Assembly (NCBI RefSeq): GCF_020149915.1
Contig: NZ_CP083760.1
Location: forward strand, 2,480,001 to 2,544,000
Reading direction: 5' to 3'
Source of the DNA: Candidatus Sulfidibacterium hydrothermale
Lineage (GTDB): Bacteria; Bacteroidota; Bacteroidia; Bacteroidales; F082
DNA: 64,000 nt
Shown: in pieces, positions 1 through 64,000 of the stretch
Numbering within the stretch: the stretch's first letter is position 1
How the letters are laid out: each line of letters opens with the position of its first letter
Notes under the pieces: generated by a model
Seen by the model: only the letters and a program-made list of their open reading frames with translations
Told to the model about the DNA's origin: nothing
The model's database searches: none
Made by a program: the position numbers and the translations under genes

Positions 1-1220
1 AAAGCCGTTTTCAAAGCAATAATCGGAATACCATAAGAGTCTTTTCCTTCAAAATCTTTTGTTTCAATGGCTTTTTTGATTTTAGCCCAGGAATAAACCC
101 ATGCATGGGAGTCGAGTTTACCGGCTACGATGATATAATCACCCGTCGGATCCACATCCACACCGTGCGGTGATTTCGGTTCAGGGATCAGGTAAAGCAA
201 ACCGTGTTTGATGGATTCGCTAATGGGGATTACCCGCATACCGTTCACCATCTTGGTTCTAATTTTTCCGGCTTTAATTAACTCTTCTGCTTTTTTCCAA
301 TTGGTCACATGCAAATAGTCCACATCACGTGAAGAACATCCGGCTTCAAACGGAGGACGTCCCTGCATATCGCCACCAATATACATTTCTGTACAAAATG
401 AGTTGGTAAATCCCCAGCCATAAGTAGCATTTTTACCGGCATCAGAAAGGTCTTGCGTATAAGGAGGCAACTCAAAAGTAAAGGATTTCTTTTCATCAAT
501 TCTTCCTTTTTTGTCATCAAAGGCCCAATAGGTAAGACCACCTCTCCAGTATTTCCGGAAGTTTACATCATTCAACGGATGATATTTATGATCGTAAGGA
601 GCCGGATACTGGGTAGCTTCCAAAATATACTCTGAATTCGGAGTAAAGAAAGCGCCACCGTGATCGCTTCTGAAGATCGGGTTAATCACCACTTGTTTTA
701 CTTCAAAATCCTTCAGATCAACGACATAAATCCGCGGATTGGCTTTATCATTAATTACGATCCATTTTCCGTCGTAATCGCCATTGGTTTCAGAAAAACC
801 CGGATGGTGGGTATCACCCCAAAGGATTTCTTCACCATCAATAAAGCCGGTTTTCATCAGATCATAAGTTTCAGCGGAATAGCCATAACCATCATAAGGC
901 TGACGGGTATTGGTCGGAGTATATTTTACCAAGCGCATGGAAGGCACCAAATAAGTTGGCATATTTCCTTCCTGTCCGCCTGAGTTAATAGCAACGTATT
1001 CATCTTTCAGATGATCGGGAGTGTACGTTTTGGCAGCAGCCAAAACATCATCGGCGGTAAGGCCTCTGCGGCTTACCACATCGCCAAATGATTCATTACC
1101 TCTGGGTGCTCCTACTTCTGTTGCTTTTTGTTTTTTACCGCCGCAACCGGTAAAAACCATACCAAAGCCAACGAGCAGAACAACCATAAAGAGGCTGGTA
1201 TATTGTTTGAATTTTTTCAT
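1..1220 (-). CDS. nosZ: Nitrous-oxide reductase NosZ, clade II, lipoprotein (C-terminal part beyond window)
   Basis: About 406 N-terminal residues are present; the gene runs off the left edge, so the CuA domain is not visible. NosZ reduces N2O to N2 outside the inner membrane. The start is the ATG ending at 1220. Residues 1-26 form a lipoprotein signal (VFTGC, Cys26), so this is a Sec-exported clade II-type enzyme without a twin-arginine leader. The seven-bladed propeller carries the expected CuZ histidine motifs: DTHHPGF (His138/139), SDHGG (His187), SPHGV (His352) and DSHAW (His372); the remaining ones lie beyond the edge. It begins 36 bp after the CuZ-less paralogue and has no promoter of its own that I can see, so the two are probably co-transcribed. 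Identity is clear; catalytic competence is inferred from the visible ligands only. Confidence 0.93.
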   Translation of the reverse strand, partial: MKKFKQYTSLFMVVLLVGFGMVFTGCGGKKQKATEVGAPRGNESFGDVVSRRGLTADDVLAAAKTYTPDHLKDEYVAINSGGQEGNMPTYLVPSMRLVKYTPTNTRQPYDGYGYSAETYDLMKTGFIDGEEILWGDTHHPGFSETNGDYDGKWIVINDKANPRIYVVDLKDFEVKQVVINPIFRSDHGGAFFTPNSEYILEATQYPAPYDHKYHPLNDVNFRKYWRGGLTYWAFDDKKGRIDEKKSFTFELPPYTQDLSDAGKNATYGWGFTNSFCTEMYIGGDMQGRPPFEAGCSSRDVDYLHVTNWKKAEELIKAGKIRTKMVNGMRVIPISESIKHGLLYLIPEPKSPHGVDVDPTGDYIIVAGKLDSHAWVYSWAKIKKAIETKDFEGKDSYGIPIIALKTA

Positions 1221-1256
1221 AATACTCAATATTATAAATTTAAAAAATTACGATTT

Positions 1257-3509
1257 TTACTTAATGCCTTCCAGTTTTTCTTTCAACAGTTTTTTAGCAC
1301 GCAAACCGGCATCAGCAGCTTTCACCTGATATTGGAAATACTGCTCGGCCCACAGGAATGCCTGTTTCCATTTGCCTTCTTTAGCAAATTTTTCATAGTT
1401 CTGTTTCGGAACAGCTGCTTTGTTCAACTGAGCCACAGCATCCTGTACCAGTGCTTTTACATACGGATGGTTTTCATAATGGTTTTCTTTCAACCATTTC
1501 ACCACTCCATTGATTACATCCTGGGTTTGGGCAATCACTTTCAGTTTTTCTTCGTAATTTTTCTTATACCCGGCCAGCTCTTTTGCTGTCAGCTGAATTT
1601 CGCCGGAGCCACCTGTGGATTTGTAATTTTTCGGTTTCACCATCAAGATACCTTCCATTTCGAGGTGCAAGGCCGAACAGAATTCGGTACAATAGTACGG
1701 GAATGCACCTGCACGGTCGGCCACAAAGGTCAACGAAGCGGTTTTACCCGGTTCGAAGCTACCGTGTTTACCGTAGGTATCAATGGTAAATCCGTGGGTT
1801 TCGTCCTCTGCCAGCTCAAGGTTGGTCAGGTGGAACGTAACAATATCACCCTGATTTACTTCTACAATTTCAGGGGTAATGTGTGAACGGATAAGGGTTC
1901 CGAATACGTGAACACGGTTTCCTTTACGTTCAATTTTTTCTTTTCCGGCCACCGTTTTGAAAGGTGAAATTTCGCCGGTTCTGGAGTTGGTTCCGGTGGG
2001 ATACCGAATAATCGGTTTAATGGTAGTACGCAATACCGCCACCGAACCATACATATTACACTGCGGTAAGGTCATGGTGTATAAATCGTGCATTTTGTCA
2101 CCTGAAATATCAATCAGATGCTGGGCACTGGGACGAACCGGACCTACACTTTGCAGATTTTTATAAAGAACCTCTTTATCCACTGCCGTCAGGTAGTTGG
2201 AATGAGGGGTTTCTGACAGTCCCTGAGGCACCATTAAGTAGGAAGGATGGAAATCCAGGGTCAGTTCTCCGGTTTTTTTCAGGGTTTCATAGTTCCAGCG
2301 AACAATTTTTTTCGCATCATGCAACGAAGCATAAGCAATATCAGGACGATATTCGAAAGCCACGTCAATCACGGGGCCGCCGAAATCCATGGTGCCATGC
2401 AATACTTTTTTGGTATCGATTACCGGAATACCGCCATCGGCTTTTCCGGCATAAGTTTTATTCACCAAGGCATTTTTCACTTTGGCAAAATCAAACACAT
2501 TGGTTTGATCATCCACGGTAATGAAATATTTGCCTTTGGGAGTGATTTTTAAAATATTGGCTTTAGCCGGCAGTTCAATCAATGCAATGGCATTGGCTTT
2601 TAAGGCTTCATCAAGCGGAACCACAGCAAAGTTATTGACTTCTGTGGTTTTCATGCCAATTACTTTTTTGTAATCCACTACATAGGCATAATGTTTACTG
2701 CCTTTGTCAGCCAGTCCAACCAAAAGTCCGTCACCTACCATTTTACCCACATCAAAATAACCAAGGGTATAAGGAGGTAATTCCAGCGTAATGGATTTCT
2801 CCTTTAAAATACGGCCGGCATGACCCGTTTTGGTTGCTTTTTTTACATTGTGGAAATACCAGAAGGTAATTCCCGACTTCATTTTTTTGTCGTAATCTTT
2901 TTTCAGGTCGACCGTTCTCATGTTCCAGGTGGAGGGATACTGGCTGGTTTGAATAACCCAGTCGGTATTAGGGGTAACGGCCACTTCGGGATAACAGGAA
3001 ATAAAGAGCGGGTGGCTCAGCACCTGTTTGGTCTCAAAGTCTTCGAGGTCGAGCATGGCAATACGCGAATTAGCCCCGTCGGAATAGAACAGGTGTTTTC
3101 CATCATATTTTCCGTTGGTTTCGGAAAGTGCAGGAAAACGCATATCGCCGTACCAATCGATTTTATCGTCCAGCGAAGCTTTTTTCAGCAACAACGAACT
3201 TTCGTCGTCGTAACCATATCCCTGCCAGGGTTCGGGAGAAAATACACCCACGTATTTGTAAATACGCATTGAGGGGATTCCGTAAACGATCATGGTTCCG
3301 GAGTTACCGGTTCCCACAAACCCAAAATACTCGTCACGGCCTCCTCGCGGCATAAAGGTTTTGACCGCAGCCAGTACATCGGCATCGGACAAGCCACGTT
3401 CTTTTTTCACCTCGTTGAGCGTCTGCTGGGCTTTAACCGGAACTCCGGCTGATGCCATCAGCAGAAAGACAAGACTCAACACGAGAAAACGTCTTGAAAT
3501 TAACATCAT
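1257..3509 (-). CDS. NosZ-like protein with CuA site but no CuZ ligands
   Basis: A 750-residue NosZ homologue with a Sec signal peptide (residues 1-27, no lipobox), a propeller (about 30-500), a cupredoxin CuA domain (about 530-625) and a helical, lysine-rich C-terminal extension (about 640-750) without a CXXCH heme motif. CuA ligands are intact: His572 (THGF), Cys607, Cys611, His615 and Met618. Every CuZ motif is altered compared with the neighbouring NosZ: DTHHP is DMRFP (122-126), SDHGG is SCYPE (171-175), SPHGV is ANILK (317-321), DSHAW is DDQTN (333-337), the later GPLHT-type site is GPVID (378-382), and GPLHP is GPVRP (456-460). It therefore cannot build the N2O-reducing cluster as known. 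The propeller scaffold (SETNGKYDG, LIDISGDKM) is well kept, arguing for a selected role, perhaps electron transfer to or hetero-dimerisation with NosZ (inference). Two adjacent ATGs (3509, 3506) are possible starts. Confidence 0.9.
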   Translation of the reverse strand: MMLISRRFLVLSLVFLLMASAGVPVKAQQTLNEVKKERGLSDADVLAAVKTFMPRGGRDEYFGFVGTGNSGTMIVYGIPSMRIYKYVGVFSPEPWQGYGYDDESSLLLKKASLDDKIDWYGDMRFPALSETNGKYDGKHLFYSDGANSRIAMLDLEDFETKQVLSHPLFISCYPEVAVTPNTDWVIQTSQYPSTWNMRTVDLKKDYDKKMKSGITFWYFHNVKKATKTGHAGRILKEKSITLELPPYTLGYFDVGKMVGDGLLVGLADKGSKHYAYVVDYKKVIGMKTTEVNNFAVVPLDEALKANAIALIELPAKANILKITPKGKYFITVDDQTNVFDFAKVKNALVNKTYAGKADGGIPVIDTKKVLHGTMDFGGPVIDVAFEYRPDIAYASLHDAKKIVRWNYETLKKTGELTLDFHPSYLMVPQGLSETPHSNYLTAVDKEVLYKNLQSVGPVRPSAQHLIDISGDKMHDLYTMTLPQCNMYGSVAVLRTTIKPIIRYPTGTNSRTGEISPFKTVAGKEKIERKGNRVHVFGTLIRSHITPEIVEVNQGDIVTFHLTNLELAEDETHGFTIDTYGKHGSFEPGKTASLTFVADRAGAFPYYCTEFCSALHLEMEGILMVKPKNYKSTGGSGEIQLTAKELAGYKKNYEEKLKVIAQTQDVINGVVKWLKENHYENHPYVKALVQDAVAQLNKAAVPKQNYEKFAKEGKWKQAFLWAEQYFQYQVKAADAGLRAKKLLKEKLEGIK

Positions 3510-3972
3510 AATAATTAATATTAGGTTTATAAATGAATGAAAATGGTTTCAATTTTAAGCTAATTTAAGTTTGTCTTTTAGTACCCTCATACCTAAATAA
3601 GGGGCAATACAACACTTTATATAATCACAAACAGTTACTTATCAATATTTTATATACCCTGTCAAAATCCTTTTTCCCACTGTTTGACTCGTAACAAAGT
3701 TAAAAATTTTTAAATAATGTTAAAACAAATCATCAAATTTATTTAATTTATAATTATTCTAAATAATTATTCCGGGGCTTTTATTTCGCTGTGAAAAATA
3801 AACAGTTAGGAATCACCGAAGCTTACCGGCCTTTCGTAACCTGTAAAAGTTTTCACTCACAGGTACTTTTCCACAAAAAAGCAGGAATTAAAAATCCATT
3901 ACACCGGAATGAATATTTTATTTTTTAATAAACCGCCCCAAAACAACGAATAAACTACTGGTTACCTTTATC
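3510..3972. other. Intergenic region upstream of the nosZ-type pair
   Basis: 463 bp, AT-rich, no credible gene. It separates the UbiA-like gene (ending 3973) from the NosZ-like start (3509). It contains a candidate minus-strand promoter (3695-3729), leaving a leader of roughly 180 nt. A weak inverted repeat (ACCTGT near 3840, ACAGGT near 3861) is present. I see no clear FNR-type TTGAT-N4-ATCAA box. Confidence 0.5.
3695..3729 (-). promoter_or_regulatory. Candidate promoter for the NosZ-like/nosZ pair
   Basis: On the minus strand TAACTTTG (3702-3695) matches the Bacteroidota -7 consensus TAnnTTTG. A TTTG lies upstream at 3729-3726, with a 23-nt spacer, slightly longer than usual. Assigned from consensus only. 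Confidence 0.35.
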
Positions 3973-4830
3973 TTACAAAAGCAAAACAAAAGGCGGCCAA
4001 AATACCCACTCGCCCCACCACCGGTACCGGTTTTTCACCTGAAAGAACGAGGGGAAAAGCAACAAAACAGACAATAAAAGATTCATCACCAGCAAAAGAG
4101 AAAAATAGATTCTCCAATGCGGAAAAACAAACACCAGTCCGATCAGCAAAAAAATCAGAAAAACAAGCAGAACTGCAACAAACCGACGAGTAAAAAAATG
4201 TCCGTAAAAAGTGGTAAAACTTTTAAGATGATCTTGCTGGTCTTCGTTTTGTTCGTAAAATGACATCAGGACACTTTCACTCCAGGCCGTCAGCACATAA
4301 ATCACCAACAATATCCATTCCGGGGCCATTAAAGCCCGATGATGCCAGGTTACAGGAGCCAGTGCCGTACCTGCCACATAAAACAGGGCAATAAAAAACT
4401 CTTTGTGGAAATAAAAACCGCTTTTGCGTACCAACAACACCAAAAGCAGATAAACAGCGGCAAAAGTTCCCAGCCACATCCCATTCTCGAATACTGCTGC
4501 GCCAAGATAAATCCATGCGAGTACTGCAGCCAAAAGCGCAATGACAACAAGCGTCACAATAAAAAAACGCCGATACTGATAATGAAACCGGTGACGGTAA
4601 ATAACGGCTGCCTGTTTTCTGGTCATTCCGTCCACAAGATGGTCGGCCGTATAAACGGTCCAAACCGACAAAGCCAGCACCAACAGCCAAACTGGACGGA
4701 CGGGGACACCGAAGAGATGCGCCCAGAAGCAACCAGATGCCAGCGCCCCGCCAGTAACATCAAGGCTCAACACCTGAAACAACACCGGCACATTTTTTAA
4801 CCAAACACGTTTATTTTTGTTTCTATCCAT
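3973..4830 (-). CDS. UbiA-like polytopic membrane protein, function unknown
   Basis: 285 residues from the ATG at 4830 (an upstream TTG at 4842 lies inside the terminator hairpin and is unlikely). The protein has about seven to eight hydrophobic segments. Two acidic stretches sit where UbiA-superfamily prenyltransferases carry their Asp-rich motifs: VYTADHLVDG near residue 65, and NEDQQDHLKSF near 200 followed by a Thr/Gly-containing stretch. Both are weaker than canonical NDxxDxxxD. The assignment to the UbiA superfamily is therefore tentative; it could be a prenyl- or heme-modifying enzyme or a non-catalytic relative. It lies between the ACIII genes and the NosZ-type pair in the same orientation, but a terminator separates it from actF. 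Confidence 0.5.
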   Translation of the reverse strand: MDRNKNKRVWLKNVPVLFQVLSLDVTGGALASGCFWAHLFGVPVRPVWLLVLALSVWTVYTADHLVDGMTRKQAAVIYRHRFHYQYRRFFIVTLVVIALLAAVLAWIYLGAAVFENGMWLGTFAAVYLLLVLLVRKSGFYFHKEFFIALFYVAGTALAPVTWHHRALMAPEWILLVIYVLTAWSESVLMSFYEQNEDQQDHLKSFTTFYGHFFTRRFVAVLLVFLIFLLIGLVFVFPHWRIYFSLLLVMNLLLSVLLLFPSFFQVKNRYRWWGEWVFWPPFVLLL

Positions 4831-4840
4831 TACCAAAAGC

Positions 4841-4878
4841 AAAAAAGCCCCCGGAAAAGAACGGGAGCTTTTTTTTAA
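4841..4878 (-). terminator. Rho-independent terminator after actF
   Basis: Read on the minus strand, a GCTCCCG/CGGGGGC stem (one mismatch) with an 8-nt loop is followed by TTTTTT; A-runs on the other side make it potentially bidirectional. It lies 20 bp after the actF stop and marks the end of the act operon. Confidence 0.8.
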
Positions 4879-4897
4879 ACCGGGTCAATTTTGCCCA

Positions 4898-6076
4898 TTA
4901 ATATTCTTCTTCGTAATCTTCCAACGTAAAGCATTCCATCAAATAGGGATGATTTCTGGGGACTAACGGATGCTTGGCAAGCGACAAGGCCGTGATGAGT
5001 ATAAACAGGCCTGCAAAACCAATAAAAGTACCAATCTCCAGGTAGCCGAATACCACTTTATGCATGGTTTCAGCCACTACCGCGTTATAAATTTCAATGT
5101 ACTGTCCCACTACCAATACAGCGACCGTAATCAACAAAGCATTAGGATTTTTAGCCAACCGGTTCCACATGAGAAACAGAAACGGGAACAACCAGTTCAC
5201 CAGGATTTCTGCCAGGAACAATCCGTAAAATCCTTCCTGCCGGCGCATGTAATAATACACGGTTTCTTCCGGAATATTGCCATACCAAATCAGTAAATAC
5301 TGCATCAGCCACATATATCCCCACATGATACTCAGCATAAAAATGTATTTCGAGAAATCATGCAGATGCCCTTCGTTCAGAAACGGGAAGTAACCCAAAC
5401 GGTTTAAAATAATTACCACGGCAACAATGATGGCAGAGCCATGATAAAAAGCCGAAACAAAAAACTTCACCGAGAACAAGGTACTATACCAATGTGCATC
5501 CAGCGACATCAGCCAATCGATTCCCACGAAGATAAAAGAAACGCCCAACACAAAAATAAAGACCTTGGACAAAAATTCTATTTTATTGAAAGCATCCAGT
5601 CCTCCAACCACATCTTCGTGCAACGACAGTTTTCTTATCTGCAAAGCAATCCAAATCCACAGGATAAAAAACACCACAGTCCGGATAATGAAAAAGGGAA
5701 CATTCAGGTAAGGTGATTTATGTGCTAAAACCGGATCGTGCAAGGCTGCACCGGGTTCTGCCCAGTGAAACAAATGAGGCAGTCCAAAAAACAAAGGAAT
5801 CCACAATATAGCCGCAACAAGCAGGTAGGAAACCATGGATTGCGGAATCCGCAAAAATCCGGATGACCAACCTGACTGGGTAATGGCCTGCAAAGCCATC
5901 CAAAAAAGCGCTCCCAAAGCGATGGACAAAAACATAAAATTGTTGACCAGCAGATTAGTCCATGTTCTTGTCGTTGCACCCGTCAGGAAACCGGCAAAAA
6001 CAGTAACCACGCCAATTCCCACCATGAGAATCATGATTATTTTAAACGACTTACTAATTTGAAGTTTGTTATCCAT
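4898..6076 (-). CDS. actF: Alternative complex III subunit ActF
   Basis: 392 residues with about ten membrane helices and no soluble domain. ActF is an integral-membrane subunit of alternative complex III, the quinol:electron-acceptor oxidoreductase that replaces cytochrome bc1 in many Bacteroidota; it is related to the NrfD-like subunit ActC. It is the last gene of actABCDEF, 27 bp after actE, and is followed by a strong terminator. In many relatives cytochrome oxidase genes follow here; in this genome the next genes are a UbiA-like protein and two NosZ-type proteins. Identification rests on gene order plus sequence character. Confidence 0.88.
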   Translation of the reverse strand: MDNKLQISKSFKIIMILMVGIGVVTVFAGFLTGATTRTWTNLLVNNFMFLSIALGALFWMALQAITQSGWSSGFLRIPQSMVSYLLVAAILWIPLFFGLPHLFHWAEPGAALHDPVLAHKSPYLNVPFFIIRTVVFFILWIWIALQIRKLSLHEDVVGGLDAFNKIEFLSKVFIFVLGVSFIFVGIDWLMSLDAHWYSTLFSVKFFVSAFYHGSAIIVAVVIILNRLGYFPFLNEGHLHDFSKYIFMLSIMWGYMWLMQYLLIWYGNIPEETVYYYMRRQEGFYGLFLAEILVNWLFPFLFLMWNRLAKNPNALLITVAVLVVGQYIEIYNAVVAETMHKVVFGYLEIGTFIGFAGLFILITALSLAKHPLVPRNHPYLMECFTLEDYEEEY

Positions 6077-6103
6077 GAGAATCTATTTTTATACGCAGAG
6101 GCA

Positions 6104-6709
6104 TTATTTTTTAACAATCGAACGCAAATAATTCACGATTTTCCAACGATTTTCGGGGGTAACCTGCACCCCGTGCGGCCCCATCAAACCAGATATAGAA
6201 CCTTCTGTAATGATAAAGTAGATTGTACCATCAGGCATGTTTTGCACATAACTTCCCGTTAAGTCACGCGGCTTGGCCGGAAAAAGTTTGGCAGCATACA
6301 AATGGCCGTTTCCTTTAGCATCAAACCCATGACAATCAGCACAAAAGATATCATACTGCCGTTTTCCTTCTTTTAAATTTTCAGGAGTGGGCTGAATCGG
6401 ATTTTTCAGTTCCACACCGGCTTTTGCCTGATCGGCCACCTTTTCGGCAATATTTTTCGGATGATACGGGAAATAGGTACTGTTCCGGGCCACCGCACCG
6501 GCAGGAGCAGGCTGATTTACCTGGCCGTTGGGCAAAACGTTACTCGGCGCGTACGCTTTATCAAATTTGGTATAATACATATCGTATTTTCCCATGTAAG
6601 CATAACCCGGATCATTTTTATCGCTGACACAGGACGAAAGCATCCCGGCCAAAAGGAAAAGACCAAAAAATAGAATCGTTATCTTTTTCATTTTAAAAGT
6701 TTTTCGCAT
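6104..6709 (-). CDS. actE: Alternative complex III subunit ActE, monoheme cytochrome c lipoprotein
   Basis: 201 residues from the ATG at 6709, which overlaps the actD stop (TAATG) and suggests translational coupling; an in-frame ATG at 6691 is an alternative. A lipobox (LSSC, Cys27) anchors it in a membrane. One heme-binding motif, CADCH (123-127), lies in a class I cytochrome c fold (C-terminal MPDGTIYFIITEG and PENRWKIVNYL). ActE is the mobile-side monoheme subunit of ACIII and a candidate exit point for electrons. Confidence 0.9.
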   Translation of the reverse strand: MRKTFKMKKITILFFGLFLLAGMLSSCVSDKNDPGYAYMGKYDMYYTKFDKAYAPSNVLPNGQVNQPAPAGAVARNSTYFPYHPKNIAEKVADQAKAGVELKNPIQPTPENLKEGKRQYDIFCADCHGFDAKGNGHLYAAKLFPAKPRDLTGSYVQNMPDGTIYFIITEGSISGLMGPHGVQVTPENRWKIVNYLRSIVKK

Positions 6710-7230
6710 TATACATTGCTTACATTGACCTCCACGGCACCACTTTTTTTCAACAATTCATCGATTTGACGAACCGTGTTTTCATCCATATTTTCATCTT
6801 TTTCAATCACAATGACAAACTTATCATCCATGGAACGGGGATCGGGCATAGGGGCTTTTTTCCCCGGCCACATTTTTTCGCGAATCAAAAGCGTAGCCAA
6901 TGTGAAGATAACCCCGGAAAGGATGGTCAAAACAAACATCAAAATCACAAAAGAAAGTGAATTATGCGGTTTCCCGCCAAAAGTAAGCGGATAACTAATC
7001 ACCGATGACCAATACAGAAAAGCAAAGACCGAAGCCGTTCCGAGTGCACCGTAAACAAAAGTAGCATACGGAATCCGTGTTTTCAGTTTTAATAAATCCC
7101 AAACATGTTCCAACGGAAAAGGAGAATAGACATCTTTTACTTTCACTCCGTTGTCGAGCAGTTTTTTCACGGCATCGGTTACCACATCCGGGTCATCAAA
7201 AACGCCGAGTATTTGAGCTTGATTATTCAT
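6709..7230 (-). CDS. actD: Alternative complex III subunit ActD (DUF3341)
   Basis: 173 residues if translation starts at the ATG ending at 7230, which overlaps the actC stop by 8 bp; a start at 7254 deeper inside actC would add eight residues and is less likely. An N-terminal soluble region (ILGVFDDPDVVTDAVKKL) is followed by two membrane helices (about 60-85 and 95-120) and a short soluble tail. This matches the DUF3341/ActD subunit, structural in ACIII with no cofactor motif. Confidence 0.9.
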   Translation of the reverse strand: MNNQAQILGVFDDPDVVTDAVKKLLDNGVKVKDVYSPFPLEHVWDLLKLKTRIPYATFVYGALGTASVFAFLYWSSVISYPLTFGGKPHNSLSFVILMFVLTILSGVIFTLATLLIREKMWPGKKAPMPDPRSMDDKFVIVIEKDENMDENTVRQIDELLKKSGAVEVNVSNV

Positions 7231-8605
7231 GATTTTCCGAGTTTTCTGTAACAATACTGGTTTCTTTCAACACGCCTTTCAGTTCACTGATGGCCATCAT
7301 AGGCAAGAAGCGCAAGAACAGCAGGATACCGAGAATAAAAAATCCCATGGTACCTACATAAATAGCCACTTCTGTTACTGTGGGATGATAACCATGCCAG
7401 GTAGCCGGCAACCAGGTCTTTGACAATGAGGTGACCACAATCACAAAACGTTCGTACCACATCCCGATATTAATGAAGATACTGATAATGAAAACCATTG
7501 TAATATTTTTTCTAACCTTTTTAAACCAGAAAAGCTGAGGAACAATGGCATTAAAAGTAATCATGGCCCAGTATTCAAAAGCATATTCGCCCACCGTACG
7601 GTTTTTGAAAAAGACAAACATTTCGTAAGGCGAGTCGGAATACCAGGCAATAAAAATTTCTGAAATATAAGCTACTCCCATGATGAGAGAAACAAAAGTC
7701 AGCACACGGGCAATTGCATCCAAATGTCGTTGGGTAACGTACTCTTCGTATTTATATACTTTCCGGACAATGATCATCATGGTCAGCACCATGGCAAATC
7801 CGGAAAAGATGGCGCCCACCACAAAAAACGGGGGGAAAATGGTAGAATGCCATCCGGGAACCACACCGGCTGCAAAGTCGGTGGCCACAATAGAGTGAAC
7901 CGAAACAACCAGCGGAGCTGTTAATCCGCCCATCAAAAGGGCTGCCGATTCAAAACGCAACCAACCACGGGCCGATCCCAGCCAGCCAAAACTCAATACG
8001 TTGTAAATGGCTTTTTTAACTTTAGAAGTGGTTCTTTCGCGAATAGTCGCAAAATCGGGCATCATCCCCACATACCAAAACAGGAATGAAGCCGTCAGAT
8101 AAGTACTAATCGCCACCACATCCCAAAACAGAGGAGAGTTGAAGTTATCCCACAACGGGCCACGGGTATTGGGATAAGGGAAAATAAAAAATCCGTCCCA
8201 GATTCGTCCCATGTGGATCAACGGGAACATTCCGGCAGCCATCACTGCAAAAATGGTCATGGCTTCGGCTGCCCGGTTAATGGAGGTTCTCCATTTTTGA
8301 TGCAGTACCAGCAAAAAGATGGAAAAGGCCGTTCCGGCATGTCCAATACCAATCCACCAAACAAAGTTAATGATCGCCCATCCCCATGAAACGCTGTTAT
8401 TTAATCCCCAGGTTCCAATTCCATTGGCAATGGTGTTGTAAAAGCCCCAAACACCCCAGGCCAGCATGGCACTGGAGATAAAGGCAGCAGCCCACCACCA
8501 GGCCGGCGTTGTCTTACTCAGCAAAGGATTGGTAATATCACGCGTAATATCGTGGTATCGCTTATTTCCTTCAATTAATACGCCTCTGACTTTAATATTA
8601 TACAT
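7223..8605 (-). CDS. actC: Alternative complex III subunit ActC (NrfD/PsrC-like)
   Basis: 460 residues, about ten membrane helices, NrfD/PsrC family. In ACIII this subunit carries the quinol-oxidising site facing the iron-sulfur subunit ActB. Recognisable stretches include the Trp-rich SWGWAIINFVWWIGIGHAG near residue 75 and GMFPLIHMGR near 125. It starts 15 bp after actB and overlaps actD at its end, consistent with a single transcript. Confidence 0.92.
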   Translation of the reverse strand: MYNIKVRGVLIEGNKRYHDITRDITNPLLSKTTPAWWWAAAFISSAMLAWGVWGFYNTIANGIGTWGLNNSVSWGWAIINFVWWIGIGHAGTAFSIFLLVLHQKWRTSINRAAEAMTIFAVMAAGMFPLIHMGRIWDGFFIFPYPNTRGPLWDNFNSPLFWDVVAISTYLTASFLFWYVGMMPDFATIRERTTSKVKKAIYNVLSFGWLGSARGWLRFESAALLMGGLTAPLVVSVHSIVATDFAAGVVPGWHSTIFPPFFVVGAIFSGFAMVLTMMIIVRKVYKYEEYVTQRHLDAIARVLTFVSLIMGVAYISEIFIAWYSDSPYEMFVFFKNRTVGEYAFEYWAMITFNAIVPQLFWFKKVRKNITMVFIISIFINIGMWYERFVIVVTSLSKTWLPATWHGYHPTVTEVAIYVGTMGFFILGILLFLRFLPMMAISELKGVLKETSIVTENSENHE

Positions 8606-8620
8606 AATACCCGTTTTTTA

Positions 8621-11566
8621 TTATGCTTCTTTATTTCTTACTTTAGTTAAATAGCTTGTGGAAGGCAGCGTATGCAACGATTCGAGCAGATGATACATCC
8701 GGCCGGTATCGTTGGACTGACTGACAGCACTTTTCTTGTCCAGCAGATTTCCAAACTGAATGGCATCGGTAGGACAACTTTGCTGACAGGCCGTTAAAAT
8801 TTCACCGTCACGTAATTCACGATCTTCGGCTTTGGCTTCCAGTTTTTTCTCCTGGATACGTTGTACACAGAACGTACATTTTTCCACTACCCCACGCTGA
8901 CGAACGGTTACATCCGGATTTAATACCAGTTTGCCCAGTTCGCTGTTCATGTTATAATCAAAACTGTTGTTGTTCACGTATTCGTACCAGTTGAAACGCC
9001 GCACTTTATACGGACAGTTGTTCATACAATAGCGGGTTCCGATACAGCGGTTATAGGCCATTTGGTTCAATCCTTCATCGCTGTGTGTGGTAGCCGCCAC
9101 CGGACATACATTTTCGCACGGTGCATTGTCACACTGCTGGCACATCACCGGCATGTGGAACACTTCCGGATCATCAGCCATTTCGGAATAATAGCGGTCA
9201 ATCCGGATCCAGTGCATAATCCGTCCCAGTTTTACCTGTTCTTTTCCTACCACCGCCACATTGTTTTCTGCCTGACAGGAGATCAAACAGTTACTACAAC
9301 CGGTACAGCTATTCAGATCGATGGAAAGTCCCCACTGGAAAGCATCAAATTTCGGTTCAGGATAAAGGCTGAAATTTTCACTCTTCAGGAATTTCTCATG
9401 CTCTTCATTACCTGCTGCCGGATTCTTAATAAACTCTCCGAGCACCGTTTCACGTACAATAGGACGGCCTTCCATCACATGATGGGTCTGGGTAAGTGCC
9501 AACGGATAAGTTTTGGAGGTCTTGGTCAACGTAACAGATGTTCCCAACAATTTTTTTGTTCCGCCATCTGTATTCAACAGATGAAAAACATTTTTTCCGA
9601 TGCCATCACCGACTTTTCCCGCATGGGTTCGTCCATATCCTACCGCAATACCAATGGTTCCTTCGGTTTGCCCCGGCTGAATCAACACAGGAAGTTCTAT
9701 CTTTCCGTTGATTTTCACCACATCTTCCTGTTTCAACCCCTGGGCATCGGCATAAGCCGGTGAAACCGTAACATAATTATCCCACGTGGCTGTGGAAACC
9801 GGATCGGGCATCTCCTGCAGCCAGGGATTATTGGCATGTTTACCGGTTCCCATGGCAATTTTTTCATACAATGCCAGTTCCAGGCCTTTTGCCGCCGGGC
9901 GGGAAACTTTTAACCGGGCCGGTTTAAAAGCCGGCTGGGCTGTTTCTGTTTCTGCAAGATAAAAAACGCCGTCCTGTTTACATTTAAACCAAAACTTGTC
10001 GAAACTTGAATATTCTTTTTGTTTGGGATAATAGGTTGTTTTCCAATTATTTTCCAAATAATCGGAGAAGCTCTGTTTGGCACCCATCCAGGTTAACAGG
10101 CTCTCCTGAAATTGCCGCGTATCAAAAATAGGCCGGATAGCGGGCTGGGTAAAGCTGTAAAATCCGGCGGCCGGCTCTGCATCGTTCCACGACTCCAGGT
10201 AATTATTATCCGGACAAACATAATCGCACAATGCAGCTGTTTCGTCCATTGTGGAAGCAAATGAAACTTTTAACGGTAACTTTTTCACCGCTTTGGCCAA
10301 ATCCGGAGCATGAACACAATCATAAGCCGGATTAACATTGTAAAAGAGAATGCCACCGGCTTTACCCGACTGCATTTCCTTCAATGCCGCTTTCATCTCT
10401 TTTTCCTGTCCCTGTTTCAGATAAACCGGCGTATTCAGGTCAATGGTTTTTCCATAATTATCTAAAAGAGCATTGATAGCATTGACAATCAACTGAATTT
10501 GCAAGTCGTTGGTTCCTGAAACCACCAGCGATTTTCCTTTAGACCGAAGCAGGTCCGCAGCCACACGCTTTACATCTGTTTTCACCGACGGGGCCGGATA
10601 CAACGTATTACCTGTTTTCTTAGCTAATGTATTGTACAGTTTAAGCAAGACAGCCGCCTCTTCGGAAGGCTTAATCTGATACCGGTAATCGGCATTGGAA
10701 CCGGTGAGTGACATATTGGTTTCGAATTGGTACAAACGCGACATTTTCGTTTGTCCGTCTTTAATTTTACGTCCTTTGGCAAACTGCTTGGAGAAAGTCA
10801 CCGGCATCAGCCAGGTTCCCAGAAAATCGGCATTAAAGCCCACCATGACGTCAGCATTTTCGAAATGGTAATAAGGAATGACCGCTTTCCCAAAATTGGT
10901 TTGGTTGGCCTGACGCATCGCCGACAGGGGCAAAGTATCGTATTGTACCCATTTTACATGGGGATAAGCCTGAATAAAATCACCGATCAGCTTACGGGTA
11001 GTCGGACTAATAATCGTAGAAGTAAGAAGAATTACCGATTTTCCTTCGGTTTTCAGCGTGTTAAGCTGCGCCTGAATTTCTTTATCTATGGTTTTCCAGT
11101 CGGTTTGTTTTCCGTTTTTTACCGGGCCTTTCAACCGGGCATCATCGTAGAGGTCAAGCACAGAAGCCTGTACGCGGGCTGTGGTTCCCCGTTGCGAAAT
11201 GGGTGAAAGCTCATTTCCTTCAATTTTAATCGGGCGACTCTCGCGGGTTTTCACGAGAATGCTGCAATATTCATCACCATCAAAAAAAGTGGAAGCATAA
11301 TAATTAGGGACACCGGGAGTAAGCTCCTGCGGCCGGTTTAACAAAGGAATTGCTTTCCGGACAGGCATTTGACAGCTGGAGACCAGCGCCACTGCTCCCA
11401 CCGAAAAACCCATCATTTTCAAGAAATCACGACGGCTCGATTTTCCTTTCACTTCAGATTCTTCCAAACCTTCGATGGAAAATTCGGGCATGGCTTCTTT
11501 TTCTGAAACACGGTTTTTTTTCAGTTCCTTGTAATTTTCCAGACTTTGCCAGTATTTCTTCTCCAT
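8621..11566 (-). CDS. actB: Alternative complex III subunit ActB (molybdopterin-like plus iron-sulfur)
   Basis: 981 residues. A twin-arginine motif (SRRDFLK, 44-50) precedes a hydrophobic stretch. The large central part (about 70-700) resembles the molybdopterin oxidoreductase fold, which in known ACIII complexes binds no molybdenum. The C-terminal 230 residues are a four-cluster ferredoxin module: CTGCSNCLISC from about 754, CQQCDNAPCENVC near 809, CIGTRYCMNNC near 841 and CTFC/CQQSC near 897-931. ActB carries electrons from the quinol site of ActC to the hemes of ActA. It is a natural fusion of two Psr-type subunits, as is usual in this complex. Confidence 0.94.
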   Translation of the reverse strand: MEKKYWQSLENYKELKKNRVSEKEAMPEFSIEGLEESEVKGKSSRRDFLKMMGFSVGAVALVSSCQMPVRKAIPLLNRPQELTPGVPNYYASTFFDGDEYCSILVKTRESRPIKIEGNELSPISQRGTTARVQASVLDLYDDARLKGPVKNGKQTDWKTIDKEIQAQLNTLKTEGKSVILLTSTIISPTTRKLIGDFIQAYPHVKWVQYDTLPLSAMRQANQTNFGKAVIPYYHFENADVMVGFNADFLGTWLMPVTFSKQFAKGRKIKDGQTKMSRLYQFETNMSLTGSNADYRYQIKPSEEAAVLLKLYNTLAKKTGNTLYPAPSVKTDVKRVAADLLRSKGKSLVVSGTNDLQIQLIVNAINALLDNYGKTIDLNTPVYLKQGQEKEMKAALKEMQSGKAGGILFYNVNPAYDCVHAPDLAKAVKKLPLKVSFASTMDETAALCDYVCPDNNYLESWNDAEPAAGFYSFTQPAIRPIFDTRQFQESLLTWMGAKQSFSDYLENNWKTTYYPKQKEYSSFDKFWFKCKQDGVFYLAETETAQPAFKPARLKVSRPAAKGLELALYEKIAMGTGKHANNPWLQEMPDPVSTATWDNYVTVSPAYADAQGLKQEDVVKINGKIELPVLIQPGQTEGTIGIAVGYGRTHAGKVGDGIGKNVFHLLNTDGGTKKLLGTSVTLTKTSKTYPLALTQTHHVMEGRPIVRETVLGEFIKNPAAGNEEHEKFLKSENFSLYPEPKFDAFQWGLSIDLNSCTGCSNCLISCQAENNVAVVGKEQVKLGRIMHWIRIDRYYSEMADDPEVFHMPVMCQQCDNAPCENVCPVAATTHSDEGLNQMAYNRCIGTRYCMNNCPYKVRRFNWYEYVNNNSFDYNMNSELGKLVLNPDVTVRQRGVVEKCTFCVQRIQEKKLEAKAEDRELRDGEILTACQQSCPTDAIQFGNLLDKKSAVSQSNDTGRMYHLLESLHTLPSTSYLTKVRNKEA

Positions 11567-11603
11567 AATATATTGAAATGGAATTAGTTAAAAATTCAAA
11601 TGA

Positions 11604-12815
11604 TTAATAGTGACATTTTGCACAATCTTCTCCGCCAATCATCTTCACAGTGACCAAATCTATTTTGCCGGCCCGGAGTTCTTCGTGCAATTTTTTATAA
11701 GCACCATAAAATTTGTTGTTGGTAAATTGCACTTTATGCGTCCGGTGACAATCAAGACACCATCCCATACTTAAATCTTTCACCTGGGCAATCTGATCCA
11801 TTTGATCCACATTGCCGTGGCATTCGGTACAATCCAGTTTTCCCACCTTTACATGCTGTTCGTGGTTGAAATAAACAAAATCAGGCAGGTTATGTACTTT
11901 CACCCACTGGATGGGCTTGTTCTCTTTGATTGCAGCATAAATCTTGGCAATTTCTTTAGTACCGGTATGTTTACCCGATTTTACCTGCGAATGGCAATTC
12001 ATACAAACCGATGCAGGTGGAATACCGGCATGCTGGCTTCTTTCCACTGTAAAGTGACAATATTCACAGTCAATTTTATTTTGTCCGACATGTACTTTAT
12101 GCGAAAACCAGATGGGCTGATCAGGCTGGTAAAATTCTTGTCGTCCCAAACTGGTGGCATAATCCCAAGACCATTGTCCCATAATCCACAACGTAACCAG
12201 CATAAGCACATAATGTACCCATTTGGCTTTCAGGTAATGGGTAAAAATGAGGTCAATCAGCACCAAAAGAAAAACCACCAAAGAAACAAGGGCAAGAATA
12301 GCCAACATCCGGCTTTTTTCGCGCTTTTGCTGAATGTAACGTTCGGCTTCACTCATTGTAGAAACCGGTGCCGTTGTTTTTTTTACTGTCGTTTTTTGAG
12401 CCGTTTTCTGGGAAGATTTTGCCGCTACTTTTCCGCCATTTTTAATATAAAGCAAAATGTCTTTTACCTGGGCATCTGTTAATTGATGCGATGGCATGGG
12501 AATTTTACTGTATTCATTAAAAATCTTCACGGCCCGTTTGTCTCCCGCCTTGACCATAGCCTGGGAATTCTGGATGAATTTGATCAGCCATTCCTGCGGA
12601 TATTTATCCGTAACCCCTTTCAGATCAGGGCCGACAAGTCTACCGCCTCCAATGGTATGACAGGCTTTACACTGTGCAAAATTTTTCTCTGCCTCAGCAG
12701 TTTGTCCCGATACGGACGAATAAGTAGTGAAGAAAAAGACAAAAAATAACAATAGGAAACCGGTGAGACGAACAATTTTCAATCTCCTGACATGCACAAA
12801 TCTGTTCATTATCAT
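11604..12815 (-). CDS. actA: Alternative complex III subunit ActA, fused hexaheme cytochrome
   Basis: 403 residues with six CXXCH motifs. After a signal/anchor segment there is a class I monoheme cytochrome c domain (CKACH, 49-53; Met-containing IPMPSHQ near 106), a Lys/Thr-rich linker (about 125-155), two hydrophobic segments (about 169-192 and 199-214), and a pentaheme domain with CEYCH (250), CMNCH (271), CTECH (329), CLDCH (353) and CAKCH (398). The pentaheme part is the standard ActA; the N-terminal monoheme domain is an addition that may pass electrons to soluble acceptors. It is the first gene of the operon, with a good promoter about 95 bp upstream. The start is the ATG at 12815 or 12809. 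Confidence 0.92.
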   Translation of the reverse strand: MIMNRFVHVRRLKIVRLTGFLLLFFVFFFTTYSSVSGQTAEAEKNFAQCKACHTIGGGRLVGPDLKGVTDKYPQEWLIKFIQNSQAMVKAGDKRAVKIFNEYSKIPMPSHQLTDAQVKDILLYIKNGGKVAAKSSQKTAQKTTVKKTTAPVSTMSEAERYIQQKREKSRMLAILALVSLVVFLLVLIDLIFTHYLKAKWVHYVLMLVTLWIMGQWSWDYATSLGRQEFYQPDQPIWFSHKVHVGQNKIDCEYCHFTVERSQHAGIPPASVCMNCHSQVKSGKHTGTKEIAKIYAAIKENKPIQWVKVHNLPDFVYFNHEQHVKVGKLDCTECHGNVDQMDQIAQVKDLSMGWCLDCHRTHKVQFTNNKFYGAYKKLHEELRAGKIDLVTVKMIGGEDCAKCHY

Positions 12816-12911
12816 GTTGTAAAGATTATCAGATATAACTCTGTTTTTATTACGCTGCTTAAAGTGTTAAGAAATCTTAAATAAAGATATGTCACTCCTT
12901 TAATATACCGA

Positions 12912-12944
12912 CAAAACTATTTAATTTTTTTCAAGAAAACCAAA
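12912..12944 (-). promoter_or_regulatory. Promoter of the act operon
   Basis: On the minus strand TTTG (12944-12941) is followed after 21 nt by TAGTTTTG (12919-12912), an exact match to the Bacteroidota TTTG/TAnnTTTG pattern. Transcription would start near 12905, about 90 nt before actA. The rest of the 243-bp gap (12816-13058) is AT-rich and holds no gene. Confidence 0.6.
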
Positions 12945-13058
12945 CTTTTAAGCAATTAAATACCGCAATCTAGCATAAAAAACGTATAATTTTATGCAAA
13001 TCAATTGTTTGTAAAACAATTTTTTTATTAACAATTATTAACAATTCTTAAAATCCGG

Positions 13059-13706
13059 CTAATCGTCAGCCGTATTTTTTAACAGGGGAACAAACCGGAA
13101 TTTCCCGAAACGTTCTTCTATAATTCGGCCATCTTTTTCTTTATGAAAACGGATCATGGTTTGCACATCTCCTTCTCCCACAGGCGAAACCAACCGTCCG
13201 CCTGTTTTCAGCTGATCGAATAACGTTTGCGGAATTTCCGGAGCGGCTGCCGTAATTAAAACAGCGTCAAAAGGAGCAAACTGTGGAAGGCCCAGATATC
13301 CGTCGCCATAAAAAAGATGCACATGAAATCCCAATTTCGGCAAAAAATCACGGGCTTTTTCATACAGTTTTTTTTGCCGTTCCACCGAATAAACTTCCAC
13401 CCCCAACGCCGCCAGCACACACGCCTGATATCCGGAACCGGTACCAATCTCCAACACCTTATCCCCTTCCTGAACCTGAAGCAATTCCGTTTGAAAAGCC
13501 ACAGTATAAGGCTGCGAAATAGTTTGTCCGGCGCCAATAGGAAAAGGCTTGTCTTCGTAAGCATAATTTAAAAATCCTGAATCCAGGAAAAGATGACGTG
13601 GTACCGCATACACCGCTTCCAGTATTTTTTCATCCAAAATCCCTTTTTTCCGGATCTCATTCACAAGGCGCCGACGCATTCCTTTATGTCGATATGAATC
13701 TTCCAT
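13059..13706 (-). CDS. pcm: Protein-L-isoaspartate O-methyltransferase
   Basis: 215 residues, normal length. It repairs isoaspartyl residues in damaged proteins by SAM-dependent methylation. The family motifs are present: the SAM-binding VLEIGTGSGYQACVLA (about 85-100), the upstream IGAGQTISQPYTVA (about 57-70), and the substrate loop near VPRHLFLD (35-42). It is transcribed away from the Gfo/Idh gene, with only 84 bp between the two starts. Confidence 0.95.
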   Translation of the reverse strand: MEDSYRHKGMRRRLVNEIRKKGILDEKILEAVYAVPRHLFLDSGFLNYAYEDKPFPIGAGQTISQPYTVAFQTELLQVQEGDKVLEIGTGSGYQACVLAALGVEVYSVERQKKLYEKARDFLPKLGFHVHLFYGDGYLGLPQFAPFDAVLITAAAPEIPQTLFDQLKTGGRLVSPVGEGDVQTMIRFHKEKDGRIIEERFGKFRFVPLLKNTADD

Positions 13707-13790
13707 TTATTAACATTCGGAGGTTGGTTATTTCTTTTTCAGGATGCGAATGTAAACATTTCAGGTTTTATTTTTGAAAAAAAACCACGG

Positions 13791-14726
13791 ATGAACAAAA
13801 TTGGAATTGTCGGCATGGACAAAACAGCTCTCCATCATATTCAATGCATGGAAGCTGCCGGATTTGTCATTGCCGGTATTTTTGATCCGTTGCATCCGGA
13901 CACCCTTTTACGCTGTCAGCAAATGAACCTCCGGTATTTCTCTGATTTCGATCAGCTTTTACAGGAATCTGACGCCATAGACCTGGCAACTCCTGCATTG
14001 GAGCACTATCCGCTGGCTGTACAAACCATTAAAAAATCAAGACATCTTTTCATTGAAAGTCCTGTTTTATCCTCGCCGGAAGAAGCGCTGCAACTGATTG
14101 AACTCACCAACGAAGCCCATGTCATTGTACAGGTAAATTATCCCGAGCGATATCATCCGGCTTACAAAGCCACCCTTTCTTATTTGTCTGGTCCATTGTA
14201 TATCGAAGCCCAGCGGCACATTGCCTTTACTGATCAAAACAAAGATCTCCCGGTGGTAATGGACTTAATGATGCATGATATTGACATTGTTTTAAGCATT
14301 GCCAAGGCCAACATCCAAAAAGTACATGCTACGGGGGTAAGGGTATTTAATGGCTCTCCCGACATCGTGAATGCAAACCTGGAATTTGACAACGGGGTCG
14401 TTGCCAATCTGACCGCCAACCGGATTGCGTCGAAAAATATTCGCCGGGTGAAATTTTACCAGCGGCACGCCCGTATTCAAGCCGATTTTTTAAAAAACCG
14501 GGTGAAGGTACTCCGGCAAAAAGAAACCGCTGAAAAAAACCCGTTTGTCGTTGAAATAGAAGAACCGGAAGCCACTTCTGAAGATAAGCTGACCCTGGCC
14601 CTGACCGATTTTTATAACAACATTCGATTACAAAAGACACCGGCTGTCAGCCTGGAAGATGCTTATCAGAATTTAAAAGCCGCCTTCCTGATCAATGACA
14701 AAATAGAGCTGCTTTCACGGCAGTAA
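13791..14726 (+). CDS. Gfo/Idh/MocA family oxidoreductase
   Basis: 311 residues. The N-terminal Rossmann fold begins at residue 4 (IGIVGMDKTALHHI), a degenerate form of the GxGxxG nucleotide motif with Met-Asp in place of the usual small residues. The middle Gfo/Idh region contains VQVNYPERYHPAY (about 105-117) and MDLMMHDIDIVL (about 154-165), where the HD pair fits the family's active-site region. Such proteins are NAD(P)-dependent dehydrogenases of sugars or related compounds; the substrate cannot be told. The next gene downstream is an exopolysaccharide sugar transferase, so a role in nucleotide-sugar modification is possible. A TATTTTTG element at 13769-13776 may be its -7 box. Confidence 0.85.
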   Translation: MNKIGIVGMDKTALHHIQCMEAAGFVIAGIFDPLHPDTLLRCQQMNLRYFSDFDQLLQESDAIDLATPALEHYPLAVQTIKKSRHLFIESPVLSSPEEALQLIELTNEAHVIVQVNYPERYHPAYKATLSYLSGPLYIEAQRHIAFTDQNKDLPVVMDLMMHDIDIVLSIAKANIQKVHATGVRVFNGSPDIVNANLEFDNGVVANLTANRIASKNIRRVKFYQRHARIQADFLKNRVKVLRQKETAEKNPFVVEIEEPEATSEDKLTLALTDFYNNIRLQKTPAVSLEDAYQNLKAAFLINDKIELLSRQ

Positions 14727-14915
14727 TTTCATTTCATCTTTCCCGCTTCTTTTCACCGGTACTTCACAAGAAATTTTAATTTTGCAAACAATATGCGGGG
14801 AACTTTGCACGTTACCCGTTTATAGAAGCCCAAAATCACAGTTTGTTTTCTCCAAACCTTTTTTCACGGTTTTTTCAGGGAATAGCCGATTTTGGCCACG
14901 AACGAAAACGACAGG

Positions 14916-16331
14916 ATGAATAAAAATTTACAGGCTGCAAAATATGTTTTTTTCGACTGGTTTAGTGCCTTGCTGACGTGGACTTTGTTTTATCTGTACC
15001 GAAAAGTCAACGAAGATCCTCATATTTTTCAGCACTGGAACGCAATTTTTGACGACCGGAAATTCTGGCTAGGCATTATTTTTATTCCTCTTTTCTGGCT
15101 TATGCTATATGTAATGGCCGGATCATACCGAAGGATTTACCGGAAAGCACGATTAAAAGAACTGGGCCAAACCTTTATCACAGTTCTCATTGGAGTGATT
15201 TTTTTGTTTTTTGTCTTGATTTTAGATGATCAGGTTCACGACTATCGCGATTATTATGAATCATTTGTCGTCCTTTTCAGTTTACAATTTGGGATCACTT
15301 ATTTTTTCAGGCTGATATTAACCACCCGCACCGTGCGGAAAGTACACCGCGGAGAAATCGGGTTCAACACCATTATTATCGGCAGCAACGGAAATGCCGA
15401 AAACATTTACCATTCCATCATCAATCAGGAAATTTCTTCCGGGAACAAGTTTGTTGGATTTGTCAATGTTCATGACCGGAAAAATTTTAAGATGAGCCGG
15501 CATCTTCCCTATCTGGGCAATTACCGGGAATTAAACCGCATTGTACAAGAAAAAGAAGTAGAAGAAGTAATTATAGCCATAGAACGCTCCGAAAAAGATA
15601 CCATCCAACGGATCATTATTGAGCTGGAAGAAGCCAACGTTATTATCAAAGTGATCCCGATGCTGCAAGACATTATGTTTGGCACGGTGAAAGTGGACAA
15701 TGTTTTTCACACCCCGCTCATCGAGATCTCGCCAGATTTAATGCCGGCATGGCAGCAATATTTAAAAAGAATCATCGATATTTTTGCTTCCTCCATGGTG
15801 CTTATTTTCCTGTCGCCCCTTTATTTGTTTACTGCCATCGGGGTAAAACTTTCTTCACCGGGTCCTGTTTTGTTCCGGCAAGAACGGATCGGTTTTCACG
15901 GGAAGCCTTTTTACATGTACAAATTCCGGTCAATGTATGTGGATGCAGAAAAAGACGGGCCGCAACTTTCGTCAAAAGACGACCCGCGCATCACTCCTTT
16001 CGGAAAAGTTATCCGGAAATACCGTCTTGATGAAATTCCCCAGTTTTTCACTGTATTAAAAGGACAAATGTCGCTGGTGGGCCCACGCCCTGAACGCCAG
16101 TATTATATTGACCAAATCATGGAAAAAGCACCGCATTACCGGTTACTGTTAAAAGTAAAACCCGGAATCACCTCCTGGGGACAGGTAAAATACGGCTACG
16201 CCTCCACCATCGACGAAATGGTAGAACGCCTGAAATACGACCTGCTTTACCTTGAAAACATGTCGCTTTCCATGGACTTTAAAATTATGATATACACCGT
16301 ACTTATTATTCTCCAGGGAAGAGGAAAATAA
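14916..16331 (+). CDS. Exopolysaccharide polyprenyl glycosylphosphotransferase (initiating sugar transferase)
   Basis: 471 residues from the ATG at 14916 (a TTG at 14892 would add eight residues). Four N-terminal membrane helices (about 10-120), a Rossmann-like CoA-binding-type domain (about 140-250, INTIIIGSNG-like motif), a further helix and the C-terminal bacterial sugar transferase domain (about 275-471: KRIIDIFASS, FRQERIGFHGKPFYMYKFRSM in two parts, SLVGPRPER, KPGITSWGQV). It transfers a sugar-1-phosphate to undecaprenyl phosphate to start exopolysaccharide or O-antigen synthesis. No other polysaccharide genes are adjacent, so it is an isolated copy. A TAATTTTG at 14777-14784 is a possible -7 box. 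Confidence 0.9.
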   Translation: MNKNLQAAKYVFFDWFSALLTWTLFYLYRKVNEDPHIFQHWNAIFDDRKFWLGIIFIPLFWLMLYVMAGSYRRIYRKARLKELGQTFITVLIGVIFLFFVLILDDQVHDYRDYYESFVVLFSLQFGITYFFRLILTTRTVRKVHRGEIGFNTIIIGSNGNAENIYHSIINQEISSGNKFVGFVNVHDRKNFKMSRHLPYLGNYRELNRIVQEKEVEEVIIAIERSEKDTIQRIIIELEEANVIIKVIPMLQDIMFGTVKVDNVFHTPLIEISPDLMPAWQQYLKRIIDIFASSMVLIFLSPLYLFTAIGVKLSSPGPVLFRQERIGFHGKPFYMYKFRSMYVDAEKDGPQLSSKDDPRITPFGKVIRKYRLDEIPQFFTVLKGQMSLVGPRPERQYYIDQIMEKAPHYRLLLKVKPGITSWGQVKYGYASTIDEMVERLKYDLLYLENMSLSMDFKIMIYTVLIILQGRGK

Positions 16332-16353
16332 CTTTTAATGCACTGAACATCAA

Positions 16354-16812
16354 CTAATCCTGCGGAAGTGTTTTCAGCCAGCCGTTATCGGCTTCCGGAT
16401 AGCTGTCAATATCGGTAGAATACGGTTTAATATCCAACAGCGGCGTACCGTCAATCATATCGGCACCGGAAAAATAAATTTTATTTCCTTCAATTTTTTT
16501 CAGCCTGACAATGGTCATTCCGATGCCATTGGGCCGACGCGGGCTCCGGATGGCAAATACGCCTTTTACCTGATGATGCCGCGGTGTAACCTGGGTAAGC
16601 AAATACCCGTTTGACCGGTGAAAATGAAACAGAAAATAAACGTGACTGAAACTTTCCAGCCCGTTCAATCCTTCCACAAACTCCGGAAAAATTTCCGCGA
16701 CACCGTCGTTATTTTCTCCAAACCGGCCCTGCCGCGGAATTTTTTCTTTTCCGTCAAACGGGGTATGGATAATGCCTATTGGCTCAAATTCAATTTTATT
16801 CTGATGCATCAT
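16354..16812 (-). CDS. trmO: tRNA (N6-threonylcarbamoyladenosine-N6)-methyltransferase TrmO
   Basis: 152 residues of the TsaA/TrmO (UPF0066) family, which uses SAM to methylate t6A37 of tRNAs. Diagnostic motifs are PIGIIHTPF near residue 11, RSPRRPNGIGMT near 90-101 and DGTPLLDIKPY near 121-131. The length corresponds to the core domain without the extra C-terminal domain of the longer enterobacterial protein. The second of two consecutive ATGs may be the true start. Confidence 0.9.
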   Translation of the reverse strand: MMHQNKIEFEPIGIIHTPFDGKEKIPRQGRFGENNDGVAEIFPEFVEGLNGLESFSHVYFLFHFHRSNGYLLTQVTPRHHQVKGVFAIRSPRRPNGIGMTIVRLKKIEGNKIYFSGADMIDGTPLLDIKPYSTDIDSYPEADNGWLKTLPQD

Positions 16813-16835
16813 GACTAATCATTCATGCGGCAAAA

Positions 16836-17132
16836 TTACAGAAACTGTTGCACAATCCCTATGATTTGTTGTGCCGGAATCACCCCTGCCTGACGAAATT
16901 TTACTTCGCCCTTTTTAAATACCATCAGGGTAGGAACATTTTGAATCATGTATTTTCTGGCGATAGCCGGATTTTTATCTACATCGACTTTCAAAATGCG
17001 AATCCGGTCGCCCAGTTGTTGTTTTACCTGCTTTAAAATGGGCGGCATCATCCGGCAAGGCTGGCACCACTCTGCCGAAAAATCAATCAATACCGGTTTT
17101 TCTCCTTGTATAATATCTTGAAATTTACTCAT
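16836..17132 (-). CDS. Thioredoxin
   Basis: 98 residues, a minimal cytoplasmic thioredoxin without signal peptide. The active site reads WCQPC (about residues 22-26) instead of the usual WCGPC; the cis-Pro motif VPTLMVF follows near 66-72. The Gly to Gln change would alter redox potential or partner choice. This gene has a clear Shine-Dalgarno AAAGGAG about 10 nt before the ATG, unusual for this genome, and stands alone between trmO and pdxJ. Confidence 0.93.
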   Translation of the reverse strand: MSKFQDIIQGEKPVLIDFSAEWCQPCRMMPPILKQVKQQLGDRIRILKVDVDKNPAIARKYMIQNVPTLMVFKKGEVKFRQAGVIPAQQIIGIVQQFL

Positions 17133-17218
17133 AATCTTTGTTCTCCTTTCTTAAAAATCTGTGCCCGTTTTTACAAAGATTATGCCTTCAGAAAATAACC
17201 GGAATTTTTGTCAGCTTT

Positions 17219-17941
17219 TCAACCTTCAACACGTAAAGCTCTTAAATAGAGCTGAATGGTATTTTGAAGCCCGTAATACAAAGCATCAGCAATTAAAGCA
17301 TGACCGATACTTACTTCTTTTACCCACGGGATATTTTTGGCAAAAAAGGAAAGATTTTCCAGGTTCAGATCGTGGCCAGCATTCAACTCAAGTCCTACTT
17401 CCCGGGCTTTACGGGCAGCTTCCACAAAAGGACGAATGGTGGCTTCCGGATCAGTTTTAAACCCTGAAGCATATCCTTCGGTGTACAATTCCACCCGGTC
17501 TGTTCCGGTATAAACCGCATGTTCTATCATTTCCGTATCCGGGTCAACAAATATGGACGTACGGATACCGGCTTCTTTAAAACGACCAATCACATCCGTG
17601 AGAAACGTTTTGTGTTTTTTGGTATCCCAACCGTGATCGGAAGTAAGCTGGTCAGGATCATCCGGCACCAATGTCACCTGATCGGGTTTATGCTGCAATA
17701 CCAAATCGATGAACTTCGGGATAGGATTTCCTTCGATATTAAATTCAGTGGTCACCAACGGACGAAGGAGTTCCACATCTTTATACCGGATATGGCGTTC
17801 ATCCGGACGCGGATGAACGGTAATTCCCTGTGCACCAAACCGCTGACAGTCTACAGCCACCTGCTGCACATCGGGCAGGTTTCCGCCCCGGGCATTGCGT
17901 AAGGTAGCAATTTTATTGATATTTACACTTAATCGTATCAT
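17219..17941 (-). CDS. pdxJ: Pyridoxine 5'-phosphate synthase PdxJ
   Basis: 240 residues, full length. PdxJ condenses 1-deoxyxylulose 5-phosphate with 3-amino-2-oxopropyl phosphate in the last step of DXP-dependent vitamin B6 synthesis. Motifs seen: [17 protein letters not shown] (4-20), [13 protein letters not shown] (39-51), the EFNIEGNP strand near 66, and [10 protein letters not shown] near 193-202. The TACTTTTG box at 17965-17958 on the minus strand is a good -7 element about 17 bp upstream, giving a very short leader. Confidence 0.95.
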
Positions 17942-17994
17942 CTCAAAATATTTTTCGCAAAAGTAGTAATTTCGACGGCGAAAAAGAACAGACT

Positions 17995-18447
17995 ATGAGA
18001 GCATTGATTCAACGGGTTTCTTCGGCTTCTGTAAGCATTGAAGGCTCAATAAAATCAGAAATAAAACAGGGACTTTTGGTTTTTTTAGGTATCGAAGAAC
18101 GCGACACACAAGAAGATATTGACTGGCTGGCCGGCAAAATATGCCGGCTACGCATTTTCGATGACGAAAATGGTGTAATGAACTTATCGGTTACTGATAT
18201 CCAGGGAGATATCTTATTAATCAGCCAGTTCACCCTGCATGCCAGCACAAAAAAGGGGAACCGCCCTTCTTATATCCGTGCTGCACGCCCTGAAACGGCC
18301 ATTCCGTTATACGAAAAATTCATTGCCCGCACCGAAGATCTTCTCGAAAAAAAAATTGGCACCGGCAAATTCGGAGCACATATGCATGTAACTTTAATAA
18401 ACGACGGGCCGGTAACGATATTTATTGACACGAAAAACAAAGAGTAA
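17995..18447 (+). CDS. dtd: D-aminoacyl-tRNA deacylase
   Basis: 150 residues, full length. It removes D-amino acids (and glycine from tRNA-Ala) mischarged on tRNAs. Motifs: MRALIQRVSSASV at the N-terminus, the conserved SQFTLHA (about 78-84), and the GxP motif in NDGPVTIFIDT (about 137-147). It is divergently transcribed from pdxJ with 53 bp between the starts. Confidence 0.95.
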   Translation: MRALIQRVSSASVSIEGSIKSEIKQGLLVFLGIEERDTQEDIDWLAGKICRLRIFDDENGVMNLSVTDIQGDILLISQFTLHASTKKGNRPSYIRAARPETAIPLYEKFIARTEDLLEKKIGTGKFGAHMHVTLINDGPVTIFIDTKNKE

Positions 18448-18470
18448 AGTCAAAAACGGAGGAAAGCCGT

Positions 18471-19727
18471 TTAATCCATCAACCGTTTTTCCCCTTCCAG
18501 TTTACGAATATCCGTAACATCCTGACTTACTTCGAGCGTTCCGCGGAACCGGCCTTCTTCATCATGCAAAGCAAAATACTGAATCAGGATAAATTTATTT
18601 CCCATCTGAATCCAGAAACTCTCTTTTTGTTTTTTCCCGCTGCGAAAAGCATCAACCAACTCTTTCACAACATGCACACTGGATGGCGGATGACAGTTTT
18701 CAACCAAGCGCCCGATAATGGCTTTTGAACGTGGAAAAATACGGTCGCCGGGAGTAGAAAAATACCGTACCTGATCATTTTCATCCACAAAGGTCACATC
18801 TACAGGTAAATGGTTCAACATCATTACGGCCTGCTGTATGGTCAGTTTTCCGGTACCAAAATCAAGCAACCGGTCGCCCAGTTCTTCCTGCGACAACAGG
18901 GTTTCTTCTTTTTGGGAATTACTCTTTCCGGGTTTTTTCGCCAACAGTTTCTCCGACGGCGGAGAAATAAAAGCAAATCCCACATCAAAAGACTGCTCCA
19001 GCATATCGTGCAATTCATCTTCCTGAATCATATCAAAGATCACCGGAAACAAAATGTATTCTTCCCGGAAACGGATGGTGTACATGTTAAAATACAAATC
19101 ACCAAGCAGGCGATTCAATTTCTTCAAATCGGTGTTCCCCTGGTCAATAATCTGAACCGTATCTTTAATAAAATTCCTGATGTCATCATGATAGGACCAC
19201 ATCATCGGAAGACAGCCATATTCTTTCAAAACCTTCTCCACCACAGGAAAAAGAATATTCTCCTTTTTAATATAATGCAGATTAAATTCCTGCAAAGCTT
19301 CCACACGGTTTCTGATTTCATTCAGTGCCGATTGAATTTTCTGCTCATCGGCATTTTTTTCGTTAAACGCCTTGATAAACGGGCGAAGAGCAATTAACCG
19401 TTCGTTCAGTTCATTATTTTCCTGCTGAAGAATTCCGAAAAAGGGTTTTGTTTCATAATCAGGAATCGGTTGAGATACCAATCCTTTGTAAAGCATATTC
19501 AGGGAACGGTTGATTCCTTTTTTCAACAGATACAACTCATCTCCCTGTGGGTTATCTTCCATCAATTTATGCACCACCACCATTACATCGAAAGGTTTCA
19601 CCGCAGCAATAACCTCTTCGTACGTTTTGATCAGTTCAGCACCTTTTTCGCGCTGAAAAATAATGCCCCGGATAAAAGCTTCCAGTCCGGCAATTCTTTT
19701 TTGGGTATTATTGATGAATTCTGACAT
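18471..19727 (-). CDS. DUF438/hemerythrin-like/PAS domain protein
   Basis: 418 residues from the ATG at 19727; upstream in-frame codons lie in poorly conserved sequence. An N-terminal DUF438-like helical region (about 1-75), a hemerythrin-like HHE helical region (about 80-235, with FNLHYIKKENILFPV, WSYHDDIR and FREEYILFPV providing His and Glu residues), a DUF438-type insert, and a C-terminal PAS domain (about 300-410, VDVTFVDENDQVRYFS). Proteins of this build are thought to sense iron, O2 or NO through the di-iron site and PAS pocket; no output domain is visible. In a genome that respires N2O a nitrogen-oxide or O2 sensing role is attractive but unproven. Confidence 0.82.
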   Translation of the reverse strand: MSEFINNTQKRIAGLEAFIRGIIFQREKGAELIKTYEEVIAAVKPFDVMVVVHKLMEDNPQGDELYLLKKGINRSLNMLYKGLVSQPIPDYETKPFFGILQQENNELNERLIALRPFIKAFNEKNADEQKIQSALNEIRNRVEALQEFNLHYIKKENILFPVVEKVLKEYGCLPMMWSYHDDIRNFIKDTVQIIDQGNTDLKKLNRLLGDLYFNMYTIRFREEYILFPVIFDMIQEDELHDMLEQSFDVGFAFISPPSEKLLAKKPGKSNSQKEETLLSQEELGDRLLDFGTGKLTIQQAVMMLNHLPVDVTFVDENDQVRYFSTPGDRIFPRSKAIIGRLVENCHPPSSVHVVKELVDAFRSGKKQKESFWIQMGNKFILIQYFALHDEEGRFRGTLEVSQDVTDIRKLEGEKRLMD

Positions 19728-19880
19728 AATTCTTGCTTTAAAATCTACAGCAAAGATAGGAATTATTAACATGAGGATTTTCCGTAAAAAGGCGAGCACC
19801 AAAAGACAAAAAATCAGATCTTCCCAAAAAACTACTACTTTTTTAAGTACTTCAAGTGCCTAAAATTTGAAATGCCTAAA

Positions 19881-20745
19881 GTGGGAAATCACAAAAAACA
19901 AAAAAACAAATCACAAAAAAATCCCAAATTCCAAAAATTAACTTCTTTTGTCATGCTGAACGCAGTGAAGCATCTATTTTAACAACCGTGATTATTTTTA
20001 AGATCCTTCACTGCGCTACGCTCCGTTCAGGACGACAGAAAAAAAGCAGGTAAACACCTGAAAACCAGCAACACCAACAACCAGTGACTAATGATCAGGT
20101 GGGAAATCACAAAAAACAAAAAGACAAATCACAAAAAAATTCCAAATTCCAAAAATTAACTTCTTTTGTCATGCTGAGCAGCGCGAAGCATCTCTTTAAA
20201 CAGTCGTGATTATTTTAAGATCCTTCACTCCGCTGCGCTCCGTTCAGGACGACAGAAAAAAGCAGGTAAACACCTGAAAACCAGCAGCACCAATAACTGT
20301 GACTAATGACCAAGTGAGAAATCACAAAAAACAAAAAAGCAAATCACAAAAAAATCCCAAATTCCAAAAATTAACTTCTTTTGTCATGCTGAACGCAGTG
20401 AAGCATCTATTTTAACAACCGTGATTATTTTTGAGATCCTTCACTGCGCTGCGCTCCGTTCAGGACGACAGAAAAAAGCAGGTAAATATCTGAAAATCAA
20501 TAATACCAATAACCAGTGACTAATGGCCAAGTGAGAAATCACAAAAAACAAAAAGACAAATCACAAACGAAATTCCATATTCTAAAAATTAACTTCTTTT
20601 GTCATGCTGAACGCAGTGAAGCATCTCTTTGAACAGTCGTGATTATTTTAAGATCCTTCACTGCGCTGCGCTCCGTTCAGGACGACAGAAAAAAGTAGGT
20701 AAACACCTGAAAACCAGCAACACCAATAACTGTGACTAATGACCA
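19881..20745. repeat. Tandem array of four ~216-bp units with palindromic REP-like core
   Basis: Four nearly identical units begin at 19881, 20099, 20314 and 20531 (periods 218, 215, 217, 215). Each holds a lead-in of repeated AAATCACAAAAA and AATTCCAAAAATTAAC text, then a long imperfect palindrome. In unit 1 (19950-20037) the left arm GTCATGCTGAACGCAGTG pairs with the right arm, where CACTGCG and GTTCAGGACGAC are separated by an extra 11-12 nt. Each unit ends in ACCAGTGACTAATG-like text. Such TGTCATGCTGAACG elements are a dispersed intergenic repeat type in Bacteroidota (from general knowledge). No transposase gene is nearby. Confidence 0.9.
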
Positions 20746-21110
20746 AGTGAGAAATCACAAAAAACAAATCACAGTCCCGTCATCATTTATCATTGAGTCA
20801 AACATCTTCCCATCTAACGTTCTCCATCCTTCCATCCCAACATCTTTCATCATTGGAGATCCTTCACTGCGCTGCGCTCCGTTCAGGACGACAAATACGA
20901 CTGGGCGAAATTGCGAAAGGACGCCCCCCAAAAAACAAAATCCACCCCTGTTCATCATTCATCACTCTACATTTATCGTTCGTTCATCCTCCCCAATAAC
21001 CAGTGATCAATGGCCCCTTTTCCCCACTAAGATGTACGAAGAACACCACCAAGGAACTCAAAGGGAAATGTAAAAGTTGAAAAAAATCCAAAAGCAAAAC
21101 GGTCAATTCA
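20746..21110. repeat. Degenerate fifth repeat unit and low-complexity intergenic remnant
   Basis: A fifth unit starts at 20746 (GTGAGAAATCAC) but its left palindrome arm is replaced by unrelated C/T-rich text (20775-20850, with CATCATTTATCATTG and CCATCCTTCCATCCC-like runs). Only the right arm remains (about 20853-20892). The rest to 21110 has similar short repeated words and no credible gene. Confidence 0.65.
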
Positions 21111-21120
21111 ATTTTTTGTA

Positions 21121-21128
21121 TAGTTTTG
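21121..21128 (+). promoter_or_regulatory. Candidate -7 element upstream of the SAM riboswitch
   Basis: TAGTTTTG matches TAnnTTTG; no convincing -33 TTTG lies at the expected distance. Transcription would start near 21135, about 25 nt before the aptamer. Confidence 0.45.
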
Positions 21129-21159
21129 TGCCATTATTCAAATGTTCCTTCCACAGAAT

Positions 21160-21285
21160 GTTTGAATTATACAGAGGAGCGGAGAGAACAGGCTCTGTGA
21201 AACTCCGGCAACCTGCCCGTCTCAGGCGGGAAAGGTGCCAATACCTGCCGTTTCGGGCAATACCGGACGGAATTATAATTTAAAC
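21160..21285 (+). promoter_or_regulatory. SAM riboswitch (S-box, SAM-I type)
   Basis: The conserved S-box core is legible: AGAGGAGCGGAGAGA, then the CTCTGTGAAACTCCGGCAAC segment, then AAAGGTGCCAATACCTGC. The outer P1 helix pairs GTTTGAATTATA (21160-21171) with TATAATTTAAAC (21274-21285), twelve pairs including one G-U. It precedes genes for aspartate kinase, MetY, MetX and homoserine dehydrogenase, so high SAM should lower methionine synthesis. No ordinary U-tract terminator directly follows the aptamer; the next structure is the inverted repeat at 21374-21478. Confidence 0.88.
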
Positions 21286-21295
21286 AGAAAAAGAC

Positions 21296-21409
21296 ATGAA
21301 AACAATTGTTCGTTTTTTTAACTACTCTTTTTACAGCCTGCAAAAAAGGACTGTTTTAGCCGTTTTGTTTCTGAATTTTTTCTTTTCAGATGGGGTAATG
21401 CGAATGTAA
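21296..21409 (+). CDS. Possible 37-residue leader ORF after the SAM riboswitch
   Basis: An ATG-to-TAA frame of 37 codons begins 10 nt after the P1 helix. The product would be hydrophobic and basic (starting MKTIVRFFNYSF and containing LAVLFLNFFF), with no methionine-rich run typical of an attenuator peptide. Its 3' end overlaps the left arm of the long inverted repeat, so its translation could influence folding. It may equally be chance; I know no homologue. Confidence 0.25.
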   Translation: MKTIVRFFNYSFYSLQKRTVLAVLFLNFFFSDGVMRM

Positions 21410-21478
21410 AAGGGGCAGGTCGCATTTTTTGGTATTCCTGTCCCGGCCCGAAAGACTTTTTGTCTGAAAAGAAAAATT
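21374..21478 (+). promoter_or_regulatory. Long inverted repeat in the methionine operon leader
   Basis: The left arm (21374-21390, containing CTTTTCAGA) and the right arm (21463-21478, TCTGAAAAGAAAAATT) pair over 16 bp with a single bulged T. Nested within are TGCGA/TCGCA and GGGGCAGG/CCTGTCCC pairings. The structure lies between riboswitch and aspartate kinase and may be the expression platform or a small palindromic insertion. Confidence 0.6.
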
Positions 21479-21504
21479 ATATCACATCTTTTATTTAGAA
21501 AAAC

Positions 21505-24161
<2,657 letters not shown>

Positions 24162-24162
24162 A

Positions 24163-25170
24163 ATGATACAAAAACTAAAAATTGACAAGCCGTTTTTATT
24201 GGAAAGCGGAAAAACGTTACACGAGCTGGAAATTGCTTTCCATACTTACGGAAAACTCAATGCAACCCGTGACAATGTGGTATGGATTTGTCATGCACTG
24301 ACTGCCAATTCGGATGTAGCCGACTGGTGGAGCGGCATGACAGGACCGGGAAAATGTTTCGACCCGGAAAAACATTTTATTGTGTGTGCCAACATTTTAG
24401 GATCTTGTTACGGCACAACCGGTCCGTTATCCAAAGATGAAAACGGAGAAATCTATTATCACCGTTTTCCGGATATTACCATTCGCGACATGGTAAAAGC
24501 CCACCAGATTTTGCGGGAACATCTTGGCATAGAAAAAATTGAACTGCTTACCGGCGGCTCCATCGGCAGTTTTCAGGCCGTGGAATGGGCCATTACCGAA
24601 CCCGATCGCATCCGCCATCTTGTGCTGATTGCCGGCGGAGCCAGTATCACGGCCTGGACTGCCGGACTGAACGAAGCACAGCGCATGGCTATTCGTGCAG
24701 ACAAAAGCTATTACGACCAAACACCCGATGGTGGCAAAGATGGAATGAAAGCAGCCCGCGCCATGGCTTTGCTAAGCTATCGCAATGCAAGAGCTTACAA
24801 CAAAACCCAACCCATCTTACCGGACGATGACTACCGGAATTTAAAAGCCATTACCTACCAGCAATATCAGGGGGAAAAACTGGCTCGCCGGTTTGATGCC
24901 CGGGCTTATTATATCCTCACGCGGGCATTTGACAGCCATCACGCCGGCCGGGGCCGTGGCGGATTACCCAACGCACTTGCTGCCATAAAAGCCAAAACGC
25001 TGGTGGTGGGCATTGACACCGACATTCTTTTTCCTAAAGAAGATCAGGAAATACTGGCAAAATATATTCCGGATGCCCAATTACAGTGGCTGCATTCTGA
25101 ATACGGCCACGACGGATTTTTGCTTGAATTTGAAACATTAACGAACATCATAACCGATTTCTGGAATTAA
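24163..25170 (+). CDS. metX: Homoserine O-acetyltransferase MetX
   Basis: 335 residues from the ATG at 24163, two bases after metY. This alpha/beta hydrolase acetylates homoserine from acetyl-CoA. The nucleophile elbow GGSIGSFQAVEW (about 129-140), the catalytic Asp in GIDTDILFP (about 282) and the catalytic His in YGHDGFLLE (about 314) are all present, as is the early ICHALTANSD. The tight packing with metY and hom indicates one transcript. Confidence 0.94.
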   Translation: MIQKLKIDKPFLLESGKTLHELEIAFHTYGKLNATRDNVVWICHALTANSDVADWWSGMTGPGKCFDPEKHFIVCANILGSCYGTTGPLSKDENGEIYYHRFPDITIRDMVKAHQILREHLGIEKIELLTGGSIGSFQAVEWAITEPDRIRHLVLIAGGASITAWTAGLNEAQRMAIRADKSYYDQTPDGGKDGMKAARAMALLSYRNARAYNKTQPILPDDDYRNLKAITYQQYQGEKLARRFDARAYYILTRAFDSHHAGRGRGGLPNALAAIKAKTLVVGIDTDILFPKEDQEILAKYIPDAQLQWLHSEYGHDGFLLEFETLTNIITDFWN

Positions 25171-25182
25171 TCCTGTTAAAAA

Positions 25183-26367
25183 ATGAAAAAACTGAACATT
25201 GGAATATACGGCTTTGGAACTGTTGGCCAGGGTTTATATACCGTATTGCAAAAAAGCAAAACAGTAGACGCTACCCTGTCAGCCATTTGTGTAAAGCATG
25301 AAAATAAAAAACGGAACCTTCACCTTCCTCTTTTAACTTTCGATCCAAACAGAATCCTTGACAATCCGGAAATTAATGTGGTTGCCGAGCTTATTGATGA
25401 TGCTGACGAGGCTTATCTCCTGGTAAAAAAAGCATTAAAAAAAGGGAAAAATGTGGTTTCGGGAAATAAAAAAATGCTGGCAGCCCATCTCGAAGAGATG
25501 ATCCAATTGCAGAAAGAAACCGGCCAGTCGCTGTTATACGATGCGTCAGCCTGCGGTTCCATTCCCATCATCCGAAACCTGGAAGAATATTACGACAACG
25601 ATCTGTTAAAATCGATCACCGGTATATTGAACGGTTCCTCCAATTACATCTTAACTCAAATTTTTCGCGAAGGAAAAGATTACGCTACGGCTTTAAAAGA
25701 AGCTCAGGAACTGGGCTTTGCCGAAAGCAATCCGGATGCAGATGTACAAGGATACGATGCTTTGTACAAATTGGTCATTATCACAGCTCACGCTTTCGGA
25801 CCGGTTATTCCGGCCGAAAAAGTATTTCGTTTCGGAATTGATCAGATCACCAATTTCGACGTACGGTTTGCCAAAGAGAAAAATTTAAAAATCAAGCTGG
25901 TAGCCAAAGTAACCAAAACCGGAAAAGATGAAATCACGCTTTTTGTAGCTCCTGAATTTGTAAATAAAGAAAACTACATCTTCAATGTGGAAGACGAATA
26001 CAATGGAGTGGTTATCGAAGGAGAATTTTATGATAAGCAGTTTATGTTCGGAAAAGGAGCCGGAGCCTACCCTACCGGTTCGGCCGTATTGTCTGACATT
26101 ACCGCGATCAGCCATCAATACAAATACGAATACAAAAAAAGAAAATACTTTGCTCTTCCCCGTTTTACCAACCGTTTGTCACTAACGGTTTATCTACGTT
26201 ATCACCAGGAAGAAGATCTTGCTTTATTTGATTTTGATGAGATCTACGAAAATTACAAAGGACGGGAAAACCGCTATGTAATTGGAAAAATCTGCCTTGA
26301 AAAACTGGTAAAAATCAATAACGAAATCGAAAAACGACAGCTTTTCCTTGCCGTTTTCAACGAATAA
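25183..26367 (+). CDS. hom: Homoserine dehydrogenase
   Basis: 394 residues. It reduces aspartate semialdehyde to homoserine with NAD(P)H. The N-terminal Rossmann motif GIYGFGTVGQGL (7-18), the GNKKMLAAH stretch, the catalytic region GSIPIIRNLEEY, and GILNGSSNYILTQ (about 147-159) are diagnostic. No C-terminal ACT domain is evident. It is the last gene of the riboswitch-linked operon, so homoserine supply and its conversion to homocysteine are under common control. Confidence 0.94.
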   Translation: MKKLNIGIYGFGTVGQGLYTVLQKSKTVDATLSAICVKHENKKRNLHLPLLTFDPNRILDNPEINVVAELIDDADEAYLLVKKALKKGKNVVSGNKKMLAAHLEEMIQLQKETGQSLLYDASACGSIPIIRNLEEYYDNDLLKSITGILNGSSNYILTQIFREGKDYATALKEAQELGFAESNPDADVQGYDALYKLVIITAHAFGPVIPAEKVFRFGIDQITNFDVRFAKEKNLKIKLVAKVTKTGKDEITLFVAPEFVNKENYIFNVEDEYNGVVIEGEFYDKQFMFGKGAGAYPTGSAVLSDITAISHQYKYEYKKRKYFALPRFTNRLSLTVYLRYHQEEDLALFDFDEIYENYKGRENRYVIGKICLEKLVKINNEIEKRQLFLAVFNE

Positions 26368-26402
26368 TTTCTCTCCGGCCTGCCACGCACTTACCAATAA
26401 AA

Positions 26403-28151
26403 TTAACGGTCAAGGGAGGCCTGATAACGGCTTTTGTTGCCGGAGTTATCTTCCACAACAAGCTGAAAAAGATTTTTTCCTTTTTTCAAATGGGAATCCA
26501 CAAAATAAGTTAACCGGTCATTTTTCACATCATATTCCATCAAAATCCAATGGCCGTTCAGTGTAGCTGCGTATTTTTTTATGCCGCTTCCCTCATCTTT
26601 AATTTCTACCTGTAGTGTTTTTCTTCCGGTAATTTTTGTTCCGTTTTTAAAGTTCAACGGCTTGATTACCGGAGGAACAGTATCAACCAAAACCGTATAA
26701 TAGCCCAAATCTCTTACCCGGGCTGTCAGGACATCGCCATCCCGTCCGTTCCCGGCAAAATAAAATTCATCTTTTATCCCGGGAGCATAGGCCAAATAGG
26801 TTTTTGTCTTCCACTTTGCCGGAATCGAATCATCACGAACAGATAAAGTGAAATATTTTTGAACCGGAACAAGCCGGTTGTGCACTTTGTAAACAGGAGA
26901 CACCGCGTTTTTTACCGGAGGAAGTTTTTTCAGATGAAGATAAAACGACCGGTAAAAACAATTTTTAGGAAAAGAGAGCTGCAAGTTTCCGCTGGAAATA
27001 CGTTTCGGCTGATCATACCGGATAAAATATCCCGGTTCCTTTTTGGACTTTAAGCAGTTTTTCTTTTTTGACGGAATTCCCTTGACAACAAATGGCACCG
27101 AGGCCGTATTGCCATAAATGTCTTTAACCACATATCGAAAATGATGGGGCAACGTATCTTTAAAAACAAAAATTCCGTCACGGGTATCTTTTCTGTACAA
27201 AGGCAACCGGTTATTCGTATCCCGTTCGGTACGAATAAAACGACGCCCGGTTCTGACATAATAACTGTAGTCTATCAGGCTGTTTACATAACGGGTAGTG
27301 GCAAAAGAAAGGCTGTCGGCTTTGAGTGCAAAAACCAGTCGCCCGTCTTCAAAAAGCTGAAGCGAGTAAATACCGTTTTTGTTGGGAGCTCCGTTCATCA
27401 CGTCGTAAGTACGCAATCCAAATGATACGGGCCCGGAAACTGTAATGACCGGCTTATTTTTCAAATAACAACCGGTTCCATGCCCTAACACCAAAATCCG
27501 AACCGTATCACACTTTCCGTTGATACGACTGTACGGATAAACCGGATAAACGGATAACCGGATAATTTTTGGGGGAAGCTTATCCGCTATTTTTATTCCT
27601 TTAAACTGTAACGGATTTACCGGATGCTGCGTAACGGCATGACGAATTTCGAAATGGAGATGAGGACCGAGCGATCCTCCGGTATTTCCCGAATACGCAA
27701 TGACTTCTCCTTTCTTTACCGGCAATTTCCCCTTGGGAGGAAAAATTTGCACCGTATAACTCTCACGTTCATACTGAATCTTTTTCACATAACGCTGGAT
27801 AGCAGGAGCAAATTTTTCCAGATGTCCGTAAACCGACATAAAGCCATTGGGATGAGTAATGTACAACGCTTTCCCATAGCCTCCGAGTGTAATGCTAATC
27901 CGCGAGATGTAACCGTCGGCAATGGCATACACTTTCTTTCCTTGTACTCCACCGGTTTTAATATCGATTCCCGAATGCAAATGTCCGCTACGTAATTCGC
28001 CAAAAGTACCTGACAACTCCAGCGGAAAAGACACCGGTGGACGAAAACCATCCGATAAAACAGGATGTTGTGCCCGGAGAGGAGAACCGGGAAAAAGAAA
28101 AACGCCCATTAATACCAGAACAAAAAAAGAATGTCTTGCCAAATAAGTCAT
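26403..28151 (-). CDS. M23 family metallopeptidase (peptidoglycan hydrolase)
   Basis: 582 residues from the ATG at 28151, with a signal peptide ending near residue 28 (PLRAQHP). The LytM/M23 domain lies near the N-terminus (about 35-200): the zinc ligands HxxxD in HLHSGIDIK and HxH in GPHLHFEIR are present. The long C-terminal part (about 200-580) is beta-rich with no recognised domain. It is an envelope endopeptidase acting on peptide cross-links. TACTTTTG on the minus strand (28177-28170) is a likely -7 box, giving a short leader. Confidence 0.9.
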   Translation of the reverse strand: MTYLARHSFFVLVLMGVFLFPGSPLRAQHPVLSDGFRPPVSFPLELSGTFGELRSGHLHSGIDIKTGGVQGKKVYAIADGYISRISITLGGYGKALYITHPNGFMSVYGHLEKFAPAIQRYVKKIQYERESYTVQIFPPKGKLPVKKGEVIAYSGNTGGSLGPHLHFEIRHAVTQHPVNPLQFKGIKIADKLPPKIIRLSVYPVYPYSRINGKCDTVRILVLGHGTGCYLKNKPVITVSGPVSFGLRTYDVMNGAPNKNGIYSLQLFEDGRLVFALKADSLSFATTRYVNSLIDYSYYVRTGRRFIRTERDTNNRLPLYRKDTRDGIFVFKDTLPHHFRYVVKDIYGNTASVPFVVKGIPSKKKNCLKSKKEPGYFIRYDQPKRISSGNLQLSFPKNCFYRSFYLHLKKLPPVKNAVSPVYKVHNRLVPVQKYFTLSVRDDSIPAKWKTKTYLAYAPGIKDEFYFAGNGRDGDVLTARVRDLGYYTVLVDTVPPVIKPLNFKNGTKITGRKTLQVEIKDEGSGIKKYAATLNGHWILMEYDVKNDRLTYFVDSHLKKGKNLFQLVVEDNSGNKSRYQASLDR

Positions 28152-28304
28152 GCCTGCATAATTGTCTCGCAAAAGTATTTAAAAAAAGTCGTAGTCCAGC
28201 TGCCCGCTTTGTCCAATTTAAAGCCAAAAGAAGTCATGAGCTTATTTTTTCAGCCCGGTTGATTCAACAAGCAAAAGGGCATCTGTTCGTTTTAACGGAT
28301 TTCT

Positions 28305-28329
28305 TACTTTTGTATCGTTTTAAAACGAT
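28305..28329 (+). promoter_or_regulatory. -7 element and 16-bp palindrome upstream of the lipoprotein gene
   Basis: TACTTTTG (28305-28312) fits the -7 consensus. Directly after it lies the perfect palindrome ATCGTTTTAAAACGAT (28314-28329), overlapping the expected start of transcription and ending 7 bp before the ATG. The position suits a repressor operator. Confidence 0.45.
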
Positions 28330-28335
28330 TCCAAG

Positions 28336-28674
28336 ATGAAACGCTTACTTTTAACTGCCACAGGAATTTTCCTGTTTTTCTTTTTGTGGAGTTGTAAAAA
28401 AGATGACAATCCCGATACGACCAAACCGTTTATTGTGGTTTTAGGTAGTAATCCGGTATATACCGAACTGGATTCAGTATATGTGGATGCCGGGGCCAAA
28501 GCGTATGATGTGCAGAGTAATGGCGACACGTTAGACATTACGGACCGGCTTCAGGTAACCAATAACGTAAACATTCACGAAAGGGGCATTTACAAAGTGT
28601 TGTACAACGTGAGTGATGCCGCCGGCAACAAAGCAGACGAAAAAACCCGGACTGTGGTTGTCGAAATTTTTTAA
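28336..28674 (+). CDS. DUF5011-type immunoglobulin-like lipoprotein
   Basis: 112 residues. A lipoprotein signal ends at LWSC (Cys20), followed by a single beta-sandwich of the DUF5011/bacterial Ig-like kind (PVYTELDSVYVDAGAKAYD ... GIYKVLYNVSDAAGNKA). This domain is usually repeated in large surface proteins; here it stands alone. Function unknown; a surface-anchored binding role is likely. It is the first gene before the lipid kinase, 5 bp apart. Confidence 0.85.
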   Translation: MKRLLLTATGIFLFFFLWSCKKDDNPDTTKPFIVVLGSNPVYTELDSVYVDAGAKAYDVQSNGDTLDITDRLQVTNNVNIHERGIYKVLYNVSDAAGNKADEKTRTVVVEIF

Positions 28675-28679
28675 TCTAA

Positions 28680-29600
28680 ATGACAAATATGCAACAACCT
28701 CTTTCCGAAAGAAAAAAAATTGTTTTTATCGTCAACCCCAAGTCTGGAATACATAAACATACCCGTTTTAAAGAGGCGGTTCAGAAACATATTGACAGCA
28801 ACAAGTTCACGACTCTCATTCGAGAAACAGAATATGCAGGCCATGCCATTGAATTGAGCCGTGAAGCTGTTTTACAGAAAACAGATATTGTAGTGGCGGT
28901 GGGTGGCGATGGGACCATTAACGAAGTGGCTTCACAAATTATCGGGAGCAAAACTATTTTGGGCATCATCCCTCAAGGATCCGGAAACGGGCTGGCACGG
29001 CATCTCGGCATCCCACGCATGATTGGCGGGGCCATGAAACTGATTAACCGCCTGCACGTTACGGAAATCGACACCGCCACCATCAATGGCGTGCCTTTTG
29101 TCAGTATCGCCGGCGTAGGATTCGATGCCCTGGTCGCCAAATATTTCGCCAAATCAGAACGCCGCGGTTTTTTTTCGTACGCCCATTTGATCTCTTCTCA
29201 TTTCTTGTATTACAAACCGAAAAAATATTTTATTGAATTTGAAGACGGGACCACCGTAAAAACCCGTGCTCTCTTCATCAGCTTTGCCAACTCCAATCAG
29301 TTTGGGTACAACACGGCTATTGCTCCCAATGCCCGCCTGCGCGATGGCATGCTGGACGTAATTGTAGTGCAAAAACCCGGCATCTTTGATTTGCCTTTGG
29401 TGGCCAATCTGTTACTCCTGCGCGCCATCGACAAATCGAAATATGTGCAAAGTTACCGTTCCGGAAACTTTACCGTGACCCGGAAGAAAAAAAGAGTGGT
29501 TAATATTGACGGAGAAGCCCGGAAAATGGGCAAAAAACTGAAAGTAAAAGTCTATCCGTTATCATTAAAAGTAATTATTCCAAACCATGACATCAAATAA
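28680..29600 (+). CDS. Diacylglycerol kinase family lipid kinase
   Basis: 306 residues. DAGK catalytic domain (about 10-140) with VNPKSG, the nucleotide-binding VAVGGDGTINEVA (about 78-90) and GIIPQGSGNGLARHLG (about 101-116), then the second beta-sandwich domain. It phosphorylates a lipid such as diacylglycerol or a sphingoid base; in Bacteroidota, which make sphingolipids, either is possible. An ATG at 28689 is an alternative start. Its end overlaps the next gene by 14 bp. Confidence 0.9.
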   Translation: MTNMQQPLSERKKIVFIVNPKSGIHKHTRFKEAVQKHIDSNKFTTLIRETEYAGHAIELSREAVLQKTDIVVAVGGDGTINEVASQIIGSKTILGIIPQGSGNGLARHLGIPRMIGGAMKLINRLHVTEIDTATINGVPFVSIAGVGFDALVAKYFAKSERRGFFSYAHLISSHFLYYKPKKYFIEFEDGTTVKTRALFISFANSNQFGYNTAIAPNARLRDGMLDVIVVQKPGIFDLPLVANLLLLRAIDKSKYVQSYRSGNFTVTRKKKRVVNIDGEARKMGKKLKVKVYPLSLKVIIPNHDIK

Positions 29601-29925
29601 AAAAAACAGCCGGATGGTTTATTCTACCAATCCGGATTTTTCTTACGAGGAAGAGCCGGAAGAAGTGATTACGCCACCGCCTTCGCAACAGTTGCTATAC
29701 GTATCGCTGGACAAAAAACAACGAAAAGGCAAAAAAGTAACGCTGGTTACCGGATTTACAGGCAACGAAAACGATCTGAAAGCACTGGGGAAAAAACTGA
29801 AATCCCTTTGCGGAACCGGAGGCTCGGTAAAAAATGAAGAAATTATCATCCAGGGCGATTTTAGAGAACGAGTAAAAAGTTTCCTCGAAAAAGAAGGTTT
29901 TAAAGTCAAACAAAAAGGCGGATAA
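29587..29925 (+). CDS. SUI1/YciH-type translation initiation factor
   Basis: 112 residues. An acidic, proline-containing N-terminal tail (about 1-40) precedes the SUI1 fold (about 45-110; KGKKVTLVTGF, LKSLCGTGGSVKNEEIIIQG, VKSFLEKEGFKVK). It is the bacterial relative of eIF1, which affects start-codon fidelity. It overlaps the lipid kinase gene, so translation is likely coupled, though no functional link is known. Confidence 0.9.
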   Translation: MTSNKKNSRMVYSTNPDFSYEEEPEEVITPPPSQQLLYVSLDKKQRKGKKVTLVTGFTGNENDLKALGKKLKSLCGTGGSVKNEEIIIQGDFRERVKSFLEKEGFKVKQKGG

Positions 29926-29968
29926 ACCAAAAGTCAAGAATAAAAACAGTATAAACTAAAAACCAAAA

Positions 29969-31375
29969 ATGATGAAAAAACAAATCCTGCTGCTGATTTT
30001 CACCACCCTGATATTAGGAGGCATACAGGCACAAAACGTTGAAAAAGGGAAACTGGATATGCAAACGATTCATAAGATCATGGCGTCTTATCATCACAAT
30101 GCATCGGACAAAGCCTTACAAAATGCCATCACCCACAACGACATTAAAAAGCTGGCTAAAAATCGCAGTAACGAGGGAAAAGTCAATCATTTTTTCAATC
30201 ATCAGGTTACCGGCGTGCTGGCTACCACCAACCAAAAATCGTCAGGCCGGTGCTGGTTGTTTACCTCGCTCAACACCTTGCGTCCCATCGTCATTCGGAA
30301 ATATAATCTGCCTGATTTTGAATTCTCGGAAAACTACTGCTTTTTCTGGGATCAGTTCGAAAAAGCCAATCTTTTTATGGAAATTGCCATTTCCACAGCC
30401 AACGATCCTATGGACAGCCGTATGGTAAGCTGGCTCTTCCACAATCCCATTGGCGATGGCGGACAATGGGCTACCTTTAACGATTTGGTAAAAAAATACG
30501 GGCTGGTGCCGGCTTCGGCGATGCCCGAAACTTACCAAACCAATCATACCGCCATGCTTTCGCGGTTATTGCGCCGCAAGTTGCGCGAAGATGGTCTGGA
30601 ATTACGAAAAATGGTACAGGAAAAAAAGCCGGCAAAACAAATTACCCAGCGTAAAATTGAAATGCTGACCGGCATTTACCGGATGCTGGTACTGGCATTC
30701 GGTGAACCACCACAACACTTCACCTGGCAATACCGCGATAAAGAAGACAAAATCAGTCAACCCGAAAGTTTCACGCCACAGTCTTTCTTTAAAAAAGTAG
30801 TCGGGGTAAATGTGGATGACTACGTGATGTTCATGAACGACCCTACCCGGCCCTACTATAAACTTTATGATGTACAATTTGACCGGAATCTGGCCGAAGG
30901 CGGCAACTGGCGCTATATCAACCTTCCCAACGACACCATTAAAAAGTTTGCCATTCGTTCTATCGAAGACAATCAGGCCATGTATCTGTCTTGCGATGTG
31001 GGAAAACAATTCGACGGTAAAGCCGGTTTTCTGGACACCCGGCTTTATGATTATGATGACCTTTTCGGCGTAAAATTCGGAATGGATAAAGCACAACGAA
31101 TCAAAACCTTCGACAGTGGTTCTACCCACGGAATGGCACTGGTTGGCGTGAATGTACTGCCCGACGGAAAACCGGATAAATGGCTGATTGAAAACAGCTG
31201 GGGCCCCGATAAAGGACATCATGGTTTTCTTACCGCTACCGACAACTGGTTTGATAATTACATGTTCAGGCTGGTCATCAATAAAAAATACATTTCACCA
31301 AACATCTTAAAAATACTGAAAAGCAAGCCCATCTTACTTCCACCGTGGGATCCGGTTTTTACACCCGAACCTTAA
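29969..31375 (+). CDS. Exported C1B cysteine peptidase (bleomycin hydrolase/PepC family)
   Basis: 468 residues. The catalytic triad is visible: Cys95 (SSGRCWLF), His387 (GSTHGMALVG) and Asn409 (ENSWGPD). Unlike the cytoplasmic PepC of lactic acid bacteria it has a signal peptide (MMKKQILLLIFTTLILGG..., cleavage near IQAQ, residues 19-22), so it acts in the periplasm or outside. The core length matches the family. Bleomycin hydrolases form hexameric barrels with C-terminal trimming activity; the C-terminus here (PWDPVFTPEP) is longer than usual. Confidence 0.9.
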   Translation: MMKKQILLLIFTTLILGGIQAQNVEKGKLDMQTIHKIMASYHHNASDKALQNAITHNDIKKLAKNRSNEGKVNHFFNHQVTGVLATTNQKSSGRCWLFTSLNTLRPIVIRKYNLPDFEFSENYCFFWDQFEKANLFMEIAISTANDPMDSRMVSWLFHNPIGDGGQWATFNDLVKKYGLVPASAMPETYQTNHTAMLSRLLRRKLREDGLELRKMVQEKKPAKQITQRKIEMLTGIYRMLVLAFGEPPQHFTWQYRDKEDKISQPESFTPQSFFKKVVGVNVDDYVMFMNDPTRPYYKLYDVQFDRNLAEGGNWRYINLPNDTIKKFAIRSIEDNQAMYLSCDVGKQFDGKAGFLDTRLYDYDDLFGVKFGMDKAQRIKTFDSGSTHGMALVGVNVLPDGKPDKWLIENSWGPDKGHHGFLTATDNWFDNYMFRLVINKKYISPNILKILKSKPILLPPWDPVFTPEP

Positions 31376-31511
31376 GAATCCGTTCTCGCTTTTCAACAGC
31401 CCAAACGGGCTAAAAACCGGTAGTGCTTGCGTTGATTTCAGCGTGCTGCAAGTCTCGAACCACGCCATTGACGCATTTTAAAATACTACTGGTACGATTA
31501 AATTTTGTCCG

Positions 31512-31519
31512 TATCTTTG
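31512..31519 (+). promoter_or_regulatory. Candidate -7 element of the mscS-DUF554 pair
   Basis: TATCTTTG matches TAnnTTTG, about 80 bp before the start; the -33 element is unclear. The upstream gap (31376-31598) also holds a small AGCCC/GGGCT stem near 31398 that may end the peptidase transcript. Confidence 0.4.
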
Positions 31520-31598
31520 GCAAAAATTTTGCCCGGAAAACAAGATTTTGTCCGGGATAAACTGTTTCAACCATTTTTAAACACCGCAAACTATTGAT

Positions 31599-32882
31599 AT
31601 GAATCTTTACCTGAAAAACCTTACCGTTTATCTTATTCATTTATTTCAAAAAGCCGGAATGTCGCCCAACTGGGCCGAAACCACCGGGGAAACGCTCTCA
31701 CTTATCCTGCTCTTTTTGTTTTCATACATCATCTTTAGACTCACCTGGAGCGGAATGAAAAAGATACTGATTCCGGTTTTCAGGCGCTCACGTAACCAGT
31801 TTGACGATTTGTTGGTAAAACACCGTTTGTTTCGAAGAATCTCGTATCTCGTCCCTACGCTTATTCTCTACTATTTTGCACAGGACAGTGTTTATTCGCT
31901 TCCGGTTCTTATCAGCATTATCCAGCGAACCCTGGAAGTTACTTTTGTGGTTATTATCATTCTGGTCATCGACAGCCTTTTATCTACCCTGAACGACTAT
32001 TATAACCGGTTTGAATTTTCAAAAGACCATCCCATTACCGGGCTGATACAAATTGTAAAAATCATCATTTACTTTTTCGGGCTCCTGTTTGCCATTGCCA
32101 CGCTTTTACACCGCGATTTAAGCACCCTGTTTGTCGGACTGGGAACTCTTTCTGCTATTTTGATGTTGATTTTCCGCGATCCGATTCTCGGATTTGTAGG
32201 CGGACTGCAACTCACCTTTAACAAAATGATTCGTATCGGCGACTGGATCAGCATGCCGCAATACCATGCCGACGGTACCGTTATGGAAATTACGCTGACT
32301 ACCATTAAAATTCAAAACTGGGACAAAACCATCGTCACCGTACCCACTTACAGCCTGGTTTCCAACTCTTTCCAAAACTGGCGAGGGATGGAAGAAGCCG
32401 GCGGAAGACGAATTAAACGAGCGGTGTACATCGACATGGACAGTGTACATTTTGTAACGCAGGAAGAGCTGGAAAAATTCAAAGAAATTAAAATCCTGAA
32501 GCCCTACCTTGAGAAAAAAGAAAAAGAGATTCAGGAGTATAACCAAAAATTTCAGGTAGACCCGTCGGTGGTGGTCAACGGACGACGGCAAACCAATCTT
32601 GGCATTTTCAGGGCTTACCTGAAAGCTTATCTGCAACACCGCGAAGACATTCGAAAAGACATGACTTTCCTGGTAAGACAACTGCCCCCGTCAGAAAAAG
32701 GAATTCCCATAGAAATTTATGTTTTTACCAAAACCACGGCCTGGGCAGAATATGAAGACATCCAGGCAGATATTTTTGATTTGATTTTAGCCGTCTTGCC
32801 CGAATTCGGTTTGCGGGTGTACCAATTTCCCAAAAGCGGCGACCTGGCTCAATTAGGAACAAAACAGACAAACATCGGATAA
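31599..32882 (+). CDS. Mechanosensitive ion channel, MscS family
   Basis: 427 residues. About five membrane helices (1-190), then the pore-lining helix and the MscS beta domain (about 165-290: LFVGLGTLSAILMLIFRDPI, LGFVGGLQLTFNKMIRIGDW, TVMEITLTTIKIQNWD, TVPTYSLVSNSFQNW) and a C-terminal cytoplasmic domain with a charged helix (about 285-310). The YbdG-like size and the intermediate number of helices suggest a medium-sized osmotic channel. Its stop overlaps the next start (TAATG). Confidence 0.92.
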   Translation: MNLYLKNLTVYLIHLFQKAGMSPNWAETTGETLSLILLFLFSYIIFRLTWSGMKKILIPVFRRSRNQFDDLLVKHRLFRRISYLVPTLILYYFAQDSVYSLPVLISIIQRTLEVTFVVIIILVIDSLLSTLNDYYNRFEFSKDHPITGLIQIVKIIIYFFGLLFAIATLLHRDLSTLFVGLGTLSAILMLIFRDPILGFVGGLQLTFNKMIRIGDWISMPQYHADGTVMEITLTTIKIQNWDKTIVTVPTYSLVSNSFQNWRGMEEAGGRRIKRAVYIDMDSVHFVTQEELEKFKEIKILKPYLEKKEKEIQEYNQKFQVDPSVVVNGRRQTNLGIFRAYLKAYLQHREDIRKDMTFLVRQLPPSEKGIPIEIYVFTKTTAWAEYEDIQADIFDLILAVLPEFGLRVYQFPKSGDLAQLGTKQTNIG

Positions 32883-33571
32883 TGATTGGAACTTTAGTTA
32901 ACGTAGCTACAGTAATTGTCGGCAGTCTGACCGGTCTTCTTCTGAAAAGCCGGTTACCCGACCGGTTCATTAAAATATTTTTTCAGGTTATCGGTTTATT
33001 TACGCTTTATCTCGGTGTTTCCATGGCCTTAAAATCCACCCATGTTTTACAGATGGTTTTCAGCCTGATCATTGGTGCTGTTATCGGAGAAAGTCTTCAC
33101 CTGGACCGCGGACTGGAAAAAATGGCCGATGTGATAAAAAAACGGTTTAAAAGTAAAAATGAACGTTTTACCGACGGATTGCTTACGGCATTCCTGCTCT
33201 ATTGTATGGGTTCGTTAACCATTCTGGGAGCCATTGAAGAGGGAATGAACGGTGATCCGCACCTGCTGTTAATTAAATCGCTGATGGATGGTGTTTCTTC
33301 CATTGCACTGGCATCAGGACTTGGTATTGGCGTTTTATTCTCTGCCGTTCCGCTGCTTATTTTTCAGGGAGGCATTACGTTGCTGGCCATGTGGCTGGGC
33401 GATTTTTTCCCGGCGGTTATGATAACCGAACTATCGGCGGTCGGAGGAATTCTTTTGCTGGGACTTGGTATTGATATTTTGGGAATCAAAAAAATAAAAG
33501 TCATTAACATGCTGCCTGCACTGGTGGTGATTGTTTTCCTGATCTGGCTTTTCCCCGGAACGGGAGTATAA
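32882..33571 (+). CDS. DUF554 family membrane protein
   Basis: 229 residues with about six to seven hydrophobic segments. The family signature is clear: MIGTLVNVATVIVGSLTG at the start, a charged cytoplasmic loop (about 78-98, LDRGLEKMADVIKKRFKSKN), FLLYCMGSLTILGAIEEG and GLGIDILGIKKIKV. DUF554 (YdfK) proteins have no established function; a transport role is assumed. Translation is probably coupled to the mscS gene. Confidence 0.9.
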   Translation: MIGTLVNVATVIVGSLTGLLLKSRLPDRFIKIFFQVIGLFTLYLGVSMALKSTHVLQMVFSLIIGAVIGESLHLDRGLEKMADVIKKRFKSKNERFTDGLLTAFLLYCMGSLTILGAIEEGMNGDPHLLLIKSLMDGVSSIALASGLGIGVLFSAVPLLIFQGGITLLAMWLGDFFPAVMITELSAVGGILLLGLGIDILGIKKIKVINMLPALVVIVFLIWLFPGTGV

Positions 33572-33596
33572 CCGGACCCCACAAAACAGGCGGATT

Positions 33597-34025
33597 TTAC
33601 TCTCCGGAAATATTGAGCTGCTCTACATCAACGCCTGCACGACGCAACAAATCCAAGCCATCAGTAATACGGTATTTTCTGTCATATACCACCCGGCTGA
33701 TTCCTGCCTGAATAATCAGCTTGGAACATTCAATACAAGGCGAATCAGTTACATATAACGTAGCTCCTTTGCTGCTGTTATTCGATTGGGCTACCTTGGT
33801 GATGGCATTGGCTTCGGCATGTAAAACATATTGCTTGGTCGTTCCGGTTTCATCTTCGCATACATTTTCAAACCCCGAAGGGGTTCCGTTGTAACCATCT
33901 GAAATAATCATACGGTCTTTTACGATCAGAGCCCCCACCTGCCGACGTTTACAATACGAATTTTTTGCCCACACGTGGGCCATTTCCAAATAACTTTTAT
34001 CAAACTTTGCACTTTTTTTCCCCAT
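33597..34025 (-). CDS. Deoxycytidylate (dCMP) deaminase
   Basis: 142 residues from the ATG at 34025 (34031 is possible). It deaminates dCMP to dUMP for thymidylate synthesis. The zinc site is complete: HAEAN (about 71-75) and PCIEC (about 98-102); RRQVGALIVKD and SDGYNGTP are also typical of the ComEB/dCMP deaminase family. It converges on the DUF554 gene with 25 bp between stops. Confidence 0.92.
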   Translation of the reverse strand: MGKKSAKFDKSYLEMAHVWAKNSYCKRRQVGALIVKDRMIISDGYNGTPSGFENVCEDETGTTKQYVLHAEANAITKVAQSNNSSKGATLYVTDSPCIECSKLIIQAGISRVVYDRKYRITDGLDLLRRAGVDVEQLNISGE

Positions 34026-34087
34026 GATCAAATCGCTTTCAATTGGTTGCGCTAAGATATTACTATTTTCCGTTCTGCTAAAAGCAC

Positions 34088-35434
34088 TCAGGAGAAAGAA
34101 TGAAACAAACGACCGGTTTCTTCCATAATTTCGGCATACAGCTTTTCGGCTTCTGACAATAAACGATTTTTTTTACGCCGGTTTCGCCAATACCGTCCGA
34201 GCGCAACGGTTTTCCGGTAAAGCCGGGCATAATTCCACGAAAAAGCAGCGAAAAACGGCAATGTTACGGCATAAAGGATAGTAATTACCGGCCGGTGAAA
34301 TCCCCACTGAACCAAAAGAATCTGTATCAGGTAAAATAGCGGGAAAGTGATAAAGCTCAGCACAAATTTAAAAGAACTCCGGAACTGTGGATCTTTGATC
34401 TTATTGCCTGTTGCAATGCAGATATTCCACGGAAAAAAGTGATTCAGATAACCATAAAGAAAAAACGGAAATCCAAGCAGCAGCAGGATCCGGTTCAAAA
34501 AGAGCCGTCCTTTCGTTGCCGGCTGTACATCTGGAATTTTCAATGTTTTCAACTGTTGCCGGTAATGTTGCACTTTTTCTGCCAGGCGTTTCATTTTGTC
34601 CGGCGATGTCTGTTCAAACCGGTTCAAGCGGGCAATAATCTCTTTTTCGGCACGAAATTGATGATACAAATCGGTGTCATCAAGATTTAACTGCCGGCAG
34701 GCATCACGGCGATAAGCTTTCCGGAGAAAATCAACCGCATCATAATATTGACTTTCGATGTTGATCATCAACGGTTTCATTTCGCGGGCCAGTTTTTCCT
34801 TGATGCGGTTATAAGCTACTGCCGGATTTTCTTTATACACCTCATAAAATTCCGATACGGCAAACGGTTTTCCGAAAATAACCAGCAAATCAGACCGGAA
34901 GTTTTCATAATCAGAATAATTGATTCCCACCGGAACAATTTTCATGTCCAGCAAAAAATTTTCGGCTTCTTCCGCCTGAAAAGCAATACGGGCAAACCCT
35001 TTTTTTAAACTCCGCAATTTCCGGAAACCGGCATGATTCCCTTCGGGAAGAATTACAAATCCGTTTTTATTACGGATAATATCCAGGGTTTTCCTAAATG
35101 TCAGTTCATTCTTTTTTAATGAATCGTAACCATCGCGGATGCGGTAAACCGGAAGGATCTTCAAAAAATAAAGAATGCGGGCAATCTGCTTGTTTTTAAA
35201 AATATCTGAACGGGCAACAAAAACAAATTGATTGGAGAGTGAGAATTCAATGGCCAAAGCATCCATCAAAGCATTTTGATGGTTGGGCGTAAAGATTAAA
35301 TGTTCGTTTAACGGAAGTTTTTCCCGGTTTACATAAACCACTTTCCGGTAAAAAATTTTGTCGTGCCAAAAGCGCAAAAAGGTTTTCAGGGCAGCATACG
35401 ACCGGGAATATTTTTCAATATTTTCTACTCCCAT
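34088..35434 (-). CDS. PlsC-type acyltransferase (1-acylglycerol-3-phosphate acyltransferase family)
   Basis: 448 residues. The acyltransferase domain occupies about 30-220: motif I is NHQNALMD (HX4D), and ILPEGNHAGFR carries the EG motif. The C-terminal half has a helical region (about 225-300, charged) and three or four membrane helices (about 310-410). Longer than a simple PlsC, it resembles the Bacteroidota variants annotated as glycerol acyltransferase; the acceptor lipid is not known. It lies 5 bp after the BASS transporter gene and is probably co-transcribed. Confidence 0.88.
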   Translation of the reverse strand: MGVENIEKYSRSYAALKTFLRFWHDKIFYRKVVYVNREKLPLNEHLIFTPNHQNALMDALAIEFSLSNQFVFVARSDIFKNKQIARILYFLKILPVYRIRDGYDSLKKNELTFRKTLDIIRNKNGFVILPEGNHAGFRKLRSLKKGFARIAFQAEEAENFLLDMKIVPVGINYSDYENFRSDLLVIFGKPFAVSEFYEVYKENPAVAYNRIKEKLAREMKPLMINIESQYYDAVDFLRKAYRRDACRQLNLDDTDLYHQFRAEKEIIARLNRFEQTSPDKMKRLAEKVQHYRQQLKTLKIPDVQPATKGRLFLNRILLLLGFPFFLYGYLNHFFPWNICIATGNKIKDPQFRSSFKFVLSFITFPLFYLIQILLVQWGFHRPVITILYAVTLPFFAAFSWNYARLYRKTVALGRYWRNRRKKNRLLSEAEKLYAEIMEETGRLFHSFS

Positions 35435-35439
35435 ATTGA

Positions 35440-36414
35440 TTATCCTTTTTTAAAAATCCGGCGAAAACTAAAATGGGGTTTATTCCATATTCCGGCAAGC
35501 GTCAATCCGGCCACAATATGCCATATTCCCCACCAGGCAGCGATAATGGCCATTCCGCCCAGCTCTAAATCCGGCGGAAAAATTCGCGGATTAAAAATCA
35601 ACACCAAAGCCAATCCGGAATTTTGAATTCCCGTTTCAATAGAAATGGTCCGCCGGTCAATCACCGGACGTTTAAAGATTTTGGCCACATAATATCCCGA
35701 AGCCAGTGCCAAAGCATTATGTACCAATACAATTAAAAAAATGTATTTGATCACAACCAGAAAATGCTGAAAATTCTTGGCAAAGGCAATCACGACAATT
35801 ACAACAAAAAGCAATATAGAGAATCGTTTGAATGATTTCGTAATTTTTGTAGCAAATGCAGGCCATTTGGTATTTACAAAAATTCCTAAAATCAACGGAA
35901 TACCCAAAATCAGGAAAACCGTGCGGAACATTTGAAGCGTATCAATATGTAACGGACGCACCAACTGGGCTGCATGGGCATGATGCACCAAAAAACGGGT
36001 GTATAAATTCCCCCACAATGCAAAATTCAGCGGGGTCATAAAAACGGCAGCCATCGTAGCAATGGCCGTTAAGCTCACCGAAAGCGCCACATTGCCTTTG
36101 GCCAGCGACGAAATAAAATTGGAAACATTTCCACCGGGACAGGCTGCTACCAAAATCATTCCCAATGCAATGGTCGGAGTAATAACATCCCGCAACAAAA
36201 CAGCCAACACAAATGTCAAAAACGGCAATACCAGAAACTGCGAAAATACGCCAACAAAAGCCGACTTTGGATTGAGCAATAACTTTTTAAAATGATCCAG
36301 TTTAATTTCCAAAGCTACCCCAAACATAACAAATGCCAGGGCAATATTCAACGCCTGAAGGCCCTGCGGACTGAAATTCAGACGAATATGATCAAAAGCC
36401 TGTAATGTCTCCAT
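35440..36414 (-). CDS. Bile acid:sodium symporter (BASS) family transporter
   Basis: 324 residues from the ATG at 36414; about nine to ten membrane helices. The conserved stretches GMILVAACPGGNVSNFISSLAKGNVALS (in two halves, about 105-132) and SIETGIQNSGLALVLIFNP are typical of the BASS/SLC10 fold where the sodium sites are formed. Substrate unknown; bacterial relatives carry organic anions, including pantoate and 2-keto acids. Confidence 0.9.
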   Translation of the reverse strand: METLQAFDHIRLNFSPQGLQALNIALAFVMFGVALEIKLDHFKKLLLNPKSAFVGVFSQFLVLPFLTFVLAVLLRDVITPTIALGMILVAACPGGNVSNFISSLAKGNVALSVSLTAIATMAAVFMTPLNFALWGNLYTRFLVHHAHAAQLVRPLHIDTLQMFRTVFLILGIPLILGIFVNTKWPAFATKITKSFKRFSILLFVVIVVIAFAKNFQHFLVVIKYIFLIVLVHNALALASGYYVAKIFKRPVIDRRTISIETGIQNSGLALVLIFNPRIFPPDLELGGMAIIAAWWGIWHIVAGLTLAGIWNKPHFSFRRIFKKG

Positions 36415-36490
36415 GAATCTACTACTCTTTGGGTTGCATAGATACACAATTTTTTTTGTTTAGCCTACTTTCCTTTTACCATTAAGCATA

Positions 36491-36520
36491 AAAAAACCGG
36501 AGAGCTGGCTCTCCGGTTTA
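36491..36520 (-). terminator. Rho-independent terminator after the LruC gene
   Basis: A perfect 10-bp stem (AACCGGAGAG/CTCTCCGGTT, 4-nt loop) followed on the minus strand by TTTTTT. It sits 16 bp after the lipoprotein gene stop. Confidence 0.88.
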
Positions 36521-36535
36521 AATCCTTTTTGAAGT

Positions 36536-38593
36536 TTATTTTCCTTCTGGTTTTTGATAGATATTGTCCGCATCACGGTATCCTGCTTTATCCTTATACC
36601 AATCCGGATAAAGTGTTCCGCTGCTTTCTGCCCATTCACCAAAATGTTTATAGGCACTCAGGATATCCACTTTTTCTATCGGATAATCGAAATGTTCAAT
36701 GATATTGAGTCCCCACGGCAAATTGGTTTTCGTTTTGTAATAGCGTCCTACAGCCGGGTTACTGTCATCATTTTCTGTACCGAAGAAAGCATGATCTGCC
36801 AGGTCGGTGGGCAAATGGTCAGGCAGATGCACTTCGCGTCCCCGGTCTCTGTCCACAAAGATAAACGGGTTGTAAGGCGGGTTTCCTAAATCGCCCAATC
36901 CCACAGGATGAGTAAAAGTAATGGAAACGCGCATGGTATCAGGAGTAACATAAGGCGCTGTTTCTTCCGTATTTACACCTAATCCTTGTCCCGGATTATG
37001 CATAACGTCAAATCCGTCTTCCCATAAAATAACGACTGCTTTTGACTGGTTTGCTTCCAGATTCCGGCTATCAAGCGTAACCACACTTCCGGAAACATGA
37101 AGATCACCGGTTACATTGGAAACAAGCTGATTATCTATCGGCAACTGAAAACCAAATCCATTATGGAAATAAGCTCCCATGGCACGCAAAACAAAAATAC
37201 CGTTAACCTGAACCACATTATTTTCTCCGTTGGTAATCTGGTTAAAATTATAATCGATTACGGCATCATTAAAATCATAATCTCCCGTTGACGGCCAAAG
37301 GTCTTCAAAGGCCAACGTTCCAAATTCCCCTTCATTAAAATAATAATTGTTAAAGGCTTTGGCAGGATCATCAGGATAATCATCAAAATGATCGGGAACT
37401 CCGTCTCCATCGCTATCAACCCCTGTATAATCGATCAAAGGCATGGTTGCCTGATCCACGGCCTGTATAGGATTAGCAGTAACATAAAAAATAGCATCAT
37501 TAAAGTCCTGATCACAACCGCTTAAATCTCTCCGGATATCTTCAAAACTAAGTAAAAACAGTTTACGGGCATTGTCTGACAACAACACAGCATGTTGTTT
37601 TAAATCAGGATTCGATTCGGGATTCAGGTTTTTATCTGAATAGAGCACCCATTTTCCGTCAGTAACCTCTTCGTTTTTCCATCCATCAGCAAAAAGCACA
37701 AAACCAATGCTGGTGTTAGGAGGAAATTGTCCGATATGGACTTTATTTCCGGCATGCAATCCGCCTCCGGATCCCTGAAAAGAAACATTGGGGAAAATTA
37801 TGGTAATCGTATCAATATCATCCGGACTCTGAGGAGGATTACCGGTAGGATAAGTATAAAATCCCAACACATTACGGTAGCCGGCTCCTTCCGAAACAAA
37901 AGTAACCCACACATCGCAGGTAGCATTTAAATGCACATCCTGATCATATTTCGAAAGAAAATACTGGGGATGAGTTTGGGGTAACCGGCTTCTTTCGGGA
38001 AGTGTATTGTTCACATCATTCAAAAACTCACAGGTAATCGGGTCATTATCCGGTTCCAAATAATCCGGAACACCCAGGCTGTTATAGCCACCAAGAAATT
38101 TTATGACATGCGAACTCACCGCCCGTGCTGCCATTGCAGATTTAAAAACGGCTGTTTTTTGTTCTCCGCCCAACGTCAAATCAAAGCCATTTTGTTCCAG
38201 CGGCACCATTCCCGGTGTAGGAATCCCTACATAATCCGAGCGGACATATAAACTATCGTAATAGGAAGGCACAGAATAATCTACCGCATAAATCCCGGAC
38301 TGGTCTGTCATTCCGCTCACAATCAACTGTCCGCCATTTTCAGGATCACCGGTAAAAATAGAAAATTTGGCTCCGGCAATAGGATTTCCGGTATTATCCA
38401 GTGCTTTAATCTGAAGGTCGGCAGGTTTAGTGGTTTTCCATTCAAATGTACTGTTCACCACCAAATCCTCCATTGTCTTTTCATTTTCCGGAACCGGGTT
38501 AGTACTCTCGTTGGTATTACATGACGCCAGCATAAGCAGGCTGATCACTACTCCGGAAATAATCTTTAAAATTTTGTAATTATACTCCATCAT
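36536..38593 (-). CDS. LruC domain-containing surface lipoprotein
   Basis: 685 residues. Lipobox LASC (Cys25). A carboxypeptidase-regulatory-like Ig domain (about 55-130, GNPIAGAKFSIFTGD), a DUF4114-type region (about 270-390, ending DQDFNDAIFYVTANP), a calcium-binding type stretch (DSDGDGVPDHFDDYPDDP, about 404-421) and the LruC domain (about 430-685, FEDLWPSTGDYDFNDAVIDYNF). LruC proteins are surface lipoproteins first described in Leptospira; function is unknown, probably structural or adhesive. It is monocistronic. Confidence 0.88.
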   Translation of the reverse strand: MMEYNYKILKIISGVVISLLMLASCNTNESTNPVPENEKTMEDLVVNSTFEWKTTKPADLQIKALDNTGNPIAGAKFSIFTGDPENGGQLIVSGMTDQSGIYAVDYSVPSYYDSLYVRSDYVGIPTPGMVPLEQNGFDLTLGGEQKTAVFKSAMAARAVSSHVIKFLGGYNSLGVPDYLEPDNDPITCEFLNDVNNTLPERSRLPQTHPQYFLSKYDQDVHLNATCDVWVTFVSEGAGYRNVLGFYTYPTGNPPQSPDDIDTITIIFPNVSFQGSGGGLHAGNKVHIGQFPPNTSIGFVLFADGWKNEEVTDGKWVLYSDKNLNPESNPDLKQHAVLLSDNARKLFLLSFEDIRRDLSGCDQDFNDAIFYVTANPIQAVDQATMPLIDYTGVDSDGDGVPDHFDDYPDDPAKAFNNYYFNEGEFGTLAFEDLWPSTGDYDFNDAVIDYNFNQITNGENNVVQVNGIFVLRAMGAYFHNGFGFQLPIDNQLVSNVTGDLHVSGSVVTLDSRNLEANQSKAVVILWEDGFDVMHNPGQGLGVNTEETAPYVTPDTMRVSITFTHPVGLGDLGNPPYNPFIFVDRDRGREVHLPDHLPTDLADHAFFGTENDDSNPAVGRYYKTKTNLPWGLNIIEHFDYPIEKVDILSAYKHFGEWAESSGTLYPDWYKDKAGYRDADNIYQKPEGK

Positions 38594-38773
38594 TCATTAA
38601 TTATTTATTGTTTTACTTATTTTCCTGAATATATTGCTGGATATAAATTCCGTATCAATAATATAAAAGCAACTTACGTGCCATTCACCAAAAAACACTG
38701 TATTTGTTCTTTTTACAACATTTCGACAAGTTATTTTTTCTCCATTCGGGAAAACTTTTCCCCAAAAAAGAAA

Positions 38774-40039
38774 TCAATGGGCATTAATTTTCCGGATTCC
38801 CACAAGCCGGTCATAATCCATTACCCTTGAATGGTAATAAACATAAATGGTGTATGTATTCCGTGTTTCCCAATAAGATCCCTCGATAGGAGTAATATTG
38901 GCCTGCACACTGCCCGCCGGTAAAAAAGCATACCAGTATTCGTAATATCCCTGTTTAAGAAAAAGATGGGCTTCGTACTCTTCTTTTTGTGGATTATACG
39001 TCATTTTTGACCGGGTATTCAGTTGCCAGTCAGTGAGCTGTCCCAGGATATAAACATCTCCGTTTTTCATCTGCGGCATTTTTAATGAAAAATAAACCTG
39101 GGCGTAATCTCCTTCTGTATTTGGATTCTGGTCGCTGCGGGCAGCAATAAACATCTTGCCATGATTATCTTTATATGTTTCGTATTGCCGGCCGGTCCGG
39201 GGATAACCGGTGTGCAATATCACGTCATAATCATTTCGCTGCTGGGTAATGCGGGCAATATATTCTGACTGATACCAAAAATCTTTCATATCAAAATAAC
39301 GCGGTTCATTGCCCGAATTAAACGTAATTCCATCCGGAAAACGGAACAACAGCTGACTGGGCGTTACCGATGTCGGGTGCAGGTTATAATAAGCATTGTC
39401 CCACCGCCCATTTTGCTGAACCGTAATTTTAAATCGTTGTTCCGGTTCTGCACTAAAAATATCCGGGGCACTACAAGTAAGGTCCACCTCTTGCCTGATC
39501 TTAAAATAAGACAGATTTTGCGGGTAATACGGTACCCGTGCGGCAACACTCACCAGCGGCTCCACCACAAAAAAACGGCGGGTAAACATCACGGTGGTAT
39601 CTCCCCCATCATCAAGATATACTTTGATAATGTAGTTTCCCGATAATTTTAGACTTATATCCGTATTCGGAAAATTTAGCACATAATGGATATAAGGAGT
39701 TAACGTATTGAACGAAAACTTGTAATTCCGAATTTCGCCTTCAAAATAACCCGACAAATAATCGGACGGGTTCAGGGTCGATGGTTGCCAATCAGACGTA
39801 CAATGAATCAGCGTGTATTTATAATTTTCCTGCCGGTTACTCAAATCATCAAACGAAAGGGTTAGCACATCTCTTGTTCCCAGCTTAATGACCGGATCTG
39901 CCAGTTGATCGCCATTGGCATATAAAAGAACACTTTTAATATTACTATCGAAAACCCGATCGGTATAAACCGTTTGCCCATTTATCACAGGAACAAAAAA
40001 CAAGCTCCAAAACAAAAGCAGAAAAGTACGGCAGCGCAT
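38774..40039 (-). CDS. Type IX secretion system plug protein (DUF5103)
   Basis: 421 residues from the ATG at 40039 (40051 and 40090 are also in frame). A signal peptide ends near VINGQ. The DUF5103 N-terminal domain is recognisable (YTDRVFDSNIKSVLLYANG, NYKYTLIHCTSDWQPS, NFPNTDISLKLSGNY), and the C-terminal part resembles an Ig-like/CBM48-type sandwich (GDVYILGQLTDW). The plug protein closes the Sov/SprA translocon of T9SS on the periplasmic side. The window contains no other T9SS component, in line with the scattered nature of these genes. Confidence 0.88.
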   Translation of the reverse strand: MRCRTFLLLFWSLFFVPVINGQTVYTDRVFDSNIKSVLLYANGDQLADPVIKLGTRDVLTLSFDDLSNRQENYKYTLIHCTSDWQPSTLNPSDYLSGYFEGEIRNYKFSFNTLTPYIHYVLNFPNTDISLKLSGNYIIKVYLDDGGDTTVMFTRRFFVVEPLVSVAARVPYYPQNLSYFKIRQEVDLTCSAPDIFSAEPEQRFKITVQQNGRWDNAYYNLHPTSVTPSQLLFRFPDGITFNSGNEPRYFDMKDFWYQSEYIARITQQRNDYDVILHTGYPRTGRQYETYKDNHGKMFIAARSDQNPNTEGDYAQVYFSLKMPQMKNGDVYILGQLTDWQLNTRSKMTYNPQKEEYEAHLFLKQGYYEYWYAFLPAGSVQANITPIEGSYWETRNTYTIYVYYHSRVMDYDRLVGIRKINAH

Positions 40040-40228
40040 GAAAAAAAACATCTTAATTGGTCTGAAAAACAAAAATACAATTTTACTCAAAACCCGCCAT
40101 AAATGAAGCTTTTAAAAAATTTCACTTGAAAAACAGACTATTTTTTTAAAATTTTTTACTTTTAATGTGTCGTTTTATTTGTTAATTATTTAACTTGCAG
40201 CCTGAAATTAACATGAATTAATATATAT

Positions 40229-41578
40229 ATGTCAACAGTTTTTACTATTAAGAAAGGACTGGATATCAAATTATTAGGTGACGCGGAAAAGACCGTTACC
40301 GATTTGGAACCAGACCTTTTTGCCATTAAGCCTGTCGATTTTATTGGATGTTTTCCTAAAATGCTGGTAAAAGAAGGAGACAAAGTGAAAGCCGGAAGTC
40401 CTTTGTTTTATGACAAATACCGGGAAGACATCTACTTTACATCGCCGGTGAGCGGGACAGTTTCCGAAATCCGGCGGGGAGCCAAAAGAAAATTACTGGA
40501 AGTCATTATTGAACCTGACGGAAAAAATGACGCTTTGGATTTTGGTGCCGGTTCTCCTGCCGAAATGAAACGGGAAGCCATTATTGAAAAACTACTGAAA
40601 AGCGGTTTATGGCCCTTCCTCCGGCAACGTCCGTATTCTATCGTGGCACAACCCAAAGAAACGCCTAAAGCCATTTTTGTTCCGGCTTTTGATTCCGCTC
40701 CGTTAGCGCCCGACTTCGATCTGATGGTACACGGCAAAGGAGAAGAGTTTCAGGCCGGATTGGATGTACTGGCACAACTGACCGACGGAAAAGTTTACCT
40801 GAACGTTCATGCGGACAACACCAAGTCGAAAGTATTTTTGAACGCTAAAAATGTTGAAATCCAATCGTTCCGCGGACCACATCCGTCCGGAAATGTAAGC
40901 GTACATGTAAGCCGGATTTCCCCGCTGAATAAAGGAGAAATAATCTGGTACATTTATCCGCAGGATATCATCGCCATTGGACGATTGTTTTTAACCGGAA
41001 AACACGACACCACCCGCTTGATCGCACTCACCGGATCAGAAGTAAAAAAACGCCATTATTTTAAAACCCGGTTAGGGGCCTCCATCTCCAAAATGGTACA
41101 GGAAAATGTGGAACAGGGTGAACTGCGATACATCAGCGGCAACGTGCTTACCGGAGATAAAATTGATAAAAACGGATTTGTCGGTTTTTATCACTCACAA
41201 GTTACGGTTATCCCGGAAGGGAATTATTACGAATTTCTCGGATGGGCATTACCTGGTTTTGGGAAATTCAGTATTTCGCGTACCTATCCGGCCTTTTTGT
41301 TCCCCAACAAAAAATACCGGCTCGACACCAATTTACATGGAGGTGAACGGGCTTATGTTATGACCGGCATGTTTGAAAAAGTCTTTCCTTTTGACATTTA
41401 TCCGTTGCAACTGATCAAGGCTATTCTGATTGAAGATATTGACCTGATGGAGAACCTGGGGATTTATGAAATTGATGCCGAAGATTTTGCCCTTTGTGAG
41501 GTGATTGACACTTCCAAAACCGAAATCCAGAAAATTGTTCGCAACGGACTGGAACTGATGCGTAAAGAAATGAGTTAA
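40229..41578 (+). CDS. nqrA: Na+-translocating NADH:quinone reductase subunit A
   Basis: 449 residues, soluble on the cytoplasmic side. Opens with the typical FTIKKGLDIKLLGDAE; GKGEEFQAGLDVLAQL, NVHADNT and RGPHPSGNVSVH are typical NqrA stretches. It has no 4Fe-4S ferredoxin motif, which separates it from RnfC. First gene of nqrABCDEF; the leader (40091-40228) is AT-rich with a possible TAACTTG near 40190 as a weak -7 box. Confidence 0.95.
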   Translation: MSTVFTIKKGLDIKLLGDAEKTVTDLEPDLFAIKPVDFIGCFPKMLVKEGDKVKAGSPLFYDKYREDIYFTSPVSGTVSEIRRGAKRKLLEVIIEPDGKNDALDFGAGSPAEMKREAIIEKLLKSGLWPFLRQRPYSIVAQPKETPKAIFVPAFDSAPLAPDFDLMVHGKGEEFQAGLDVLAQLTDGKVYLNVHADNTKSKVFLNAKNVEIQSFRGPHPSGNVSVHVSRISPLNKGEIIWYIYPQDIIAIGRLFLTGKHDTTRLIALTGSEVKKRHYFKTRLGASISKMVQENVEQGELRYISGNVLTGDKIDKNGFVGFYHSQVTVIPEGNYYEFLGWALPGFGKFSISRTYPAFLFPNKKYRLDTNLHGGERAYVMTGMFEKVFPFDIYPLQLIKAILIEDIDLMENLGIYEIDAEDFALCEVIDTSKTEIQKIVRNGLELMRKEMS

Positions 41579-41603
41579 TAATTCAGCAAATGAAAATATC
41601 CGC

Positions 41604-42752
41604 ATGAAAGCGTTAAGAAAATTTTTAGATAAACAAAAACCGCATTTTCAACCGGGTGGAAAATTTGAAAAGTTTGAATCCACTTTTGATGCTTTTGAAA
41701 CTTTTCTGTTTGTTCCGAACAAAGTCACCCAAAGCGGTGCGCACATCCGTGATGCCATTGACATGAAACGCACCATGTCGTTTGTTATTATCGGTGTCAT
41801 TCCCGCCTTGCTTTTCGGCATGTGGAATGTGGGATACGAACACTTTTTGTCGTATGGCAAGCACATGGACTTTTGGACCAATTTCTTTTACGGATTAAAA
41901 AAAGTTTTACCCATTATCATTGTTTCGTACGGCGTAGGGCTGGGCATTGAATTTCTGTTTGCCCAGATCCGGCACCACGAGGTAAATGAAGGATATCTGG
42001 TTACCGGGATCCTTATCCCGTTGATTGTTCCGCCAGACATTCCTTTGTGGGAACTGGCTATTGCTGTGGCTTTTGCCGTTATTTTCGGTAAAGAAGTTTT
42101 TGGCGGTACCGGAATGAATGTCTTCAATCCGGCCCTGACTGCACGGGCTTTCCTGTTTTTTGCCTATCCGGGAAATATGTCGGGCGAAAAAGTGTGGATT
42201 GCAGATAAACTGGACAGTTTCTCAGGAGCTACTCCTTTAGGACATGCCCTGGTGGGAAACTTCCAGCATTTCCCCTCGGTACACGATATGTTTTTCGGGT
42301 TTATTCCGGGATCGATTGGTGAAACCTCCACCTTTTTAATCCTTATTGGCGGACTTTTCCTGTTGATAACCGGTGTAGCCAGTTGGCGGGTTATGCTTTC
42401 TGTATTTGCCGGCGGCTATGTTATGGGATTATTATTTAACCTGTGGGGAGCCAATGCCTACATGGAAATTCCACCCTGGGAACATCTGATCATGGGCGGA
42501 TTTGCTTTTGGCGCAGTCTTTATGGCTACCGATCCGGTAACTTCGGCACAAACCAATACCGGAAAGTATTATTACGGTTTCCTTATCGGGATGCTGGCCA
42601 TTCTTATCCGGGTGTTCAACCCGGCTTACCCCGAAGGGATGATGCTGGCCATTTTACTGATGAATGTCTTTGCACCACTCATTGATCATATTGTGGTACA
42701 ATCGAATATTAAAAAACGTTTGAAACGGGCTAAAGTTGTGCTCGCCAAATAA
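41604..42752 (+). CDS. nqrB: Na+-NQR subunit B
   Basis: 382 residues, integral membrane. It carries a covalently bound FMN at the threonine of SGATPLG (Thr210) and contributes the Na+ path and quinone region. Other marks: GGTGMNVFNPALTARAFLFF in the 167-186 region and FAFGAVFMATDPVTSAQT near 308-325. It follows nqrA by 25 bp. Confidence 0.95.
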   Translation: MKALRKFLDKQKPHFQPGGKFEKFESTFDAFETFLFVPNKVTQSGAHIRDAIDMKRTMSFVIIGVIPALLFGMWNVGYEHFLSYGKHMDFWTNFFYGLKKVLPIIIVSYGVGLGIEFLFAQIRHHEVNEGYLVTGILIPLIVPPDIPLWELAIAVAFAVIFGKEVFGGTGMNVFNPALTARAFLFFAYPGNMSGEKVWIADKLDSFSGATPLGHALVGNFQHFPSVHDMFFGFIPGSIGETSTFLILIGGLFLLITGVASWRVMLSVFAGGYVMGLLFNLWGANAYMEIPPWEHLIMGGFAFGAVFMATDPVTSAQTNTGKYYYGFLIGMLAILIRVFNPAYPEGMMLAILLMNVFAPLIDHIVVQSNIKKRLKRAKVVLAK

Positions 42753-42767
42753 GTAAATCAAGGGATT

Positions 42768-43505
42768 ATGTACACAAACCGATATATTTTCACTTACGCA
42801 GCCATTTTGGTCATTGTGGCCGCTGCCCTTCTTTCGCTGGCGGCCATGCTGCTGAAACCTTTTCAGGAACGAAACCGGGCCATCGATAAAATGCGCGGAA
42901 TACTTTCTTCTGTTCAGGTGAAAAATGTTAATGCAGAAAATGCGATTCCTCTTTTCAATAAATATATTGTTGAAGAGCTTGTTCTTGACCCGAAAGGAAA
43001 TATCCTGAACCGCTACACAAAATCACCAAAAGAAGAAGCCCCGGCTTTTAAAATCGATTTAAAAAAGGAAAATTACAACAAAACCCATCACAAACCGTAT
43101 AAGTTGCCTTTGTACATTGCAGAAAAAGACGGTCAAAAAATCTACATTATCCCCATGCTGGGAACGGGTCTTTGGGGCCCAATTTGGGGAAACATTGCCC
43201 TGACTTCTGACTTTAAAAGAGTAGTGGGCGTGTTTTTCGATGACAAATCAGAAACCCCGGGTTTGGGGGGCGAGATCAAAACGCCCAAATTTGAAAATCA
43301 ATTTATCGGGAAAACCATTTTTGACAACGAAGGGCATTTCACCTCCATCGAAGTTGTGAAAGGGGGCGTTGTAAAACTTCCTCCTGATCAGCGCATCCAC
43401 GGTGTGGATGCCATCTCAGGCGGAACACTGACCAGCAACGGTGTAGACGCCATGCTGAGAAATACCCTGAAAAGTTATTTGCCATTTATGAAAAAACATC
43501 AATAA
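42768..43505 (+). CDS. nqrC: Na+-NQR subunit C
   Basis: 245 residues: one N-terminal helix (9-30) and a periplasmic FMN-binding domain. The flavinylation motif reads SGGTLTS (217-223) where SGATLTS is usual; the acceptor threonine is kept. SETPGLGGEI near 161-170 is the conserved upstream loop. Flavinylation needs an ApbE enzyme that is not in this window. Confidence 0.94.
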   Translation: MYTNRYIFTYAAILVIVAAALLSLAAMLLKPFQERNRAIDKMRGILSSVQVKNVNAENAIPLFNKYIVEELVLDPKGNILNRYTKSPKEEAPAFKIDLKKENYNKTHHKPYKLPLYIAEKDGQKIYIIPMLGTGLWGPIWGNIALTSDFKRVVGVFFDDKSETPGLGGEIKTPKFENQFIGKTIFDNEGHFTSIEVVKGGVVKLPPDQRIHGVDAISGGTLTSNGVDAMLRNTLKSYLPFMKKHQ

Positions 43506-43514
43506 GAGAAAACT

Positions 43515-44171
43515 ATGAGTACGGATAAAAATGAACGGGAGCCGCTGTTTTCTCCCAAAAACATGAAACTTTTAACCGGGCCGTTGAATCTGAACAACCC
43601 GATTACCGTTCAGGTGCTCGGTATTTGTTCGGCACTGGCAGTTACAGCCAAGTTAAAACCGGCCATCGTGATGACCCTGGCGGTGATGGTCGTGACCGGT
43701 TTCTCTAACCTGGTCGTTTCGCTGCTGCGGAATGGTATTCCGCCCCGTATTCGGATTATCGTGCAGCTTGTGGTAGTAGCTACCCTCGTTATTCTGGTAG
43801 ACCAGTTACTGAAAGCCTTTGTATTTGACGTCAGCAAACAGCTCTCCGTATTTGTCGGACTGATTATCACCAACTGTATCATCATGGGAAGGCTGGAAGC
43901 TTTTGCCATGGCCAACAAACCCTGGCCGGCATTTCTTGACGGTATCGGAAACGGACTGGGCTACGGGCTGATCTTGATCACCGTTGCTTTTTTCCGCGAA
44001 CTGTTTGGCTCGGGAACACTTTTGGGATTTCAAATTGTTCCCCAAAGCTTTTACAATGCAGGTTATGTGAACAACGGCATGATGATCCTGCCGCCGATGG
44101 CACTGATTACCGTAGGCGTAATTATCTGGGTTCAACGTTATTACAATCGCTCACTCATTGAAAAGAAATAG
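43515..44171 (+). CDS. nqrD: Na+-NQR subunit D
   Basis: 218 residues with about six membrane helices. NqrD and NqrE form an inverted pseudo-symmetric pair that holds an intramembrane iron centre; the Cys of [18 protein letters not shown] (about 118-135) fits one of its ligands, and [12 protein letters not shown] is also typical. It lies 9 bp after nqrC. Confidence 0.94.
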
Positions 44172-44196
44172 GTTAAAATCTTAAAAGCAAAAGATT

Positions 44197-44814
44197 ATGC
44201 ATGAAATCATAAACATATTTATCAAGTCGATTTTTGTTGACAACATGGTTTTTGCCTATTTCCTGGGCATGTGTTCGTACCTTGCTGTCTCCAAAACCGT
44301 GAATACCTCGGTAGGACTCGGTGCTGCCGTAATTTTTGTATTAGGGATTACCGTTCCGGTAAACTACCTTCTCAACGAATATATTTTAAAACCCGGTGCA
44401 CTTTCGTGGCTCGACCCGGCTTTTTCCAATGTGGATTTAAGCTTTCTGAGCTTTATTATTTTCATTGCCGTGATTGCGGCCATGGTTCAGCTGGTAGAAA
44501 TGGTTGTTGAAAAATTCTCCCCGTCACTTTATAATTCACTGGGGATTTTCCTTCCGCTTATTGCCGTAAACTGTGCTATCCTGGGAGGTTCGTTATTTAT
44601 GCAGGAACGCGATTACCAAAGTGTAGCCCAGGCCACGGCATTCGGCTTAGGCTCAGGCGTCGGCTGGTTTCTGGCCATTGTGGCCATTGCCGCTATCCGC
44701 GAAAAAATACGTTATTCTAATGTACCACCGGCTCTGCGGGGCATCGGCATTACTTTTATCTTAACCGGATTAATGGGGATTGCTTTTATGAGTTTCCTCG
44801 GCATTAAATTATAA
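44197..44814 (+). CDS. nqrE: Na+-NQR subunit E
   Basis: 205 residues with six membrane helices; partner of NqrD. Conserved segments are [20 protein letters not shown] (12-31), whose Cys is an expected iron ligand, and [16 protein letters not shown] (about 125-140) with the second Cys. Spacing to nqrD is 25 bp and to nqrF 15 bp. Confidence 0.95.
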
Positions 44815-44829
44815 AACAACTTTTGAAAG

Positions 44830-46089
44830 ATGATGATATTATCTATTGGAACCGGTACAATTGTACTTTTGAGCATTGCCATTTTTCTGATTATCACCCT
44901 TCTTTTGGTGGGTATTCTCATCTTTGCCCGTGCCAAACTAATGCCACAGGGCAAAGTAAAAATTACCATCAACGGAGAGAAAGAAATTGAAACCAACCCG
45001 GGATCATCGTTACTGGCTACACTCGCCAACGAAAAAATATTTCTTCCTTCGGCCTGTGGCGGCGGCGGTACCTGTGGCATGTGTAAAGTACAAGTTAATT
45101 CGGGTGCAGGAAGCATTCTTCCTACTGAAAAAGGATTTTTTACCCGAAAAGAACAGTTGCAAAACTGGCGACTTGGCTGTCAGGTAAAAGTCAGGGAAGA
45201 TATGGACATTACGGTACCCCCCGAAATCTTCGGAATTAAAAAATGGGAATGCGAAGTGATCTCCAATCGCAATGTAGCTACCTTTATCAAAGAGTTTGTG
45301 GTAAAACTTCCGGAAGGCGAACATATGAACTTCCGTTCGGGCGGCTATATCCAGATTGATGTCCCCAAAATAGAAGTGAATTTTAAAGATATGGACATTG
45401 ATGAAGAATACCGCAGCGACTGGGATAAATTCCACATGTGGGACCTGAAGATGAAAAATCCGGAACCGGTATTCAGAGCCTATTCTATGGCCAACCATCC
45501 GGCAGAAGGAAACATCATTATGTTGAATATCCGTATTGCCACCCCGCCGTGGGACCGCAAACGCAATGCCTTTATGAAAGTCAATCCGGGGATTTGTTCT
45601 TCGTATGTTTTCTCCAGAAAACCAGGCGATAAAGTAACCATTTCCGGACCTTACGGTGAATTTTTCATTAAAGATACCGATCGCGAGATGATGTTTATCG
45701 GTGGTGGTGCCGGCATGGCCCCCATGCGCTCACATATTTTTCATTTGTTTAAAACGGAACACACCAAACGAAAGGCTTCCTTCTGGTACGGCGGCCGTTC
45801 GCTCAAAGAGTTGTTTTATGTAGACCAGTTCAGAGAAATCGAAAAAGACAATCCGAATTTCCGTTTTGAAGTGGCCCTTTCTGAGCCATTACCCGAAGAC
45901 AACTGGAAAGGAAAAACCGGATTTATCCACCAGGTAATTTATGATAATTATCTGAAAGACCATCCGGAACCGGAAGAAATTGAATATTACCTCTGCGGCC
46001 CGCCCCTGATGATCAGTGCCGTACTGAAAATGTTAGACGACCTTGGCGTGCCGGAGGAGATGATCATGTTTGATGACTTTGGAAGCTAA
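44830..46089 (+). CDS. nqrF: Na+-NQR subunit F (NADH-oxidising)
   Basis: 419 residues. One N-terminal helix (about 8-33), a [2Fe-2S] ferredoxin domain with Cys76, Cys82, Cys85 and Cys117, then the FAD domain (RAYSMANHP near 216) and the NAD domain ([12 protein letters not shown] near 288, YLCGPPLM near 396). It takes electrons from NADH and passes them inward. A strong terminator follows, closing the six-gene operon. Confidence 0.95.
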
Positions 46090-46112
46090 TCAAAGTAGCG
46101 AAAATAAATTTG

Positions 46113-46151
46113 AAAAACGGATGTTCTTTTATTTGGAGCATCCGTTTTTTT
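46113..46151. terminator. Bidirectional terminator between nqrF and the anion permease
   Basis: An AAAAACGGATG/CATCCGTTTTT stem with a loop of about 15 nt and T-runs on both strands, between two convergent genes. Confidence 0.85.
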
Positions 46152-46154
46152 ACA

Positions 46155-47282
46155 TCAGAAAAAGAAAAGTAAAAAAACCACCGTAGCTGTCACAGCAAGA
46201 TAAAAAAGAGAATATTTGTGAAAATCAGCCCAAACGCTGCGCTGCTTTACAAAACGTAAAGCAATGATATTGGCCAATGAAGCAATCACCAGTCCGTTAC
46301 CGCCCACATTCACACCGTAAGCAATGGCCTGCCACTGATGGCTGAATTTGCTAATAAAAATAGCCGCCGGCACATTACTCATGATTTGCGAAGAAAACAG
46401 GGAGCTGAAAAAAGCGCCGGACGGAACAGCCATTTTAAAATGCGCCATTCCCTTTATCACCCACGACACCTGACTCAAAAGATGGAAATCAATAAACATA
46501 ACCACAAAAAGCAGTAACAGCATCCAATCGGTTTTGATAAAAACTTTCCGGTACAAAAGAAGATAGAAAATCAGAATAGCCAATAATGCGTAACGGGCAA
46601 CTTCCATTTCAATAGCCACAATAAAAGCCACTAATCCGATGGCAGAAACCATGAACAACCGGGTACGCACTTCTTTTTTCCGGGGCTGGCTGTGGAAAGT
46701 AAGTGCCTTTGACGGAAAAGCTTTCCACACAAACAAAGCCAGAATAACCGCCATAACCACAAAAAGCGGGAACATTTTACCGATAAAGGCAAAAAATTCA
46801 ATGCCCCAATGATTCCAAAGAAACAAATTCTGTGGATTTCCCACCGGCGTCAAAGCAGACCCCGTATTAACTGCCAACGCCTGAAAAATAATCAGTTTTT
46901 TGACATCGTTTTCTATCACATCCCGAAAACCAAGGGTTAACGGTACGGTAATAAACAAAGCAATATCATTCGTAAGAACCATCGACAAAAGTCCTGACAA
47001 AGCAACCAAAGCAAAGGCCAGGCCTCTTTCCGTTCCGGTTTTAATCAAAAATCCTTTTGAGAAACGGCCAATAAAACCACTCTCTTTTATGCCCGTCACC
47101 ACAATAAGCAATCCCGTCAGGTTTCCCACAGTTTGCCAGTCGACGAACCGCGGATAATCCGTTATCTTTTGTGGCCAAACCATCATAAAAAGCAACAGCA
47201 GAGCCAAAAAGGGCAAAAAGATCACATTATCTTTTAAAAAAAGAATCCCTTTATTTTCGCTTTTCCCTGCCGATTGTTCCAT
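46155..47282 (-). CDS. ArsB/NhaD-type (SLC13-like) anion or ion permease
   Basis: 375 residues with ten or so membrane helices. The ion-transporter superfamily features are present twice in pseudo-repeat: TNDIALFITVPLTLG and NTGSALTPVGNPQNLFLWN in the first half, MSNVPAAIFISKF and NVGGNGLVIASLANIIAL in the second. Substrate cannot be decided between arsenite, citrate-like anions, sulfate and Na+/H+ exchange. No arsenic genes are adjacent, so arsenite is not favoured. It is a single-gene unit. Confidence 0.8.
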   Translation of the reverse strand: MEQSAGKSENKGILFLKDNVIFLPFLALLLLFMMVWPQKITDYPRFVDWQTVGNLTGLLIVVTGIKESGFIGRFSKGFLIKTGTERGLAFALVALSGLLSMVLTNDIALFITVPLTLGFRDVIENDVKKLIIFQALAVNTGSALTPVGNPQNLFLWNHWGIEFFAFIGKMFPLFVVMAVILALFVWKAFPSKALTFHSQPRKKEVRTRLFMVSAIGLVAFIVAIEMEVARYALLAILIFYLLLYRKVFIKTDWMLLLLFVVMFIDFHLLSQVSWVIKGMAHFKMAVPSGAFFSSLFSSQIMSNVPAAIFISKFSHQWQAIAYGVNVGGNGLVIASLANIIALRFVKQRSVWADFHKYSLFYLAVTATVVFLLFFF

Positions 47283-47337
47283 AAATCTCCCAAAATAACG
47301 TCCTGCAAAATTCGCACTTTTTTACCCCGTTTCAAAA

Positions 47338-49959
47338 TCAGTATAATGGCATCACTTTTATTTTTCCCTGTTTAAACTGGCTTTCCGCATCTTTCAGATC
47401 AATCCGAACCGTTTTGACCTGCCCGGGCGACATACTGAAATAATTATCTGAAAAAATACCGGTATCATCCGGATAAAGCAACGCAACATATTTCACAAAA
47501 ACGGGAGCAGACAACAAAAGAAAAGTTTGTCCATGGATTTTGTGCAATGTATATTTGATTTTCGGCTTAGGCAATACCAAGGCTTTGGGCGGCGCAAAAA
47601 ACAAATTATTTTCAGCCAACAGGCTGTCATCCTGTACAACTTCCACATGCAAAAAGATTTTATTCTTATCGTAATGTTGCAAAATCTTCTCAAAAGATTT
47701 ACTGTAAATCAGCCGGCTGGTATTTGCCGGAACAGAAACGTGCAGCGTTTTCTGCCAAAACTTTTTCCCGTAAAAATCTTCCAGAACAATTTTCATTCGT
47801 GCTCTTCCTTCCTGCAAACGATCAGACACCAGATACACCTTTAGATGTTTCTGCTCATAAACCGGCGAAACCAAAACAGGAGCAAACAACTTCTGCAGCC
47901 GATACTGAAAAGCTTTCCACCGGCCATAATAATCCATTCCCGACCAAGAAACCACCGGCCAGCAATCATCCAGCTGCCAGTAAAGGCTCCCCATACACCA
48001 CGGACGTGCCCGCCGATGGGCTTCAATGGCGGTTTTCATCCCTTCGGCCTGCAACAACTGACTTACTACAATATACCGTTTAAAATTTTTCGGAACACGG
48101 AAATCTCTTTCCATATACTGCCGAATGATTTCATATCCGGCCGGATGTTTATTGTGTGCCCGCATTACCGGAGAAACAAGATACCGGCTGGTATCGGGAG
48201 CAAAAGCAGCAATGGTGGAATAATCCGGCAACGACTGAAACCCGTATTCACTCATAAACCGTCCTACATATTTTTCATAAGCCGAAAAAGGCTGACGTCC
48301 CCACCAGACTCCCCAATAATGCATATCGCCGGTTAATGCTTCCTGCGCCCAGCCTTTGGGTGCTGAATTAGGTGATGACGGCCAGTAAAAACGCCCACTG
48401 TCATACTGATGAACGATACCCGGCAACAGTTGATGAAAAAGCTTTAAATAATCATGAAAAATCTTTGCCGAGTCGGCCGGACTATAATGATATTTTTTCT
48501 GATATCCCCAACGGTCCCAGGCCACTCTTACTTCGTTGTTGCCACACCACAATGCCAGACAGGGATGATTACGCAGCCGTTTTACATTGTCGATGGCCTC
48601 TTGCTTTACATTATTTAAAAAAGCCGAATCGCCGGGATAAAAGCTGCAGGCAAACATAAAATCCTGCCAGACCAGAATTCCGTTTTCATCACAAAGGTTA
48701 TAAAATTCATCATTTTCATAAATACCGCCCCCCCAAACTCTTAACATGTTCATATGAAGACGTTTGGCGGTATGAATGACTTCGCGGTACTTTTCACGGG
48801 AAACCCGTGGCAAAAAATTATCCTGCGGAATATAATTGGCCCCTTTCATAAAGACAGGAACACCGTTTAGTTTTACATAAAAACTACTCCCGGCCGAATC
48901 GGGTTTCTGAACAATCTGCAAAGAACGAATCCCATACCGGAGTGATTTTTTATCCACCCTTTTTCCATTTTTTACCACATCCACAGAAAAACGGTACAGA
49001 TAAGGTTTTCCCAGTCCGTTCGTCCACCATAAATGCGGATGCCTTACATTAAAAGGAATCGATAACCGGTTAATCCCTTTATGCAACGAAAAAGATTTTT
49101 TTTCTAATAAATATTTTTCGGCAAATAACCGAAGCGTAATGTTTTCATCTTGATCAGCCAGCACTTCCACCTGGGCATTCAGCCGGGCATTTGTTTTTGT
49201 TATTTTTTGGGTTCTCAGGCTAAAATCATTAATCTTTTCATCATTCCAGGCCACCACATCCACCGGGCGCCACACACCACAGGTAACAAACCGCGGCCCC
49301 CAATCCCAGCCAAACTGATAAGCTGCTTTCCGGGTAAATACACTAACCTTGATTTTTGAACGGTCGTTATCGGCCGGAAGCGGATAAGGTTGCTCTTCAA
49401 AACGCTTTTTGTTTACTTCGAGCGGAGAGCGAAACAAAATGGTAAGGATATTTTCCTTACGGGAAACCCATTGGGTAATATCCGCTTTCCAGGTTCTGAA
49501 CATATTATCGGCTTTTACAATAAGGTGTCCGTTTAAACGAACAGCTGCATAAGTATCCAGCCCCTTAAATACCAACTCAATATGTTTTCGCTCCAATATA
49601 CTGTCCGGCAACCGGAACCGGGCTTTATACCACCAATCGGTCTTTCCTATCCATTGTAACCGGGTTTCGTTGGTTCCATAAAAAGGATCGGGGATTAATT
49701 TATTCCGGAGCAAATCAGTATGTACGGTACCGGGAACCTGAGCAGGATACGCTTTTTTATGCCCATCCTGGTGAAAACTCCATTTTGCTTGCAGTGGGAC
49801 ATGAATTACCCGATGGTCCTTTGTTTCAGACAACGGATGCCGGCATCCGGAGAAAACAACAAGAAGTAAAGAAAAAACAAGCCAAAAAACAGGAACATTT
49901 CTATTTCGGTTTACACGGAAGAAAATTTTCCGGTATTTTTTATCGCAGGATTCCATCAC
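47338..49959 (-). CDS. Beta-mannosidase, glycoside hydrolase family 2, lipoprotein
   Basis: 873 residues. A lipoprotein signal ends at FSGC (Cys39). GH2 sugar-binding domain (about 50-240, NETRLQWIGKTDWWYK), Ig-like domain (about 245-350) and TIM barrel (about 355-680). Catalytic residues visible: acid/base Glu476 (WCGNNE) and nucleophile Glu571 (RFMSEYGFQS). KGANYIPQDNFLPR and MLRVWGGGIYENDEFY are typical of beta-mannosidases rather than beta-galactosidases. It releases beta-linked mannose, for example from Man-beta-1,4-GlcNAc. It is divergent from susC; TACCTTTG on the minus strand (49995-49988) is a likely -7 box. Confidence 0.92.
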   Translation of the reverse strand: MMESCDKKYRKIFFRVNRNRNVPVFWLVFSLLLVVFSGCRHPLSETKDHRVIHVPLQAKWSFHQDGHKKAYPAQVPGTVHTDLLRNKLIPDPFYGTNETRLQWIGKTDWWYKARFRLPDSILERKHIELVFKGLDTYAAVRLNGHLIVKADNMFRTWKADITQWVSRKENILTILFRSPLEVNKKRFEEQPYPLPADNDRSKIKVSVFTRKAAYQFGWDWGPRFVTCGVWRPVDVVAWNDEKINDFSLRTQKITKTNARLNAQVEVLADQDENITLRLFAEKYLLEKKSFSLHKGINRLSIPFNVRHPHLWWTNGLGKPYLYRFSVDVVKNGKRVDKKSLRYGIRSLQIVQKPDSAGSSFYVKLNGVPVFMKGANYIPQDNFLPRVSREKYREVIHTAKRLHMNMLRVWGGGIYENDEFYNLCDENGILVWQDFMFACSFYPGDSAFLNNVKQEAIDNVKRLRNHPCLALWCGNNEVRVAWDRWGYQKKYHYSPADSAKIFHDYLKLFHQLLPGIVHQYDSGRFYWPSSPNSAPKGWAQEALTGDMHYWGVWWGRQPFSAYEKYVGRFMSEYGFQSLPDYSTIAAFAPDTSRYLVSPVMRAHNKHPAGYEIIRQYMERDFRVPKNFKRYIVVSQLLQAEGMKTAIEAHRRARPWCMGSLYWQLDDCWPVVSWSGMDYYGRWKAFQYRLQKLFAPVLVSPVYEQKHLKVYLVSDRLQEGRARMKIVLEDFYGKKFWQKTLHVSVPANTSRLIYSKSFEKILQHYDKNKIFLHVEVVQDDSLLAENNLFFAPPKALVLPKPKIKYTLHKIHGQTFLLLSAPVFVKYVALLYPDDTGIFSDNYFSMSPGQVKTVRIDLKDAESQFKQGKIKVMPLY

Positions 49960-50101
49960 GTTATTATTTCAAAAAGGAAAACACCTACAAAGGTAAACGA
50001 AAAATAACGACAATTCCCTGATGAATAGATTCTTTCTTCCGTCAAAATCAATTTAAAACACAGCAAATCGTGATGGAATACCCCGTCAACAGGCCAAAAA
50101 A

Positions 50102-50158
50102 ACTTTTTAAATTTTTTTAAAAAGTCCTTGACTTTTAATAAATTTTTTATTTACTTTG
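50102..50158 (+). promoter_or_regulatory. susC promoter with 24-bp palindromic operator
   Basis: A palindrome ACTTTTTAAA-N4-TTTAAAAAGT (50102-50125) is followed after 2 bp by TTGAC (50128-50132, -33) and TACTTTG (50152-50158, -7). The same palindrome, gap and spacing recur at the ROK repressor gene (57389-57445), with most of the intervening A/T sequence also shared. The repressor is therefore the likely ligand. Confidence 0.72.
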
Positions 50159-50194
50159 TCCTGTTTTTGGAAAAAATACGCATAAGTGAAAGGG

Positions 50195-50243
50195 TTTAGC
50201 GGAGGGGCATAAAAGCAAGAAGAAACCTTTAGCGGCGGGATAT
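50195..50243 (+). repeat. Direct repeats in the susC leader
   Basis: TTTAGCGGAGGGGCAT (50195-50210) and TTTAGCGGCGGGATAT (50228-50243) are spaced 33 bp start to start, in the transcribed leader. They are G-rich in an otherwise AT-rich region. Confidence 0.5.
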
Positions 50244-50305
50244 CTGATAAAACAAAAAAACTATTAACCCAATCAAAATAATTTAATCACCTAAAAATCT
50301 TTGTT

Positions 50306-53300
50306 ATGAGAAAAGTTACATTGTTGCTCATGTTTTTGTTTCTGGCCGGTCTTAATATGGCCATTGCCCAAACAAAAACAATTAAGGGTACTGTAACCAG
50401 TGCGGAAGACGGCTCGCCGATTCCCGGTGTTACAGTTCTGGTAAAAGGAACCACTAACGGTACCGTTACCGATGCTAGTGGTCGATATTCATTAAAGGTG
50501 GGACCCAGTGCTACCACTTTGGTTTTTTCATTCGTTGGGATGAAAACCGAGGAAGTGGCGATCAACGGCAGAACCACCATTAATGTTACCCTGAAACCCA
50601 CTTCCATGGCACTAAACCAGGTTGTGGTAACCGCTTTGGGTATTTCAAGGAAAAAAAGAGCCTTGGGATATGCCGTTACACAGTTGGACAGTAAAGATAT
50701 TGCTACCGTTAAAACCAACAATGTTATCAATTCACTTTCCGGACGTGTGGCTGGAGCTGTAATTACCGAATCTCCTACCGGCCCGGGCGGTGGTACCCGT
50801 GTAATCATCCGTGGTAACAACACCCTGACAGGAAACAACCAACCGTTATATGTTGTTGACGGAGTTCCGATCAGCAACTCCGGATTCGGAAGCGCTAACG
50901 GTTCAGGAACCGCTAACTATCTTCGTACCGACTATGGTACTGGTATTTCCGACATCAACCCGGATGACATCGCTTCTATTACCATTCTGAAAGGCCCGAA
51001 TGCTGCCGCTTTGTATGGTTCACGTGCCTCCAATGGTGTAGTACTGATTACCACTAAAAAAGGAAAAGAACAAAAAGGACTGGGCGTTTCGTTCAACAGT
51101 TCCACCATGTTCTCCAGTCCGCTGATTTTACCTCATTACCAAAATGAATACGGACAAGGTTCCAATGGAAACACCTATACCGATGTAAACGAATTGAAAA
51201 ACTACAGCGGTTCTTGGGGAGCCAAAATGGACGGTTCGGATCAGCTTTACTGGACCGGAGAAAAACGCCCCTATGTTGCTCAGCCCGACAACGTAAAAGA
51301 TTTCTTCCAAACCGGAGCAGAACTGGTAAATACGCTGGCTTTTACTGGTGGTAGTGATAAATACAGCTTCCGTTTTTCTTATACCAACAATCATTCTACC
51401 GGCATTGTTCCCAACGATGCGCTGAACAAAAACAATTTTGACTTACGGGTTACCTCCCATCTGACGAAAAAACTTTCGGTGGATGCCAAAGCCACTTATA
51501 TGGTGCAAATTGCCAACCATCGTCCCTCTATGGGTACAGAAGGATTGATGGCTTATGTTTACAACATTCCACGAAATGTGGACATCAACGACCTGAAAGA
51601 CTACCAAAACCCTGATTATTCCGTTCGTACATACACCACCAGCGGCGGAAACCCGTACTGGATTCAGTATCACGATGTAAATAAAGACGTACGGAATCGT
51701 TTTATCGGCTTCGGTAAAGTAAGCTATCAATTTACTCCGTGGCTGTCAGCTTTTGCCCGTATCGGTACCGACTTCCTGTTACAAAAAATTAATACCGTAA
51801 ACCAATACGGACACTGGTATTATTCAACAGGACGTTTCAATTACAAGAAATATAACACATCGGAAACCAATGCTGATTTCCTGTTCATGCTGGACAAAGA
51901 CATCAACAAAAACTTCCATATTTCAGCTAACTTTGGGGGAAATGCCCGTCAGGACACCTATGAATATATGGGCATTTATGGTGAAGATTTCAAAATTCCC
52001 ACCAAACCCATTGTAGACGGGGCTAAAATCCTGAAACCCCAATACCAACCGGTAGAAATTAAAAAAGTAAACTCTCTTTATGGTTCAGCATCTTTGTCTT
52101 ATAACCATTTCCTCTATCTTGACTTAACCGGAAGAAACGACTGGTCATCCACCCTTCCAGAAAACAACTGGTCCTATTTCTATCCTTCAGTTAGTTTATC
52201 TGCCTTATTAAACCACTTCATTGATCCGAATGCTAAGATTCTGGACATGTTAAAAGTAAGAGGCAGCTGGGCTCAGGTTGGTGGCGACACAGGCCCTTAT
52301 CAACTGGATATTACTTATGATCTGAGCCAAAACGGCTACTTAGGACTGACTACGCTTACCCGTCCTAGCGTAAAAATGAATCCTGATCTGAAACCCGAAA
52401 AAACCATCTCCACGGAGTTTGGTTTCGATTTCAAAATGTTTAAAGGAAAAATATTTGGTGATTTCTCGTACTACGACATCACATCCAAAGACCTGATCAT
52501 GGATGTTCCGGTATCTTCATCCACCGGATACAGCTATTACAGAAGCAATGTTGGTGAAATGACCAATAAAGGTGTTGAATTTACTTTAGGCGGTTATCCT
52601 ATTTCCAACAAAAACTTCAAATGGATGGTTTCCGCCAACTTTGCACACAACAAAAACACCTTAGTTTCTCTTATTGAAGGTGTAGACAACTATGTTTTCA
52701 GTGTAAACAATTCAGGAAATATTATTGTACAAGCCACTGTAGGCGGTGGTTATGGCGACCTTTACGGAACCACCTGGCAACGTACTCCTGACGGACAACT
52801 CGTAGTAGATGCCCAAGGACGTCCATTAGCTACCAGTGACAAAGTTTATCTTGGAAATTATCAGCCTGATTGGACAGGTGGAATGACCAACGTAATAACA
52901 TACAAACATTTTACCTTAAATGTATTGCTTGATTTCCGCATTGGCGGCGACCTGTATTCCGGAACTGATGCATCGATGGATGCTCACGGAGTTACCGACC
53001 GCACACTGCAATACAGAGATGGTGTAGTTCTTGATGCTGTTTACAACAGCGGAACACCTGATAATCCGGTATGGACCAAAAACACCACTAAAATTACCGG
53101 AGAACAATACTGGGGCGCTGTTTCCGGCATTGCTTCCAACTACGTTTACAGCCAAACTTTCATCATGCTGCGTGAAGTTTCACTGATTTATCACCTGCCT
53201 AAATCCCTTCTTGGCAACCACTTTATCAAAGACCTTTCCGTAGGCTTCGTAGGCAGAAACCTGGCGTTCCTGTATAAAGAAATGGATAATTTCGATCCTA

Positions 53301-53398
53301 TTTCAAGCTATAGTACGAGCAACTATGCACAGGGCATGTTGTATTTTACTCCTCCTACCACAAGGAGTCTGGGAGTTAATGTATATGTCAAATTCTAA
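50306..53398 (+). CDS. susC: SusC/RagA family TonB-dependent outer membrane receptor
   Basis: 1030 residues. Signal peptide (1-22, ending NMAIAQ), a carboxypeptidase-regulatory-like domain (about 25-100, TVTSAEDGSPIPGVTVLVKG), plug domain (about 110-240, VIIRGNNTLTG, QPLYVVDGVPI) and a 22-strand barrel ending in Phe (VNVYVKF). It imports oligosaccharides with the SusD partner encoded next. Substrate is inferred from neighbours: beta-mannoside/GlcNAc glycans. Strongly expressed genes of this sort have the promoter type seen here. Confidence 0.95.
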   Translation: MRKVTLLLMFLFLAGLNMAIAQTKTIKGTVTSAEDGSPIPGVTVLVKGTTNGTVTDASGRYSLKVGPSATTLVFSFVGMKTEEVAINGRTTINVTLKPTSMALNQVVVTALGISRKKRALGYAVTQLDSKDIATVKTNNVINSLSGRVAGAVITESPTGPGGGTRVIIRGNNTLTGNNQPLYVVDGVPISNSGFGSANGSGTANYLRTDYGTGISDINPDDIASITILKGPNAAALYGSRASNGVVLITTKKGKEQKGLGVSFNSSTMFSSPLILPHYQNEYGQGSNGNTYTDVNELKNYSGSWGAKMDGSDQLYWTGEKRPYVAQPDNVKDFFQTGAELVNTLAFTGGSDKYSFRFSYTNNHSTGIVPNDALNKNNFDLRVTSHLTKKLSVDAKATYMVQIANHRPSMGTEGLMAYVYNIPRNVDINDLKDYQNPDYSVRTYTTSGGNPYWIQYHDVNKDVRNRFIGFGKVSYQFTPWLSAFARIGTDFLLQKINTVNQYGHWYYSTGRFNYKKYNTSETNADFLFMLDKDINKNFHISANFGGNARQDTYEYMGIYGEDFKIPTKPIVDGAKILKPQYQPVEIKKVNSLYGSASLSYNHFLYLDLTGRNDWSSTLPENNWSYFYPSVSLSALLNHFIDPNAKILDMLKVRGSWAQVGGDTGPYQLDITYDLSQNGYLGLTTLTRPSVKMNPDLKPEKTISTEFGFDFKMFKGKIFGDFSYYDITSKDLIMDVPVSSSTGYSYYRSNVGEMTNKGVEFTLGGYPISNKNFKWMVSANFAHNKNTLVSLIEGVDNYVFSVNNSGNIIVQATVGGGYGDLYGTTWQRTPDGQLVVDAQGRPLATSDKVYLGNYQPDWTGGMTNVITYKHFTLNVLLDFRIGGDLYSGTDASMDAHGVTDRTLQYRDGVVLDAVYNSGTPDNPVWTKNTTKITGEQYWGAVSGIASNYVYSQTFIMLREVSLIYHLPKSLLGNHFIKDLSVGFVGRNLAFLYKEMDNFDPISSYSTSNYAQGMLYFTPPTTRSLGVNVYVKF

Positions 53399-53416
53399 TT
53401 TTAAAAACGACTGAAA

Positions 53417-55120
53417 ATGAAAACAATCAAATTTATCATACCCGTTATTCTCTTGCTTGTGCTGGGAGCCTGCACCAAGGATTTCACCAAAATCAACCAA
53501 AATCCGAATGCAATTACCCCAGATGAAGCAAGTGCGCGTTACTTTATTACCAACCCGGAGTTTGAACTTTTTGCTCCGAGCCGGTACGCCTATTGGAGAG
53601 CCAACCTGATTCATGCCGACCGTTACGCCGGATACTTCACCTATGGATTCAACTATTGCTGGTGGAGCGATGAACTAGGATACAAATATTCTTCTTCTTA
53701 TACCGATGCCACCTGGGGTTGGATGGAAGGCTATTTCAGCCAGATCGATAACTTCATGAAACTTTGTGGTCCGGGTGGAGATTTCGAGAACGGAAAAATG
53801 TATGCAGTAGGCGAAATCATCAAAGCCTTGTATTACCAACGTTTTACCGATCTCTTCGGCATGGTTCCTTTTACCGAAGCCGGAAATCCGGATATTCCGC
53901 TGCCTAAATTCGACGATCAAAACACCATCTATCAGGGCTTAATCACACTGCTTGATCAGGCCATTGATACCATTGGAGATAACGAAACTACCGGTGACGG
54001 AGTAAACGACCTGGGTGAAAACGACATCATTTTCCACGGCAACCTGCAACAATGGAAAAAACTGGCCAATGCACTGAAATTACGGATTGCCCTCCGGGCG
54101 TATGGAGCTCCGGGTGCTGACTGGGCCGATGCCGTGATCAAAAAAGCCATGGAAGGGCCGTTACCAGAAGATGAAAATGATAATGCTTTAATTCCAAAAG
54201 ACAATGAAATCACCCAGTGGGCTAGTGCTTGCTACGGCGATATCTGGTACAACTTTGGCGGTTATGGTTCAAAATGGACTGTAGGAAAAGCCGTCATCGA
54301 CAACCTGGCAAAAGATAACGATCCGCGTTTGCCCATGTATGCTAAACCAGCACCGGGCGGAACCGTCGTTTACTATCGACCCGACGAGGCTAACAACCCC
54401 GAAGGCTACGAAAACTTCGCCACAAGAATCCACTATCTGGTTGACAGTGTTTGGGAACCGGCTACCGGTGGCGATATGACCTTTAAAGACTGGGGAGACA
54501 GTGTGGAAATTAGTATTCCTGCTAATAAATATTATATCGGACAACCCTCTCGTTTCAATGCAAACATCAAACCTTTTGTAAATTATAACTTCTTCTCCAC
54601 ACCGGCAGAAATCATCATCCAGAAAAAGAACGAAGGAAAACCCATCTTTCCTGAACTGGTCATGACCACTGCTGAATCGTACTTCCTGAGAGCAGAAGCT
54701 GTTGTACGCGGTATTGCAAGCGGTGATGCCCAACAGTTTTATCAAGAAGGAATCCGCTACGCCATGAAACTCTGGGGAGTTAGCGATGATGACATTAGCG
54801 CTTTCCTGGCTTCTCCTGCCGGACAATTAACCGGTACCACAGACGAAGAGTTAGCCAAAATTGCCAATCAAATGTGGCTGGCTAACTATCCTGATGGCTT
54901 TGAAGGATGGTCCGATGTCCGTAAATCGGGACAACCGGCCGTACTGGCCCGGGGTGTCAGCGATCCGATCATCTTCGGTTTGGGTGATGACAACGGGGTT
55001 TATCCGCAACGGATGCGTTACGGAACCCAGGCTTATGCTAACAATGGCGACAATCTAAGCGAAGCCATTGCTCAACAAGGTCCTGATGTTCAGGGCACCA
55101 AGCTCTGGTGGGCTAAATAA
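53417..55120 (+). CDS. susD: SusD/RagB family glycan-binding lipoprotein
   Basis: 567 residues, lipobox LGAC (Cys19). It has the helical SusD-like fold of the SusD-like_2 type (FTKINQNPNAITPDEAS, WKKLANALKLRIALRAYG, MTTAESYFLRAEAV, and the C-terminal YPDGFEGWSDVRKSGQP). It forms the lid of the SusC transporter on the cell surface. It lies 18 bp after susC and a strong terminator follows, so the pair is a closed transcript. Confidence 0.94.
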   Translation: MKTIKFIIPVILLLVLGACTKDFTKINQNPNAITPDEASARYFITNPEFELFAPSRYAYWRANLIHADRYAGYFTYGFNYCWWSDELGYKYSSSYTDATWGWMEGYFSQIDNFMKLCGPGGDFENGKMYAVGEIIKALYYQRFTDLFGMVPFTEAGNPDIPLPKFDDQNTIYQGLITLLDQAIDTIGDNETTGDGVNDLGENDIIFHGNLQQWKKLANALKLRIALRAYGAPGADWADAVIKKAMEGPLPEDENDNALIPKDNEITQWASACYGDIWYNFGGYGSKWTVGKAVIDNLAKDNDPRLPMYAKPAPGGTVVYYRPDEANNPEGYENFATRIHYLVDSVWEPATGGDMTFKDWGDSVEISIPANKYYIGQPSRFNANIKPFVNYNFFSTPAEIIIQKKNEGKPIFPELVMTTAESYFLRAEAVVRGIASGDAQQFYQEGIRYAMKLWGVSDDDISAFLASPAGQLTGTTDEELAKIANQMWLANYPDGFEGWSDVRKSGQPAVLARGVSDPIIFGLGDDNGVYPQRMRYGTQAYANNGDNLSEAIAQQGPDVQGTKLWWAK

Positions 55121-55152
55121 AATGTAAATTAAAATTAGGTTATTAATTTGGA

Positions 55153-55186
55153 AAAAACTGCGCCACATGTTGGCGCAGTTTTTTTA
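55153..55186 (+). terminator. Rho-independent terminator after susD
   Basis: An AACTGCGCCA/TGGCGCAGTT stem with a short CATG-type loop and a run of seven T, about 30 bp after the susD stop. Confidence 0.92.
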
Positions 55187-55476
55187 TATCCGTTTTTTTC
55201 ACCGTTTTCTTATACCAATTGTATTTTAAAATGCGCCAAAAGTGCATTTTGATTTTAATGATATTCGTGATCTATATCTTCTCCTCAGAAGCTTTCATTT
55301 ACGAACAACGGAAGCAACATTACAATCCTTTGGAAGGAAAACGCTTGATATTATCTTCCTAAGGTTAATAACCAGCTTTCGTATAGAAACGATAAAACCA
55401 TCTCTATAGAGCTAAACCATCATCAGTAAAACTACTGTTATGCAAAAGTCTGTACAAGAAATGTTTTGGACGGTTG
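55187..55476. other. Non-coding gap after susD
   Basis: About 290 bp. No gene, transposase fragment or clear regulatory motif was found; both flanking genes converge here. Confidence 0.5.
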
Positions 55477-57285
55477 TCACTCCTTCATTTTGCGCCCTGC
55501 TCGATTTCTTTTTTTCTGAAAATCAGCAATTTGTTTTAACATCGACTCATCTAAAACCCCTAAACGGAAAAAAGCCACACCATCCGCTCCGCCTTTAAAA
55601 GCTGCTTTCATGGCTTTGGTCATCTGATGACTTTTCTTCAACGCAGGTAAAAACAGGCCAATAAAAACTTTACTGCTGTCTCCTACCGCCTTTTTATCAA
55701 CAGAAGAAACCTTTTTCAACCAGGCATATTTTTTTCCGTAATAATTATGATAAGCCATAGGGAAATAATAATTCAAATGCCAGCTGTCCCAGTCCTGCCG
55801 CACCATACGCCGCGACATGGAAGGTGTGGGGAATACTGCTGCACTCGTTTTTAATCCTTGTTTTTCAATTTGATTTCTCAACTGAATAACCGTGGAATCC
55901 AGTACTTTTAACCGGAAATGAAGCCAGGCAGTATCGTGAAGGGGATCAGAAAGAGACAAAGGATCTCTCCCGTATTTTGCACGAAACATGCTACGCATAT
56001 AAGGATGATAGCCATAGTCAAATGGCGGCATAATATCTTTTTGTTTTAAATGATATTTCGGTTGTAGTTTTTTAGGCAGAATCACATCTACGTATCGGAT
56101 ATAATCAAAATGGATTCCGCTGATTCCCTTTACAGCCATCAGCTTACTCATTTGCTGTTTTAGATATTGCCGAACAGCAGGCAGCCCCGGACACATAAAT
56201 TTGTAATAATCCACGTACGCTTTTTGCTCTGCCAGCGATTTTCCCTGCTCGTTCACCGATAGCCATGCAGCTGGGGCCTTTGGATTATTCATCGTAATAT
56301 ACCAGGCATGCACCTGAATACCATAACAAACGGCCAAAAGGGCCACTTTGTGCAACGTAGCCGTATCCGCTTTAAGCAGCAAGCCGGTAATACCCACATC
56401 TTTCAATTTCTCCAATTCGCTTTGCCATTTTTGAGTATTCCAATCCCGATGCGCCACCGACCAAACCCAGAATTCAGGAACAACAGCCGGAGGATTTCGA
56501 CGAACAAACCGTACATACCCCCATTTCTGTGGAATATGCATATTTACAGCTCCCTGGGGCGACCATGTCCAGTTTTTTTCCGGATAAACTTTACCGGTTT
56601 GCTGATTTTTTTGTTTTGTATATGTTCCTTTTTCTACAGAAAGTGGCCATTCCACTCTTGAAAAATTAAACCGCCACACGGCTCCGTTTTTCGGTAATCC
56701 GCCATGAGTAAAACTCTTCCACGGAATAGCCAGTTCAACAGTCCAGCGGCTATCGGTATCCGCCGGATGATCCACCGTACCATAAACCAAAACAGCCGAT
56801 TTCAATCCTTTAAAATCCCAGGATAAATCTGCTTTTCCGCCCTGATTGTAAGGCTTGGGCATTCGCAAATCCATCACGGTTCCCAACACATTGATCTCTA
56901 ACTCATCATAATCCAATCCGTCGCCATCCGGATCCACAAAAACTTCAAAATCATTATCATGGTAAATCGTATCATCATGCCGATGCAACGTACCCCACAA
57001 ATGCGACTCGGAAAGACACGCTGCGATATAACAATAATTACTATCCCACACCATTTTAAAACGGGTAAACTGACGCTCCGGAGCAGAAACTCCGGAAACA
57101 ATATCTCCAAAATTCTCTGACCAGGGAGCGTCCAGCCAGGCTTTATCATCCAGTTTTCCATCCACTTTTACCGGTTGAGCGGTATAATAACAGGTGTATT
57201 TTCGCGGAACCATTACATTTTGCCCCTGGATATGGGGAATAAAAAGCCAACAGGACAATAAAATAAGGAAGAAACAGTTTTTCAT
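55477..57285 (-). CDS. CBM9-like domain fused to a GHL10-like TIM-barrel putative glycoside hydrolase
   Basis: 602 residues. Signal peptide (1-22, ending HIQGQ). The N-terminal domain (about 35-265) looks like a family 9 carbohydrate-binding/DOMON-type module (VKVDGKLDDKAWLDAPWSE, DNDFEVFVDPDGDG, RWTVELAIPWKSF). The C-terminal part (about 270-590) resembles the DUF187/GHL10 barrel: GITGLLLKA, GIHFDYIRYVD (about 391-400), LKTSAAVFPTPS, DWDSWHLNYYFPMAY. The Asp of FDYIRY is a plausible active-site residue. The pairing suggests a secreted enzyme bound to its glycan; specificity unknown. It is divergent from the ROK repressor and shares its operator region. Confidence 0.75.
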   Translation of the reverse strand: MKNCFFLILLSCWLFIPHIQGQNVMVPRKYTCYYTAQPVKVDGKLDDKAWLDAPWSENFGDIVSGVSAPERQFTRFKMVWDSNYCYIAACLSESHLWGTLHRHDDTIYHDNDFEVFVDPDGDGLDYDELEINVLGTVMDLRMPKPYNQGGKADLSWDFKGLKSAVLVYGTVDHPADTDSRWTVELAIPWKSFTHGGLPKNGAVWRFNFSRVEWPLSVEKGTYTKQKNQQTGKVYPEKNWTWSPQGAVNMHIPQKWGYVRFVRRNPPAVVPEFWVWSVAHRDWNTQKWQSELEKLKDVGITGLLLKADTATLHKVALLAVCYGIQVHAWYITMNNPKAPAAWLSVNEQGKSLAEQKAYVDYYKFMCPGLPAVRQYLKQQMSKLMAVKGISGIHFDYIRYVDVILPKKLQPKYHLKQKDIMPPFDYGYHPYMRSMFRAKYGRDPLSLSDPLHDTAWLHFRLKVLDSTVIQLRNQIEKQGLKTSAAVFPTPSMSRRMVRQDWDSWHLNYYFPMAYHNYYGKKYAWLKKVSSVDKKAVGDSSKVFIGLFLPALKKSHQMTKAMKAAFKGGADGVAFFRLGVLDESMLKQIADFQKKRNRAGRKMKE

Positions 57286-57376
57286 TATTATCAGAAGTTA
57301 AGATATAAACAAAAAATATCTTTTCATGCCGGGAAACGACTGACCAGCCAAAGGGAATGCCTATAACATTCCTGAA

Positions 57377-57384
57377 CAAAGGTA
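57377..57384 (-). promoter_or_regulatory. -7 element of the CBM9-hydrolase gene
   Basis: TACCTTTG on the minus strand matches TAnnTTTG and is identical to the box before the beta-mannosidase. The ROK-gene palindrome (57389-57412) lies just upstream, in the spacer/-33 zone, so one site could control both divergent promoters. Confidence 0.5.
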
Positions 57385-57388
57385 AAAA

Positions 57389-57445
57389 ACTTTTTAAAAA
57401 TTTATAAAAAGTTGTTGACTTTTTATAAATTTTTTATTTATTTTG
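57389..57445 (+). promoter_or_regulatory. ROK repressor promoter with 24-bp palindromic operator
   Basis: ACTTTTTA-N8-TAAAAAGT (57389-57412), 2-bp gap, TTGAC (57415-57419) and TATTTTG (57439-57445). Spacing is identical to the susC promoter, with 24 bp from the first base of -33 to the first base of -7 in both. Autoregulation is the simplest reading. Confidence 0.72.
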
Positions 57446-57465
57446 TGGTGTTTATAATTAACAGA

Positions 57466-58689
57466 ATGCCTCTATTTGAACATGGTGATTTTTTAAGCGA
57501 ACTGACGCGAGTGGAATTAAAGAAACATTTCCAAAAGAAGCGTATTGTCCGGGCTTTATACTTGCACGGGCCGCTGAGCATTGCGGAAATAACCCACTAC
57601 ATTGAGGTAAGTACGCCTACCATGCAAGGATTACTGGACGAACTAATTGAAGAAAACATTGTAAAATCACCAGGCACAGGATCATCAAAAGGCGGACGCC
57701 GTCCTACACTTTACGGACTACGGCGTAAAGCTTTTTACGTTTTATCCATTGACATCGGAACCCATTCTACCCGTTATACGATTTTCGACAGTGCCAATAA
57801 AAAAGTGATGCCGGTACAAGAAATTCCGTTGCTTTTGCAAAATGACATGTCATCGGTCAATGCCATTTATGAGGCTGCCACCGAACTGGTAAAAGCATCA
57901 AAAATTAATCCGGAACACATTGTTGGCGTGGGCATTGATATGCCAGGGCTGGTAGAAAGGGAAAAAGGAATCAATCACAGCTTATTTAATTTTGACGAAC
58001 CCATTGCTGATATTTTCAGCCGATTGTTTAAAAAACCCGTCGTTATTGAAAACGACGCACAAGCCAAAGCGCTGGCGGAATTCCGGTTTGGGAAAGCCGT
58101 AGGGAAAAAACACGTATTGGTAATTCAAATCGGCTGGGGTGTAGGAATGGGAATGATTTTAAACAGCAAACCGTACTATGGAGCACGGGGATTTTCCGGC
58201 GAGTTTGCCCATATACCTATGGTAGACGAAAAAGGGATATTGTGCAGTTGCGGTATGCGCGGTTGTCTCGAAACCGTTAGCTCGGGTGCTGCCTTGCGGC
58301 GTTATGCCATCGAAGGAATAGAAGCCGGAGAAATGACTCTTATCCGGGAAATGACGGGGGGGAAATACGAAAAAATCACGCCCCGGCTAATCATCGAAGC
58401 AGCCCATTCGGGTGATCAGTTTGCTATTGGCATCCTTTCAAAAGTGGGTTTTGACCTGGGCAAAGGAATTGCTTCGCTGGTACAGATTCTGAATCCTGAA
58501 ATGATTATTCTGGCAGGGAGACTTGCCGAAGCAGGTTCATATCTTGTGACTTCTGTCAATCAAGGCCTACAACAATATTCTTTTGCCATTATCCGCGAAG
58601 ACCTGGAAATCACCCTGAGTAAACTGGCAGAAGATGCCAGCCTTCTGGGAAACGTTATTAGTTTGCTTGAAATGGTATTTGAAAATTAA
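57466..58689 (+). CDS. ROK family transcriptional repressor (NagC-like)
   Basis: 407 residues from the ATG at 57466; an in-frame TTG at 57412 lies upstream of the promoter and is not a start. N-terminal winged helix-turn-helix (about 22-80, IVRALYLHGPLSIAEITHYI, STPTMQGLLDELI), then the ROK sugar-kinase-like fold (about 90-405) with SIDIGTHSTRYTI, GIDMPGLV, ENDAQAKALAE and the zinc site CSCGMRGCLE (about 259-268). The DNA-binding head marks it as a regulator like NagC/Mlc. The ligand is probably GlcNAc-6-phosphate or a related sugar given the neighbours. Confidence 0.92.
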   Translation: MPLFEHGDFLSELTRVELKKHFQKKRIVRALYLHGPLSIAEITHYIEVSTPTMQGLLDELIEENIVKSPGTGSSKGGRRPTLYGLRRKAFYVLSIDIGTHSTRYTIFDSANKKVMPVQEIPLLLQNDMSSVNAIYEAATELVKASKINPEHIVGVGIDMPGLVEREKGINHSLFNFDEPIADIFSRLFKKPVVIENDAQAKALAEFRFGKAVGKKHVLVIQIGWGVGMGMILNSKPYYGARGFSGEFAHIPMVDEKGILCSCGMRGCLETVSSGAALRRYAIEGIEAGEMTLIREMTGGKYEKITPRLIIEAAHSGDQFAIGILSKVGFDLGKGIASLVQILNPEMIILAGRLAEAGSYLVTSVNQGLQQYSFAIIREDLEITLSKLAEDASLLGNVISLLEMVFEN

Positions 58690-58739
58690 ATATGCATATG
58701 AAACATAAATAAACATTAGCATCTAAAACAAATATTCGA

Positions 58740-58786
58740 ATCAAAAACAGGTGACTGTCCCCATCTGTTTTTGATCACTTTTTTAG
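58740..58786 (+). terminator. Hairpin terminator after the ROK repressor
   Basis: A perfect 11-bp inverted repeat ATCAAAAACAG/CTGTTTTTGAT (58740-58750 and 58765-58775) followed by CACTTTTTT. Confidence 0.75.
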
Positions 58787-58791
58787 TAGTT

Positions 58792-58865
58792 CAGGGCAGC
58801 CGGTTATCACATTATTATTGACTCATAAGCGGTAATTTTTTCAGGTTACTTTCCCGGCTGCCCTG
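58792..58865 (+). promoter_or_regulatory. 12-bp inverted repeat in the leader of the nagB-like gene
   Basis: CAGGGCAGCCGG (58792-58803) and CCGGCTGCCCTG (58854-58865) are perfect complements 50 nt apart, followed by TTTTT, 22 bp before the ATG. The loop contains TTGACTCATAAGCGG. It may act as an attenuator or be a second terminator-like barrier; sequence alone does not decide. Confidence 0.55.
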
Positions 58866-58887
58866 TTTTTCAAAAAAACATAAAACA

Positions 58888-61206
58888 ATGAACATGGATT
58901 TATTTTCACCTGTAGAAAAGTATTTCATTCAAAAACAGGGAATCGAAAAACAAAATAGCCGCATTCCGTATGTACTGGTCGATAATTTTCCGCAACTCGG
59001 ACTTATTACCGCCCTGCGTTTTCTGGAATGGGTGCATCAAAACCCCGACGGCGTGATCAGTTTGCCTACCGGGAAAACCCCGGAGTATTTTATCCGGTGG
59101 ACCCAGTACTTGCTTAAAAACTGGAACAACAAAAAAACACAGAAGATCCTGGAAGATTATCATTTGGAATTTTCTTCCAAGCCCAAACTTTCAGGATTAC
59201 AATTTGTTCAGATTGATGAATTTTACCCCATCAATCCACGGCAAAAAAACAGCTTTTACAATTATGTAAAAGAATATTACATCAAAGGTTTTGGCCTGGA
59301 CCCCAAAAAAGCCATGCTGATCAATGCCGAAAAAATTCCTTTGGCAAACAACAAATCGTACGAGGAAATTTTCCCTGATTTAAAAGTGGATTTAAGCTTA
59401 CGTTACCGGGAGGCAAAAACCCAACAGGAACGCTGCCAGAAAGAATCTATCTTTTTAATTGATGAATGGTGCGCCCGGTACGAAGAAAATATCCGGAAAA
59501 AAGGCGGAATCGGCTTTTTCCTGGGCGGAATCGGTCCTGATGGTCATATTGCTTTCAACATCAAAGGTTCTGATCATTATTCCACCACCCGGTTGATGGA
59601 AACCAACTTTGAAACCCAAGCTGTGGCCGCAGGCGACCTGGGGGGAATTGATGTATCGAAAAACCGCCTGGTCATCACCATCGGATTGCATACCATTACC
59701 TACAATCCGGATGCAGTAGCTATTATTTTCGCTGCCGGCGAAGCCAAAGCCGATGTGGTTAAAAATGCATTGGAAAAGCCACCATCCAATCAATATCCGG
59801 CATCCGTTTTACAAAAACAAAAATATGCCCGTTTTTATCTGACCAAAGGAGCTGCCGTTAAATTAGAAGACAGCATTAAAGCTTACTACAGCGGCGAATG
59901 GAACCAGGAAAAAACCGAAAGAGCCGTTTTGGATCTTCTGAAAAAAATTAACAAATACGGAAACCGGGTTACACTCGACGATTTAAAAAACGATCCTTAC
60001 TGTAGCCGCATTCCCGATTTAGATGATAAAACCGTCTTGCGTGTCATTGGTAACATTAAAAGCAAGCTGGCCAAAGGCATGCAGCCCGAAGAAGACCAGC
60101 GATATTATCACACAGGCCCTCACCACGACGATATTATGCTGGGATTTTTGCCTCACATTGCCCATCAGCTGCGTCAGGCTACCAACACTTTCGATTTCAG
60201 CATCATGACATCCGGCTTCACGGCTGTTACCAACAAATTTATTATCCGGGCTTTAGAAGACATCCTCATGTTTCTGGACCAGGATGAAATACAGATGATT
60301 CATTATCCTGATTTTTACCAAACCGGCTACAAGCATAAATGGGATAAAGATGTGTATCATTATCTTGGGAAAGTAGCTTCGGGCGAGCCCATCGAACGCA
60401 GAAGAGGACTTAGTCACCGGCTGGTAAGGGCCATTGTAGACATCTATTCGGTGAAAAATACGGATGAACTACGAGAACGTATTAAAAAAATCATCCACGT
60501 ACTGCAACATTCATACGATGGAGAAAAAAATCCGCCGGACATTCAAAAACTCAAAGGAATGTTACGTGAGTTTGAAGAAGAATTGGTTTGGGCCCATTTT
60601 GGGGTTCGTGTAGAAAATGTACACCATCTGCGGCTGGGATTTTACACCGGAGACATCTTCACCGAGCAACCGGAACGCTCACGTGATGTGATGCCTATTC
60701 TGGAACAGCTCCGCGCCATCAAACCCACGGTAATCAGCCTGGCGCTCGACCCCGAAGGCAGTGGTCCGGACACCCATTACAAAGTTTTACAGGCCATTGC
60801 CGAAGCGGTGAGGATGTGGAAAAAAGAAGAAGACCTGAGCCATTTACGTATTATTGGTTATCGTAATGTTTGGTATCGTTTTCATCCGGCAGAAATTAAC
60901 ATGATTGTTCCTGTTTCGCTCAACTCACTGGCCATTCTGGATGAAGCGTTTACCGATTGTTATCTGAGTCAGGTAGAAGCACCTTTCCCCAGTTACATGT
61001 TAGACGGAAAGTTCAGTACCCTCACCCAAAAAATATGGATTGAACAAATGAAACATATCCAGTTGCTTTTGGGTAAAGATTTCTTTTACGAAAATCCGTC
61101 GCCACGTATTCGGGCAGCACACGGACTTATTTTCTTAAAAGAAATGGACGTAGATACATTCCTGAACCAGGCCAGAGAACTGGAAAAATCAATGGAAGGT
61201 TTTTAA
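58888..61206 (+). CDS. Glucosamine-6-phosphate deaminase fused to a PIG-L deacetylase-like domain
   Basis: 772 residues. The N-terminal NagB-like isomerase domain (about 25-335) keeps SLPTGKTPEYF (58-68), QIDEFYP (108-114) and GGIGPDGHIAFN (213-224), but has a longer mid-section than plain NagB. The C-terminal domain (about 400-740) resembles PIG-L/LmbE zinc deacetylases: HTGPHHDDIMLG (408-419) in place of HPDDE, and DPEGSGPDTHYK (621-632). NagB turns GlcN6P into fructose 6-phosphate and ammonia; a PIG-L activity could first deacetylate GlcNAc6P. No separate nagA is in the window. Bacteroides species have similar fused proteins of about 660 residues annotated only as NagB-like. Starts at 58888 or 58894. 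Confidence 0.85.
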   Translation: MNMDLFSPVEKYFIQKQGIEKQNSRIPYVLVDNFPQLGLITALRFLEWVHQNPDGVISLPTGKTPEYFIRWTQYLLKNWNNKKTQKILEDYHLEFSSKPKLSGLQFVQIDEFYPINPRQKNSFYNYVKEYYIKGFGLDPKKAMLINAEKIPLANNKSYEEIFPDLKVDLSLRYREAKTQQERCQKESIFLIDEWCARYEENIRKKGGIGFFLGGIGPDGHIAFNIKGSDHYSTTRLMETNFETQAVAAGDLGGIDVSKNRLVITIGLHTITYNPDAVAIIFAAGEAKADVVKNALEKPPSNQYPASVLQKQKYARFYLTKGAAVKLEDSIKAYYSGEWNQEKTERAVLDLLKKINKYGNRVTLDDLKNDPYCSRIPDLDDKTVLRVIGNIKSKLAKGMQPEEDQRYYHTGPHHDDIMLGFLPHIAHQLRQATNTFDFSIMTSGFTAVTNKFIIRALEDILMFLDQDEIQMIHYPDFYQTGYKHKWDKDVYHYLGKVASGEPIERRRGLSHRLVRAIVDIYSVKNTDELRERIKKIIHVLQHSYDGEKNPPDIQKLKGMLREFEEELVWAHFGVRVENVHHLRLGFYTGDIFTEQPERSRDVMPILEQLRAIKPTVISLALDPEGSGPDTHYKVLQAIAEAVRMWKKEEDLSHLRIIGYRNVWYRFHPAEINMIVPVSLNSLAILDEAFTDCYLSQVEAPFPSYMLDGKFSTLTQKIWIEQMKHIQLLLGKDFFYENPSPRIRAAHGLIFLKEMDVDTFLNQARELEKSMEGF

Positions 61207-61243
61207 TAAAAAAGAAATCATTTTTCTAAAGGGTTCACTTTTT

Positions 61244-62107
61244 ATGCAGAAAAACAACACAAAAAACGACCTGCCTGTTATCGGTGTTGATATTGGCGGC
61301 ACAAAGGTTAGTGCAGGGCTGGTAAAAGACAACCGGCTTGTCAAAAGCCACACCCTTCCTACTCCGGCAGACAAAGGGCCAGATGAGGTTTTACAGACCA
61401 TTGTAAATACCATAAAACAACTGAACGCTGAAACCTTTGCAGGAATCGGAGCAGGAATTCCCGGATTGGTGGACACCCAAAACGGAAAAGTTTATGATGT
61501 ACAAAACATCCCCGGACTTTCCGGCATGGCTTTGCGTGATAAATTACAAACAGCCTTTAACTGTCCGGTAGAAATCAATAACGACGCCAATTGCTTTGTG
61601 CTCGGCGTGAAAAATCACGACAACGGGCAACCTTTCAAACATTTGGTAGGTCTTACCCTGGGAACAGGACTTGGAGGCGGACTGATTTTAAACGGACAAC
61701 TATATGAAGGAGTAGGAACCGGTGCCGGAGAATTCGGCTCCCTGCCCTACAAAGACAGCATATTAGAGCATTACTGCAGCGGGCAATTCTTTACCCGGGA
61801 ATATGGTATTACGGGCAAAGAAGCCCGTGAGAGAGCTGTAAACGGCGATAAAGAAGCGCTGGAAATGTTTCGGAAATTTGGTCACAATCTGGGAGACGCC
61901 ATCCGCATCATCAGCCACACTTTTGCCCCTGAAGCTGTTGTTTTAGGCGGTTCTGTCAGCACCAGTTTCTGGCTTTTTGAGAAAGGCATGTGGGAAATCT
62001 TACACCAGTTTCCTTATGCACATGTAATTGATCATTTACAAATTATGCCGGCTACAGCACCGGATATTGCCATTATCGGCGCAGCATCATTAATTAAAAT
62101 CAAATAA
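61244..62107 (+). CDS. ROK family sugar kinase (GlcNAc kinase or glucokinase-like)
   Basis: 287 residues without a DNA-binding domain. ATP motif VDIGGTKVSAGLV (11-23), catalytic Asp in EINNDANCF (about 107-115), TLGTGLGGGLIL. The usual ROK zinc motif CxCGxxGCxE is missing; the matching region is LEHYCSGQFF, as in some Bacteroidota sugar kinases. Context (NagB fusion before, MFS after) suggests phosphorylation of imported GlcNAc or mannose. It lies 37 bp after the fusion gene. Confidence 0.88.
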   Translation: MQKNNTKNDLPVIGVDIGGTKVSAGLVKDNRLVKSHTLPTPADKGPDEVLQTIVNTIKQLNAETFAGIGAGIPGLVDTQNGKVYDVQNIPGLSGMALRDKLQTAFNCPVEINNDANCFVLGVKNHDNGQPFKHLVGLTLGTGLGGGLILNGQLYEGVGTGAGEFGSLPYKDSILEHYCSGQFFTREYGITGKEARERAVNGDKEALEMFRKFGHNLGDAIRIISHTFAPEAVVLGGSVSTSFWLFEKGMWEILHQFPYAHVIDHLQIMPATAPDIAIIGAASLIKIK

Positions 62108-62119
62108 ATACCCATCGAC

Positions 62120-63382
62120 ATGACAACAAAGAGAAAATACACTATTGACCCAATCATCATCATCGGATTACTGTTTTTTATTTTTGGGTTTATCACCTGG
62201 TTGAATGCCACGCTCATCCCCTATTTGCAAACAGCCTGCGAGCTCACTTCTTTTGAGTCGTACCTGGTAACTTTTGCTTTTTACATCTCCTACTTTGTTA
62301 TGGCTATTCCTTCATCGGCGGTACTGGAAAAAACCGGGTTTAAAAAAGGAATGTCCTTAGGATTGTTTATTATGGCTTTGGGAGCTTTCATCTTTGTACC
62401 GGCAGCATATACCCGTACTTACATCTGGTTCCTTACCGGATTATTTATTCAGGGAACCGGACTGGCCATTTTACAAACAGCAGCCAATCCCTATGTTACC
62501 ATTCTCGGCCCTATCGAAAGTGCGGCAAAACGGATCAGCATTATGGGAATTGCCAACAAATTTGCCGGCATCCTGAGCCCGGTTATTTTAGGCGCTTTGA
62601 TCTTAAGCGGTATTGGAAAAATCCAAAAAAGCATTGTCCATCTGGATGCTGCTGCCAAAGCCCAGGCATTGGATAAACTGGCCCATAAAGTTATTTTACC
62701 CTATGTGGTGATTGGCATTGTACTGATTATTATGGCTGCTTTGATCCTGCTTTCCACTCTTCCGGAAATCGAAGCCAAAGAAGAACCGGTGAGCGATGAT
62801 GAACATAAACGTAACAGCCTTTTTCAGTTTCCTTATTTTTGGTATGGTGTGTTGGCCCTTTTCTTTTATGTAGGAGCAGAAGTTCTGTCGGTGGACGGAC
62901 AAATTAAATATGGGCTGGCTTTAGGTTTCGACATCAAAGTTGCCAAATTCTTCTCATCATTTACACTCATTGCCATGCTGGTAGGATATCTGGTGGGAAT
63001 TATCAGTATTCCGAAATATATTTCCCAGCAAAAAGCACTAAAATATTTTGCTCTCCTGGGTATCTTTTTCACCATTGTAGCTGTTTTCACAAAAGGATAT
63101 GTTTCCATCCTCTCCATTGCAGCCCTGGGATTTGCCAACTCGATCATGTGGCCGGCAATCTGGCCTCTTGCCATTGACGGCCTTGGAAAATTTACCAAGC
63201 TGGCATCTGCTATTTTGGTTATGGCTATCGCCGGTGGTGCATTAATTCCTTTGTTTTACGGATATCTTTCCGGCTTACCGGCTATAGGTCCCACTCACGC
63301 TTATGCTATTTTGGTGGTTTGTTATCTTGTTATCTTTTACTTTGCTACTTACGCCTATAAAATTGGGAAACGGGTAAAATAA
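62120..63382 (+). CDS. Sugar MFS transporter (FucP/NagP family)
   Basis: 420 residues, twelve membrane helices. The family signature of the fucose/GlcNAc/glucose:H+ symporters is present: FFIFGFITWLNATLIPYLQ (13-31), FYISYFVMAIPSS, GLAILQTAANPYVTILGP (about 114-131) and MWPAIWPLAIDGLG. In related loci such transporters (NagP) carry GlcNAc across the inner membrane. It is 12 bp after the kinase, the last gene of a three-gene unit. Confidence 0.9.
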   Translation: MTTKRKYTIDPIIIIGLLFFIFGFITWLNATLIPYLQTACELTSFESYLVTFAFYISYFVMAIPSSAVLEKTGFKKGMSLGLFIMALGAFIFVPAAYTRTYIWFLTGLFIQGTGLAILQTAANPYVTILGPIESAAKRISIMGIANKFAGILSPVILGALILSGIGKIQKSIVHLDAAAKAQALDKLAHKVILPYVVIGIVLIIMAALILLSTLPEIEAKEEPVSDDEHKRNSLFQFPYFWYGVLALFFYVGAEVLSVDGQIKYGLALGFDIKVAKFFSSFTLIAMLVGYLVGIISIPKYISQQKALKYFALLGIFFTIVAVFTKGYVSILSIAALGFANSIMWPAIWPLAIDGLGKFTKLASAILVMAIAGGALIPLFYGYLSGLPAIGPTHAYAILVVCYLVIFYFATYAYKIGKRVK

Positions 63383-63424
63383 AAACCGAAATTTTTTTGA
63401 AAGAAAACCGGTTCGTTCTTCTTT

Positions 63425-63448
63425 AGGTAAAAAAGCAGTTTTTTACCT
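63425..63448 (+). terminator. A/T-rich hairpin after the MFS gene
   Basis: A perfect 10-bp stem AGGTAAAAAA/TTTTTTACCT with a 4-nt loop, followed after a few bases by TATTTTTC. Weak stem, so a terminator is likely but not certain; an operator role is an alternative. Confidence 0.55.
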
Positions 63449-63490
63449 GTATTTTTCTTTTTTAACACTTAGACAGAAATTTGTTATTTC

Positions 63491-63508
63491 CTTACAACTA
63501 GTTGTAAG
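63491..63508 (+). promoter_or_regulatory. 18-bp perfect palindrome upstream of the GH18 gene
   Basis: CTTACAACTAGTTGTAAG is its own reverse complement. It lies 73 bp before the start codon and differs from the A/T operator used at susC and the ROK gene, suggesting a different regulator. The adjoining TTAATGGGGTTTGTCC could hold promoter elements but does not match TAnnTTTG well. Confidence 0.5.
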
Positions 63509-63580
63509 TTAATGGGGTTTGTCCTAATTTTATCCTGAAAAATAATCAGAAAATCCTCTTACCTACAAGAAAACAGGCAC

Positions 63581-64000
63581 ATGAAAAAATGGATACCCTT
63601 TAAAGGCTTGCTTATCCTGCTGGCATTCATCACCCTGCAGACAAAAGCACAAATTCCCCAACCCATGGGAGAACACATGGCAGAAGAACTGCTTTACGGC
63701 AGAAGAGAAAAATTACCCAGCCGGTTCGACATTCATGGCAAAGGGATCATTCCACTGCAACACCGCAAACAGACCAAAAGCCTCTCAAAGATTGTTTTTG
63801 GTTTCATGCCCGACTGGGAATACACCAACGATGCCAATGCAGACATGCATTACGATCTGCTGACTCATGTAGCCGCGTTTGCATTTGTCACCTCATCATC
63901 CGGAAATATCACCAATCCGTCAGCCTGGCCGTGGACCGACGTCATCAATGCCGCCCACACGAAAGGCACTAAAGTTATAATGGCCGTTACCAATTTTGGC
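63581..64000 (+). CDS. Glycoside hydrolase family 18 protein (N-terminal part)
   Basis: 140 residues, cut by the right edge. Signal peptide (1-23, ending TKAQI). After a short linker the barrel begins: KIVFGFMPDWEY (about 70-81), HYDLLTHVAAFAFVT and AAHTKGTKVIMAVTNFG are typical of the first strands of GH18 chitinases and endo-beta-N-acetylglucosaminidases. The catalytic DxxDxDxE motif lies beyond the window, so activity cannot be judged. Its place after the GlcNAc-use genes fits release of GlcNAc oligosaccharides. Confidence 0.82.
   Translation, partial: MKKWIPFKGLLILLAFITLQTKAQIPQPMGEHMAEELLYGRREKLPSRFDIHGKGIIPLQHRKQTKSLSKIVFGFMPDWEYTNDANADMHYDLLTHVAAFAFVTSSSGNITNPSAWPWTDVINAAHTKGTKVIMAVTNFG

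What the first reader, a model, noticed from the sequence alone, without database searches (positions are those of the whole stretch)
1257..3509. NosZ paralogue that lost all visible CuZ ligand motifs but kept CuA
Seen directly: the neighbour NosZ has DTHHP, SDHGG, SPHGV and DSHAW; this protein has DMRFP, SCYPE, ANILK and DDQTN at those places, plus GPVID and GPVRP where GPLHT and GPLHP are expected. CuA residues (His572, Cys607, Cys611, His615, Met618) and the propeller scaffold are kept. In known NosZ the CuA of one subunit faces the CuZ of the other, so a CuA-only subunit could pair with the true NosZ as a hetero-dimer or act as a dedicated electron shuttle. I know of no described family like this.
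Basis: partly seen in the sequence, partly recalled or inferred. Interest (0 to 1): 0.93.

Follow-up and report, generated by a model that had tools for sequence, protein, structure and literature searches.

The report
Split N2O reductase of two half-subunits
Two adjacent genes in many uncultured Bacteroidota each encode a nitrous oxide reductase subunit that has lost one of the enzyme's two copper sites and kept the other, so a working enzyme for destroying this greenhouse gas can probably form only when the two different halves pair up.

Summary
The 750-aa protein (here A, window 1257-3509, minus) keeps every CuA side-chain ligand and none of the seven CuZ histidines. Its neighbour is not a normal NosZ. 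Read past the window edge, this 799-aa protein (Z) keeps all seven CuZ histidines, has lost every CuA ligand and carries a fused cytochrome c. The loss is reciprocal across the family: 60 of 60 distinct A proteins keep CuA and none keeps more than one CuZ histidine; 62 of 62 Z proteins lack CuA, and 61 keep all seven CuZ histidines (the other has masked bases). The parts that couple the sites across the canonical dimer interface are divided the same way. All 36 A genomes found in three genome searches also carry Z, usually adjacent, at the head of a nos operon. Both genes are under purifying selection. Best reading: an obligate A:Z heterodimeric N2O reductase with one active site per dimer, the CuA of A feeding the CuZ of Z. 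Origin by one duplication is plausible but only 'not rejected'. Heterodimer formation and activity are inferred, not shown. Ten library searches found no description.

The parts
1257..3509 (-). A: CuA-only NosZ paralogue, 750 aa, Sec-type N-terminus (by eye), degenerate propeller, intact CuA cupredoxin domain, helical C-terminal extension
2010..3350 (-). A: seven-bladed propeller region (about residues 54-500) without CuZ ligands
   Evidence: coordinates computed from residue numbers
3135..3140 (-). A: R124-F125 at the place of the CuZ His-His pair
2991..2993 (-). A: Y173 at the place of the third CuZ His
2556..2558 (-). A: N318 at the place of the fourth CuZ His
2364..2366 (-). A: D382 at the place of the fifth CuZ His (Asp in 60 of 60 A proteins)
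2238..2240 (-). A: Y424 at the place of the sixth CuZ His
2049..2051 (-). A: Y487 at the place of the seventh CuZ His (Tyr in 60 of 60)
2055..2057 (-). A: N485 at the place of the Glu (M. nauticus E488) of the CuA-CuZ conduit
1626..1952 (-). A: CuA cupredoxin domain (about residues 520-628)
1794..1796 (-). A: CuA ligand H572
1656..1691 (-). A: CuA loop C607-E609-F610-C611-H615-M618
1260..1604 (-). A: C-terminal helical extension, shared with canonical NosZ of the L125-L131 type (39-46% identity over 115-116 columns); poorly alignable with Z (20% over 87 columns)
1..1220 (-). Z: N-terminal part of the CuZ-only NosZ-cytochrome c, probable ATG at 1220 (ORF caller's TTG at 1229). The gene continues outside the window (L003:14830-17229 minus; window position 1 = L003 position 16001)
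804..809 (-). Z: CuZ ligands H141-H142
660..662 (-). Z: CuZ ligand H190
165..167 (-). Z: CuZ ligand H355 (H422, H464 and H526 lie outside the window)

Best explanation
A and Z are the two subunits of a split, obligately heterodimeric nitrous oxide reductase. A clade II nosZ was probably duplicated in tandem; the upstream copy lost its CuZ half-site and the downstream copy lost its CuA half-site and gained a C-terminal cytochrome c. In the canonical head-to-tail homodimer the cupredoxin domain of one subunit packs on the propeller of the other, and each CuA-CuZ pair lies across that interface. In an A:Z dimer the cupredoxin of A (CuA plus the gating Phe) would face the propeller of Z (CuZ plus the Glu/Lys of the conduit and the calcium clamp), giving one active site, while the opposite face is dead. 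Electrons would go from periplasmic cytochrome c, including the heme fused to Z, to CuA of A and then to CuZ of Z, where N2O is reduced. SHOWN here: reciprocal ligand loss, reciprocal loss of coupling elements, co-occurrence, operon, purifying selection, NosZ folds for both monomer models. INFERRED: duplication as the origin, copper binding, heterodimer formation, electron path, N2O reduction.
For: Ligands: A, 5 of 5 CuA side-chain ligands in 60 of 60 and 0-1 of 7 CuZ His (0 in 48, 1 in 12); Z, 0 of 5 CuA ligands in 62 of 62 and 7 of 7 CuZ His in 61 (the other has masked bases); canonical, both sites in 30 of 30. Conduit (residues from PMC11573801): the Phe on the CuA side is F in 60 of 60 A and in 1 of 62 Z; the Glu on the CuZ side is E in 62 of 62 Z and N in 60 of 60 A; the Lys is kept in all. 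Calcium loop that clamps a propeller to the partner's cupredoxin: Glu and Asp kept in 62 of 62 Z; the stretch with the Glu deleted in 60 of 60 A. Of positions invariant in canonical NosZ and Z, 39 are replaced in A, all in the propeller; of those invariant in canonical and A, 24 are replaced in Z, 16 in the cupredoxin domain. Mean pairwise identity over 50 pairs: A propeller 0.64, cupredoxin 0.90; Z propeller 0.76, cupredoxin 0.67. Co-occurrence 36 of 36 genomes; Z directly after A on the same strand in 71 of 73 A loci, the other two at contig ends. dN/dS 0.04-0.09 in A. A and Z each one clade; sister relation not rejected. nosD, napG- and napH-like proteins, an ABC ATPase and ABC-2 permease in the nosF/nosY places and a weak NosL match downstream. 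Monomer models match NosZ best.
Against: No complex was modelled or measured; only monomers could be predicted. The maximum-likelihood tree places Z just outside a group of canonical NosZ plus A, not as sister of A, although the sister arrangement is only 0.56 log-likelihood units worse. Z carries its own heme, so CuA might be dispensable. Eight propeller positions invariant in canonical NosZ and kept in A are lost in Z, which the simple model does not predict. One of 62 Z keeps the conduit Phe. No cultured organism with the pair was identified, so there is no physiological evidence. dS values are near saturation.
Confidence: 0.8

Rival explanations
1. A is a separate CuA electron carrier: A and Z each form homodimers (or monomers), and A docks only transiently on Z to reduce CuZ, like a dedicated soluble cupredoxin.
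For: No A has a lipobox-like motif in its first 60 residues (0 of 60), whereas 50 of 62 Z have one, so A may be soluble and Z anchored. A retains the full NosZ scaffold and the C-terminal extension of the L125-L131 type.
Against: A keeps a whole propeller under purifying selection (propeller dN/dS about 0.05-0.12), which a shuttle does not need. Z keeps the calcium loop that in canonical NosZ grips the partner's cupredoxin domain.
Confidence: 0.12
2. Z is the whole enzyme: the fused heme c replaced CuA as direct electron donor to CuZ, and A is an accessory, assembly or regulatory protein.
For: All 62 distinct Z carry 1 or 2 CxxCH motifs and none of the 30 canonical rows does. In 10 of 43 loci Z has two heme motifs and no separate small cytochrome gene follows it.
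Against: CuA in A is conserved at all five side-chain ligands in 60 of 60 and its cupredoxin is the slowest evolving domain of the pair. A and Z were not found without each other in the genomes examined. The conduit Phe next to CuA is kept in A.
Confidence: 0.04
3. A has a new function at its repacked propeller hub (for instance binding another ligand), with CuA serving that reaction.
For: Several replacements are fixed in A: D382, Y487 and N485 in 60 of 60, R124 in 58 of 60, with K445 kept in 60 of 60.
Against: Other former ligand places vary freely in A (N/K/S/T/H and more at 318; Y/Q/H/F/E and more at 424), which does not look like a new metal or substrate site. Fixed residues may just fill the cavity.
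Confidence: 0.03
4. A is a decaying duplicate (pseudogene) or an assembly artefact.
For: A few copies are broken: one carries a frame break (L118, the G161 contig) and two matches run through a stop near the end.
Against: Long open frames in 60 distinct sequences from many independent assemblies, dN/dS far below 1.
Confidence: 0.01

Closest known systems
Canonical clade II (Sec-dependent) NosZ, nearest examples Magnetovibrio blakemorei MV-1 and Sulfuricella-type (L125-L131)
   Same: Same fold and order of domains; similar operon (nosZ, then the 262-aa-type membrane protein and nosD in 7 of 7, napG/H-, nosF- and nosL-like genes in 6 of 7; cytochrome c genes between nosZ and the membrane protein in the two loci looked at); A shares their C-terminal helical extension
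   Different: One protein bears both CuA and CuZ; here the sites are on two proteins and the downstream one is fused to cytochrome c
Clade I (Tat-dependent) NosZ of solved structures (PDB 5i5m, 3sbp, 9f8x)
   Same: Best structural matches for both monomers
   Different: Homodimer with two identical active sites; 22-27% identity in the structural alignments
Cytochrome c-fused NosZ of Wolinella succinogenes type (recalled, not fetched)
   Same: C-terminal cytochrome c on a NosZ chain
   Different: From recall that enzyme keeps CuA; Z does not
Lactonase-type clade III NosZ (NCBIfam NF052460; seen as a model and in one passage)
   Same: Another recently named NosZ group
   Different: Z scores 105.6 and A 92.5 against a cut-off of 700
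Engineered P. stutzeri NosZ single-residue variants (PDB 6y6y-6y7e, 7apy-7aqa; titles)
   Same: Loss of single CuZ or CuA ligands
   Different: Laboratory mutants of one homodimer; here nature removed whole half-sites reciprocally

Membership tests
Nitrous oxide reductase (NosZ), fold | N-terminal propeller plus C-terminal cupredoxin domain | tested here: met
   A and Z models best match solved NosZ (A best E 1.8e-45, TM by target 0.80; Z best E 2.5e-48, TM by target 0.87)
Nitrous oxide reductase (NosZ), protein A | Seven CuZ histidines | tested here: not met
   0 of 7 in the window protein; 0-1 of 7 in 60 of 60 A
Nitrous oxide reductase (NosZ), protein A | CuA ligands His, 2 Cys, His, Met | tested here: met
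   5 of 5 in 60 of 60
Nitrous oxide reductase (NosZ), protein Z | Seven CuZ histidines | tested here: met
   7 of 7 in 61 of 62; one row has masked bases
Nitrous oxide reductase (NosZ), protein Z | CuA ligands | tested here: not met
   0 of 5 in 62 of 62
Nitrous oxide reductase (NosZ), A and Z together | Both copper sites and the F/E/K conduit available across an interface | tested here: met
   Present as the sum of A and Z by sequence; assembly itself not testable here
Sec-dependent NosZ, NCBIfam TIGR04246 | Score over 625 bits | tested here: inconclusive
   Window Z 678.4 and L107 Z 662 (pass), window A 434 and L107 A 391.3 (fail), L131 903.4 and L127 914.8 (pass). The model does not notice that Z lacks CuA
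Clade III lactonase-type NosZ, NF052460 | Score over 700 bits | tested here: not met
   A 92.5, Z 105.6
Nitrous oxide reductase (NosZ) | Reduces N2O; binds CuA and CuZ | not testable with these tools
   needs protein work
Nitrous oxide reductase (NosZ) | nos maturation genes in the cluster | tested here: met
   nosD over cut-off (359.8 vs 300); ABC ATPase and ABC-2 permease over Pfam cut-offs in the nosF and nosY places; NosL only weakly (21.0 bits vs 24, below cut-off); nosD homologue downstream in 42 of 43 loci with room

The most novel reading that the evidence does not exclude
A natural split nitrous oxide reductase: an obligate heterodimer of two reciprocally degenerate NosZ paralogues with exactly one CuA-CuZ active site per dimer, widespread in uncultured Bacteroidota and relatives and easily overlooked because the CuZ half passes the standard NosZ annotation model.
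Probability: 0.78. Interest if true: 0.93.

Novelty: new variant of a known kind. Interest (0 to 1): 0.9.

Why it matters
NosZ is the only well-established biological N2O sink, and every solved NosZ matched here is a canonical enzyme or a laboratory variant of one. A pair in which each partner has lost the opposite half-site is a natural test of the long-held structural inference that electrons pass from the CuA of one subunit to the CuZ of the other: an A:Z dimer has only that route. It also gives an enzyme in which each copper site can be loaded, removed and studied alone on its own chain, useful for the open question of how CuZ and CuA are assembled. For ecology, the CuZ half passes the standard NosZ annotation model while the CuA half does not, so nosZ gene surveys would count half an enzyme as a whole one and overlook the other.

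Tried and rejected
Considered and rejected: shifted histidines; pseudogene; a complete NosZ next door; a second canonical NosZ in the same genome (the propeller family finds only A and Z in the window's genome; none was seen in the 36 A genomes, but one search scored only two candidates per genome, so a further copy could be missed there).

Led nowhere: the search of 244 genomes of another class with the A protein of L097 found nothing at E <= 1e-120, with no positive control among them; plasmids hold no close A, 144 records all under 60% identity; the phylum-wide sample, weighted to near-complete genomes, had A only in the window's genome while 128 of 394 others had NosZ-like matches, of which 20 were fetched and all 20 show a CuA motif. 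A test of A+Z as one clade neither supports nor rejects it (p-AU 0.50). Inter-protein coevolution and interface mapping were not tried: too few pairs and no coordinates in the box. A correlation of A and Z distances (Mantel r 0.88 over 50 pairs, largest of 1000 permutations 0.14) is as expected from shared species history and operon linkage, so it is not used as evidence of contact.

Rows dropped before counts: one search used ORFs of 600 aa or more (84 A, 67 Z, 10 canonical), with near-copies and the same genomes under two collections; one search set minimum lengths (690 aa for A and Z, 600 for canonical) and removed near-copies, leaving 60 A, 62 Z and 29 canonical (30 with 5i5m). The tree used 26 A, 26 Z (every second of 50 pairs, plus the window) and 30 canonical. 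The genome-contig scan kept the best 80 of 449 relatives, so more A loci may exist. dN/dS compares the window with 10 relatives for A and 9 for Z only; dS could not be computed for 1 A and 3 Z comparisons. The downstream-gene counts use the 43 named loci with 4.5 kb or more after Z.
Full report
WHAT IS THERE. The window is G000:C1:2480001-2544000 of a 3.27-Mb single-contig genome, and it starts inside a nos operon on the minus strand. The finding's ORF (here A; 1257-3509 minus, 750 aa) is real. Against NCBIfam it matches the Sec-dependent NosZ model (residues 48-626 to profile 1-578) but at 434 bits, below the cut-off of 625. The gene after it is cut by the window edge. From the genome (L003) it is 799 aa (here Z; L003:14830-17229 minus). 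The gap from the A stop to the probable Z ATG at 1220 is 36 nt.

RECIPROCAL LOSS. I aligned 60 distinct A, 62 distinct Z and 29 canonical NosZ with the sequence of PDB 5i5m as printed, and read the ligand columns. Ligand identities agree with PMC11573801 (passages, and section 12). Canonical: 7 of 7 CuZ His and 5 of 5 CuA side-chain ligands in 30 of 30. A: 5 of 5 CuA ligands in 60 of 60; CuZ His 0 of 7 in 48 and 1 of 7 in 12 (never more). Z: 0 of 5 CuA ligands in 62 of 62; 7 of 7 CuZ His in 61, and 4 of 7 in one whose missing stretch is masked bases. The window's A has R124, F125, Y173, N318, D382, Y424 and Y487 in place of the histidines, and H572, C607, C611, H615, M618 for CuA.

THE COUPLING PARTS ARE SPLIT TOO. 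PMC11573801 describes a head-to-tail homodimer in which F617, E488 and K450 form the conduit between CuA of one protomer and CuZ of the other, and a calcium-bound loop (ligands include E260, D274) that clamps the propeller of one protomer to the cupredoxin domain of the other. The Phe sits in the CuA loop; Glu and Lys sit in the propeller. In A the triple K/E/F reads K,N,F in 60 of 60; in canonical K,E,F in 30 of 30; in Z it reads K,E and then Q 25, I 17, Y 9, V 8, M 2 and F 1. The calcium Glu and Asp are kept in 62 of 62 Z and 30 of 30 canonical, and the stretch with the Glu is deleted in 60 of 60 A. Of positions at least 95% invariant in canonical and Z, 39 are changed in A, all of them in the propeller; of positions invariant in canonical and A, 24 are changed in Z, 16 of them in the cupredoxin domain and 8 in the first part of the propeller.

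DOMAIN CONSTRAINT. Over 50 loci with both proteins, mean pairwise identity is 0.64 (A propeller), 0.90 (A cupredoxin), 0.76 (Z propeller), 0.67 (Z cupredoxin). Against the canonical L125-L131 the values are 0.39 and 0.72 for A, and 0.58 and 0.32 for Z. Each protein conserves the half that bears its remaining copper site. dN/dS between the window and its relatives is 0.044-0.093 for A (9 of 10 comparisons computable) and 0.030-0.088 for Z (6 of 9); dS is 1.3 or more throughout, so these are rough. The A propeller is also under purifying selection (0.05-0.12).

DISTRIBUTION. In the genus 7 of 12 genomes match A and 5 do not. In the family, which includes these, 27 of 173 have A by my count of the rows (41 have any match; the rest are canonical NosZ or weak CuA-domain matches). 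In a sample of the order 9 further genomes have A (25 of 393 matched, including the window's). All 36 of these also have Z, in a few cases on another contig or as a fragment at a contig end. I saw no genome with only one, nor one with A plus a canonical NosZ, within the limits of those searches (two candidates scored per genome). One 256-aa fragment (G028) fits neither clearly. In the named collection, the best 80 of 449 relatives comprise 73 A loci and 7 canonical NosZ; Z follows directly on the same strand in 71 of 73, and the other two end at contig ends. Record titles of the A loci include Bacteroidales, Flavobacteriales, Saprospiraceae, 'Chlorobiota', Melioribacteraceae and one Cloacimonetes MAG. 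The two collections overlap, so the 36 genomes and 73 loci are not independent. In a phylum-wide sample of 395 mostly near-complete genomes only the window's genome had A: the system seems absent or rare in well-sequenced Bacteroidota.

ORIGIN. In a maximum-likelihood tree of 82 rows A is one clade and Z is one clade (support 100 each), both among clade II NosZ near the Magnetovibrio/Sulfuricella type and far from the NosZ of about 664 aa found in some other genomes of the same family. The tree puts Z just outside canonical plus A; holding A and Z together costs 0.56 log-likelihood units, p-AU 0.50, so one duplication is compatible but not proved. A keeps the C-terminal helical extension of the L125-L131 type (39-46% identity over 115-116 columns). 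In those seven canonical loci nosZ is followed by the membrane protein and nosD in 7 of 7, and by napG-, napH-, nosF- and nosL-like genes in 6 of 7; L126 ends too early, L128 shows no nosY in its stretch, and in L130 the order of two of the matching ORFs differs. Between nosZ and the membrane protein lie two cytochrome c genes in both loci that I looked at, L125 and L131. The split loci keep this layout with A and Z at the place of nosZ: 43 of 43 loci with at least 4.5 kb downstream have the membrane protein and 42 of 43 nosD.

ELECTRON SUPPLY. All 62 Z carry one (50) or two (12) CxxCH motifs; no A or canonical protein in the set does. A small ORF with CxxCH follows Z in 20 of 33 loci whose Z has one heme motif and in 0 of 10 whose Z has two; the window genome's small cytochrome matches the Z ORF in all ten of the latter. 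A gene that stands alone in some genomes and is fused to Z in others is good evidence that it serves Z. Lipobox-like motifs occur in 50 of 62 Z and 0 of 60 A, so Z may be membrane-anchored and A soluble; this is a pattern match only.

OPERON IN THE WINDOW'S GENOME. After Z come a cytochrome c, the 262-aa protein without a family match, NosD (359.8 bits, cut-off 300), NapG- and NapH-like ferredoxin proteins (one NapH over its cut-off, 251.6 vs 213.05), an ABC ATPase, a NosL-like protein (21.0 bits, just below the Pfam cut-off of 24) and an ABC-2 permease.

STRUCTURE. AlphaFold2 monomer models: A pLDDT 85.4, pTM 0.79; Z 84.1, 0.76. The 50 listed Foldseek hits of each are all NosZ structures by title (lists capped), so the degenerate half-sites sit on retained NosZ folds. 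No complex could be modelled here.

HOW IT MOST LIKELY WORKS. Shown: two paralogues, each with one intact and one destroyed half-site, found together, both constrained, in one operon with nos maturation genes. Inferred: since in known NosZ the functional CuA-CuZ pair is inter-subunit, the combination A cupredoxin on Z propeller restores every element of one active site that I could check, while A:A, Z:Z and the other face of A:Z cannot. Hence an obligate heterodimer with one site per dimer (confidence 0.8). The main rival is a transient CuA carrier (0.12).

KNOWN OR NEW. NCBIfam calls Z a Sec-dependent NosZ (678.4 bits, over the cut-off) and leaves A below it, so the split is easily missed in routine annotation. 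Ten library searches gave no paper that by its listing describes such a pair; two searches listed only 20 of 55 and 20 of 218 papers. Passages seen in PMC11148229, PMC5219744, PMC13122619 and PMC6530538 do not describe it either. The library lacks most subscription papers and holds no bioRxiv preprints, so a description elsewhere cannot be excluded. I file each chain as a NosZ paralogue and neither as a complete NosZ, because a defining feature was tested and not met in each; together they are proposed to work like one.

Noticed in passing
Z of the family; NCBIfam TIGR04246: The curated 'Sec-dependent nitrous-oxide reductase' model accepts Z (2 of 2 tested) although it lacks CuA, so nosZ surveys would count half-enzymes as whole.
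   Followed up: yes
L074, L078, L090, L093, L100, L106, L108, L110, L120, L122: The small cytochrome c that elsewhere follows Z is fused onto it, giving two CxxCH motifs.
   Followed up: yes
Z residues aligned to A G56, G77, V89, F90, F141, A151, F158, T160: Eight propeller positions invariant in canonical NosZ and kept in A are lost in Z; unexplained, perhaps contacts within one chain to a cupredoxin domain that no longer matters in Z.
   Followed up: no
L003:4360-10820 minus: In the window's genome the nos cluster is interrupted by a TonB receptor, a 350-aa protein without a Pfam or NCBIfam match, a 2-hydroxyglutaryl-CoA dehydratase D-component protein and a BadF/BcrA-type ATPase; a NapH-like protein lies among them.
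   Followed up: partly
L003:13347-14135 minus: A 262-aa membrane-like protein with no Pfam or NCBIfam match lies upstream of nosD in 43 of 43 split loci with room (nosD itself found in 42) and in 7 of 7 canonical loci checked.
   Followed up: partly
window 4898-12815: Gene set upstream of the nos operon resembling alternative complex III (name recalled) or menaquinone reductase Qrc: multiheme cytochrome, Fe-S/molybdopterin-like fusion and NrfD-like subunits, all below the Qrc/Dsr cut-offs.
   Followed up: partly
window 3973-4842: Membrane protein with a weak UbiA match below the gathering score.
   Followed up: no
window 21164-21281: SAM riboswitch (Rfam RF00162, 76.7 bits).
   Followed up: no
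G007 contigs C170 and C151; L089 and L104: Two A-Z pairs in one genome bin (G007) and two A loci in one Lutibacter MAG, either true duplicates or strain mixtures.
   Followed up: no
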